Below, in pieces: positions 1 through 43,883 of a stretch of 43,883 nt of DNA. The stretch is from an uncultured Sphingomonadaceae bacterium. Lineage in GTDB: Bacteria; Pseudomonadota; Alphaproteobacteria; Sphingomonadales; Sphingomonadaceae. The translations under genes and the position numbers were made by a program. Numbering within the stretch: the first letter of the stretch is position 1; every line of letters begins with the position of its first letter. The notes under the pieces are model-generated. The model was not told the origin of the DNA. It saw nothing but the letters and a program-made list of their open reading frames with translations, and made no database searches. The DNA is taken from the NCBI GenBank assembly GCA_938003725.1, contig CALKXX010000017.1, positions 1 through 43,883 on the forward strand, written 5' to 3'.

Positions 1-84
1 ACTCCGCAGCAGTAACTGCATGAGAAACCCAGCGCTTGCAACTCCGATGATACCGTAGAAAATGAATATCTCAAGGCCGTGCAT
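1..84 (-). CDS. N-terminus of small membrane protein (partial, runs off window)
   Basis: The minus strand has an ATG at 84 followed by 28 open codons to the window edge. The product begins MHGLEIFIFYGIIG and is strongly hydrophobic, so it reads as a first membrane segment. It starts 9 bases after the stop of the enoyl-CoA hydratase, and the purine-rich end of that gene could serve as its ribosome binding site. It is too short for the ORF track. I cannot assign a family. Its position suggests it is the last or a late gene of the acyl-CoA degradation operon. Confidence 0.5.
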   Translation of the reverse strand, partial: MHGLEIFIFYGIIGVASAGFLMQLLLRS

Positions 85-93
85 CTGCTACAA

Positions 94-876
94 TCACCGC
101 CCCTTCCACTTCCCTTCGCGCTTCTCGATAAATGCGGCCATGCCCTCTTTCTTGTCTTCGGTAGCCGTCAGTATCTGGAACAGGCGGCGTTCGTGCAGCA
201 AGCCCTGGTCGAGATTATTCTCGAAGGCGGCATTGACCATTTCCTTATTCACCTGAACAGCCATCGGCGGCATGGAAGCGATGGTCGCCGCTGACTTCAA
301 AACTTCATCCAGCAGGTTATCATGTGGCACGACGCGCGCCACCAGCCCGGAACGCTCGGCTTCTTCCGCATCCATCATCCGCCCGGTCAGGCACATTTCC
401 ATGGATTTTGATTTGCCCACGGCACGGGTAAGCCGTTGTGATCCGCCCATCCCGGGGGCAACACCAAGCTTGATCTCTGGTTGGCCAAATTTTGCGTTTT
501 CCGATGCGATGATAAAATCCGCCATCATCGCCAGTTCACAACCACCACCCAGTGAAAAGCCGTTTACCGCCGCAATCCAAGGTTTGCGCGTTGTTTTGAC
601 AATCTGGCTCGTCCATTTGGAGAAGAAATCTTCAAGATAGAAATCAGCCGCAGCCTTGTCATACATTTCCTTAATGTCCGCACCCGCCGCAAAAGCCTTG
701 TCTCCACTACCGGTCAGGACAGCACAGCGCTGGCCATCATCCACCTCATAGGCGGCAAAGGCGTCGATCAACTCATCCAGCACCTGGCTATTCAGCGCAT
801 TCAAGGATTTGGGCCGGCTAAGCGTGATCAGCGTCACCGCATCGCGCTGTTCCACCAATATTGTCTCATAGCTCAT
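94..876 (-). CDS. enoyl-CoA hydratase (crotonase family)
   Basis: A 260-residue crotonase that hydrates 2-enoyl-CoA to 3-hydroxyacyl-CoA in the cytoplasm. The oxyanion-hole loop AAGADIKEM lies near residue 65. The two catalytic glutamates are visible in [11 protein letters not shown] (about E114) and GQPEI (about E134). I use the ATG at 876 rather than the track start at 942: 876 gives the standard family N-terminus ([10 protein letters not shown]) and has AAAAAGGAAAATGAA just upstream, whereas 942 would overlap the previous gene. It lies 13 bases after the 3-hydroxyisobutyryl-CoA hydrolase gene. In this setting it probably acts on methacrylyl-CoA and short-chain enoyl-CoAs of valine breakdown. 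That substrate is inferred from context. Confidence 0.9.
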
Positions 877-889
877 TTCATTTTCCTTT

Positions 890-1936
890 TTAAGCCAATG
901 GCTCCCATTCTTCCCCATTGGGAAGCGGAGCAAAAATTTCATCTATCAATTCATCACTGGTTTCTTGCGGCGTGGCCGGATCCCATTTGGGATCATTATC
1001 CTTGTCGACAATCAATGCCCGTACGCCCTCCAGAAAGTCGTGACGGACAAGGGCATGATATCCGATCCGATATTCATTGCGCATCTCATCGGCAAAGCTG
1101 TTCATGGCCGCGCCTTCTTTCAACTGGCGCAATGCAACCTTGCAGGTTTGCGGGCTTTTCGTGCCGAGCGTATCACGTTCCTTTGCGGCCCAATCGCTGT
1201 CATCGGCCTCCAGAGTCGCCAGAATTTCTTCATATTTGTCGGACGCAAAAAACTTGTCGATTTTGTCAAGATTACCGGCAATCCGCGCTTCCCCCTGCAT
1301 ATTCGACAATTGCCCCAATATCCCTTCGATCCGGTCGGGCTTTTCGGATATTCGCGTTTTCGCCTCACCCAGCTTTTCCGATGAGAGATAGTGGGTTGCA
1401 AGACCAACTTCCTTGCACTCCGCTCCGTTTAGCCGCGCGCCTGTCAGGGCCAGAAATTGCCCCAACCGGCCCGCCAATCGGGAAAGATACCAACCACCAC
1501 CGACATCAGGAAACAATCCAATACCGGTTTCCGGCATCGCGAACCGCGTATTCTCTGTCGCAACACGATATTTGGCGGGTTGGGAAATACCAACTCCCCC
1601 GCCCATGGTGATACCATCCATGAAAGCGACCACCGGTTTCGGATATTCGAACAACAGGTGATTGAGTTGATATTCTTTGTAGAAAAACTCGCGTCCCTCT
1701 TTGCCATCGGCGAGACCGGAATTGCGCAGCATGGCGATATCACCGCCAGCGCAAAACCCCCTGCCCTCACTATGGTCGATGATAACGGCCTCAACGCTGT
1801 CATCATCGCGCCATTCGAGCAACGCCTTCGTCATGGCCAGACACATCTCTAGATTAAGTGAATGGATCACTTTCGGGCGATTGAGGCTGATATGCCCCAC
1901 GCGGCCGGATTTACGGATGATTAAATCGTCGGTCAT
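890..1936 (-). CDS. 3-hydroxyisobutyryl-CoA hydrolase (ECH/isomerase-like)
   Basis: A 348-residue crotonase-superfamily protein of the HIBCH type, longer than ordinary hydratases. The motifs GFCAGGDI (about 60-67), [10 protein letters not shown] and [16 protein letters not shown] match the hydrolase subfamily. That subfamily keeps a Glu in PETGIG and an Asp in FPDVG for thioester hydrolysis. The expected reaction is 3-hydroxyisobutyryl-CoA to 3-hydroxyisobutyrate plus CoA, in valine catabolism. The gene follows an acyl-CoA dehydrogenase by 33 bases and precedes an enoyl-CoA hydratase by 13, an order typical of a valine-degradation operon. It could also be annotated generically as an enoyl-CoA hydratase/isomerase family protein. 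Confidence 0.85.
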
Positions 1937-1969
1937 TTAAGTTTTCAAATCCTTTTAATGGGGCAGCGA

Positions 1970-3112
1970 CTATTGCCGCAACATCTCTCGTGATACAATC
2001 ATGCGCATCACCTGATTGGTTCCCTCCAATATGCTGTGGACACGCAAATCGCGCCAAAACCGCTCAATCGGATAATCCTGCAAATATCCGTATCCGCCAA
2101 AGAGCTGTAGTGCGTCGTTGACGATTTTCGAACCATTGTCGGTAGCTAACCGCTTTGCCATCGCCGCAAATTTGGTTTTATCCGGTGCGCCCTCGGTCAC
2201 TTTGGCCGCCGCGAGATAGAGTAACGCCCGCGATGCTTCCAGATCGGTCGCCATGTCCGCCAGCATGAATTGGGTATTTTGAAAATCGGCAATCGCTTTG
2301 CCAAACTGTTTGCGTTCTTTCGTGTAGTCGACCGCTTCGTCCAGACAACGCTGCGCACCGCCCAACGAACAAGCACCAATATTCAATCGGCCCCCGTCAA
2401 GCCCGGCCATTGCAATACGAAAGCCCTCACCTTCATCCCCGACCCGGTTCTCCACCGGCACCCGCACACCATCAAAATTTACCTGTGCAGTGGGTTGTGA
2501 GTGCCACCCCAATTTCTTTTCATTGGCACCAAAAGATACACCGTCCATATCTTTTTCTATGACCAGGCAAGTAACGCCCTTGGCACCGTCGTCGGAGGTG
2601 CGGGTCATGGTTACATAGACTTCGTTTTCCCCGCCGCCGGAAATAAACTGCTTGGAACCCGTGACCACATAATGATCACCATCCAGCACAGCCTTTGTCT
2701 TCAGCGAAGCCGCATCCGAGCCGGCGCCGGCCTCAGTCAGGCAATAGCTCGATATTTTTGCCATCGGTACAAGGTCAGGCAGGTATTTTTCCTTCACCGC
2801 TTCCGACCCGAATGTATCGATCATCCAACTCGCCATATTATGGATCGAGATAAACGCGCTGGTGGAAGGACAGCCATAGGCCATTGCCTCCATAATGATC
2901 GCACTCTCCAGCCGCCCCAGACCAATCCCTCCGGATTCTTCCGAAACATATATCCCGCCAAAGCCTAGTTCTGCTGCTTTCTGGATGGCCTCTTTGGGAA
3001 AGACATGATCCTCATCCCACTGCGCGGCATGGGGCGTGATTTCATCGGCGGTGAATTTTTGCGCCATATCCTGAATGGCCAGCTGATCTTCGGTCAGGGA
3101 AAATTGATTCAT
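1970..3112 (-). CDS. acyl-CoA dehydrogenase (isobutyryl-CoA dehydrogenase-like)
   Basis: A 380-residue FAD-dependent acyl-CoA dehydrogenase of normal family length. The signature YCLTEAGAGSDAASL for flavin and substrate binding lies in the middle. The C-terminal part carries LFGGYGYLQDYPIERFWRD and HSILEGTNQVM, with the Glu at about 363 as the likely catalytic base in the ACAD8-type position. It would oxidise isobutyryl-CoA or a related short branched acyl-CoA and pass electrons to ETF. The hydratase and 3-hydroxyisobutyryl-CoA hydrolase that follow make valine catabolism the best fit. The start MNQFSLTEDQ is the usual family N-terminus. The stop of the upstream M19 dipeptidase gene lies only 5 bases away. 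Confidence 0.88.
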   Translation of the reverse strand: MNQFSLTEDQLAIQDMAQKFTADEITPHAAQWDEDHVFPKEAIQKAAELGFGGIYVSEESGGIGLGRLESAIIMEAMAYGCPSTSAFISIHNMASWMIDTFGSEAVKEKYLPDLVPMAKISSYCLTEAGAGSDAASLKTKAVLDGDHYVVTGSKQFISGGGENEVYVTMTRTSDDGAKGVTCLVIEKDMDGVSFGANEKKLGWHSQPTAQVNFDGVRVPVENRVGDEGEGFRIAMAGLDGGRLNIGACSLGGAQRCLDEAVDYTKERKQFGKAIADFQNTQFMLADMATDLEASRALLYLAAAKVTEGAPDKTKFAAMAKRLATDNGSKIVNDALQLFGGYGYLQDYPIERFWRDLRVHSILEGTNQVMRMIVSREMLRQ

Positions 3113-3117
3113 CTGGT

Positions 3118-4356
3118 CTATTTAACCTCTATTTTGTGATGATCCGCTACACGTTCTGCATCACGCATAACCCGCAAGATATTTCCGCGTGCAATTTTGG
3201 CGAGGTCATCATTGCTATATCCTCGCTGCACAAGTTCCGCGAACAGCACAGGATAAGTGGACACATCCTGCATATCGTCGGGTAGAAATCTAATCCCGTC
3301 ATAATCGCCGCCGATGCCGATATTGTCGATCCCGGCAACGCCGCGAATATGGTCGATATGATCGGCAACATCCGATGCGGTGACCGAAGGCATCGGCGTC
3401 GCCTGTCTCCAGCCATTCATATGTGCATCACGGCGCGCTTTCTCTCCGGGATAGAGCGCTTTGGCGCGTTCTTGCTCTGCCTTTTCCGCAGCTTCCCAAT
3501 CCCGGCGTTCGGCCTTCAGATAGGATGGTACAAAGGTTACCATCACAACCCCGCCATTGTCGGGCAAGCGCTTTAACACGCTATCCGGTACATTGCGCGG
3601 ATGATCGGTTACGCCATTGGCCGAGCTGTGGCTAAAGATCACCGGGGCTCTCGCAACATCGAGTGTATCGTGCATCGTTTTCGGCGACACATGGCTAATG
3701 TCCACCATCATACCCAGCGCATTCATTTGATGCACGACCCGCACACCAAATTCAGACAATCCATTGCTTTTGGGCGCATCGGTGGCCGCATCAGCCCAAT
3801 CCAGCGTTTTCCAATGGGTCAACGTCATATAGCGCGCGCCTAGAGTATAGGTTTGGCGCAGCACAGCCAGAGAGTTACCGATCGAATGGCCACCTTCCAT
3901 ACCGATCAACGAAGCAATGCGTCCGGATTTGGCAGCGCGCTCAATATCATCGGCGGTCAGTGCAATTTCCAGATCACGATATTGGTTGGCTAGCCGGTGG
4001 ACCGTATCAATTTGCTGGATCACTCGTTCAACCGCCTCTGCTCTCGGCAATTCCGGATCGATCCAGACGGACCAGAACTGGCCGCCAACACCGCCTTTTC
4101 GCAACCGTGCAATGTCGGTATGCATTGGTTTTTCGGCATCACCCAAGGTTTCGAGCGTATCGCGAAAATCAAATTTTGAAAAATCGCTATCAAAGCGTCC
4201 GCGAATTTGCGCCGGCACATCATTATGACCATCAATGATGGGATGTTCTTCCAGAACCTGTTTCGCCGTTTGTTCAGCTGTTTGCGCATGAGCAGATGGC
4301 AGGCCTGCATGGAATGCGGCAACGGCCAATATCGGCAAAAGAATCTGTGTTTTCAT
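3118..4356 (-). CDS. exported membrane dipeptidase (peptidase M19)
   Basis: A 412-residue zinc dipeptidase of the renal dipeptidase (M19) family. From the chosen start MKTQILLPIL there is a clean signal peptide ending SAHA (about residue 24), so the enzyme is exported. Metal-site motifs are visible: HPIIDGHND (H44 and D46), a Glu in IGMEGGHS, His in DISHVS and in FSHSSA, and the late GIGGDYDG. The track start at 4392 would add 12 residues and overlap the upstream deacetylase; the ATG at 4356 leaves a 10-base gap. M19 enzymes cleave dipeptides, including D-amino acid and beta-lactam-like bonds. The substrate here is unknown. Confidence 0.88.
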   Translation of the reverse strand: MKTQILLPILAVAAFHAGLPSAHAQTAEQTAKQVLEEHPIIDGHNDVPAQIRGRFDSDFSKFDFRDTLETLGDAEKPMHTDIARLRKGGVGGQFWSVWIDPELPRAEAVERVIQQIDTVHRLANQYRDLEIALTADDIERAAKSGRIASLIGMEGGHSIGNSLAVLRQTYTLGARYMTLTHWKTLDWADAATDAPKSNGLSEFGVRVVHQMNALGMMVDISHVSPKTMHDTLDVARAPVIFSHSSANGVTDHPRNVPDSVLKRLPDNGGVVMVTFVPSYLKAERRDWEAAEKAEQERAKALYPGEKARRDAHMNGWRQATPMPSVTASDVADHIDHIRGVAGIDNIGIGGDYDGIRFLPDDMQDVSTYPVLFAELVQRGYSNDDLAKIARGNILRVMRDAERVADHHKIEVK

Positions 4357-4366
4357 GCGGGCATAT

Positions 4367-5347
4367 CTAGTCTCGCAATACCCTCTCCGCAAATAGCTTT
4401 TTTGCTACTTTCTGATCGTTTCGCATATACCAGCGATTACCGATTTTCTTTTCCGCAGCCAGCATTTGGATCCGCGTACCGTCGGCAAATTCGACTTCTG
4501 GCTCCATAAAGGCAATCGGATCGCGATAGGCTTCGTCAGCTGTAACAATCTGCCAGCCATCCTTTTTCAGTGCGATGGCAAGATCATCGACAAACATCGC
4601 TGCTAAATCGGTATCATGCAACAGGATCATTTGTACCGGTGCACGGCCCAATGTGCGTCTGGCCAAATCATCGGAAAAATTGGCAGATTGCAGATAAGAT
4701 TCGACAAACAGATTACGCATCGCGCTCCGGTCCATAGTTTTCCCCGATTTGGAGGCTGCCAGAGCTAGCTCCTCCATATACCAGTCAGAAGCATCCACCG
4801 TAACATAGCCGTTCATCAGACCGCGCTTTTTCAAACCCTTACGGATCACATCCCGCTTCGCTGTATCGGTCTGCCCTTCGTCGAGATAAGGAAAACGGAA
4901 CCACGGGCGATAGTTCGGCTTATCTTTCAGCCATGCTTCCGCCGTGTCGATATCGGCGAGAAATTTTTGCGCTGAAGTGGCGGAAAGCTTCGAATGATCG
5001 GCGGTGTGATTGGCCAGAATATGCCCCGCATCCGCATAGGCAGCGACAATCTCCGCATCGTCATCATAGGCCGTAATCCGGCCGGGGTTGATGAAGAAAG
5101 CCGCCTGCTTGATTCCAGCTGACTCCAGCGCTTCGATAAGCAAGCCCGGGCGTTCTGCCTTGTCGAGAAAGGCACCTGATCCACGCGGGGTATCATCAAA
5201 GCTGAAGGCGATTTTCTTGTCGGTTGCAATCGCGGTCGTCTGGCCCTGCGGAATATTTGTTGACGCAGGATCTATACGAAATAATGCAAGGGCGAATAGC
5301 CCGGCTAAGCTCAACATGAGCAGCCCGCGAGATGAACCAACGATCAT
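4367..5347 (-). CDS. polysaccharide deacetylase family protein (NodB domain), membrane anchored or exported
   Basis: A 326-residue NodB-type carbohydrate esterase 4 protein. The N-terminal segment GLLMLSLAGLFALALF looks like a signal anchor. NodB motifs are present in order: IAFSFDD (about 46-52, catalytic and metal Asp), ILANHTADH (H114 and H118, metal ligands), WFRFPYLDEG (the R-P-containing motif) and ILLHDTD near the end. Such proteins remove N-acetyl or related groups from cell-wall or capsule sugars. It lies 10 bases upstream of the M19 dipeptidase in the same direction, so the two may be co-transcribed and both act outside the cytoplasm. The natural substrate cannot be told from the sequence. 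Confidence 0.85.
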   Translation of the reverse strand: MIVGSSRGLLMLSLAGLFALALFRIDPASTNIPQGQTTAIATDKKIAFSFDDTPRGSGAFLDKAERPGLLIEALESAGIKQAAFFINPGRITAYDDDAEIVAAYADAGHILANHTADHSKLSATSAQKFLADIDTAEAWLKDKPNYRPWFRFPYLDEGQTDTAKRDVIRKGLKKRGLMNGYVTVDASDWYMEELALAASKSGKTMDRSAMRNLFVESYLQSANFSDDLARRTLGRAPVQMILLHDTDLAAMFVDDLAIALKKDGWQIVTADEAYRDPIAFMEPEVEFADGTRIQMLAAEKKIGNRWYMRNDQKVAKKLFAERVLRD

Positions 5348-5455
5348 GGCTCGACAATCTTACGCAATGCGCCGTTTTGCTATGGCCTTAACTTTTCTGT
5401 CTTAGTTTGGGACTGAACTGATCAATTGATATTGCGGGCATCACCGATCAAACAT

Positions 5456-6874
5456 TCAAGCCAATTTCCGCATCACATCGCCGAACAAATCCTCGTCCGA
5501 TGGCAATTCCTTGTTCACCGCAAGCGGTTTGGAAACCCATGTCTCGTTGATCAGATCACGCCAGCTGATGTTATTGTTGGTACCGTTACCTCCCCAACTG
5601 CCACAGCCGAGCGAGAAGGTTTGGCGCATGCCGTTCCACAGATTCCCGCTATTGGATGCTGCCTGAGGCTGGTTTACCATCACGCGCGATGTGCGGGTGA
5701 TATTCGCGAGCTTCATGATATTCTCATCGGATTGCGAATAAATTCCGCAACTATGTCCCTGACCCTGATAAGCCTGAATATTATTGGTCAGTTCAATAGC
5801 ATGATCAATATCGCGAGCGCGATAAAGTGCCATAGATACGGTCATTTTTTCTCCGGAAAATGGATGATCCGGGCCGTAGCCGGTTTCCGGAATGATGAAA
5901 AATTCGACATCATCAGAGACTTCAAAACCGGCCATGCCTGCTATAAACTGTGGTGTTTGCGCTACGACTTTTGCGTTGATTGCACCATCAATCCAAAGAA
6001 CATCTTCAAACTTCTGTTTCTCTTCGTCGCTCATAATATGGCCACCCTTGGCAACCAGTTTCGCAAGCATATCGTCGTAGATTGCATCTACCAAAATAAC
6101 AGAATTGTCGGATGAACAGCTTGCCGCCAGATCCAGTGTTTTCGAGAGATGTATTTTCGTTGCAGCGTCATCCAAATCGGCTGTTTCATCAACCGTAATC
6201 ACGGCATTGCCCACGCCGACACCTAATGCAGGGGTACCACTGGAATAAGCGGCGGTTACCATCGCGCCGCCGCCAGTTGCCAGTACACGGTCACATTGAC
6301 GCATAAGTTCATTGGTCTTTTCTACCGAAGGTATATCGATACTCTGGACCAAGTCAGCAGGCGCACCCATTTTCACAATTGCATCACGCATCAGGTCGCA
6401 AATAAGCTTGTTGGTCAGTTTTGCACGTGGATGCGGTGCGACGATAATCGAATTGCGGCCCTTCACCGCCGAAATCGCCTTGATAACCGGCGTTGCTTCT
6501 GGATTTGTAGAAGGCGACAATGCCCCGATAACGCCCATTGGCTTGGCTATTTTTACGATATTGCGTTCTTTATCTTCTTCAAGAATGCCAACCGATTTGT
6601 CATCGATAATGTCAAACAACGTTGCGCGCGTTTTCTTGAATATCTTCAGATATTTGCCTTCATAATTGCCAAGCTGGGTTTCTTCGACCGTATGCTGCGC
6701 AATTTTCTTTGCGGTTTCTTCGTTCGCCACGGACCAAACCATTGCGGCAATCAACTCATCAACCTGTTCTTGCGTATAGTCCTCAATCTGCGCCTGTGCG
6801 GCCCGGGAACGCGCTACCATTTCGGCGATTTCATCGACAATCGGGTCATTCGGGTTGGTTGTTTTATCCAGCAT
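5456..6874 (-). CDS. acylating aldehyde dehydrogenase (SauS/AdhE-N/EutE-like)
   Basis: A 472-residue aldehyde dehydrogenase superfamily protein of the CoA-acylating branch. It lacks the glutamate-type motif of classical ALDHs and has the probable catalytic Cys at about 253 in LAASCSSDNSV. PMGVIGALSPSTNP and ATGGGAMVTAAYSSG form the nucleotide region. The C-terminus has LGCGSWGGNGTNNNISWRDL, as in SauS-type sulfoacetaldehyde dehydrogenases and related enzymes. The expected reaction is aldehyde plus CoA plus NAD(P)+ to acyl-CoA. I think sulfoacetaldehyde or acetaldehyde is likely but cannot decide. A good AGGAG lies 8 bases before the ATG. It is divergent from a DMT transporter that may export or import a related compound. 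Confidence 0.85.
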   Translation of the reverse strand: MLDKTTNPNDPIVDEIAEMVARSRAAQAQIEDYTQEQVDELIAAMVWSVANEETAKKIAQHTVEETQLGNYEGKYLKIFKKTRATLFDIIDDKSVGILEEDKERNIVKIAKPMGVIGALSPSTNPEATPVIKAISAVKGRNSIIVAPHPRAKLTNKLICDLMRDAIVKMGAPADLVQSIDIPSVEKTNELMRQCDRVLATGGGAMVTAAYSSGTPALGVGVGNAVITVDETADLDDAATKIHLSKTLDLAASCSSDNSVILVDAIYDDMLAKLVAKGGHIMSDEEKQKFEDVLWIDGAINAKVVAQTPQFIAGMAGFEVSDDVEFFIIPETGYGPDHPFSGEKMTVSMALYRARDIDHAIELTNNIQAYQGQGHSCGIYSQSDENIMKLANITRTSRVMVNQPQAASNSGNLWNGMRQTFSLGCGSWGGNGTNNNISWRDLINETWVSKPLAVNKELPSDEDLFGDVMRKLA

Positions 6875-7024
6875 AATAGTGGCTCCTGATAATATTCACA
6901 CGGACGGTGCACGCGCAAGAATCGCTGAAAATTGCAATAAATTCTCTTGATATATATGACACCGCTGCTGCCCATGCAACGATCAAACCCCTATCAATTA
7001 CAACCGTGAGTGCACGATAATCAT

Positions 7025-7052
7025 TTGACTGACAGATGGCGCTGTCTATTCC
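7025..7052 (+). promoter_or_regulatory. weak promoter candidate for the DMT transporter, with a dyad in the spacer
   Basis: TTGACT at 7025-7030 is followed after 16 bases by TATTCC. The spacer holds an inverted repeat, GACAG (7031-7035) and CTGTC (7042-7046), which could bind a regulator. The -10 match is poor. The rest of the 247-base divergent gap (6875-7121) shows only AT-rich sequence around TTGCAATAAATT and no obvious gene. Confidence 0.25.
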
Positions 7053-7121
7053 CACATCAAACGAAAAACAGGTGCAATCGCAATCAACCAAGTCACAGCT
7101 CAAGAAGAAGTAACACCCGAA

Positions 7122-8027
7122 TTGGGCCAAAACCGGGCAATTTCGGGTATCGTCACCCGTCTTGCCGCGATGCTATCGCTTGGTATCATGTTCGCCTTTG
7201 TAAAGCTCGCCGGTGAACAGGGTGTCCACGTGACGGAAAGTCTTTTCTATCGTCAGCTAACGGCGATGCCGCTAATCTGTTTTTTGATCTGGCGCAGCAC
7301 GGCCGGTTGGCCGGCCATCAAATCCAACAAACACAAGCTCCACATCCTAAGGTCGGTATTGGGTATATCTGCCATGGGTTTGAATTTTTGGGCCATCACC
7401 TTGTTGCCACTTGCCGACGCGACAACGATTAGTTTTACCGTCCCCATTTTCGCAACTCTGTTTGCGGCCCTCGTCCTCCGCGAGAAAGTCGGTATCCGTC
7501 GATGGTCCGCGATATTGATCGGGTTTATCGGCGTGCTTGTTGTCATCCAACCGGGCGGTACATTGATCCCCGCATTTGGTGCGACTGTAGCTCTCGTCGG
7601 TGCGCTGGTCACAGCAGCGGTTACGATGGTGATCCGCATGCTTGGCCGAACTGAAACCAGTATCGTCACAATATTCTGGTTCTCCGTCTACACGCTCCCT
7701 GCCCTCGCTCTTTGTGCTGCCTATTTCGGCGGGGGACATGATCTGAAAGCCTGGGGCTATCTTTTTGGTATCGGTGTGTTCGGAGCCTTGGGACAACTTA
7801 CCATTACGCAATCTTTGCGGCTTGCCCCCGTATCAACCATTGTTCCCATGGATTATACCGCATTGATATGGTCCACCATTTTTGGGATAGTAATATTCGG
7901 CCAATGGCCAGGGCTTTCAATCTTGATTGGAGCACCAATCATTATCGGATCGGGCCTGTTCATCGCATGGCGCGAACATAGAAAGGCTGTGCTAGCAGGG
8001 CCTAACGCGTTGAAAAACGCTTCCTGA
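7122..8027 (+). CDS. EamA/DMT family transporter
   Basis: A roughly 301-residue polytopic membrane protein with about ten hydrophobic segments and two EamA repeats, typical of drug/metabolite transporters (RhaT/YdcZ-like). Landmarks are SLGIMFAFVKLAGEQG in the first segment, LADATTISFTVPIFATLFAALVLREKVGIRRW closing repeat 1, and PMDYTALIWSTIFGIVIFGQWP in repeat 2. The start is uncertain: the listed start is a TTG with an AGAAGAAG stretch 11 bases upstream. The frame stays open back to about 7029 without an ATG, GTG or TTG. Its 3' end overlaps the convergent gene at 8002-8457 by 26 bases. The substrate is unknown. Confidence 0.85.
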   Translation: MGQNRAISGIVTRLAAMLSLGIMFAFVKLAGEQGVHVTESLFYRQLTAMPLICFLIWRSTAGWPAIKSNKHKLHILRSVLGISAMGLNFWAITLLPLADATTISFTVPIFATLFAALVLREKVGIRRWSAILIGFIGVLVVIQPGGTLIPAFGATVALVGALVTAAVTMVIRMLGRTETSIVTIFWFSVYTLPALALCAAYFGGGHDLKAWGYLFGIGVFGALGQLTITQSLRLAPVSTIVPMDYTALIWSTIFGIVIFGQWPGLSILIGAPIIIGSGLFIAWREHRKAVLAGPNALKNAS

Positions 8028-8457
8028 TCGCTTCGCACTCCGCATAAAAGTCAGTTATGAATGTAGGCGTACGCCCGGCGGACAAAGCGGCCTTATGTTC
8101 GCCATTAGCGAATTTTTGCCGGTACACTGTATCGCTGCCTTTAGATTCCATAGCGCGGTCATTTCTTTTTGCATTAATCGCCGCAGCGCCCATGATAGAG
8201 CCCCAGAAGTTCATCCCTTTGAAGGCAGATTGATTGACCTGACCATTGTTATTCATGACATAGCTGCCCGCACCCAGACAATCCCGGCCGAGCTGCGCTG
8301 GCGTGGGCGTATCCCCGCTTTTCAATTTTATATTGCGTAATGCCGACAAGATTTTCTGCGCCTGACTTTGCGGCATGACATATCCGGTTTGCGCGTGCAT
8401 ATATCCCGGCAAGCCAGCCGCGAGAACAGAGATAATGACAGCCATATAATATTTCAT
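8002..8457 (-). CDS. small secreted protein, unknown function
   Basis: A 151-residue protein that I do not recognise. It has a clear signal peptide (MKYYMAVIISVLAAGLPGYMHA, cut near residue 22), so it should be periplasmic or secreted. The mature part has two cysteines, in GRDCLGAG and YAECEAI, that could form a disulfide, and a glycine/asparagine-rich stretch (MNNNGQ...MNFWGSIMGAAA). A strong AGGGGGT lies 5 bases before the ATG. It is divergent from the exported amidohydrolase gene and its 3' end overlaps the DMT transporter gene. The good ribosome binding site, signal peptide and length argue that it is real despite the overlap. Confidence 0.7.
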   Translation of the reverse strand: MKYYMAVIISVLAAGLPGYMHAQTGYVMPQSQAQKILSALRNIKLKSGDTPTPAQLGRDCLGAGSYVMNNNGQVNQSAFKGMNFWGSIMGAAAINAKRNDRAMESKGSDTVYRQKFANGEHKAALSAGRTPTFITDFYAECEAIRKRFSTR

Positions 8458-8535
8458 AAGTACCCCCTACTAAGAATTCCCTTGCTCCAATTGGTTTCAA
8501 CACCTTAACTTAAAATGATAAGTGGGGAGAAAATT

Positions 8536-10281
8536 GTGCTTCGTTCGTTCCTGTTTTTTATAGCAATATGCATAAGCTCTATCGGTGCCCCGTCAACGGC
8601 AAATATTTCTCAGCCGGCGGAATCAGGGACAAATGGCAAGGTCATTGTCTATGAGGCGGCGAAGATCATCACCATGGAACCGGGCTTTCCGGAAGCAAAG
8701 TTTGTCGCCACAGCAGATGGTATTGTTCTTGGCCTGGCCAACACGATCGAGGAACTGGATGCTTGGACCGACCAGCGGGACGTGACGATAGACCGACAAT
8801 TTGCCGATCGCATCATGATGCCCGGTTTTATCGAACCGCACATCCACCCGATGCAGACCATTATGATGCTGCCGCTGCCCTTTATCAGCCCCGAGCCATG
8901 GGCATTGCCCGGGAAAAACTATCCAGCGGCGCGCGGCGAGGTCCAATATGAAAGACGGCTGAAAGAGGAATTGGCAAAAAGCAAAGACAAGCTGTTTATC
9001 ACCTGGGGTCATCATCGCCTGTTCCACGGGGAGATGAACCGGGCCGCGTTAGACCGCATTGCACCCAATCGTCCGGTTGTGATCTGGCAGCGCAGTTTTC
9101 ACGAGATTATCGCAAACACAAAGGCGCTAGAGTTGCTTGACATTGGCAGCGAGACTGCCTTCAACGCCTATTTTGACAAGCCGGAAATTACTCCGGGTCA
9201 TGCGGACTATGCAAGCGGCATCATTCATGAGACCGCCCTGTTCGGCGGGATCGAAAAGCTTCGTGCCTACCTGTTTTCTCCTGCAAAGATGCAGCAGGGC
9301 TTGGCCGAGATGCGCCAGATGATGTTGGAAAATGGCGTCACCACAAGCGCCGATCTGGCCTTTGGCGGCTTTGGCGGACCAGAGATGGAATCGACACTCT
9401 TCAAGAGCCTCTATGATCAACCCACCACACCTTCGCGCATTCTTGCAATTCCCATTGCGCCGGTGGTTGGCGATGATCCCGATGCGTGGCTCAAAGACAT
9501 GCAGAGCAAATATCAAAGCGACAAATTCTTCTTTTCCAACCGTGTAAAGCTGCTCGCCGACGGTGCCTTTTTTGCCCAATATATGCAGATGAACCCGCCG
9601 GGCTATTCAGACGGCCACGAGGGGAAATGGATCACCGAGCCAGAGCAGGTCGAGAAATATACCAAGAAATTCTGGCAAGCGGGCTGGAATATTCATACCC
9701 ATGTCAACGGCGACAAGGGGTTGGATGTGGTGCTCGGTATCTCCGAAAAACTGCCGCCGCAATATGGTCAAAAACTGATCATGGAGCATTTGGGTTACTC
9801 CACCGAAGCACAGAACCGGCGCATTGCCGATATGGGCATCATGGTTTCCGCGCAGCCCAATTATATTCGCATACTTGGCGATAAATATGCAGCCACCGGG
9901 CTAGGTCCCGACCGCGCCGCACAGATGAACCGGCTGGGTTCACTAGAGCGAAAAGGCGTGCCACTGGCCCTGCATAGCGATTTCAACATGGCCCCAATTG
10001 ATCCACTCTATCTCGCCTGGGTGGCCAGCAACCGTGTGACTCTGGACGGCAATGTGAAGGCACCAGCGGAAAAACTGTCACTGGACAAGGCCCTACGTGC
10101 GATCACGATTGAGGCGGCACAGGTCATCGGTCTGGACGCAATGGTCGGCTCCATCGCAACCGGCAAGAAAGCCGATTTCACCGTACTGGACCGCGACCCT
10201 TATGCAGTGGGCGCTGTAAAACTGCGCGATGTGAAGGTGCAAGGCGTTGTGTTTGAAGGACAATGGTTTCCGGCGGAATAG
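8536..10281 (+). CDS. exported amidohydrolase (YtcJ-like)
   Basis: A 581-residue metal-dependent hydrolase of the amidohydrolase superfamily, YtcJ/LAF3 type. I place the start at the GTG at 8536, seven codons into the track ORF. It has GGGGAG 7 bases upstream and begins the signal peptide directly (VLRSFLFFIAICISSIG). Family features: MPGFIEPHIHP with the HxH metal pair, VKLLADGAFF, NIHTHVNGD, LIMEHLG and LHSDFNMAPIDP with the late Asp. The C-terminal KKADFTVLDRDPY strand is the usual composite beta domain. The substrate is unknown; members hydrolyse amides and carbamates. It is divergent from the small secreted protein, with about 78 bases between starts. Confidence 0.85.
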   Translation: MLRSFLFFIAICISSIGAPSTANISQPAESGTNGKVIVYEAAKIITMEPGFPEAKFVATADGIVLGLANTIEELDAWTDQRDVTIDRQFADRIMMPGFIEPHIHPMQTIMMLPLPFISPEPWALPGKNYPAARGEVQYERRLKEELAKSKDKLFITWGHHRLFHGEMNRAALDRIAPNRPVVIWQRSFHEIIANTKALELLDIGSETAFNAYFDKPEITPGHADYASGIIHETALFGGIEKLRAYLFSPAKMQQGLAEMRQMMLENGVTTSADLAFGGFGGPEMESTLFKSLYDQPTTPSRILAIPIAPVVGDDPDAWLKDMQSKYQSDKFFFSNRVKLLADGAFFAQYMQMNPPGYSDGHEGKWITEPEQVEKYTKKFWQAGWNIHTHVNGDKGLDVVLGISEKLPPQYGQKLIMEHLGYSTEAQNRRIADMGIMVSAQPNYIRILGDKYAATGLGPDRAAQMNRLGSLERKGVPLALHSDFNMAPIDPLYLAWVASNRVTLDGNVKAPAEKLSLDKALRAITIEAAQVIGLDAMVGSIATGKKADFTVLDRDPYAVGAVKLRDVKVQGVVFEGQWFPAE

Positions 10282-10363
10282 CAACGCCCGGCAAAGAACG
10301 AAAATTGATGGCACCAATTGCGAGGCAACGGTTTTATCGGAAGAAGAGAAACTTCGAATTGCC

Positions 10364-11935
10364 TCAATTCACGCCGCGCTCATGCCCCTTCCAATAGGGA
10401 TCACGTAATTCGCGGCGCAGAATCTTTCCGCTGGCGTTGCGTGGCAACTCCGCGATTACATCAACTGATTTCGGCACCTTGAACCCAGCGATCCGTTCGC
10501 GTGCATGGGCGATTACGCTGTCTGCATCGACCTCCTCGACACCGGGTTTGGGGGAGACGACTGCTTTCACCGCTTCTCCCCACTTTGCGTCGGGCACTCC
10601 AATGACGGCGACTTCGTTGACTTGCGGGTGACCGAATATCGCGTTTTCGACCTCTGCCGGATAGACATTTTCTCCGCCGGAGATGATCATGTCCTTGACC
10701 CGGTCTTTAATATAGAAATAACCATCCTCGTCCATCACTGCCGCGTCACCGGTATAGAGCCAGCCGTCCGCGTCCACTGTCTCTTTGGTTTTCGCATCAT
10801 TGTTGAAATAATGCAGCATGTTCAGGCCGCTGCGCGTGGCGATTTCGCCAATGGTGCCCGGCGGTACTTCTTTGTGGTTCTCGTCCACGATTTTCAGCTC
10901 CACACCAGGCAGAGGGACACCGATACCGCGCATCCGCTCATTGCCTTCCGGGTCGTGGTCCGCCGGCGGCAATATGCAGACCGTACCTGTGGTTTCGGTC
11001 ATACCATATTGCTGACAGAACAGCGCTTGCGGCATCGTCTTTATACATTGCCTTAACAGTTCCAGCGGGATCGGTGCGGCGCCATAAGTGACAGACCGGA
11101 CGTTGGAAAAATCCGTTTCCTGCGCGCGCGGAACACTGACCAGCATTTGCAAAGCCGTGGGCACGAGGAAAAATTGATTGAGTCCTTTGTCGATACAATC
11201 GAGGACGCCATCAGGCGTGAATTCGGGAATGACCATCATGGTCGCGCCGCTGTAAATGCTAATTGGTCCGATACCCGACCCGGCAATATGCGCACAGGGC
11301 ATCACCGCCAATGTGCTGTCACCCGGGTTCAAATCAATCCACGCATGTTCCGGTTTACCCTGCACCAGAGGCCGCATTTTGAACAGATTATCGCTGGAAA
11401 GAACCGCGCCCTTGGGGTTGCCCGTGGTTCCGGATGTATAGAGTTGCAGCGCACCATCAGCAGGATCAATTTCCGGGAGATCGCCGGGCGTGGTTTCATC
11501 ACGCCATGCGGTCAGGGATTGCAAATCAGTGCTGTCATCGGTGCAGAGAATTGACTGCGTCCCTGCTTCCGCAGCAGCATTTTTCGCGACATCGGCAAAT
11601 CCCGGTTCGCATATAAGCAGCGGTGCCTTCGTATCTTTCAATACATAGGCAACCTCCGGCGCGGCCAGCCGCCAGCCAATTGGCGCAATCACCATGCCCG
11701 CGCGCGTGGCCGCGGCGAAGAGGGTGAAGTAAAGACCGCTATTCTTACCAAGCCAGCAAATTCGATCGCCCTTGTTCAGCTTTGCTCCTGTAAAGGCGCG
11801 TGCATAGTCGGTGACCAACTTATCTAGTTTGGCATAGCTCAGCTGTCCCGACGGGCAATCAATCGCCATATTATCCGGTGTCTTTTCAGCCCATTGGGCA
11901 ATAGATGAACTCATGCAGCGGCGAGTCTCTGTCAT
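10364..11935 (-). CDS. AMP-binding acyl-CoA synthetase
   Basis: A 523-residue adenylate-forming acyl-CoA ligase of normal length. The P-loop-like motif LYTSGTTGNPKGAVLS lies at about 165-180. QQYGMTETTGTV is the A5 motif, LYTGDAAVMDEDGYFYIKDRVKDMI the A7/A8 hinge region, and PRNASGKILRREL the A10 motif with the catalytic Lys. It would activate a fatty or aromatic acid with ATP and CoA. AGAGGA lies 9 bases before the ATG at 11935, supporting that start over an internal Met at residue 8. It is convergent with the amidohydrolase; the 82 bases between hold no clear terminator. The exact substrate is unknown. Confidence 0.87.
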   Translation of the reverse strand: MTETRRCMSSSIAQWAEKTPDNMAIDCPSGQLSYAKLDKLVTDYARAFTGAKLNKGDRICWLGKNSGLYFTLFAAATRAGMVIAPIGWRLAAPEVAYVLKDTKAPLLICEPGFADVAKNAAAEAGTQSILCTDDSTDLQSLTAWRDETTPGDLPEIDPADGALQLYTSGTTGNPKGAVLSSDNLFKMRPLVQGKPEHAWIDLNPGDSTLAVMPCAHIAGSGIGPISIYSGATMMVIPEFTPDGVLDCIDKGLNQFFLVPTALQMLVSVPRAQETDFSNVRSVTYGAAPIPLELLRQCIKTMPQALFCQQYGMTETTGTVCILPPADHDPEGNERMRGIGVPLPGVELKIVDENHKEVPPGTIGEIATRSGLNMLHYFNNDAKTKETVDADGWLYTGDAAVMDEDGYFYIKDRVKDMIISGGENVYPAEVENAIFGHPQVNEVAVIGVPDAKWGEAVKAVVSPKPGVEEVDADSVIAHARERIAGFKVPKSVDVIAELPRNASGKILRRELRDPYWKGHERGVN

Positions 11936-11999
11936 CGGGGCGAATCCTCTCTTTATGGTGGAACGGGATTAAGCCGGAGACGTAAAGCGTGCAAGTGCT

Positions 12000-12638
12000 T
12001 CAAATTTTTCGATAAACCAGCGAGATATTGTTCGCGGGCATTTCAATCAAACTTTCGCGGGCAAAACCGGTCTCGTCCGCGAGCGTGTCTATATCGGCGA
12101 CATCGCGGATACCCCACTGCAAATTGCGACTTTTCAAGCTGCGTTCGAAATCGAGATTGCCTTGCGCCGGTTCGATACCTTCTTGAAAATAGGGGCCATA
12201 GAGGAACAAGGGCGCGCCCGGTGCGAGCAACTTTGCCGCTTTTTCAAACAAGCCGATTGATGCCTCCCATGGGCTGATATGGATCATGTTTATACAAATA
12301 AGTGCATCGGGGTGTTCAATGTCCCAATCTGTCGCAAGTGCATCCAGCTGCATGGGTGACAAAACATTGCGTGCTTCTGCGCGTTTCGTCCACGCTGCGA
12401 TGGAGCGACAGCATTCTGGATCAGGATCGCTGGGCTGAAAACTGATATCCGGAAATTTCTGTCCAAAGAATACCGCATGTTCGCCGGTCCCGCTTGCGAT
12501 TTCCAGCACCGTGCCTCTATCTGGCAAAATTCGCCGTAAGACATCCACTATCGCATCACGGTTACGCATTGTTGCGGGTGCATGTTTCTGATCATCGGGG
12601 GTGGGGTCGTCAACGAACCATGGTTTGGAGTCAGCCAT
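12000..12638 (-). CDS. DUF938 SAM-dependent methyltransferase
   Basis: A 212-residue class I methyltransferase of the DUF938 family (bacterial relatives of METTL26). The SAM-binding motif I is LEIASGTGEHAVFF at about 45-58, preceded by the family stretch HAPATMRNRDAIVDVLR. The acidic post-I motif follows in FQPSDPDPEC, and INMIHISPWEA is the typical motif IV region. The C-terminus is hydrophobic and short. No methyl acceptor is known for this family as far as I can say. It overlaps the upstream BASS transporter by 8 bases and looks like the last gene of the glycine-riboswitch operon. A role in one-carbon or SAM metabolism would fit but is only suggested by position. Confidence 0.85.
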   Translation of the reverse strand: MADSKPWFVDDPTPDDQKHAPATMRNRDAIVDVLRRILPDRGTVLEIASGTGEHAVFFGQKFPDISFQPSDPDPECCRSIAAWTKRAEARNVLSPMQLDALATDWDIEHPDALICINMIHISPWEASIGLFEKAAKLLAPGAPLFLYGPYFQEGIEPAQGNLDFERSLKSRNLQWGIRDVADIDTLADETGFARESLIEMPANNISLVYRKI

Positions 12639-13617
12639 CAGGCACCTCTTTCACAATCGCCTGCCGGCGCCATAAGGCCGCCAGAAAGCTTCCAATGACC
12701 ACGTGATATACTGCCGAAATCGCGCTGGGTACTGGCGCAAGTGCGGCTTGCATCGGCGTTGCAAACTGCCCGGCAAATGTCGGCGTTGCAGCCAAGGTAG
12801 AGCCAAGACCGCTATTTTGCATGCCAACCTCAATGCTGATCGTCCGGCGTTCTTGGGCGCCAAAGCCCAACCATTTCGTGATGAGATAGCCCAATCCAAA
12901 ACCAAATGCATGAAGCAGGAATATTGCGAGCATCAACGCACCAAAATGCTGTTCGATCAGCGCTTTGCTATTGGCAATAATGCCCCCCACAATCAGCACC
13001 ACCACAATCACCGAGGCCAGCGGAGAGACATTTGAAATACTTGCGGTCAACTTTGGGAAGTACCGGTTTAGCAGCACCCCGGCGACCACCGGCAACAGCA
13101 CGATGGAGATCATATTTATGAACAGGCTCCATTGGTCAATCTCAACAAACTTACCCGCCAGCCAACCGGTGAGCAAAGGCGTGGCGATAACGGCAATCAG
13201 AGTAGAGACCATGGTCATCGTGACGGACAATGCCAGATTGGCATTGGCAAGATAGGCAACCACATTTGACGCAGTGCCGCCGGGGCAACAGGAAACCAGA
13301 ATCAATCCAACCGCCAACCCCGTCTCTAAGCCAAATATCATAGCCAAGCTGATACCGGCCAGCGGCATCAAAGTGAATTGCAACAAAACACCGGACGCCA
13401 CGCATTTTGGAATCCGCATGATACGTTTGAAATCATCAAAGGAGAGTGTCAGCCCCATTCCAAGCATGATCAGACCCAACATCACGCTGACCAACGACTG
13501 GCCAAAAGGGCGGAAACGGCCATCAACGACCCAGATGAAATGATCAGGAATGAACCACGCCCATGCGGTGCCCAGCACTGTCCACAGAGCAAAAAAATTG
13601 GTCAGTCGGTGGATCAT
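12631..13617 (-). CDS. bile acid:sodium symporter family transporter (BASS/YocS-like)
   Basis: A 328-residue integral membrane protein with about nine to ten hydrophobic segments. The family hallmark LVSCCPGGTASNVVAYLANANLALSV is present, as is EVGMQNSGLGSTLA in the second repeat, the Na+-site region of ASBT homologues. I use the ATG at 13617 (MIHRLTNFFALWT), which leaves 13 bases after gcvPB; the track start lies inside gcvPB. Bacterial BASS proteins carry organic anions such as pantoate, pyruvate or other keto acids. Its place behind gcvPB in a riboswitch-led operon suggests a substrate linked to glycine or one-carbon metabolism. That is inference. Confidence 0.87.
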   Translation of the reverse strand: MIHRLTNFFALWTVLGTAWAWFIPDHFIWVVDGRFRPFGQSLVSVMLGLIMLGMGLTLSFDDFKRIMRIPKCVASGVLLQFTLMPLAGISLAMIFGLETGLAVGLILVSCCPGGTASNVVAYLANANLALSVTMTMVSTLIAVIATPLLTGWLAGKFVEIDQWSLFINMISIVLLPVVAGVLLNRYFPKLTASISNVSPLASVIVVVLIVGGIIANSKALIEQHFGALMLAIFLLHAFGFGLGYLITKWLGFGAQERRTISIEVGMQNSGLGSTLAATPTFAGQFATPMQAALAPVPSAISAVYHVVIGSFLAALWRRQAIVKEVPDG

Positions 13618-13630
13618 GACGCGGCCCGGA

Positions 13631-15217
13631 TCATTCGGCTGCTTCGGCAAACTCCTCCGGCTCACTCCACGTCAAAATAGGTTTGCGTGCAGCCAACGTT
13701 TCATCAAGGCGGCGGCGAGGCGCAAAGTGAGGAGCAGATTTAAGCAACTCATCCCCTGCCTTCGCCCGTTTTGCAACCGAACGCAGTGCCCCGATAAATT
13801 GATCGACGGCCGCCTTGCTTTCCGTTTCCGTAGGTTCAACCAGCATCGCGCCGTGCACAACCAAAGGGAAATACATGGTCATCGGGTGGTAGCCCTCATC
13901 GATCAACCCTTTTGCCAGATCCAGCGTCGTCAGATCATTGGCAAATCCATCGTCCGAAAATAACGCTTCATGCATGCAAGGCCCGGATTTACCAAAGGGT
14001 GCGTCCAGAACATCTTCCAGACTACGCAACACATAGTTGGCGTTCAGCACGGCATCTTCGGCAACTTGTTTTAGCCCGTCCGCGCCATGGCTCAGCATAT
14101 ATGTAAGTGCGCGTGTGAACATCCCCATCTGGCCGTGGAACGCGACCATGCGGCCGAAACTGCTATTATGATGGTCTTCGGCTGTTTCCTCTTCGACGAT
14201 GTAGAAATGATTATCTTCTTCACGTTTTTCGACGAACGGAAGCGGGGCATATGGTGCCAGCGCTTCGGAGAAAACAACTGGACCAGAGCCAGGACCACCA
14301 CCGCCATGAGGGGTGGAGAACGTCTTATGTAAGTTGATGTGCATCGCATCAACGCCCAAATCGCCGGGACGCACCCGGCCAACAATGGCGTTAAAATTCG
14401 CGCCGTCACAATAGACCAGACCACCGGCGTCGTGGACCGCATCGGATATCGCTTTCATGTCGGGTTCAAATAATCCGCATGTGTTTGGATTGGTAATCAT
14501 CACGCCTGCAACGTCCGGCCCCAGACGCGCTTTTAACGCATCCAAGTCAACTCGGCCTGCATCATTGGCGGGAATATCTTCGACCTTATATCCCGCAAAG
14601 GCCGCCGTTGCCGGATTGGTTCCATGCGCGCTTTCCGGGACCAGGATAACTTCGCGCGCATCGCCGCGTGCTTCCAACGCAGAGCGAATGGCCAATATTC
14701 CACATAATTCGCCATGAGCACCAGCTTTTGGAGACATGGCGACGGCTGGCATACCGGTTAGTTTTTTCAGCCAGTCGGCCAGCTCATAAATCGTCTTCAA
14801 CGCGCCCTGTACGGTTTCCATCGGCTGCAATGGATGAATGTCGGCGAAGCCTTTTAATCGCGCCATTTTCTCATTGAGGCGTGGATTATGTTTCATCGTG
14901 CAACTGCCCAATGGGAACAGGCCAACGTCGATCGCATAATTCTGACGACTCAAACGTGTGTAGTGACGCACAGCTTCTGCTTCGGATAGTCCGGGAACTG
15001 ATATTGGTTCGCTTCGATCCAGACCGCCCAAGCGACTTTCCACGTCCGGCGCATCAGGCAGGTCGACCCCGCTGCGGGCAGGCGATCCGATTTCGAAAAT
15101 TAACGGCTCATCGACAATCAACGCACGGTTGCCTGTGTGAGTGGTCGGTAAATTGTTATCAGGCATGATCAAATTCTCTTCCTGTTTGGTAGGGCGTCCT
15201 TCAGCCAACATGCTCAT
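13631..15217 (-). CDS. gcvPB: glycine dehydrogenase (decarboxylating) subunit 2
   Basis: A 528-residue C-terminal half of the split P-protein, the PLP enzyme that decarboxylates glycine and passes the aminomethyl group to lipoyl-GcvH. The PLP Lys is in MHINLHKTFSTPHGGGGPGSGP (about K298). SCTMKHNPRLNEK, VPESAHGTNPATAAF and MITNPNTCGLFEP are typical of the family. The start at 15217 overlaps the gcvPA stop as ATGA and keeps the family MSM..GRPT N-terminus. A second ATG at 15166 has a stronger AGGAAGAG upstream and cannot be excluded. It works as a heterotetramer with GcvPA, encoded just upstream. Confidence 0.95.
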   Translation of the reverse strand: MSMLAEGRPTKQEENLIMPDNNLPTTHTGNRALIVDEPLIFEIGSPARSGVDLPDAPDVESRLGGLDRSEPISVPGLSEAEAVRHYTRLSRQNYAIDVGLFPLGSCTMKHNPRLNEKMARLKGFADIHPLQPMETVQGALKTIYELADWLKKLTGMPAVAMSPKAGAHGELCGILAIRSALEARGDAREVILVPESAHGTNPATAAFAGYKVEDIPANDAGRVDLDALKARLGPDVAGVMITNPNTCGLFEPDMKAISDAVHDAGGLVYCDGANFNAIVGRVRPGDLGVDAMHINLHKTFSTPHGGGGPGSGPVVFSEALAPYAPLPFVEKREEDNHFYIVEEETAEDHHNSSFGRMVAFHGQMGMFTRALTYMLSHGADGLKQVAEDAVLNANYVLRSLEDVLDAPFGKSGPCMHEALFSDDGFANDLTTLDLAKGLIDEGYHPMTMYFPLVVHGAMLVEPTETESKAAVDQFIGALRSVAKRAKAGDELLKSAPHFAPRRRLDETLAARKPILTWSEPEEFAEAAE

Positions 15218-16584
15218 AGCCGTTCGCTTCCCAGCTCTGTGGCAAGCGCATCTGCCAACATCTCAACCTCATCATCAGTTGATGTTTCGGTGACCGCGAC
15301 CAACAGGCCATGCGCCAACTTTTTTTCGTCCGGATAAAGTCGTCCCAGTGACACGCCGGCCAAAATTCGCTGATCAGCCAAGCGGCGTACAATTGGGCGT
15401 GCATCACTATCAAGAACCAACGTGAACTCATTGAAAAAGCTATCGTTCAACAAGGAAACGCCGTTGATTGATGACAGTTTATCCGCCACCTGCACGGCTT
15501 TCTTGTGGTTGAGCATCGCTAATTCCCGCAAGCCTTTTTCACCGAGCAAAGTCATATGGGCGGTGAAAGCCAGAGCGCATAACCCACTGTTCGTACAGAT
15601 GTTTGACGTCGCTTTTTCACGCCGAATATGCTGTTCGCGCGTCGACAAAGTCAGGACAAATCCGCGTTTACCTTCCGCGTCAACCGTCTCTCCGCAAAGT
15701 CGTCCCGGCATCTGGCGGACATATTTTTGCTTGCACCCGAACAACCCAACATAGGGGCCGCCAAATTGCAGTCCAACGCCAAGTGACTGGCCTTCGCCAA
15801 CCACGATATCCGCGTCCATTTCACCCGGAGATTTAATTGCCCCCAGGGCAACAGGTTCGGTCACAACGGCAATGAGCAATGCCTTATGGGCATGCGCCTT
15901 TTCTGCCAACGCGGACATATCGCCAATTCGTCCTAATATATCTGGATATTGGACCACAACACAGCTGGTATCATCGTCAATCTGATCAATCAGCATCTCG
16001 CTATCAATTCCAGCGTCCAATGACGGCACCTGATACGATAACTGATCTTTGGTAAACCGCGCCATGGTATTGCAAACCGAAACATAATGCGGATGCAGGC
16101 CGGGCGAGAGAACGGCTTTGCCCCGTTTGGTGATACGCCGTGCCATGACAATCGCTTCCCAACAGGCGGTGGAACCGTCATACATACTGGCATTGGCTAC
16201 ATCGACACCAAAAAGACGCGCGACCTGAGTCTGAAATTCGAAGAGCGTCTGCAATGTCCCCTGTGCAATCTCTGGTTGATATGGCGTATAAGCGGTCAGA
16301 AACTCGCCGCGCTGAATGATATGATCAACCGATGCGGGCACATGATGGCGATAGGCCCCTGCCCCCAGAAAGAATGGCATATCACCGGCAGCGTGATTTT
16401 GTTTTGCCAGTGCCTTCATATGCGCCTCGACCGCCATTTCACCAGCATATGTCGGCAAATCGCGGATGGGACCGTCCAACTGTACTTCCTTCGGTACATC
16501 GACGAAAAGAGCATCAACCGACTCTGCACCTATCTTTGCGAGCATATCCTGACGATCATCCTGAGTCAGCGGTAGGTAACGCAT
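15214..16584 (-). CDS. gcvPA: glycine dehydrogenase (decarboxylating) subunit 1
   Basis: A 456-residue N-terminal half of the split glycine decarboxylase. It is a fold type I aminotransferase-like subunit that pairs with GcvPB but lacks the PLP lysine. Recognised stretches are MRYLPLTQDDRQDML at the N-terminus, PFFLGAGAYRHHVPASVDHI, TAYTPYQPEIAQGTLQTLFEFQ and NASMYDGSTA. I choose the ATG at 16584, with AAGGAAG just upstream, because MRYLPLT is the usual family start. An ATG at 16599 with its own GGGAGGG is also possible. It lies 49 bases after gcvH and overlaps gcvPB by 4 bases, so the two subunits are translationally coupled. Confidence 0.95.
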   Translation of the reverse strand: MRYLPLTQDDRQDMLAKIGAESVDALFVDVPKEVQLDGPIRDLPTYAGEMAVEAHMKALAKQNHAAGDMPFFLGAGAYRHHVPASVDHIIQRGEFLTAYTPYQPEIAQGTLQTLFEFQTQVARLFGVDVANASMYDGSTACWEAIVMARRITKRGKAVLSPGLHPHYVSVCNTMARFTKDQLSYQVPSLDAGIDSEMLIDQIDDDTSCVVVQYPDILGRIGDMSALAEKAHAHKALLIAVVTEPVALGAIKSPGEMDADIVVGEGQSLGVGLQFGGPYVGLFGCKQKYVRQMPGRLCGETVDAEGKRGFVLTLSTREQHIRREKATSNICTNSGLCALAFTAHMTLLGEKGLRELAMLNHKKAVQVADKLSSINGVSLLNDSFFNEFTLVLDSDARPIVRRLADQRILAGVSLGRLYPDEKKLAHGLLVAVTETSTDDEVEMLADALATELGSERL

Positions 16585-16633
16585 GTTCACTTCCTTCATT
16601 TAGGTCCCTCCCCAAAAGGAGAGGCAAGACATC

Positions 16634-17005
16634 TCAAAGATCGTCGACAAATGCTTTATAAGCTTTTTCATCCATCAAATCGGTAAGCTCGTCCTTGTCC
16701 GTCAGGGTGAGGCGGAAAAACCAGCCATCTTCTTCTGCCGACGAATTCACCAGTGCCGGTTCATCTTCCAGCGCGTCATTCACTTCGACAACTTCGCCCG
16801 AAACCGCGGCATAAACGTCCGATGCAGCTTTTACCGATTCGACCACCGCGGCATCATCACCCTGCGATAATTCTGCGCCAACATCAGGTGTTTCGACAAA
16901 TACGATGTCACCCAGTTGTTCCTGTGCATAGTCGGTAATTCCGACGGTCGCGGTATCGCCTTCAACATCGACCCATTCATGTTCTTCGGTAAAATATCGG
17001 CTCAT
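16634..17005 (-). CDS. gcvH: glycine cleavage system H protein
   Basis: A 123-residue lipoyl carrier of the glycine cleavage system. The lipoylation lysine is K59 in [13 protein letters not shown], within the conserved hammerhead domain. The N-terminus [35 protein letters not shown] is canonical. It carries the aminomethyl group from the P-protein to GcvT and is reoxidised by dihydrolipoamide dehydrogenase, whose gene is not in this window. It sits 23 bases after gcvT in the same operon, under the upstream glycine riboswitch. Confidence 0.97.
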
Positions 17006-17028
17006 AATATCGTCCTTCTTCAGTCAGT

Positions 17029-18183
17029 CTATATTTTGGGTTTGCGGTGATAGTTATGCGGCACAAACGGCATGTCCGCGACGGTACATGTGATTTGCTT
17101 TTTGCGTTGCTGCACGGTGATGGCAGTCCCTGTTTCGGAAAGCTCCATTGGTACATAAGCCATGGCAATTGGGCGTTGCAACGTGGGCGAAAACCCACCG
17201 CTGGTAATCTTTCCAATGACCGTACCGTCTTCAGACACAATATCGGCACCTTCTCGCGCCGGCTGACGACCATCAACGAACAGGCCCACACGCTTAGTCT
17301 CTGCCTTATCCGGATATTGGGCGAGCACCCTATCAGCGCCGGCAAAATTTCCTTCTTCGCGGCGTGCCTTGGAAAGCGCAAAATTCAGATTTGCTTCTAC
17401 CGGCAGTACATCTGGAGTCATATCATGGCCATAAAGCGGTAATCCCGCTTCCAGCCGCAAGCTATCACGGGCGCCAAGACCGATCGGACGCACTTCTTCT
17501 AATGCAACCAATGCATTGGCAAATGCCTCTACATGCTCTGCCCCAATGCTAATTTCAAACCCGTCTTCGCCCGTATAGCCGGCGCGCGTAATTCCAACCG
17601 GCACACCGTTCCAGATAAACGGCCCTGCTTCCATGAAATATAAATCCGAAGGCACGGGCCAACCAGGTTCGCGTGGCTCAATACCAAGCTTGTTCAAGGC
17701 CTGTGCCGCCTTGGGCCCTTGCAGCGCCAACAGCGGCTGGTCCTCTGCATGATCGACGGTGACGGAATCCGGTAATTGCTCGCGCATATAGGCAATGTCG
17801 TCATATTTGGTTGCGCCGTTGACCACCAGATAAAGATTACGGCCGGTATTGGTGACCATCAAATCGTCCAATATGCCGCCATCCTTTGCCAGTAACAGCG
17901 TATAGCGAACTTTGCCGGGTTTCAGCGCCGATATATTGCCCGGTACAATGGCCTCCAGTGCTTCCGCTGCGCTCTCGCCGCTCAGGTTTAATTGCCCCAT
18001 ATGCGACACATCGAACAGCCCAGCTTCTGTACGCGTCCAAAGATGCTCGGCCATGACGCCTTCAAACTGGACCGGCATTTCATATCCGGCAAAGGGGACC
18101 ATCCGCGCGCCAAGGCTGCGGTGCCAATCACCAAGTGGCAATTGTTTCAAGTTTTCCCCGATATTTTGGTTATTTTCACTCAT
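17029..18183 (-). CDS. gcvT: glycine cleavage system T protein (aminomethyltransferase)
   Basis: A 384-residue tetrahydrofolate-dependent aminomethyltransferase. It releases ammonia from the lipoyl-bound aminomethyl group and makes 5,10-methylene-THF. Family signatures: HRSLGARMVPFAGYEMPVQF near the N-terminus, GLFDVSHMGQL, the ILDDLMVT region, GYTGEDGFEISI and the C-terminal SGGFSPTL. The track ORF begins at 18303 but its first 40 residues are a read-through of the riboswitch. The ATG at 18183 (MSENNQNIG), with GGAAATCTG upstream, is the real start. It is the first gene of the gcv operon, 49 bases after the end of the second aptamer. Confidence 0.95.
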   Translation of the reverse strand: MSENNQNIGENLKQLPLGDWHRSLGARMVPFAGYEMPVQFEGVMAEHLWTRTEAGLFDVSHMGQLNLSGESAAEALEAIVPGNISALKPGKVRYTLLLAKDGGILDDLMVTNTGRNLYLVVNGATKYDDIAYMREQLPDSVTVDHAEDQPLLALQGPKAAQALNKLGIEPREPGWPVPSDLYFMEAGPFIWNGVPVGITRAGYTGEDGFEISIGAEHVEAFANALVALEEVRPIGLGARDSLRLEAGLPLYGHDMTPDVLPVEANLNFALSKARREEGNFAGADRVLAQYPDKAETKRVGLFVDGRQPAREGADIVSEDGTVIGKITSGGFSPTLQRPIAMAYVPMELSETGTAITVQQRKKQITCTVADMPFVPHNYHRKPKI

Positions 18184-18232
18184 CAGATTTCCGTACAAAA
18201 GACAGCCCACAGCAAAGCCCTGCAAAACTGCC

Positions 18233-18434
18233 CCCTCTGTCACGGAACCTGAGAGCTTAGGCCTCCATCTCGGCGGAGACTTTCCCCTTCGGTGGCCTAC
18301 CATAGCTTAGTGCCGGCGGGCTCTTTCCAGAGTGCTTGTAAGACTATGCGGTCCATGTGCCTGAGAGTTTCCGGGGCGGTTGCTCCTTCGGCGGTTGGTC
18401 TTTTTTAAGGAGCCCAACACTCTCCCGCATCGTC
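18233..18434 (-). promoter_or_regulatory. tandem glycine riboswitch (two aptamers) upstream of gcvT
   Basis: Read on the minus strand, two glycine aptamers lie head to tail before gcvT. Aptamer 1 (18434 to 18342) has a closing P1 helix GACGATGCGG/CCGCATAGTC with one mismatch, the core GCCGAAGGAGCAA and the 3' core AAACTCTCAGGCA. Aptamer 2 (18334 to 18233) has P1 CACTCTG/CAGAGGG, the core CACCGAAGGGG and GCTCTCAGG. The linker is only 7 bases (TTACAAG). It is largely complementary to TTGCAA just before aptamer 1, as expected for the leader-linker helix. Glycine riboswitches usually turn gcv operons on when glycine is abundant. The 49 bases between aptamer 2 and the gcvT ATG hold only a weak hairpin (GGCAG/CTGTC then TTTT), so the switching mechanism is unclear. 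Confidence 0.93.
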
Positions 18435-18592
18435 TTGCAATCCTGCCCTAAAAGGACGTCGATCAAAAGCAGGTTTAGGAGTGAATGATGGGGTTGGCGG
18501 AGTCAATGATTCGGTTAGCAAACATTCAACTTATCTGCACAGCACTGGCTGGGCCGACATCTAAGCCTCCCAAGAAGACGGTTGAATAGTGT
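18435..18592. other. intergenic leader/promoter region of the gcv operon
   Basis: No gene is visible here. On the minus strand a TTGACT (plus-strand AGTCAA at 18501-18506) could be a -35 element for the gcv transcript, but I see no good -10 at the right distance. CCTGC/GCAGG complementarity near 18452-18475 could give a short leader hairpin just upstream of aptamer 1. Confidence 0.3.
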
Positions 18593-18610
18593 AGGCGTCG
18601 AGGGACGCCT
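18593..18610 (-). terminator. hairpin downstream of the NAD(P)-binding protein gene, possible terminator
   Basis: AGGCGTC-GAGG-GACGCCT is a perfect 7-bp stem with a 4-base loop, 12 bases past the stop of the minus-strand gene ending at 18623. No run of T follows on the minus strand, so intrinsic termination is uncertain. It may instead protect the 3' end of the transcript. Confidence 0.4.
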
Positions 18611-18622
18611 ATAGACCCGATC

Positions 18623-19294
18623 TCAAACCATCTGCCAAATTGCGTCATTGTCATGCACGAAATCACCATGTGCCTCTTGCTTCATCAGCGCAACAATCGC
18701 TGCCGCCACGTCGCTTCCCAAAATGGAGCGATAGCGGCGCAAGGACCCGTGCAGCAACAAATCCATCATCGGGCTGGCGGCGATGGCCAAGCGTTCACCT
18801 AGCCGTTCATCATTGACCCGGTCGCCCCGCAACAGTCCCGGCCGAATAATATCGAGGCGGTCAAACTTTTCGGCCCGCATCAAATCTTCTGCTTCACCCT
18901 TGATCTTCAGATAAAAACTGGATGCGCTGCTATCTGCCATGGTTGAGGAGACGGCGATAAACTGTTTCGCTCCTGCGGCCTTGGCTGCCTTGGCAACCGC
19001 ACCGACCAAATCACGGTCTACCGCAGCAAACTCGTCTTTCGATCCGGCTTTTTTCATGGTCGAGCCCAAACAGGAAATTGCGATATCCGGCTTGATCTTC
19101 GCTATCGTCGCGGGCCAGTTTTCCTGTAGCTGCACATGAACTTTACCCTTGCCCAACTCTTCACGATAGGGGCGACGAACCAACAGATGCAGTTTCGCGC
19201 CCGCGTTTTGATCCATCAGTTTCTTGGTCAGCAATCCGCCGACAAGGCCCGTTGCTCCGACTAGTAATATCTTACCGGCCACTATGCTCTCCAT
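18623..19294 (-). CDS. NAD(P)-binding Rossmann protein (NmrA/HTATIP2-like)
   Basis: A 223-residue atypical short-chain dehydrogenase-like protein. The dinucleotide motif is [14 protein letters not shown] at residues 7-20, followed by [13 protein letters not shown] and the strand [26 protein letters not shown]. The Ser and the YxxxK-like tyrosine/lysine ([10 protein letters not shown]) echo the SDR active site. The ORF track starts at 19321, but [11 protein letters not shown] at 19294 begins just before the fold and has GGAAATAT upstream. Either choice overlaps dgt: 23 bases with the start used here. The substrate is unknown; relatives act as oxidoreductases or redox sensors. Confidence 0.78.
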
Positions 19295-20429
19295 ATATTT
19301 CCGCGTGTCGGTTGCGCGCATACCGGTCCGTCATGCCCGCCAGAAAATCTCCGATATGCCGGATGCGCGCAGGTTCCTCCGGCGGCAAAGATGACACCCA
19401 ACCTTCCGGCATCAAAGCGGGATCCTCACAGTAGGCACGGACGAGATCAACAATCATTATTCGCCCCTCCTCTGCCGCAGCCAGTTGACGGGGATGGTGA
19501 TAGAGGTTTTCATACATAAACCCTTTTAACATCCGTTCCCGATCCGCCATCTGATCAGAAAAACCACCGATCATCCGACCCGCTTGCCGCACATCTTGGG
19601 TTGATTTTATATCAAGTTCGCTAACGCGCGCTGCGGTCCTATCCAACACATCATTGACCATCAAGCCGATCTGATTGCGGATCAATTCCGGAATCAGTTT
19701 TTCATGCTCAACATCCGCGAAGCGTTTGGTAATTTCGTCCCATTGATCGGCAATGAAGGGCAGTTCCAGCAATTGATCCATCGACAATAGCCCCGCACGT
19801 ATACCGTCATCAATATCGTGATTGTCATAGGCGATATCGTCCGCAACCGCAGCAATTTGCGCCTCTAGAGAAGGCCAGCTTTCAAGGTCCAATTCCATCG
19901 CCTCATTGGCTTCCCCCAGCGCCCATGTCGGTTCTTTTACCGGACCATTATGTTTCGCTAACCCCTCTAGCATCTCCCATGTCAGATTTAGACCATCCCA
20001 CCGCGGATAAGGGCGCTCCAGTTTCGTCAGCGTCCGAATTGTCTGCGCGTTATGATCAAAACCGCCATAGTCCGCCAATGCCTCTTGCAAGGCGTCCTCC
20101 CCGGCATGGCCGAACGGCGGGTGACCGATATCATGGGCCAGACAAAGCGCCTCTGTAAGATCTTCATTGAGCCCCAGAGCCCGGGCCAATGTGCGTCCGA
20201 TTTGCGCAACCTCTAAACTATGGGTCAGGCGAACGCGGTAATGATCACCGTCCGGTGCAACAAACACCTGAGTCTTGTGGCGCAATCGCCGAAAAGAAAT
20301 AGAGTGAATGATCCGGTCGCGATCGCGCTGAAAATCATCGCGCGGACCTCTGGTAGCATCCCGATTTTCATTGTGAAGCCGCCCCCGACTTGCCAGTGGA
20401 TCGCTGGCATAGCTCGCATATTTTGTCAT
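19272..20429 (-). CDS. dgt: deoxyguanosinetriphosphate triphosphohydrolase-like protein
   Basis: A 385-residue HD-domain dNTP triphosphohydrolase. It removes triphosphate from dNTPs and so tunes the dNTP pool. The HD metal motifs are visible: RLRHKTQVF and [17 protein letters not shown] (His), [21 protein letters not shown] (HD pair plus two more His) and [19 protein letters not shown] (late Asp). The N-terminus [12 protein letters not shown] and the 385-residue length match the shorter proteobacterial dGTPase-like group. It starts 10 bases after the SPOR gene stop, so it is probably in the same transcript. dGTP preference is family knowledge; real specificity may be broader. Confidence 0.92.
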
Positions 20430-20439
20430 CCCGGGTCGG

Positions 20440-22485
20440 TCATTTGGTCAGTTTGTTCACTTCGGTGCCGGTTTTGCTCACCCATGCAAAACTGTCGCCG
20501 CCATTTTTGCGAAATTCCGCATCAAATTTCTTTGCACCTGACAGATCATCAAATGGTCCGATAACCATGCGGCGCGTTTGCCCCCAAGGAGACGTCCACC
20601 CCGCTAAGTCGCCAAATAATTTCGAGTGCTTCTTTTTCATCTGACGAAAATCATATTTCAGGGCACTCATATTTGACCCGGTCGCAATTTGTACCCAATA
20701 GCGTTTTGGATGATCAGGCTCAGCCTTTTTTGGTTCTGGTTCCGGTTCTTTCTTTTTCTCTATTACCTTAGGTTGCGGCTTTGCCGGCGTAATGGATTTT
20801 AGATCCACCGGAACCACGGCCGGTTTTTTCTCTTCGTCCGGAATATTGATCGAGCCAATAATTTCTGACAAAGGCCGGCGAACCGGTTCGGCCTGTGCGA
20901 TCTGAGCGGCGGGCGGAGCAGGAACGGTTTTTCCCAAATCGAAGGACGCCAGATTTACCGGAGCATTTGCGGCTTGATTTGGTTTCTCTGATGTGGAATC
21001 CAGATCGCCGCGTAACCCCTCAGACCTGGATTCAGTAACCGCCGCAACAGCCGGCGCATTCCCAATCGCCACTTGGCGGCGAACGGTTTGAGAAACCAGC
21101 GGCTCGGATGCCCCAGGACCATCTGCGGTTTTGCTGATTACCGTCACTGGTTTGGAAGCAGCAGCAACAGTTTCGGCCGATTTCGTTTCATTGCGCACGC
21201 CCAATGGCGTTTCAAATCCCGGTGTGAGGGCGGTGTCCCGTTGGATTGCGCCAGCCGAGGCGGATGGAGTTTTTTCGGCTTTAGCCAAAACGACTTTTTC
21301 CGGTGCACGCTTTGCCGGTTTTTTTGCCGGCAGAGGCGCAGCTTGTGCAGTATCTAAAATCCCATTTTCTTCCTTAGCGCCCGAATTGACTTTAGACGCA
21401 GTTGATACGGCAGGTGCAGCTGATTGATCCGGGCGAGCCACGACCGGTTTTACGACCGGACGCGCAGAGGTAGGCGCCGGCAATCTGTTTATACCAAGAG
21501 GCATCCGGCCGTTATTTCGTACCCTTGCCAATTGGCGATTGGAACGACGCGCAGCGCGGTCCGCACCGGGACGGCGGCGTGGTGAAGTATCGGGCATGGC
21601 CAATACTCGGGGTTTCTTGACGTCTTCGCCAAGTGGTTCTCCAAGAGGGATTAGGCCGGCGTCTGCACCACTTCCACCCCGAACTGAATTTTGGGCTGCA
21701 TAGCGTACAGAGGCGACGTCAACGCCGATATTTTCGCTAGCGGGGAAATGACCAAGATGAACCGCAGCAGCTTTCTGTGCAGCCGTCAATTTTGGCATTC
21801 GGTCAAAAAATGGCTTGATGGCCTTTGCCATGTTGCTTCGCATCGTCTGACGCGCAATGTCATTCGCGTCCTTTTTCTTGCCGTTCATCGCGAGGATGAA
21901 AGCCCGATTGCGCCACGCATCCCGATCACTTTTTTGCAACAATGGACCAAGCCGCACATCCGCCGCTTCAAGGTCACCGCTAATCCCCAGTGAAATTGCA
22001 TAACGGCTCAGAACGGCATCGCTCTGATCATATTTCAGCGCGAACTCATAATCTTTCTGCGCGTCCCGGTTTCGCCCAATTAAGTCATAAGCCAGCCCGC
22101 GATCCGCCGCGACTTCACGAAGGGAAATTCCATTTTCAATTGCTTGATCGAAATACCGGATCGCGCCGAAGGGATTTTCCTCTGCCAGCAGTGCACGGCC
22201 CAGCCCGGCCTTCACTCGTCCGCTACGGGGATATATCTGATCCGCCTTTGCCAGAAAGCCAATCGCAGCCCTAGTATCGCCCAAGGCCAAAGCCGCTAGG
22301 CCTGCATCGGCCAGCGCAGAGCTATCGTTCGAATTACGCGCAATTCGGCGCAATGCGTTTTGCAGATTTGCGGAATCCTTTAGACTGTTCTGGCTCTGCG
22401 CACTGGCTGGTGCCGTCGCCGCAACACTACCGACAAGACCGAAGGACAGCGCCGTCCAAAGCAGATGTTTTGAAAACTGTTTCAC
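20440..22485 (-). CDS. TPR and SPOR domain protein, exported
   Basis: A 681-residue protein with three parts. First comes a signal peptide ([22 protein letters not shown], cut near residue 29). Next are tetratricopeptide-like repeats at about 35-230 ([46 protein letters not shown]). Then comes a long Ala/Pro/Lys-rich linker, about 270-590. The C-terminus is an SPOR domain ([19 protein letters not shown]...[19 protein letters not shown]). SPOR domains bind peptidoglycan strands stripped of stem peptides at the septum, so a role in cell division fits the position behind ftsZ. I cannot give a gene name. The low-complexity linker is typical of periplasm-spanning proteins. Confidence 0.85.
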
Positions 22486-22622
22486 AGTCGAGATAAAAGG
22501 TGCAAGCTTGCCATAATCAAGTCCAATTCATCTCCCGCAAGCCCAGCCGTGGCGCGCCAAAGACCAACGCCAGAAATCGGCACGATATCACATTTCTATC
22601 ACGGCCCGACAGAGCCGAATAT

Positions 22623-24146
22623 TTACTGGTTATTCTGCCGATTCAAAAAGCGAGGAATATCCAGTGGATCGCGTGATTTTTCTTCCTCTTCACCCTCTTC
22701 TTCTGACTTGGAACCACCCCGGGTCAGATTAGACATCCGTTCGAATAACGTTCCTCCCCCGCTGGCGACGCGCGGCGCTGGCTCAGCGATATCCTGATCG
22801 TCAGAATAAGTCGTAGCGGCTTCCGCTTCCGGCTCGATACTTTCATCACCAAGGACAAGCTCATCATCTTCCGGCTCATCATCTGACATTCCAGGAGTGA
22901 GGGACGCAAAAGATGGAGCGGGCGCGACATCTTCTTCCGGATCATCATCGTCGTAAGTGGCTGCAGGTGCAGGCGTGGCCATCGGAGATTTTTCTTCGGC
23001 GGCCTCTTGTGCAACTTCTGTAACCTCGTCGATAGAATCTTCTACCACTTCTGGTTCAACAGACGTTTCCTCAGTCGGAGCCTCTATCGTCGAAGCAAAA
23101 GAGCTTGGCTCTGGCCCAGCCGCCGGCGTCGGGTTGCCCATCGCAAAAGACGCTGTTGGCGCAGGAGCGGCAACAGAACCATCGCTGTCGATACCGGTTG
23201 CGACAACCGAAACACGGATGCGTCCGTCAAGATTCTCGTTAAATGCGCTACCCCAGATGATATTGGCATCGGGGTCAACCAGTTCGCGAATATGGTTGGC
23301 AGCTTCGTCGACTTCCATCAGGCGCATATCTTCGCCGCCAGTAATCGAAACAATAACGCCTTTCGCTCCTTGCATCGAGACACCATCGAGCAACGGATTG
23401 GCAATAGCTTTTTCTGCAGCTTCGAGCGCGCGGCCGTCGCCGTCAGCTTCGCCAGTGCCCATCATCGCCTTGCCCATTTCGTGCATAACACTGCGCACAT
23501 CGGCAAAGTCAAGATTGATCAAGCCGGGCATGACCATCAGGTCAGTGATACCGCGTACACCCTGCTGCAGGACTTCGTCGGCAAGCAAAAATGCTTCCTT
23601 AAAAGTTGTGTTCGGGTTGGCGACCAAAAACAGATTCTGATTTGGAATGACAATCAGCGTATCGACGTTTTTTTGCAATTCGTCGATACCGGCATCTGCG
23701 GACTTCATCCGGCGGGTGCCTTCGAATGTAAATGGCTTAGTGACGACGCCAACAGTCAAAATACCGCGATCACGCGCCGCTTTGGCAATAACGGGAGCAG
23801 CACCGGTACCGGTGCCTCCACCCATCCCAGCTGCGATGAAACACATATGCGCGCCTTCCAGCGCCTGCTCTACCATTTCCAGAGTTTCTTCGGCAGCAGC
23901 ACGGCCCACTTCCGGGCGAGAACCGGCGCCAAGGCCTTGTGTAATATCTGGGCCAAGCTGAATACGCTGTTCAGCAGGAGAGCTATTGAGTGATTGTGCA
24001 TCAGTGTTGGTAACGATGAAATCAACGCCCTCAACTTTAGCTGCGATCATGTTGGCAATAGCGTTGCCACCGGCCCCACCAACTCCGATTACCGCAATCC
24101 GCGGTTTCAATTCTTCTACTTCGGGCGGGCCAATATTGATGCTCAT
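22623..24146 (-). CDS. ftsZ: cell division protein FtsZ
   Basis: A 507-residue tubulin-like GTPase that forms the Z ring. The N-terminal nucleotide region [14 protein letters not shown] is at 21-34 and the G-box GGGTGTG at about 109-115. The T7 loop [11 protein letters not shown] carries the catalytic Asp. After the globular part (about 320) comes an acidic linker of roughly 180 residues, rich in E, D, P and A. The end [12 protein letters not shown] is the conserved C-terminal peptide that binds FtsA and other partners. GGGGAGACAG lies just before the ATG. It is the last gene of the dcw cluster, 105 bases after ftsA, and may have its own promoter. Confidence 0.98.
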
Positions 24147-24176
24147 TTAACTGTCTCCCCAGACATATATTAGGCG

Positions 24177-24204
24177 ATTTTAAATTCGTTAACGCTTTGC
24201 ACAA
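24177..24204 (-). promoter_or_regulatory. possible ftsZ promoter in the ftsA-ftsZ gap
   Basis: On the minus strand TTGTGC and TAAAAT are 16 bases apart, in an AT-rich 105-base gap before ftsZ. This is the largest gap inside the cluster. A dedicated ftsZ promoter is common in alphaproteobacteria, but the -35 match is modest. Confidence 0.3.
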
Positions 24205-24251
24205 ATTTTAACCGGGAATCACCCTAAAAGTTAATTTTTTGTCGGAAAATC

Positions 24252-25511
24252 TTAAAAATTACCGCGTATCGCTGACATAAGGCGGCCAATCACCGCTGAA
24301 CCACCGTATTTATGAACATTTTGACGCGGGTTGGACAAGGATCTGAGGTCGACCGGCTCCTGAGAAGCATAAAGAGCAAGGCCCGCCAGTCCGGCAAATG
24401 CCGGGCCGCTATGCGCTTCGGGCAAGGCAGTTAGCCCTACCGGGCGACCAACTCTTACGGTCCGGCCCAATGCGGATTGCGCATAGTCGGCAATTCCTTT
24501 TAGCTCAGCACCGCCGCCGGTTAAGACAACTTGGCGTCCGACCGGGCCGGTAAAGCCAAGGTCTTTCAACGAAACACCAATTTCCCCGATCAAATGGTCC
24601 AGCCGCTGACGAATGATGGCGATAAGCTGCGCTCTGGTGATCCGGCCATCTTCGTCCGTTTCTTCTCCCGTGGCTTCCTGCTCCAGATCGATAACATCAT
24701 GATTGTCTCGCGGACTTGTTGTGGCGGAACCAAAGAAGCATTTGATCCGTTCCGCTTGGGCCCGGCGCAAACCGAATGAAGATGCGATATCGTCGGTTAT
24801 ATCGGCCGCACCGTAGGGAAGCGTTTGTAATCCAACCAACATCCCGCCGGCAAATAACGATACGTTGGTCACCTCTGCGCCAAGCTCCACCAGCGCGACA
24901 CCCAATTCGCGCTCTTCCTTGGAAAGACACGCTGCGCCCGTGGCTATCGGAGAGGCAACAATCGATTTCACGTTCAAATGCGCGCCTCGTACGCTCATAT
25001 CGATATTTCGTACCGGCGAACCGTCAGCCAGGATCACATGTATATCTACACCAAGACGGTCGGCATGCAGGCCCTTTGGTTTTTTTACGCCATTCAGGCC
25101 GTCCAGCGTATACAGCGCCGGCTGTGCATGAAGGACCATCTTGCCCTGCGGATCAATACTGTTGCGCCCCGCATCAAGAAGCTGATCAATATCCTCTTGT
25201 TCAATCCGGTGGCCGCCCAGTTCCGTCTCAACCGACGTCAGCATGCTGGTTAATCCGCCAGCCGAAAAGCTGACCCAGACATCGTCAATATTCGTTCCGG
25301 CAATCCGTTCCGCCTGTTCCACCGCATCACGCACATCTAGTTCGGTCGTTTCGGTGTCCGCAATGTAACCGCGTTTGACGCCCTTGCTCTCTCGCTGTCC
25401 GGTTCCCAGCACCGTCAGTTCGCCATTGTCCATTCGGCCCGCGATCATCGCGGTGATTTTGGATGAGCCAATATCTAGTGCCGTGAAAATCTTCTCTACT
25501 CGCGCTGCCAT
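24252..25511 (-). CDS. ftsA: cell division protein FtsA
   Basis: A 419-residue actin-like ATPase that anchors FtsZ filaments to the membrane and recruits later divisome proteins. The phosphate-1 region is ALDIGSSKITAMIA near residue 11. GVALVELGAEVTNVSLF is phosphate 2 and VVLTGGGAELKGI the adenosine motif. The C-terminal VIGRLMSAIRGNF reads as the amphipathic membrane-targeting helix. It lies 41 bases after ftsQ, the first break in the chain of overlapping genes, and upstream of ftsZ as expected. Confidence 0.97.
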   Translation of the reverse strand: MAARVEKIFTALDIGSSKITAMIAGRMDNGELTVLGTGQRESKGVKRGYIADTETTELDVRDAVEQAERIAGTNIDDVWVSFSAGGLTSMLTSVETELGGHRIEQEDIDQLLDAGRNSIDPQGKMVLHAQPALYTLDGLNGVKKPKGLHADRLGVDIHVILADGSPVRNIDMSVRGAHLNVKSIVASPIATGAACLSKEERELGVALVELGAEVTNVSLFAGGMLVGLQTLPYGAADITDDIASSFGLRRAQAERIKCFFGSATTSPRDNHDVIDLEQEATGEETDEDGRITRAQLIAIIRQRLDHLIGEIGVSLKDLGFTGPVGRQVVLTGGGAELKGIADYAQSALGRTVRVGRPVGLTALPEAHSGPAFAGLAGLALYASQEPVDLRSLSNPRQNVHKYGGSAVIGRLMSAIRGNF

Positions 25512-25552
25512 TATGCTGTCTCTTTCATTTCTATCATTTCTCCGCTTCCGCT

Positions 25553-26431
25553 TTAGCTTTCCGGCGTCTCAGCGACTTGTTTTTTCGGCATCCTTAAATA
25601 AGCCCGCTCTGCATCCCGTAGATCAAAATGTACCACGCCGCGGCCCAGCAACCGGTTGACCCCATCCATACGTGCAAAGTTCAACAAAGCCGCCGCTGCA
25701 GTATCTTCACCCTCGGGCAGCGCGAGCGTTTCGCCGCTATCAAATTCCAAATTCCATCGCCGATTGCCAATCCATGTTGCGCCCGTCACCATGGGTTTAA
25801 GCGCAGGGGCAACATCCAACAATTTCGTGAGTTCTGGAACACGTTGATTAGCTTTCTTGCCCACCAGCACCGGAAGATCGGGAATTTCTTCTTTGCTGAT
25901 ATCTTCAAGTGGAAAACCGGTCTTGTCGATTAGTGACAACTTACCGCCACGTTGCCAGACCGCCATTGGCTCACGCTCGGTTATTTCCACGACCAGCGTA
26001 TCCGGCAGCCGGCGCGAAATCCGCGCTTCTTTAATCCAGCCATTGGCAATCAAGTCGTCTCGCACTTGATCGATATCCACTAGCACCATCGAGCGGTCTT
26101 TTTGGGCAAGGGTGATCTCATAGACTTTCAATTCATCAATTCGATTGACGCCTGACACTTCGACACGCTTCACTTCAAACCCGGCATTGCCAACCGCAGA
26201 CGCAACCTCTGTCTTAACCCGCGCGTTGATGCCGCTATAGTGCGCCACGCTGAACGCCCCCAGCACGAACACACCAACCAAACCCCAGGTTAGTCCTTTT
26301 TGTACCTGCGCTTCCGTAATCGGCATGGCGCGCAGCATTTTGTCGAAAATTGACACGGTTTTAACCTTGCGTTTCGCGGCTTTGCGCGGCTTGCTCTTGG
26401 TCTTGCGGTTGGTCCGTTTTGCTGTTGTCAT
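25553..26431 (-). CDS. ftsQ: cell division protein FtsQ
   Basis: A 292-residue bitopic divisome protein. The N-terminal cytoplasmic tail of about 45 residues is very rich in Lys and Arg (KRTNRKTKSKPRKAAKRK). One membrane segment follows (LVGVFVLGAFSVAHYSG), then a POTRA domain starting FEVKRVEVSGVNRIDEL and the FtsQ domain with EITEREPMAVWQ. It links early and late division proteins through FtsB and FtsL. The start overlaps the ddl stop as ATGA. Confidence 0.95.
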   Translation of the reverse strand: MTTAKRTNRKTKSKPRKAAKRKVKTVSIFDKMLRAMPITEAQVQKGLTWGLVGVFVLGAFSVAHYSGINARVKTEVASAVGNAGFEVKRVEVSGVNRIDELKVYEITLAQKDRSMVLVDIDQVRDDLIANGWIKEARISRRLPDTLVVEITEREPMAVWQRGGKLSLIDKTGFPLEDISKEEIPDLPVLVGKKANQRVPELTKLLDVAPALKPMVTGATWIGNRRWNLEFDSGETLALPEGEDTAAAALLNFARMDGVNRLLGRGVVHFDLRDAERAYLRMPKKQVAETPES

Positions 26432-27360
26432 AAGGCCTCTCTCACAATCATTTCGACCAGTTGCTCATAGCTAATACCCATATATTTCGCTTGTTCGGGG
26501 ACAAGGCTAAGCGGGGTCATGCCGGGCTGTGTATTTGTTTCGAGCACGAACAAACCATCCGTGCCCAGTTCATCGTCCCAGCGATAGTCAGTGCGCGACG
26601 CCCCTTTACAGCCCAAAATCTCGTGCGCGTTTAACGCATATTCCAGACAGAGCTTTTCAATCTCAGGCGGAATTTTCGCTGGGCAAACATGATCGGTCAG
26701 TCCCTCTGTATATTTGGAATCGAAATCATAGAAACCGGATTTGGGTTTCAACTCCGTGACACACATTGCCTTACCGCCAATGACCGCAGTGGTCAGTTCG
26801 CGTCCCTTGATAAACGGTTCGGCGAGCAATTCGTCAAATTCCTGCCATGGGCCGGTTACGTCCAAACCAATGGGATTGCCGTAATTGCTGTCATCGGTCA
26901 CGATCGCAACGCCCACAGAGGACCCTTCGTTGACCGGCTTCAGTACATAAGGGCGTGGCATCGGGTCGGCTTTGTGGACATCCGCGCTCTTCACCATTTT
27001 TCCTGCGGGCATCGGTATACCTGCGGGGACAAGCTGTTGCTTGGTCAATTCCTTGTCGATGGCGATAACCGACGTTGCCAACCCGCTATGCGTATAGGGA
27101 ATTTGCATCAGATCTAACATGCCCTGCACGCTGCCATCCTCGCCGGGGCAGCCATGCAGCGCGTTGAACACCACATCGGGTTTCAGGCCATCAAGCACCA
27201 GGGCGATATTACGGTCCATATCAACCCGTGACACTTTATGTCCATTTTTCTCTAACGCAGCGGCGATATCCTTGCCGCTCATCAAGGATACTTCTCGCTC
27301 TTTCGACCAACCGCCCATCAGGACTGCGATGTGGAGATGCTTTTGATCTTTGAGACTCAT
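26428..27360 (-). CDS. ddl: D-alanine--D-alanine ligase
   Basis: A 310-residue ATP-grasp ligase that makes D-Ala-D-Ala for MurF. AVLMGGWSKEREVSLMSG is the Ddl N-terminus. NALHGCPGEDGSVQGMLDLMQIPYTHSG, RPYVLKPVNEGSSVGV and the C-terminal LETNTQPGMTPLSLVPEQAKYMGISY are family hallmarks. The ATG at 27360 is chosen over the track start at 27390 because it makes an ATGA overlap with murB and has GGGAGGTGTT directly upstream. No odd residues seen. Confidence 0.96.
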   Translation of the reverse strand: MSLKDQKHLHIAVLMGGWSKEREVSLMSGKDIAAALEKNGHKVSRVDMDRNIALVLDGLKPDVVFNALHGCPGEDGSVQGMLDLMQIPYTHSGLATSVIAIDKELTKQQLVPAGIPMPAGKMVKSADVHKADPMPRPYVLKPVNEGSSVGVAIVTDDSNYGNPIGLDVTGPWQEFDELLAEPFIKGRELTTAVIGGKAMCVTELKPKSGFYDFDSKYTEGLTDHVCPAKIPPEIEKLCLEYALNAHEILGCKGASRTDYRWDDELGTDGLFVLETNTQPGMTPLSLVPEQAKYMGISYEQLVEMIVREAL

Positions 27361-28274
27361 AACACCTCCCCTACCCGCTGAATTTCCCACTGTAGGTCGA
27401 CGCCGCTATGCGCCTTTACCCGCTTGCGCACTTCTTCGCCCAATGCTTCGATATCGACAGAAGTTGCGCCGCCGAGATTGATGAGAAAATTACAATGTTT
27501 TTCGGACACCTGTGCCTGTCCGATTTGCAGGCCGCGACATCCGGCTTCATCGACGAGTTGCCATGCCTTTTTGTCGTCAGGGTTTTTGAAAGTAGAACCG
27601 CCGGTTTTCGTGCGCAAAGGCTGGGAAGCTTCCCGTTCATCGGCTATGCGCTGCATCTCCGCGCCAATAGTTTCCGGATCACCGCTTTTGCCCCGCAATT
27701 TGGCAGCCACAACGATGGAGCCCGCCGGAAGCTTCGAATGGCGATATGTATATCCCATATCGGCGAGCGGGATCGTGACCAATGTTCCATCGCGCAAGAC
27801 GACATCGGCACTTTCCAATATGTCTTTCATTTCCCGGCCATAGGCCCCGGCATTCATCCGCACCGCGCCGCCGATCGTCCCGGGGATGCCTCGCAGAAAT
27901 TCCATTCCCGCTATACCGTGATCTCGCGCCATGCTGGCGGCAGAAATTCCCGGAGCGCCGGCACCGCAGATCAAAATATCATCAATCCCAAACGTACCTT
28001 TGGACACTGTTTCAACAGCCGCAAATGCCTTGCCCAATCTGACCACCACGCCCTGGATGCCCCCATCGCGTATGATCAGATTGGACCCTAGCCCCAATGG
28101 CCAGATCGGAATCTCCGCAGGTAACTCACGGAGAAATTGTTGCAAATCGTCAATATCTTTCGGCTCAAACAGCCACTGTGCCAAACCGCCACTTTTGAAC
28201 CAGACAAGCTTCGCCAGATTCGCGTTTTCAGTCAGCTTTCCGCGCACCGACGGAAGGGTGTCGACGACACTCAT
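27357..28274 (-). CDS. murB: UDP-N-acetylmuramate dehydrogenase
   Basis: A 305-residue FAD enzyme that reduces UDP-GlcNAc-enolpyruvate to UDP-MurNAc with NADPH. The FAD domain shows [24 protein letters not shown] and [24 protein letters not shown]. The type IIa end includes [23 protein letters not shown], with the catalytic Ser in the GSTFKNP stretch, and [16 protein letters not shown]. Both ends overlap neighbours by 4 bases (murC and ddl). It sits between murC and ddl, the common dcw order. Confidence 0.97.
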
Positions 28275-29677
28275 GTCCGCGCCTCCCGGACCGACTGTTC
28301 AAGCCCCGCGGCCCATTTTGTAATGTCCCCCGCGCCAAGGCAGACGATCATATCTTTTTGCTGTGAAATTTCTGCAAGTTTCGTGGTCAGGTCCGCGTGA
28401 TCGGTAACCGTTTCCGCAACACGATGCCCGCGTTTGCGCAGGCCTTCTGCCAATGCCTCGCTGTCAATGCCATCAATCGGCTCTTCGCCGGCGACATATA
28501 CGGGGGTGACATAGACGATATCTGCATCGTTAAAGGCTTGCTGGAATTCCTCCATATGATCACGGAGCCGGGTAAACCGGTGCGGTTGAACCACGGCAAT
28601 AACTCGGCCTTCCGCGCCTTCCCGTGCAGCCGATAGTACCGCCTTGATTTCAACTGGATGATGAGCATAGTCGTCAATAATCGCTATCCCGTCGACTTCG
28701 CCAACTTTGGTAAAGCGCCGCTTGACCCCGCCAAACTGATCGAAACCTTTGGCAATTTGATCGTCGGTCATTCCCATTTCCAGACCGACAGCTACCGCCG
28801 CGATGGCGTTTTGCACATTGTGGCGCCCCGGCATGGGAAGCTCGATACCCTCAATAGTTCTTGCCTCACCGTCCCGGTCCGTGACCACCACATCAAAACG
28901 GTTACCGCCGGGAATGGGTGTGACGTTGACACCCTTCACATCGGCATGCGCTGAAAATCCATAGGAAATCAGACGCCGGTCGCGAATCCGTGGAAGAATC
29001 GCCTGTACCTCGGGATGGTCGATGCACAGGATCGCCGCTCCGTAAAATGGTACGTTTTCGATAAATTCCAGGAAGCTGTCCTTAATTTTGTCAAAACTGC
29101 CATAGTGATCAAGATGTTCGGGATCGATATTGGTCACCACCGCAATGGTGCCATCCAGACGCAGAAAACTTCCGTCACTTTCATCCGCTTCAACAACCAT
29201 CCATTCGCTGTCACCCAGGCGTGCGTTCGAACCATAGTTATTGATGATGCCGCCGTTTATGACCGTCGGATCAATTCCGCCCGCATCCAGCATCGCAGCG
29301 ACCATGGATGTCGTGGTTGTTTTTCCGTGGGTCCCGGCAATTGCAATTGTGGATTTTAAGCGCATCAGCTCGGCCAGCATTTCGGCACGGCGCACAAGCG
29401 GAATACGATTGGCGAGCGCGGCCTCAACTTCGGGATTGCCGCGTTTTACTGCTGTTGATGTCACGACAACCGCTGCACCTTCGACATTCTCTCCGGTCTG
29501 CCCGATGATTACCTTAATGCCCTTTTCGCGCAGTCCGTCTACGATATAGCCTTCCGCAATATCGCTACCCTGCACACTATAACCCAGATTATGCATCACC
29601 TCTGCGATACCGGACATGCCGATGCCGCCAATGCCGGAAAAGTGGATGGTGCCAATATCTGTGCCCACACCCTTCAT
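28271..29677 (-). CDS. murC: UDP-N-acetylmuramate--L-alanine ligase
   Basis: A 468-residue Mur ligase that adds L-Ala to UDP-MurNAc. The N-terminal Rossmann motif is [18 protein letters not shown]. The ATP P-loop is [19 protein letters not shown] at about 110-125. [12 protein letters not shown] and [14 protein letters not shown] are typical MurC stretches, and [14 protein letters not shown] closes the ATP domain. Overlaps of 4 bases with murG and murB suggest tight translational coupling. Confidence 0.97.
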
Positions 29678-30858
29678 GAAACGCTGTCTTTCGCAAGCGC
29701 TTCTCTCGGAGCTGTACCCAAGGCAGGCCGCTCTTTGTTCGCTTTGATGGTTTTGGACAGTGGAGACGTCCCGATACTCTCCACCAGATCGGCAAGATCA
29801 CGCACAGCATCCGGACGTCCGCATTTTTTGGCAAAGCGCGCTGCATTTTCCAACGCGCCCGGGCCCAAAGCCATTTTCTGCATCTGTTTGGCCAGTTCCT
29901 TTGCAGTAAAGCCGGCCTGCGCAATCGCACGCGCGCCGCCGGCCTCAACCATTTCTTTCACATTATAGGTCTGATGATCGTCCATCGCGCTGGGCAATGG
30001 AATCAATATGGCCGGACGGCCCGCAGTCGTCAGCTCCGCGATGGTTGATGCCCCTGCCCGCCCAATGACCAGATGCGCCCATCCCAATCGCTGTGGCAAA
30101 TCGGGGAGATAGGTTGCTAGCTCGGCCGGAATATCATGCTCTGCATATTTTGCGCGAACCCGTTCAATATCCTGCTCGCGGCATTGCTGCGTAATCTGCA
30201 AGCGTCGGCGCAAATGCATTGGCAACATTGCCATTGCATCGGGCACCACATCGGAGAGAATGGTCGCGCCCTGACTACCGCCGGTAACAAGAACCCGAAA
30301 AATACCCTCTTCCGTCAACGGTGGATAGGGTTCGTCGCGTAGCGCGATAACCTCTTCCCGCACCGGGTTTCCGACCAGATGGACTTTATCGGTATATTTG
30401 GATTTGATCCGCGACACATTGGGATAGGATGTCGCAATTGCATTCACATTGCGCGCCGCCAAACGATTGACCCGGCCCAGGACCGAATTCTGTTCGTGCA
30501 CAACTGTCGGAATATCGCGTTTGAACGCTGCTAGCAAAGCCGGGAATGCCGGATACCCACCAAAACCAACCACTGCTGAGGGTGCAAATGTCTCATAAAG
30601 TTGCATCGCCATCTTGCGGCCCTTCATAATCGCACGGGTACCGCCAATCCAGCTGCGTGGATCTTTCGTCACCCGTCCGGCAGGGAGGACGTGGACTTGG
30701 CCATCGTCAACCATACCCGGAATTTTCTCGCCGCGTTCGTCGGTGATAAGAGCAACCCGGTGGCCGCGTTGTACCAGTTCTTCACCCAGCGCATAGGCCG
30801 GGATCATGTGACCACCGGTGCCGCCGGCTGCCAAGACATAATGTTTGGAGAAACTCAT
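29674..30858 (-). CDS. murG: UDP-GlcNAc--undecaprenyl-PP-MurNAc-pentapeptide GlcNAc transferase
   Basis: A 394-residue GT-B glycosyltransferase that converts lipid I to lipid II at the inner face of the membrane. The first G loop is [34 protein letters not shown] and [19 protein letters not shown] are conserved. The UDP-GlcNAc site lies in [13 protein letters not shown] and [18 protein letters not shown] use the ATG at 30858 (ATGA overlap with ftsW, GGGAG upstream), not the track start at 30885. The C-terminal tail beyond LVESIGTS is unusually extended, charged and low in structure. Confidence 0.97.
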
Positions 30859-32102
30859 TTTGCTACCGCTCCCTTCGCGGGCCATTTCGATACATAATCG
30901 GACCGATCAAGATAGGGATTTCGTCGGGTAAATGCCAATAACAGTCCAAGCCCAAGTGATAACGCAATCATCGACGATCCGCCATAGCTAACCAGCGGCA
31001 ACGTCATGCCTTTTGAAGGAAATAGCTGAAGGTTCACCGCCATGTTTATAAGCGCTTGTCCGCCAAATTGCGCCGTCAGCCCGGCAACTGCAAGAATGAT
31101 AAAATTATCCTCTTCATCGAGCAACCGGATGAACACCCGTACAATGATCGCAAGATACACCATCGCGATTGCGACGCAGGCGAGCAATCCGAACTCTTCC
31201 CCGATCACGGAAAATATATAGTCGGTATGCGCCTCGGGAAGCTTGAACTTCGCGGTACCCAGACCGGGGCCCGTCCCCAGCAACCCGCCGCCCGTAAGCG
31301 CCTTGTGCGCCAGCATTACCTGATCAAATTCATCGCCACCAAACAACCACGTGTTGATCCTCTGTGTCGCAACGGGGTAAAGGAAATAGGCACCGACAAT
31401 ACCGCCAATACCGCCAATACTGATCGCTGCGATCAATCGCGCCGACAGGCCGGAAATCAACATCAAGGTAAACCATATGCCGCAAAAGATGATCGTCTGC
31501 CCCAGATTGGGTTGCATCATCAGCAACAGCGCAATGATTCCAGTGATCGCAATGGATAGCGGGATCAGCGGCAGCGAAGGATCTTTAACACGCAGCGATA
31601 ACAGCCATGCGATGGATACGGCGTAAAATGGTTTCAAAAATTCGCCCGGCTGTATGGTTGCAAAACCATATCCGATCCAACGTTTCGCGCCATTGACCGT
31701 GTTACCCATGATGGGAACCAGAAACAGCAATGCAAAAGCCAATATAGCTGCAACCAAAGCGAAACGCCTTGCCTGTTCCTTGGGCGCCATGGAGACGAGG
31801 AGCATCAACGGGACGCCGACAATGACCCAACCAAGTTGCCGGTAGAAATAGTAAAGCGGGTCCAGCGTCACCGCATCCGTGCTGTGCTTTAAAGCGGTTA
31901 CCGGAGAGGCCGCAGCCACCGCGATCAAACCGATGGCCACCAGCGTCATGATTAGGCCGAGTAGCACCCGGTCCAGTTCCCAGAACCAGATCGCCAGAGG
32001 CGTCCGGTCACTGCGGCCCAGCCGCGATTCAAATTGAAAGCGCCTCTTTTTCAGACCAGATGCAATTTCCGGCAATGCGCCCGGTGACGTCGTTTCATTC
32101 AT
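30855..32102 (-). CDS. ftsW: peptidoglycan glycosyltransferase FtsW (SEDS family)
   Basis: A 415-residue polytopic membrane protein with about ten hydrophobic segments. With FtsI it forms the septal peptidoglycan polymerase. SEDS features are KRWIGYGFATIQPGEFLKP, QPNLGQTIIFCGIWF, QVMLAHKALTGGGLLGTGPGLG, DYIFSVIGEEFGLL and LPLVSYGGSSMI. It has an N-terminal cytoplasmic tail of about 40 residues. ATGA overlaps with murD and murG at its two ends; this position in the dcw order is canonical and favours FtsW over RodA. Confidence 0.96.
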   Translation of the reverse strand: MNETTSPGALPEIASGLKKRRFQFESRLGRSDRTPLAIWFWELDRVLLGLIMTLVAIGLIAVAAASPVTALKHSTDAVTLDPLYYFYRQLGWVIVGVPLMLLVSMAPKEQARRFALVAAILAFALLFLVPIMGNTVNGAKRWIGYGFATIQPGEFLKPFYAVSIAWLLSLRVKDPSLPLIPLSIAITGIIALLLMMQPNLGQTIIFCGIWFTLMLISGLSARLIAAISIGGIGGIVGAYFLYPVATQRINTWLFGGDEFDQVMLAHKALTGGGLLGTGPGLGTAKFKLPEAHTDYIFSVIGEEFGLLACVAIAMVYLAIIVRVFIRLLDEEDNFIILAVAGLTAQFGGQALINMAVNLQLFPSKGMTLPLVSYGGSSMIALSLGLGLLLAFTRRNPYLDRSDYVSKWPAKGAVAK

Positions 32103-33442
32103 CGCGCTAATCCCCCGGCCTCAGAATGGAGGCCACCAACCTCACCTTTTTCGATCACCGAATTGACGCAGCAGCGGAAACAATTTCCCCGCGCCTCAAA
32201 ATCCTTGAACTGGTCAAATGAGGCGCAGGCCGGTGATAGCAAAACCACTTCCCCCGGTTTTGCATTGGCTGCTGCGCGTTGCACGGCTGTCAGCATCATC
32301 TCGCAGGAGTCCACCGGCATGTGAGGCTCAAGCAGACTGCCAAACATGGGGCCCGCTTCGCCAATGGTATAGGCTTTAACAATATTGTCGAAAAATGGTG
32401 CACATTCATCAAGATTATCATCTTTGGGCAAGCCGCCCACTATCCAGTGGATTTTGGAATAAGCACCGAGCGCCGGTCCGGTGGAGGCCGCGTTGGTCGC
32501 CTTGCTGTCGTTGACAAATAGTACGCCGTTCGCCTCTGCCATGCGTTCCATACGGTGCGGCAATCCGCGAAAATCCTTCAGCGCTTGATCCAGTTGCGCC
32601 TGACTAATACCCAGGCTGAACGCAGCGGATCCAGCGACAATCGCATTTTGCATATTATGCGGCCCCTGTAGCGATGGCCAATTTTCTTGGCCCTTACCAA
32701 TAGCAGCACTCAGATCAAGCACATCACCGATACGATTTTCTTCGCGCAGATACTCGATCACCAATTGGCTTTTTTCGTCTGTGCCGGAAATAATTGCGGT
32801 TTGGGCTTGCGACATCATATCGAACAATCGCGCTTTCGATGCCGCATAGGCATCAAAACCGTCATAGCGGTCCAAATGGTCTGGCGTGATGTTCAGCAGA
32901 ATACCGATTTCGCAATCCAGGCTGTGCGTCAGGTCAATTTGATAGCTGGACAGTTCAAGAACGTAGATACCGCCATCTGATAAAGGCTCCTGCGCCATGA
33001 TCGGCAGTCCGATATTGCCGCCCATCTGTGAAGGAATACCGGCACTTTCGATGATGTGGTGCAACAGGGCCGTTGTGGTTGATTTGCCATTGGTCCCGGT
33101 GATGCCCACCACTTTATGGCGAGGCAATGAGGCGCGCGCGCGTGCAAATAGTTCTATGTCACCAATGATTGGAACGTTGGCGTCGGCCGCCTTTTGAACA
33201 ATCGGATGTGTATTTAGCGGCACGCCAGGTGAGACGATGATCGCATCATAACCGCTAAGATCGCTATTCATCGGGTCTGCCACAGTCGCGCGGTCGGAAA
33301 CACTGTCGCGCAATTCTTCGCGTGCATCCCATGCCATCAATTCCGCGCCGCTGGCATGTAGTGCATCCAACGTTGCCATACCGGATCTGGCGAGACCCAA
33401 AATGGCATAACGTTTTCCGGAAAAGGCGGGAGAGGTTATCAT
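32099..33442 (-). CDS. murD: UDP-N-acetylmuramoyl-L-alanine--D-glutamate ligase
   Basis: A 447-residue Mur ligase that adds D-Glu. It has the N-terminal [17 protein letters not shown] loop, the ATP P-loop [20 protein letters not shown] (about 113-120), and [35 protein letters not shown]. The last is the MurD-specific stretch with the ATP-binding Asn and His. The late [13 protein letters not shown] and [19 protein letters not shown] confirm it. It overlaps mraY and ftsW by 4 bases each. Confidence 0.97.
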
Positions 33443-34509
33443 CTGAGTTTCAGCGTCGCCAATCCAGCAAGTGCAAGCACCAGCGAGATGATCCAGAAGC
33501 GGATCACCACGGTGGACTCGGACCAGCCAAGTTGTTCAAAATGGTGATGAATTGGGGCCATCCGGAACACCCGCTTGCCGGTGCGTTTGAAGAAGAACAC
33601 CTGTACGATCACGGATACAGCCTCCAGCACAAACAGCCCGCCGACGATGGCGAGCACGATTTCATGATGGATTGAAACAGCAATTGCGCCCAAGGCGCCG
33701 CCCAGTGCAAGGCTGCCGGTGTCTCCCATAAACACAGCAGCCGGCGGCGCATTAAACCAGAGAAACGCGAGACAGGAACCAATGATGCACGCACAGAATA
33801 TCGCCAGTTCACCCGCCCCCTTTACAAACGGTATCCCCAGATATTCGGCGAACACAGCATTGCCAGACATATAAACCAGTACCAAAAACGCTGCGCTTGC
33901 GATTACCACAGGCATGGTTGCAAGGCCGTCCAGGCCATCGGTCAAGTTTACCGCGTTACCGGCACCAACCATCACAAACATCGCGAACGGTAGGTAGAAC
34001 CAACCTAAATCAAGCTGTACATCGTTGAAAAACGGAACATAGAGGCTTGTCCCAACTTGCTGAATGATGAGCCATCCGGCAAAACCGGCAACCACAAATT
34101 CCATCAGCAACCTAATCCTGCCCGGAACGCCTTTATGGCTTCCCTTACTCACTTTGTCATAGTCGTCCATGAAGCCAATCGCGCCAAAGCCGAGCGTTAC
34201 AAAGATACAGGCCCAGACAAACATGTTGCTGAGATCCATCCACAACAACAGGGAAATCACCAGTGATGTTAAGATCATGAGACCGCCCATCGTCGGCGTG
34301 CCCGCTTTTTTCAGATGGGTAATTGGGCCATCTTCCCGGATTGGCTGTCCCTTACCTTGCCGCATCCTGAGCATGTTGATGAAGCGCGGACCAATCAGCA
34401 TGCCAATAAACAGCGCTGTCGCGACCGCAGCTCCGGAACGGAAACTCAAATAGCGAATAACGTTTAATATGCCCTCAAATTCTAACCATTGGGCTATCAG
34501 ATAAATCAT
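33439..34509 (-). CDS. mraY: phospho-N-acetylmuramoyl-pentapeptide-transferase
   Basis: A 356-residue, ten-span membrane enzyme that moves phospho-MurNAc-pentapeptide onto undecaprenyl phosphate, giving lipid I. Catalytic and Mg2+ motifs are clear: [32 protein letters not shown] and [12 protein letters not shown], plus the cytoplasmic [12 protein letters not shown]. Length is standard. It lies between murF and murD and overlaps both by 4 bases. Confidence 0.98.
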
Positions 34510-35903
34510 TCATATTCCCCGCTCACCAACGCGGAAACCACGCTCGCAAGTCCCAAATAATTTGACCCCTTAATAAGAAGGATGTCTTCGTCGCTGATAA
34601 TTTTTGCGACCTCGGCCAGCGCTTCCGAAGAGCTGGCCGCATGTGTTATTTTCAAGTCGGAATCAACATCACTCGATAATTTGTCGGCAGTATGTGTCAT
34701 TTCATCGCCGACAAGGATTGCGGACCCTGCGCCGGACGCCAAGATATCCTCTGCAAGGACTTCATGATAATGTTGCGCCTTGTCGCCAAGTTCGCCCATC
34801 GCACCAAGAACCACAATTTTTTGACCGGCGGCGTTTTCGCTCGCAAACTGCGCCAATGTTGCTTTCATCGAAACGGGGTTCGCGTTGTAACTCTCGTCAA
34901 TTACAAGTGCTTGCCCGCCGTTTTTCAGGATGACATCATGTCGCCGACCGCGCCCGTCCAGCCCGTCCAGCTCCGCCAGCGCCAAACCGGCTGATGCCAG
35001 ATCACCGCCAACCGCCTGCACAGCGGCCAATATCGCGAGAGCATTTGAAACCCAGTGACGTCCCGGTGCCGAAATTGTAAAGCACAGGCTTTGATCGCCT
35101 AGCTTTGCCGTTACCAAGGAGCCGCCGCCCTGTGCCGGCACAATGTCCACAGCTCGCACGTCAGCATTTTTGTCAAAGCCGAAACTGACGACCTTATCCG
35201 TATATTTTAACGCCACTTTTTTCAGGCGATCGTGATGCGGACTATCGAACGGGATGATGGCAGTGCCATCTTTGGTCAACCCTTTAAAAATTTCCGATTT
35301 GGCATCGGCAATCTGTTCCACGCTGTCAAAAAATCCAACATGGGCCGGGGCAATTGCCGTGACAATCGCAACGTCTGGGCGCACTAGCTGGGTAAGCTCC
35401 GACAGCTCACCGGGGTGATTCATCCCCATTTCAAATATGCCATATTCGGTTTCAGCCGGCATGCGCGAGAGGCTAAGCGGAACGCCGACATGATTATTAT
35501 AACTTTTTACAGAACGATGCGCCTTGCCCAGTGAACAGCGTTCAAGCGCGGCGAACAGCGCCTCTTTCGTTCCCGTTTTGCCTACCGACCCGGTAACACC
35601 GATGATCTTTGCATTGGTCCGCGCACGTGCGGCAACGGCGAGCCTGTTCAGTGCATCAGTCGTGTCTTGCACCAAAATATGCGGACCTTCCGAAGGCTCA
35701 CTTACAATTGCGCCCGATCCGCCAGCGGCGTAAACCTTATCAAGATAAAGATGGCCGTTGCTCTCTTCACCTTTGAGCGCGAAAAACAGGTCTCCCTTGC
35801 CCACTTCACGGGAATCAAAAGCTACGCCATCGACTTCAAAGTCGGTATTCGCCTGGCCATTGACGGCCTTGGCCAGATCAGAGGCACTCCATAAAGCCAT
35901 CAT
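34506..35903 (-). CDS. murF: UDP-N-acetylmuramoyl-tripeptide--D-alanyl-D-alanine ligase
   Basis: A 465-residue Mur ligase that adds D-Ala-D-Ala, the product of the ddl gene downstream. The P-loop is [68 protein letters not shown] and [15 protein letters not shown] are MurF marks. The track ORF starts at 35948, inside murE; I use the ATG at 35903, which overlaps the murE stop as ATGA and has AACAGGTAGC upstream. A second ATG follows immediately at 35900. Confidence 0.96.
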
Positions 35904-37366
35904 GCTACCTGTTGAGGCGATAGCTCGCCTGCCTGTTTGCCAGCACATTCACGGGCCACTTCGACATCATCAAACGGAATTGTACGATCACCCACAATTT
36001 GACCGGTTTCATGTCCCTTGCCCGCCAGCAATATGATATCATCTGCGCCCGCGATTGTGATCGCATGAGCAATCGCCTCGCGCCGATCTCCAATATTTTG
36101 CGCGCCCACCGCACCGGCCATGATTTCCGCCCGAATTGCTGCAGGGTCTTCTCCGCGCGGATTGTCATCTGTGACGATTGCGATATCCGACAATTCCGAG
36201 GCAACCCTGCCCATGTCAGGACGCTTCCCTTTGTCCCGGTCGCCACCCGCACCAAAAATGGTGATGAGTTTCCCCTTCACATGTGGACGCAGCGCATCGA
36301 TCGCCGCACGCAGGCCGTCAGCCGTATGGGCATAATCGACATAGACGGGTGCACCGATTTTGGTGATCACCGCGCGTTCCAAACGCCCGCGGACCGGTTG
36401 CACACGTTGCAAATGATCAAATATATCTTCCAGTTCGCCACCTGTCGCCAGAAGGACGCCTGCTGCGCAAAGGACGTTCGCTGCTTGATAAGCTCCGATA
36501 AGCGGCAGTGAAACGCGGTGCGTTTTGTCCTCTACCTTGACCATCAAAACCTGACCCAATTGCGTCGGTGTGCGCGACACAAGGCGCAAAGAAGTTCCTT
36601 GTTCACCAACTGTTATCAGGCTCAATCCGCGGTCCTTGGCACGCTGAATAACCTTGCCCGACCATATTTCATCGTCCGCCCAGATCACTGCTGTACCATC
36701 AGGCTCAACGACCTCATCAAACAGCCGCATCTTGGCTTCAAAATAGCTATCCATATCACCATGATAGTCCAGATGATCGCGGCTCAGATTGGTAAAAACG
36801 CCGACCTGCACCGGCAGTCCTTCGGTACGATATTGAGAAAGACCGTGGCTGGATGCCTCAAATATCGCGTGGCTGATACCCTCGCGTGCCAAGCCGGACA
36901 TATTGGAAAGAAACGTCACAATATCCGGCGTCGTTAAACCGGTTTTCACTTGCTCGGCGGCGGTTGTTACGCCCAGCGTCCCAATGGACGCGCTGTTCAA
37001 ACCCGCCATCCGCCATAATTGACGGGTCATTTCAGAGGTAGAGGTTTTGCCATTTGTACCTGTAACAGCAGCAACATATTGCGGCGCAGGTGTAAAATAG
37101 CGCGCAGCCATCAGCGCAAACAGGCGACGAGGCTCCTCATCAGCGATATGAACCGCGCCTTTGACGTCAGCATCCGGCGCAGCAACAACGGCAATTGCGC
37201 CGGCGTTGATAGCGGCCTCAATAAAATCTTCGCCATTAAATTTGGCGCCGCGAAACGCACCGAAAATATTGCCCTCGGCAATTTTCCGATTATCGATGGC
37301 GAAACCGGTGACATGCTTTTCGCGCTCCTCTCCGTTCAATCCGGGGACCAGTGTGCCGAGCTGCAT
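35900..37366 (-). CDS. murE: UDP-N-acetylmuramoyl-L-alanyl-D-glutamate--meso-DAP ligase
   Basis: A 488-residue Mur ligase for the third peptide residue. The P-loop is AVTGTNGKTSTSEMTRQL. FEASSHGLSQYR and FTNLSRDHLDYHGDMDSYFEAK are conserved. AIVTDDNPRGEDP contains the DNPR motif that reads meso-diaminopimelate, so the wall should be of the DAP type. It starts 3 bases after the ftsI stop, the only junction between mraZ and ftsQ that is not an overlap, and overlaps murF by 4 bases. Confidence 0.97.
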   Translation of the reverse strand: MQLGTLVPGLNGEEREKHVTGFAIDNRKIAEGNIFGAFRGAKFNGEDFIEAAINAGAIAVVAAPDADVKGAVHIADEEPRRLFALMAARYFTPAPQYVAAVTGTNGKTSTSEMTRQLWRMAGLNSASIGTLGVTTAAEQVKTGLTTPDIVTFLSNMSGLAREGISHAIFEASSHGLSQYRTEGLPVQVGVFTNLSRDHLDYHGDMDSYFEAKMRLFDEVVEPDGTAVIWADDEIWSGKVIQRAKDRGLSLITVGEQGTSLRLVSRTPTQLGQVLMVKVEDKTHRVSLPLIGAYQAANVLCAAGVLLATGGELEDIFDHLQRVQPVRGRLERAVITKIGAPVYVDYAHTADGLRAAIDALRPHVKGKLITIFGAGGDRDKGKRPDMGRVASELSDIAIVTDDNPRGEDPAAIRAEIMAGAVGAQNIGDRREAIAHAITIAGADDIILLAGKGHETGQIVGDRTIPFDDVEVARECAGKQAGELSPQQVA

Positions 37367-37369
37367 CCC

Positions 37370-39058
37370 CTATTCCTTCGGCTTCCAGAGCAGAGGTGTC
37401 AGCTCCGATACATCAACATCACGGTGCTCGTCGGGAACAACTCCCAGCATAGGGCCAACGCGGGGCACAACCTTGCGCACGATCGGTGCTGCGGTCCAAC
37501 CAGCCGTACGTTGAAATCCTGTCTCTGCGCGCCCTTTTGGCTCATCCAGCATGGCGATCACTACATAGCGCGGGCTGTCCATCGGGAATGCCGCAGCAAA
37601 GGTGGAGACAAGTGATGTCTTGTTATACCCGCCAGCCGCTGGCTTTTCAGCTGACCCGGTTTTTCCCCCGATACGGTATCCCGGTGCGTCGGCTTTTCGG
37701 CCTGTTCCGCTCGATACGATCATGCGCAGCAATTGCCGCATACGGGCGCTAGTTGCGGCCTTGAATACCCGTCGCCCTTTCGGCTCTTTACCGGGCTCAA
37801 CTTTCAGCAATGTCGCCGGCCGCCAAATACCGCCATTGACCAAAGCCGAATAGGCACTCGCCAAATGTAGGGGAGTGACGGCAATACCATGCCCATAGGC
37901 CACGGTCATATTCGTAACCCGGCCCCAGCTTTTCGGCCATATAGGGTGCCCGCGTTCCACCAGTTCAATATGCGGACGTTCGTCAAAACCAAGACTACGG
38001 ATCATTTGCTCCATGCCGGCCTTGCCAAGATTATCAGCCAAGCGAGCCGTGACGATATTCGAGCTATGTACCAGTGTTTCCGGCACATTCAAATAGCGCC
38101 CTTGACTATGATCATCCTTGATCGTGAAACCGGCGACCTTGATCGGCTCCATCGCATTATAGCGGACCGCAAGATCAGTCACCGTCCCGGCATCAAGCGC
38201 GGCAGCGACAGTAAGCGGCTTGAATGTTGAGCCCAGCTCAAACACGCTTTGCGTCACTTCGTTCGTTTGATGCTTCATCATTTCCTTACGGATTTTATTC
38301 GGGTCAAATACAGGCAGCGATGCCAACGCCATCACTTCACCCGATTCAACGTCCAATATGATGCCCGCGGCTCCCCGCGCATCGTTGACCGTCATTGCCG
38401 TCAGCAATTCACTTTCCAAAGCCGCTTGTACCCGGCTGTCGATAGAAAGCACTGCTGGCGCACTACGCTTGAACTCATCCTGAAGCTGCTCATTGAGCAC
38501 CCGCTCCATGCCCATCACACCCTCACCATCGGAATTGACATAGCCCAAGACATGGGCCGCCAAATCACGTTGCGGGTAAAGCCGCTCATTTTCGCGAGGA
38601 AACTCAATGCCTATTTCACCTAGTGCGTGAATTTTCCGGACATCGCTCGGCAATGCGCGGCGGCGCAAATAGGTCGCGCGCGACCCGCTCAACTTTTCAA
38701 AAAATTCCTGTTGGCTGGTATCGGGGAAAACTGCGGACAATTGACGCGATAGAAGCTCTTTGTCTCCCAGCACCCGTGCCGGCACGACACGGATTGCATA
38801 GCCCCGCATTGTCCGCGCAAGCGGCACGCCATTGCGATCCACAATATCTCCCCGCGCAGGAACAAAGATAGGGCTCGACGCGCGAACCGGTTTTGCATCT
38901 TCCAATATGCTGAGACTGATAAGACGACCGCCGATCACCGCAAAAGACGCCGCAAACACAAGCAACAGCATCATCAACCGAAAATGTGCGCTGGCGACTA
39001 TTTCCTTGTGCTTACCGGTAAACTGCACTTTTCTGCTGCTTGCCAGTAGGGTTGTCAT
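37370..39058 (-). CDS. ftsI: septal peptidoglycan transpeptidase FtsI (PBP3)
   Basis: A 562-residue class B penicillin-binding protein. A short cytoplasmic N-terminus is followed by one membrane segment (FRLMMLLLVFAASFAVIGGRLISL) and the pedestal domain starting ARGDIVDRNGVPLA. The transpeptidase domain has SxxK in FELGSTFKPLTVAA, SxN in LVHSSNIVTARL and KTG in RIGGKTGSAEK. It cross-links septal wall made by FtsW. It overlaps ftsL by 4 bases (ATGA). Confidence 0.97.
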   Translation of the reverse strand: MTTLLASSRKVQFTGKHKEIVASAHFRLMMLLLVFAASFAVIGGRLISLSILEDAKPVRASSPIFVPARGDIVDRNGVPLARTMRGYAIRVVPARVLGDKELLSRQLSAVFPDTSQQEFFEKLSGSRATYLRRRALPSDVRKIHALGEIGIEFPRENERLYPQRDLAAHVLGYVNSDGEGVMGMERVLNEQLQDEFKRSAPAVLSIDSRVQAALESELLTAMTVNDARGAAGIILDVESGEVMALASLPVFDPNKIRKEMMKHQTNEVTQSVFELGSTFKPLTVAAALDAGTVTDLAVRYNAMEPIKVAGFTIKDDHSQGRYLNVPETLVHSSNIVTARLADNLGKAGMEQMIRSLGFDERPHIELVERGHPIWPKSWGRVTNMTVAYGHGIAVTPLHLASAYSALVNGGIWRPATLLKVEPGKEPKGRRVFKAATSARMRQLLRMIVSSGTGRKADAPGYRIGGKTGSAEKPAAGGYNKTSLVSTFAAAFPMDSPRYVVIAMLDEPKGRAETGFQRTAGWTAAPIVRKVVPRVGPMLGVVPDEHRDVDVSELTPLLWKPKE

Positions 39059-39669
39059 TGGGCGCTACCCCCGGACTTGTCACTAGCATCTTCTTTCTGG
39101 GCCAAACGCTTCAGATCTTGGACAACACCATCATCCAGCAACTTGTCTTCCATATCGGCGACCCGAGCGGTCCGTGTCTCGCGCAATTCCTGTCCGGTAG
39201 GCTCTTCATCGGAAACCGGGGTACCACCGTCTGAAACAATCAATGGCGATGCGCTGCCGTCAGCTCGCCGCGACTTGGTATCTGCCGAAGCAAATACCGA
39301 GCCTATGATGCCGGCTGGCTTTACATCTGTCATACTGCTGATAACGGCGACCTTGACCGGCTTGCGCAGATTATCACCACCCAGATTGGCTAGTGCGCGC
39401 TCACCGTCCAGATATTGCGATGCCTTTGGCGAAACATACCCGTATTCCAGCTTGTTCCAATTTTCGAGCTGCCGCAAATTGGCGCGCGCGCTAAATTCTG
39501 TTTCCAGATAGCGTATCTCTTTTTTTACTGACACGATTTTCTGATCTGTACGCGTCAGGTCGCTACGCAATGTGGCGACACTCAGTGACAAAGGATAAAG
39601 CAGGATAGCGACGAGGAAAACAAGTGCAAGCCACCCAATACCTTCCAAGCGTTTAACTGCGAGCTTCAT
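39055..39669 (-). CDS. ftsL: FtsL-like cell division protein with long C-terminal extension
   Basis: A 204-residue bitopic protein in the ftsL position between rsmH and ftsI. A short N-terminus (MKLAVKRLEG) leads to one membrane segment (IGWLALVFLVAILLYPLSLSV). A coiled-coil-like stretch follows (LRSDLTRTDQKIVSVKKEIRYLETEFSARANLRQLENWN), as in FtsL. Unlike classic FtsL (about 90-120 residues), another 100 residues follow that are polar, Ser/Asp/Glu rich and probably disordered. The ATG at 39669 overlaps the rsmH stop as ATGA and is preferred to 39690. Identity rests on position and topology more than sequence. Confidence 0.8.
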   Translation of the reverse strand: MKLAVKRLEGIGWLALVFLVAILLYPLSLSVATLRSDLTRTDQKIVSVKKEIRYLETEFSARANLRQLENWNKLEYGYVSPKASQYLDGERALANLGGDNLRKPVKVAVISSMTDVKPAGIIGSVFASADTKSRRADGSASPLIVSDGGTPVSDEEPTGQELRETRTARVADMEDKLLDDGVVQDLKRLAQKEDASDKSGGSAQ

Positions 39670-40604
39670 TGCAATACTCCCGCTGCCCAAGCCGGGGCAG
39701 CCGATCGAACCGCAGAACGTAAGGTGGCGGAGCGGGCTCGGGGATTAGAGACCTGCTCCGCCTTAGCCGGGCGCACCGCTTTGGCTGGTTTTTGAAAACT
39801 GGGTGCTGTCCGGATCTCGGAAACTTGTGGAATATGGCGCGAACCGCTGGACTTTTGCCCGCTACGGTCGCGTAGGAAATTTTTGACGATACGGTCTTCA
39901 AGACTGTGAAAAGTAACAACCGCTAGTCGGCCGCCGGGTTTGAGCAGACGCTCGGCAGCAGCAAGACCATCTTCCAATTCGCCAAGCTCACGGTTGATAT
40001 GAATGCGGATAGCTTGAAACGTCCGGGTTGCCGGGTCTTTCTTGTCGCCAGGTTTTTGCCCGACGGCTTTGCGAACCACCTTCGCAAGCTCGGATGTGCG
40101 GGTCAAAGGCCGAGCATTCACGATCGCCCTGGCAATTTTGCGCGAACGGCGCTCCTCGCCATAGCGGAATATCACATTGGCTATGTCTTCTTCTTCGGCT
40201 TCGTTGACGAAATCAGCCGCGCTCATTCCATTTTGCGCCATGCGCATATCGAGGGGCCCGTCTTTTTGGAACGAGAAACCACGCTCGGCCTGATCCAACT
40301 GCATGGAGGATACACCGATATCCAGTGTCACCCCTTGTATATCTTCACCCTCCAACACGTCAGCCATGCGGGAATAAACATCATGATAAATCGCCAACCG
40401 GCCGTCAGAATTTGCCACCATTTGTTGCGCGGCGGAAATCGCATCAGGGTCTTGATCAAAACCATGCACCTTTGCGCCCGCCGACATCATGGCACGACTA
40501 TATCCGCCCGCACCGAGGGTACCGTCGACATGACTTTCACCCGGAACGATGGCAAGCGCTTCAATGACTTCATCAAGCAATACTGGTGTGTGCGGCGATG
40601 TCAT
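39666..40604 (-). CDS. rsmH: 16S rRNA (cytosine(1402)-N(4))-methyltransferase
   Basis: A 312-residue RsmH/MraW that methylates N4 of C1402 in 16S rRNA. HTPVLLDEVIEAL starts the fold and VDGTLGAGGYSRAMM is the SAM motif. LDIGVSSMQLDQAERGFSFQKDGPLDMRM and ATRTFQAIRIHINRELGELE are diagnostic, and VVTFHSLEDRIVKNFLRDR ends the catalytic core. The basic C-terminal tail beyond residue 260 is long (KPAKAVRPAKAEQ). ATGA overlaps with mraZ before and ftsL after. Confidence 0.97.
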   Translation of the reverse strand: MTSPHTPVLLDEVIEALAIVPGESHVDGTLGAGGYSRAMMSAGAKVHGFDQDPDAISAAQQMVANSDGRLAIYHDVYSRMADVLEGEDIQGVTLDIGVSSMQLDQAERGFSFQKDGPLDMRMAQNGMSAADFVNEAEEEDIANVIFRYGEERRSRKIARAIVNARPLTRTSELAKVVRKAVGQKPGDKKDPATRTFQAIRIHINRELGELEDGLAAAERLLKPGGRLAVVTFHSLEDRIVKNFLRDRSGQKSSGSRHIPQVSEIRTAPSFQKPAKAVRPAKAEQVSNPRARSATLRSAVRSAAPAWAAGVLQ

Positions 40605-41095
40605 TTTTTCTTCGCCATCTTGTTAATTTCAAACTCTACAATGCGCTTGTCGACAGGAACATCGTGCGTGGTCTCCAGCAAAGTCTGTGGATCCCAAAGA
40701 CAGAAATCAACGCCGGTACCGAGGCAATAGACATGATCTTTGAACCCCGCGACCGCCTCTAGTTCCGGAGGAAGCTGAAAACGTCCGCTGGCGTCAAAGC
40801 CGGTATCCTTGAGTGAGGAAAAACGCCGAGCCCCTTCGGCCTTGCGATCAAACTTGTCGCCCCGCGCGACTGCAGCTTCCCATTCTGCCTGAATTTCTGT
40901 CAGCATATCTGCCTTCCGGCTTAAACCGCAAGCGACCAGACAATCCCATTGTTCGTGCAATCCAACACAGACGGTCCGGCCATCGCTGCTGACGATCAGG
41001 TCTTTGCGCAGGAATGCTGGAATCGCCAACCGACCTTTATCGTCAATCGCCGATATCGCAGATCCAGAATATGCAAACGCACCAGTCAAAGCCAC
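40601..41095 (-). CDS. mraZ: transcriptional regulator MraZ
   Basis: A 164-residue MraZ with two AbrB-like halves. Each carries a D-x-x-G-R motif: IDDKGRLAIPAFLRKDL and FDASGRFQLPPELEAVAG. MraZ forms ring-shaped oligomers and represses its own dcw promoter in other bacteria. The start is a GTG at 41095 with GAGGG only 3 bases upstream, a tight spacing. It is first in the dcw cluster and lies 131 bases from the nearest edge of the putative MraZ-box array. Confidence 0.95.
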   Translation of the reverse strand: MALTGAFAYSGSAISAIDDKGRLAIPAFLRKDLIVSSDGRTVCVGLHEQWDCLVACGLSRKADMLTEIQAEWEAAVARGDKFDRKAEGARRFSSLKDTGFDASGRFQLPPELEAVAGFKDHVYCLGTGVDFCLWDPQTLLETTHDVPVDKRIVEFEINKMAKKK

Positions 41096-41097
41096 TA

Positions 41098-41124
41098 TCC
41101 CTCACCCGAACCTCAGGTTCCCTC
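41098..41124 (-). promoter_or_regulatory. three GAGG repeats and a dyad just before mraZ
   Basis: Read on the minus strand there are three copies of GAGG(G/T)(A/T), starting 10 and 11 bases apart, immediately before the GTG. The middle copy is inside a perfect inverted repeat, GAACCT-C-AGGTTC (41108-41120). One copy doubles as the ribosome binding site. Binding by MraZ or a translational role is possible but unproven. Confidence 0.3.
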
Positions 41125-41194
41125 GGGCACAAAGCTCCCCCGGCGGAAGAAGCGCATGTTTTGCCGCTTCCGAAAAATATGATTCCGGACAGGA

Positions 41195-41223
41195 ATTTTA
41201 CCCCGATAAGCTGAAATGGTTAA
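41195..41223 (-). promoter_or_regulatory. candidate mraZ/dcw promoter
   Basis: On the minus strand TTAACC and TAAAAT are separated by 17 bases, about 100 bases before mraZ. An alternative pair is TTGACC (41228-41233) with TTATCG 18 bases on. Either lies next to or under the GGG-repeat array at 41226-41270, which fits autoregulation. Confidence 0.35.
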
Positions 41224-41225
41224 CA

Positions 41226-41270
41226 GGGGTCAAGCTGGGATGGAAGGGGATATTACGGGATTTTACGGGG
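41226..41270. promoter_or_regulatory. putative MraZ-box array (five GGG elements, 10-base period)
   Basis: On the plus strand the elements GGGGT, TGGGA, GGGGA, CGGGA and CGGGG start at 41226, 41236, 41246, 41256 and 41266, each followed by a 5-base spacer. In E. coli MraZ binds repeats of TGGGN with 5-base spacers in the mra promoter. The exact register and position upstream of mraZ make this a likely operator, though it reads on the strand opposite to mraZ. Confidence 0.6.
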
Positions 41271-41387
41271 TTGAAACATTAACCCTTTGAAATAGTTGAA
41301 TTATAATTTTAACCTTTTGAGCTTTCTACCTAATATTGAGGAACTTAGCCGGACTTTTGCTGCGTATCTATCGTGTTTTCGGAAGAC

Positions 41388-42140
41388 CTAACCACCTTCC
41401 TCCGTCAAATCCTTGACCATTTGATCGACCATCAACATGGCTTGGCTGCGTTTTTCGGTCTGCCAGAGCGGGTCCGTCGTCCACATAGCCTCGTGCAAGA
41501 AATCCGCATCGGCGATCAATAATGCACGCCCAAGCCCTACTTCACAATCCGCCAGAATATTGCCACTACTAAACCGGCAATCCGCGCTAGCCGCAGATCG
41601 TTTGGTCAGGGGTTCAAACGCGCCCACACCGGCAGTTGCGATTTTCAGGTCGCCAAAATCAAGTTCGACGAAGGCGCGTTGCAAATCATCAAGCGTCACA
41701 AGTTCCAGCCCCCAATGTTTCAAGAGCGGGGAAAGCAGCCCAGAGATCAGCGGACGCCGATTGTCGCCCAAGGGCAAATCACTATGCCATATCAACATAG
41801 GATCCGTCATGATGATCGCCCGGCCGCCGCGCCGTATCCATTGGTCCAGATCATCTAGGTCAGCTGGCGCCATCGCCGGTGGCTGCGCCAATATCACAAT
41901 ATCTGTTTGCGATTTTTGCAACAGTTCAAAACTGTCCACCGGTTCGATATGATATCGCTTCTGCCAATAACCATAAATGGGATAAGGCTGAGTATCTTGT
42001 GCCAATATGTCGTTCAACGATGCACCCTCCCCCCAGACGATGGGCAGGCTGGTCATCAGTTGAATTTTGAGCTTCTCGGTATTTTCATCAGCGGCCTGGG
42101 CGCTATCCAGTTGTCGAAACAGCAAAACGCCGGCCAGCAT
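41388..42140 (-). CDS. membrane-anchored protein resembling GldG/ABC auxiliary domain, unknown function
   Basis: At least 250 residues. The N-terminus is hydrophobic (MLAGVLLFRQL), then there is an exported or periplasmic domain. LMTSLPIVWGEG, DIVILAQPPAMAPADLDDLDQWIRRGGRAIIMTDPML and ISGLLSPLLKHWGLELV resemble the substrate-binding-like domain of GldG/ABC-auxiliary proteins (DUF4350-like). GRALLIADADFLHE follows near the C-terminus. The listed ATG would cut the membrane segment short. An in-frame CTG at 42179, with AGGA upstream and overlapping the previous stop as CTGA, would give MKLGLRLATIAAV and a complete anchor. No ABC transporter genes are adjacent. Family assignment is tentative. Confidence 0.65.
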   Translation of the reverse strand: MLAGVLLFRQLDSAQAADENTEKLKIQLMTSLPIVWGEGASLNDILAQDTQPYPIYGYWQKRYHIEPVDSFELLQKSQTDIVILAQPPAMAPADLDDLDQWIRRGGRAIIMTDPMLIWHSDLPLGDNRRPLISGLLSPLLKHWGLELVTLDDLQRAFVELDFGDLKIATAGVGAFEPLTKRSAASADCRFSSGNILADCEVGLGRALLIADADFLHEAMWTTDPLWQTEKRSQAMLMVDQMVKDLTEEGG

Positions 42141-42175
42141 GACGGCCGCGATCGTCGCTAGTCTTAGACCGAGCT

Positions 42176-42523
42176 TCAGCGTTCCTGATCCATCGGTGTA
42201 TCCAGATTGGGGTCGGGCTTCAGATCCGGAACAACTTGACCCACCGGTGACGAGTTTTTGGGCACGGCCTTTTCATCGACTTCCTCTGGCGCCGGCGCAG
42301 GCGTGATGCCTAGTTCGGCGAGCGGTTCAGCAAGCGGTTCGACAGGTTCGGCCTCCACGGTTCGCGCGCTCCCTTCCCCAGTCTCTTGAATTTCCTCGAT
42401 TGCAGATCTCTCATCGCTTGCGCGTTGCAGAACGAAATTGGCCACGCTCACCAGTAAAAGGACGACGACCAAGCCGACGACGCCAACCTGTATGCGCTGC
42501 ATAGTATCGTTGCGATCATCCAT
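42176..42523 (-). CDS. small single-span membrane protein, unknown
   Basis: A 115-residue protein I do not recognise. One membrane segment near the N-terminus (VGVVGLVVVLLLVSVANFVL, about 13-32) is followed by a polar, Glu/Pro-rich tail with repeated EPLAEPLAELG and PAPAPEE, probably disordered. AAAAGGA lies 8 bases before the ATG at 42523. It starts 3 bases after the CysK-family gene and runs into the GldG-like gene, so the three look co-transcribed. Confidence 0.68.
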   Translation of the reverse strand: MDDRNDTMQRIQVGVVGLVVVLLLVSVANFVLQRASDERSAIEEIQETGEGSARTVEAEPVEPLAEPLAELGITPAPAPEEVDEKAVPKNSSPVGQVVPDLKPDPNLDTPMDQER

Positions 42524-42526
42524 CGG

Positions 42527-43531
42527 TCAGTCCTTTTGCTCCTTTTGGTTTAACCAGGGGAAAACCGGTAAGCCCTTTTCCATCAGCCACTCGGCATTGT
42601 AAAGTGAGGAAAGATAGCGAAAACCGGTATCACATAATATTGTTGCGATCCGGCTGCCTTTTCCTAGCTGCTTGCCAAGCGCGATAGCACCGGCCACATT
42701 AATACCCGATGATAGTCCAAGGCACAGCCCTTCTTCCGCCAGCAACCGCTCAACCCAGCGCAATCCTTCTTCGTCCGAAATCCGGAATTGAGTATCAATT
42801 GGCGCATCTTCAAGATTGCCGGTGATCCGGCCCTGCCCAATCCCTTCGGCAACACTATTGCCTTCGGATTTCAATTCTCCATTGGCGTAATATTCATAAA
42901 GCGCCGCGCCGTGCGGATCGGATAGAGCGATGGTCACTTGCTCATTCTTTGCCTTAAGGCCCATGCCTACCCCGGCAATCGTTCCCCCGGTCCCGGCGGC
43001 ACAAGTAAATCCATCAATCTTGCCGTCCATCTGACTCCAGATTTCCTCTGCAGTCGTCTCGATATGCGCACGGCGGTTCGCGACATTGTCAAACTGATTG
43101 GCCCAAACCGCACCCTCTGTTTCCTCTGCCATCCGCCGCGACTGATGGACGAAATGACAGGGGCTGGAATAAGGCGCAGCAGGAACCGTGATCAACTCAG
43201 AACCCAGCGCCCGCAAAGTGTCCATTTTTTCGCGTGACTGGGTTTCGGGCATGACGATCGTCGACTTATACCCCTTTGCATTGGCAACAAGCGCAATGCC
43301 GATGCCGGTATTACCCGCCGTTCCCTCGACAATCCGGCCGCCGGGTTTTAGCAAGCCGCGTTCTTCGGCGTCCTGCACGATATAGAGCGCCGCACGGTCT
43401 TTTACCGAGGCGCCGGGATTGGCAAATTCGCATTTGCCATAAATGTCGCAACCCGCCTCTTCGCTGGCGCTTTCGAGACGGACGAGCGGGGTATTACCGA
43501 TCAGGCCGAGTGTGTTCGATATGCTGTTCAT
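42527..43531 (-). CDS. cysteine synthase family PLP enzyme (CysK/CysK2-like)
   Basis: A 334-residue fold type II PLP enzyme. GLIGNTPLVRL begins the fold, and the PLP lysine is in KCEFANPGASVKDRAAL. The phosphate loop is AAGTGGTIAGVGMGL. The substrate loop reads EGTAGNTGIGIA rather than the EPTSGNTGIGLA of classical CysK, and DPHGAALYEYY is inserted. These traits recall CysK2/S-sulfocysteine-type synthases and fungal mitochondrial homologues. It may make cysteine from O-acetylserine or use another sulfur donor or acceptor. I start at 43531 (MNSISNTLGLIGNTP); ATG 43543 is another option. It is divergent from a crotonase gene. Confidence 0.87.
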   Translation of the reverse strand: MNSISNTLGLIGNTPLVRLESASEEAGCDIYGKCEFANPGASVKDRAALYIVQDAEERGLLKPGGRIVEGTAGNTGIGIALVANAKGYKSTIVMPETQSREKMDTLRALGSELITVPAAPYSSPCHFVHQSRRMAEETEGAVWANQFDNVANRRAHIETTAEEIWSQMDGKIDGFTCAAGTGGTIAGVGMGLKAKNEQVTIALSDPHGAALYEYYANGELKSEGNSVAEGIGQGRITGNLEDAPIDTQFRISDEEGLRWVERLLAEEGLCLGLSSGINVAGAIALGKQLGKGSRIATILCDTGFRYLSSLYNAEWLMEKGLPVFPWLNQKEQKD

Positions 43532-43644
43532 ATCCCGATACATAGGCCCGGTGCATTGCGGGGACAAGCGGGAAGCATTTGTCCGCCTGCAAGAAGAACT
43601 TTTGCCACCTTCCAATCACCAATTTCGCAAAATGCTATGGTCAA

Positions 43645-43661
43645 GACCTGTTAAACAGGTC
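43645..43661. promoter_or_regulatory. 17-base perfect palindrome, operator candidate
   Basis: GACCTGTT-A-AACAGGTC is a perfect inverted repeat with 8-base arms around one base. It lies in the 197-base gap between two divergent genes, next to a TTGACC on the minus strand (43639-43644) that could be the -35 of the CysK-like gene. No T-run follows and the loop would be too small, so a terminator is unlikely. Confidence 0.5.
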
Positions 43662-43682
43662 CTGACCCTAGTTTCCCTGAGC

Positions 43683-43695
43683 ATCATGACATGAT
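43683..43695. promoter_or_regulatory. 13-base perfect palindrome, second operator candidate
   Basis: ATCATG-A-CATGAT is a perfect inverted repeat 21 bases after the first one, and about 34 bases before the crotonase GTG. Together the pair could bind a dimeric regulator of either divergent gene. Its sequence differs from the 17-base palindrome. Confidence 0.35.
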
Positions 43696-43728
43696 AACAA
43701 CGTTCCAAACTATAGGAGATCGCTAGCT

Positions 43729-43883
43729 GTGCCAGAGAAAAAATACGAGTGCTTTGAAGTCCAGATTGCCGACAATATTGCGCATATCAAAATGAACCGC
43801 CCGGACAAGCTGAACAGTATGAACAAGGCGTTTTGGAATGACCTGCCCGGCATTGTCGAAGATATCGATACCAATGCAAAGGC
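43729..43883 (+). CDS. enoyl-CoA hydratase/crotonase family protein (partial, runs off window)
   Basis: GTG at 43729 with AGGAG 10 bases upstream opens a frame to the window edge (51 codons). The product begins MPEKKYECFEVQIADN and contains IAHIKMNRPDKLNSMNKAFWNDL, the classic N-terminal strand and helix of the crotonase fold. The catalytic region lies beyond the window, so the reaction cannot be named. It is absent from the ORF track because it is cut. Confidence 0.85.
   Translation, partial: MPEKKYECFEVQIADNIAHIKMNRPDKLNSMNKAFWNDLPGIVEDIDTNAK

Follow-up and report, generated by a model that had tools for sequence, protein, structure and literature searches.

A long, inverted tandem array of putative MraZ-binding boxes upstream of mraZ in a Sphingomonadaceae bacterium

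MraZ regulates cell division in bacteria and is widely conserved; to our knowledge, few species have had their MraZ operators examined. Within the window analysed here (the whole stretch of 43,883 nucleotides from an uncultured Sphingomonadaceae bacterium), mraZ, rsmH, an ftsL-like gene and an ftsI-type gene follow one another on the minus strand in the order that usually opens a dcw cluster (Table 1). A tandem array of short G-rich boxes lies directly upstream of mraZ, the first gene of this cluster. A gene upstream of mraZ (41388-42140, minus strand) matches PF09822 (ABC_transp_aux) with 50.8 bits, and we take its product to be a GldG-type auxiliary protein.

The array at 41226-41270 consists of five GGG-centred boxes on the plus strand, held in an exact 10-base register by 5-base spacers. 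A preliminary description of these boxes proved correct letter for letter, including their placement on the strand opposite to the gene. Because mraZ is encoded on the minus strand, the G-rich strand is the opposite one, and each box appears as CCC when read along the mraZ strand. In this direction, units 1 to 5 begin at positions 41269, 41259, 41249, 41239 and 41229, and the sense strand runs CCCGTAAAAT CCCGTAATAT CCCCTTCCAT CCCAGCTTGA CCCCTGTTAA CCATTTCAGC TTATCGGGGT. The array had been described as one of five boxes, which is accurate for full boxes, but the register extends to a degenerate sixth. Only one of the five window boxes is literally TGGGN; the others read ACGGG, AGGGG or GGGGT, and relatives in the class carry ATGGG.

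Table 1. Features of the mraZ locus (positions refer to the window)
Feature	Position	Strand	Basis
mraZ, encoding a divergent MraZ regulator; opens the dcw cluster	40601..41095	-	Pfam MraZ above cut-off; structure model matches MraZ structures
rsmH (mraW)	39666..40604	-	TIGR00006, 294.5 bits
ftsL-like gene	39055..39690	-	Weak NCBIfam FtsL match below its cut-off, and position
ftsI-type penicillin-binding protein	37370..39058	-	NCBIfam PBP families, each match under the family's cut-off
MraZ operator array (putative), five boxes	41226..41270	-	Units CCCGTAAAAT, CCCGTAATAT, CCCCTTCCAT, CCCAGCTTGA, CCCC...; register and conservation
Box GGGGT	41226-41230	+	Exact register
Box TGGGA	41236-41240	+	Exact register
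Box GGGGA	41246-41250	+	Exact register
Box CGGGA	41256-41260	+	Exact register
Box CGGGG	41266-41270	+	Exact register
Degenerate sixth box, TGG (+) / CCA (mraZ strand)	41217..41219	-	In register; full CCC there in most close relatives
Probable -35 element TTCCAT, bases 5 to 10 of unit 3	41240..41245	-	Register of TTGACG in other Alphaproteobacteria; TT peak
Probable extended -10 element TGTTAACCA, starting at the fifth base of unit 5	41217..41225	-	17-bp spacer from -35; G.TA in family, CCCATGnTAT in class
Genus-conserved TTATCGGGGT	41200..41209	-	Same sequence in 29 of 32 genus loci; roughly bases +1 to +10 of the predicted mRNA
5' leader predicted for mraZ, some 110 nt	41096..41209	-	Conserved small hairpin, weak covariation

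GGG triplets are short and common in GC-rich genomes, which invites an explanation by chance or base composition. However, the window contains a single match to GGG(N7GGG)x4, a pattern that 100 dinucleotide shuffles never reproduced, and three GGG in register were found 3 times, always at the array, compared with 0.46 expected. In the organism's own assembly (2.39 Mb, 73% complete), the array is the sole match to both the 4-box and the 5-box pattern. Together with the class-wide conservation described below, these observations refute chance, to which we attach a negligible probability. The same genome holds three further 3-box sites, and because they are few and close to the count of a backwards-pattern control, we claim no wider MraZ regulon. 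A gathering-level Rfam scan gave no match at the array; its sole match in the stretch was a glycine riboswitch aptamer elsewhere (RF00504, 18339-18437, minus strand, 66.3 bits).

The protein encoded next to the array is a divergent member of the MraZ family. Searched as a whole protein, it matches Pfam PF02381 in two stretches with 30.5 bits (cut-off 23). It falls below the cut-offs of all five NCBIfam MraZ models (23-45 bits versus 98-257) and went unreported in a six-frame search of the genome with PF02381, so automatic annotation may miss or misname the MraZ of this genus. No or only partial MraZ matches were recorded for several genomes in the family (G177, G194, G278, G192 and G263) and the phylum (G346, G375 and others). 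Paired D-x-x-G-R motifs (DDKGR and DASGR), one per half-domain, are kept in an alignment of 13 sequences, and D-x-S-G-R is invariant in the MraZ alignment. A structure model built with 13 related sequences (mean pLDDT 80) produced 16 significant fold matches in the PDB, every one of them a MraZ entry, with E values down to 5e-8. These matches include two complexes of MraZ with promoter DNA, namely the cryo-EM entries 9r4j, titled as MraZ with its promoter, and 9sz7, the title of which names a '4 box promoter'. A PDB sequence search with the window MraZ found no MraZ, and MraZ structures were reached only through an E. coli MraZ query and fold comparison. Named relatives, including Parasphingorhabdus flavimaris and Sphingorhabdus sp. 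109, carry a MraZ that is 62-68% identical. The GTG start of the gene at 41095 lies 2 nt from a GAGGGA sequence, whereas 8 nt separate that sequence from an in-frame TTG at 41089; as the GTG start of relatives has this same spacing and position, translation probably begins at TTG 41089.

Conservation of the 10-base spacing in related sphingomonads, suggested in the preliminary description as a check on the array, is strongly evident at the genus, family, order and class levels. Far from being missing in close relatives, the 5-box array recurs in 29 of the 33 genomes that represent the genus (Parasphingorhabdus-type). All of its matches there directly precede mraZ and share its strand, and no second 5-box match exists anywhere else in those 29 genomes. 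As for the four genomes that lack a 5-box match, one (G016) has no mraZ match, and three loci (L011, L015 and L017) carry an off-register step inside the array. At least six CCC boxes are found in 25 of 32 genus loci and seven in 4, such that five to seven boxes are usual in the genus and five represents the short end of the range.

The same periodicity extends well beyond the genus. Among 84 upstream regions that represent the family, with a single one for most genera, at least three CCC in exact 10-bp register occur in 44, compared with 0-7 at the other periods from 5 to 19, and the CCC autocorrelation counts 207 pairs at spacing 10, 22 at 12 and 13 at 7. Many of the remaining family loci are off by one TCC or ACC unit or by one 11-bp step. 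In 25 family genomes among the matches listed, a 4-box match immediately precedes mraZ and in every case shares the strand of the gene. Some family members (L082, L090, L127 and L142; also L101, L103, L108 and L119) carry a second 10-bp GGG array about 100-200 bp further upstream on the mraZ sense strand, which is absent from the window. In loci from 30 other alphaproteobacterial families, a 10-bp CCC array upstream of mraZ, oriented as in the window, exceeds the 99% shuffle level in 24, with 72 CCC pairs at spacing 10 versus 7 at spacing 9 and 10 at spacing 11. The unit in these families is CCCAT, the reverse complement of ATGGG, and is thus of the TGGG type. An array that keeps its place upstream of mraZ and its orientation from genus to class supports the earlier reading as a MraZ operator, and we regard it as very probably a MraZ binding site.

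The E. coli operator for MraZ (Pmra, or mraZ1p) is said to have been described by Eraso and colleagues in 2014, and MraZ there reportedly represses its own dcw cluster. Repression by MraZ in E. coli is likewise cited in PMC7761207. In E. coli K-12, the sense strand upstream of mraZ carries TGGGA-5-TGGGG-5-TGGGA followed by a fourth GGG in register (TGGGAAATTGTGGGGCAAAGTGGGAATAAGGGGT, located downstream of TTGACA...TAAACT). This operator shares with the window array its direct GGG-centred repeats, its 10-bp period and its position immediately upstream of mraZ. It differs in that its three TGGGN boxes and fourth GGG lie on the sense strand downstream of the -10 element, whereas the five to seven boxes of the window and its genus have a mostly ACGGG or AGGGG core, lie on the antisense strand and span the probable -35 and -10 elements. 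The expectation of an array longer than the E. coli type therefore holds for the genus, but by a smaller gap than had been claimed because of the fourth GGG. For Burkholderia cenocepacia, binding of purified MraZ was seen by EMSA on a fragment with four 7-nt repeats separated by 3-nt spacers, again a 10-bp period (PMC7761207), although these repeats are fewer than those of the window and overlap the start site downstream of the -10 element (PMC7761207). Mollicutes also have tandem boxes before mraZ that are read by an oligomeric MraZ (9r4j and 9sz7), but their boxes have another sequence (AAAGTG[T/G] repeats, as cited in PMC8475190) and the solved complex holds four of them.

The placement of the E. 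coli and B. cenocepacia repeats downstream of -10, on the sense strand in E. coli, is unlike that in the window, a difference that counts against the proposed mode of regulation. A sense-strand orientation as in E. coli was not found; the boxes are antisense in the genus and across the Alphaproteobacteria. At least two TGGG in register on the sense strand are seen in 13 of 28 loci from other proteobacterial classes but in none of the 30 from Alphaproteobacteria, whereas at least two CCCA in register are seen in 5 of those 28 and in 28 of the 30. Relative to mraZ, the boxes of Alphaproteobacteria thus face the opposite way to those of E. coli. Because both arrangements occur in the other classes, box orientation varies within the known operator type.

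Conserved positions within the boxes point to a promoter. An ungapped motif model for the class (CCCATTGA.. / CCCATa.waT / CCCATG.TAT / CCCATwta.w) contains TTG and GnTAT elements that are each unique to their unit and stand two units apart, with 17 bp from TTGACG to TATCCC. In the model from the 84 family loci, TT stands in register with the TTG of the class at 2.1 and 1.7 bits, and G.TA follows after two units at 1.1, 1.5 and 1.7 bits. These elements resemble the Caulobacter housekeeping promoter type, TTGACGS-N10-14-GCTANAWC. Because conserved TTG and GnTA elements fall inside boxes exactly two units apart, the mraZ promoter is probably embedded in the array. The predicted start site would then lie near 41210. 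The corresponding window elements (TTCCAT and TAACCA) are weak against the sigma-70 consensus, and a scan with that consensus returned two candidate promoters, one on each side of the array. We set both aside as the favoured promoter, since conservation favours the elements within the boxes. As a refinement of the earlier statement that the array lies next to or over the best promoter candidates, the conserved elements lie inside it and not at the sites of a plain sigma-70 scan.

The upstream candidate, TAGAAA-17-TATAAT (41328-41300), is retained as the basis of a different account, in which the boxes read by MraZ are transcribed early, like those of E. coli, and bound MraZ would form a roadblock. 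This candidate agrees with the consensus at 10 of 12 positions, and members of the genus share an AT-rich block, AAATTAAAAT, some 35 bp upstream of the array (10.3 bits per 10 bases). However, inspection by eye showed that its -35 element is lost in one relative (L002) and that TATAAT varies. The AAATTAAAAT block falls to 2.6 bits at the family level and to 1.3 bits at the class level, whereas the in-box TTG and GnTA are conserved at both, and the block is equally well explained as a UP-type element of the embedded promoter. A roadblock mechanism from this upstream promoter is therefore, in our estimate, rather unlikely.

Initiation from the embedded promoter, as favoured here, would yield a leader of about 110 nt. 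Its first bases carry the genus-conserved TTATCGGGGT, for which the family counterpart is catcgg, and the blocks TTATCGGGG and TTCCTGTCCGGGATTC are conserved genus-wide (41096-41209 and L002-L032). A hairpin, GGAAGCG...CGCTTC, is present in the window leader, and consensus folding gave 18 pairs; we claim no riboregulator because only two of these show double-sided changes. In some relatives, TTATCGGGGT pairs with unit 5 as an inverted repeat, CCCCTGATAAC...GTTATCGGGG. We rejected an RNA hairpin as its explanation, because the window has an imperfect form of the repeat, the left arm of which precedes the predicted start site. The upstream region of mraZ in Rhodobacter, another alphaproteobacterium, likewise has its own promoter and an extended leader, which there comprises 268 nt with a Rho-independent terminator and gives rise to the sRNA UpsM (PMC5089854). 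In contrast, the predicted window leader is shorter and has no such element: a terminator scan of the stretch found no Rho-independent terminator between 41226 and mraZ.

G-rich tracts at this position could also act as nucleic acid structures. A G-quadruplex (G4) formed by the GGG tracts on the template strand might control mraZ, as proposed for Staphylococcus aureus, where a G4 in the mraZ promoter region reportedly folds in vitro and affects expression in reporter data (PMC11796246). Besides this precedent, the canonical G4 motif, which calls for at least four tracts of three or more G with loops of 1-7 nt, fits the five tracts of three to four G with their 6-7-nt loops, and does so in 29 of 32 genus loci. 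A G4 does not need constant spacing, yet the array is fixed at 10 bp, and across the class the G4 motif occurs in 13 of 30 loci as compared with 24 of 30 for the periodic array. Moreover, units decay to TCCAT or ACCAT, thereby losing the G3 tract but keeping register and flank, and positions other than G are conserved (the AT after CCC, TTG and GnTA). Because boxes decay yet stay in register, a protein site on duplex DNA explains the array better; the G4 motif is probably a by-product of the boxes, and we judge control by a G4 to be highly improbable.

Granted a protein site, its reader might be a regulator other than MraZ. Most window boxes (ACGGG and AGGGG) are not literal TGGG, and the window MraZ is itself divergent. 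Nevertheless, the array grades into CCCAT/ATGGG boxes across the class while place and spacing are unchanged, it is confined to mraZ in the genus, and the box flank tracks the MraZ arm around the K-G-R motif. In counts that ignore shared ancestry, the fourth box base (after CCC) is A in 4 of 134 boxes accompanied by x-G-[DE]-K arms, compared with 51 of 132 for x-D-x-K arms. This co-variation may be a further hint that MraZ is the reader, although it is a lead only and may reflect no more than shared ancestry. Overall, a different regulator appears improbable.

The array is very probably a long, inverted form of the known MraZ operator type, and probably embeds the promoter. From its sequence and setting, we consider it likely to be the operator through which the cluster's own MraZ exerts negative feedback on the dcw cluster. 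In the mechanism proposed, each GGG (CCC on the mraZ strand) would offer one contact site to one DNA-binding unit of the MraZ oligomer, and because a 10-bp period sets all sites on one face of the helix, a single oligomer could engage several of them. With the -35 element in unit 3 and the -10 element in unit 5, bound MraZ would cover about -60 to +5 and occlude RNA polymerase. The outcome would be repression rather than activation, in the form of negative feedback on mraZ-rsmH-ftsL-ftsI and the genes behind. Regulation could differ from that in E. coli or B. cenocepacia, because the strand and position of the boxes differ.

A broader proposal, for which we see about even odds, is that Alphaproteobacteria share an inverted MraZ operator with -35 and -10 elements written into successive 10-bp boxes. 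Sphingomonads would have lengthened this operator to five to seven boxes and changed its flanks along with the MraZ arm. A single MraZ oligomer would there engage more sites than the four of the solved complex and would block the promoter directly; the PDB fold matches include no structure of a 5-7-box complex.

These findings provide a testable rule for the whole class, in which boxes keep an exact 10-bp spacing, face the opposite way to those of E. coli and enclose the promoter. Natural arrays of three to seven boxes may help to reveal how a ring-shaped repressor copes with differing numbers of sites, and the natural pairing of MraZ arms with box flanks offers a route to working out specificity. 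Finally, the conserved G-quadruplex motifs reported at mraZ promoters (PMC11796246) may be MraZ boxes under another name.
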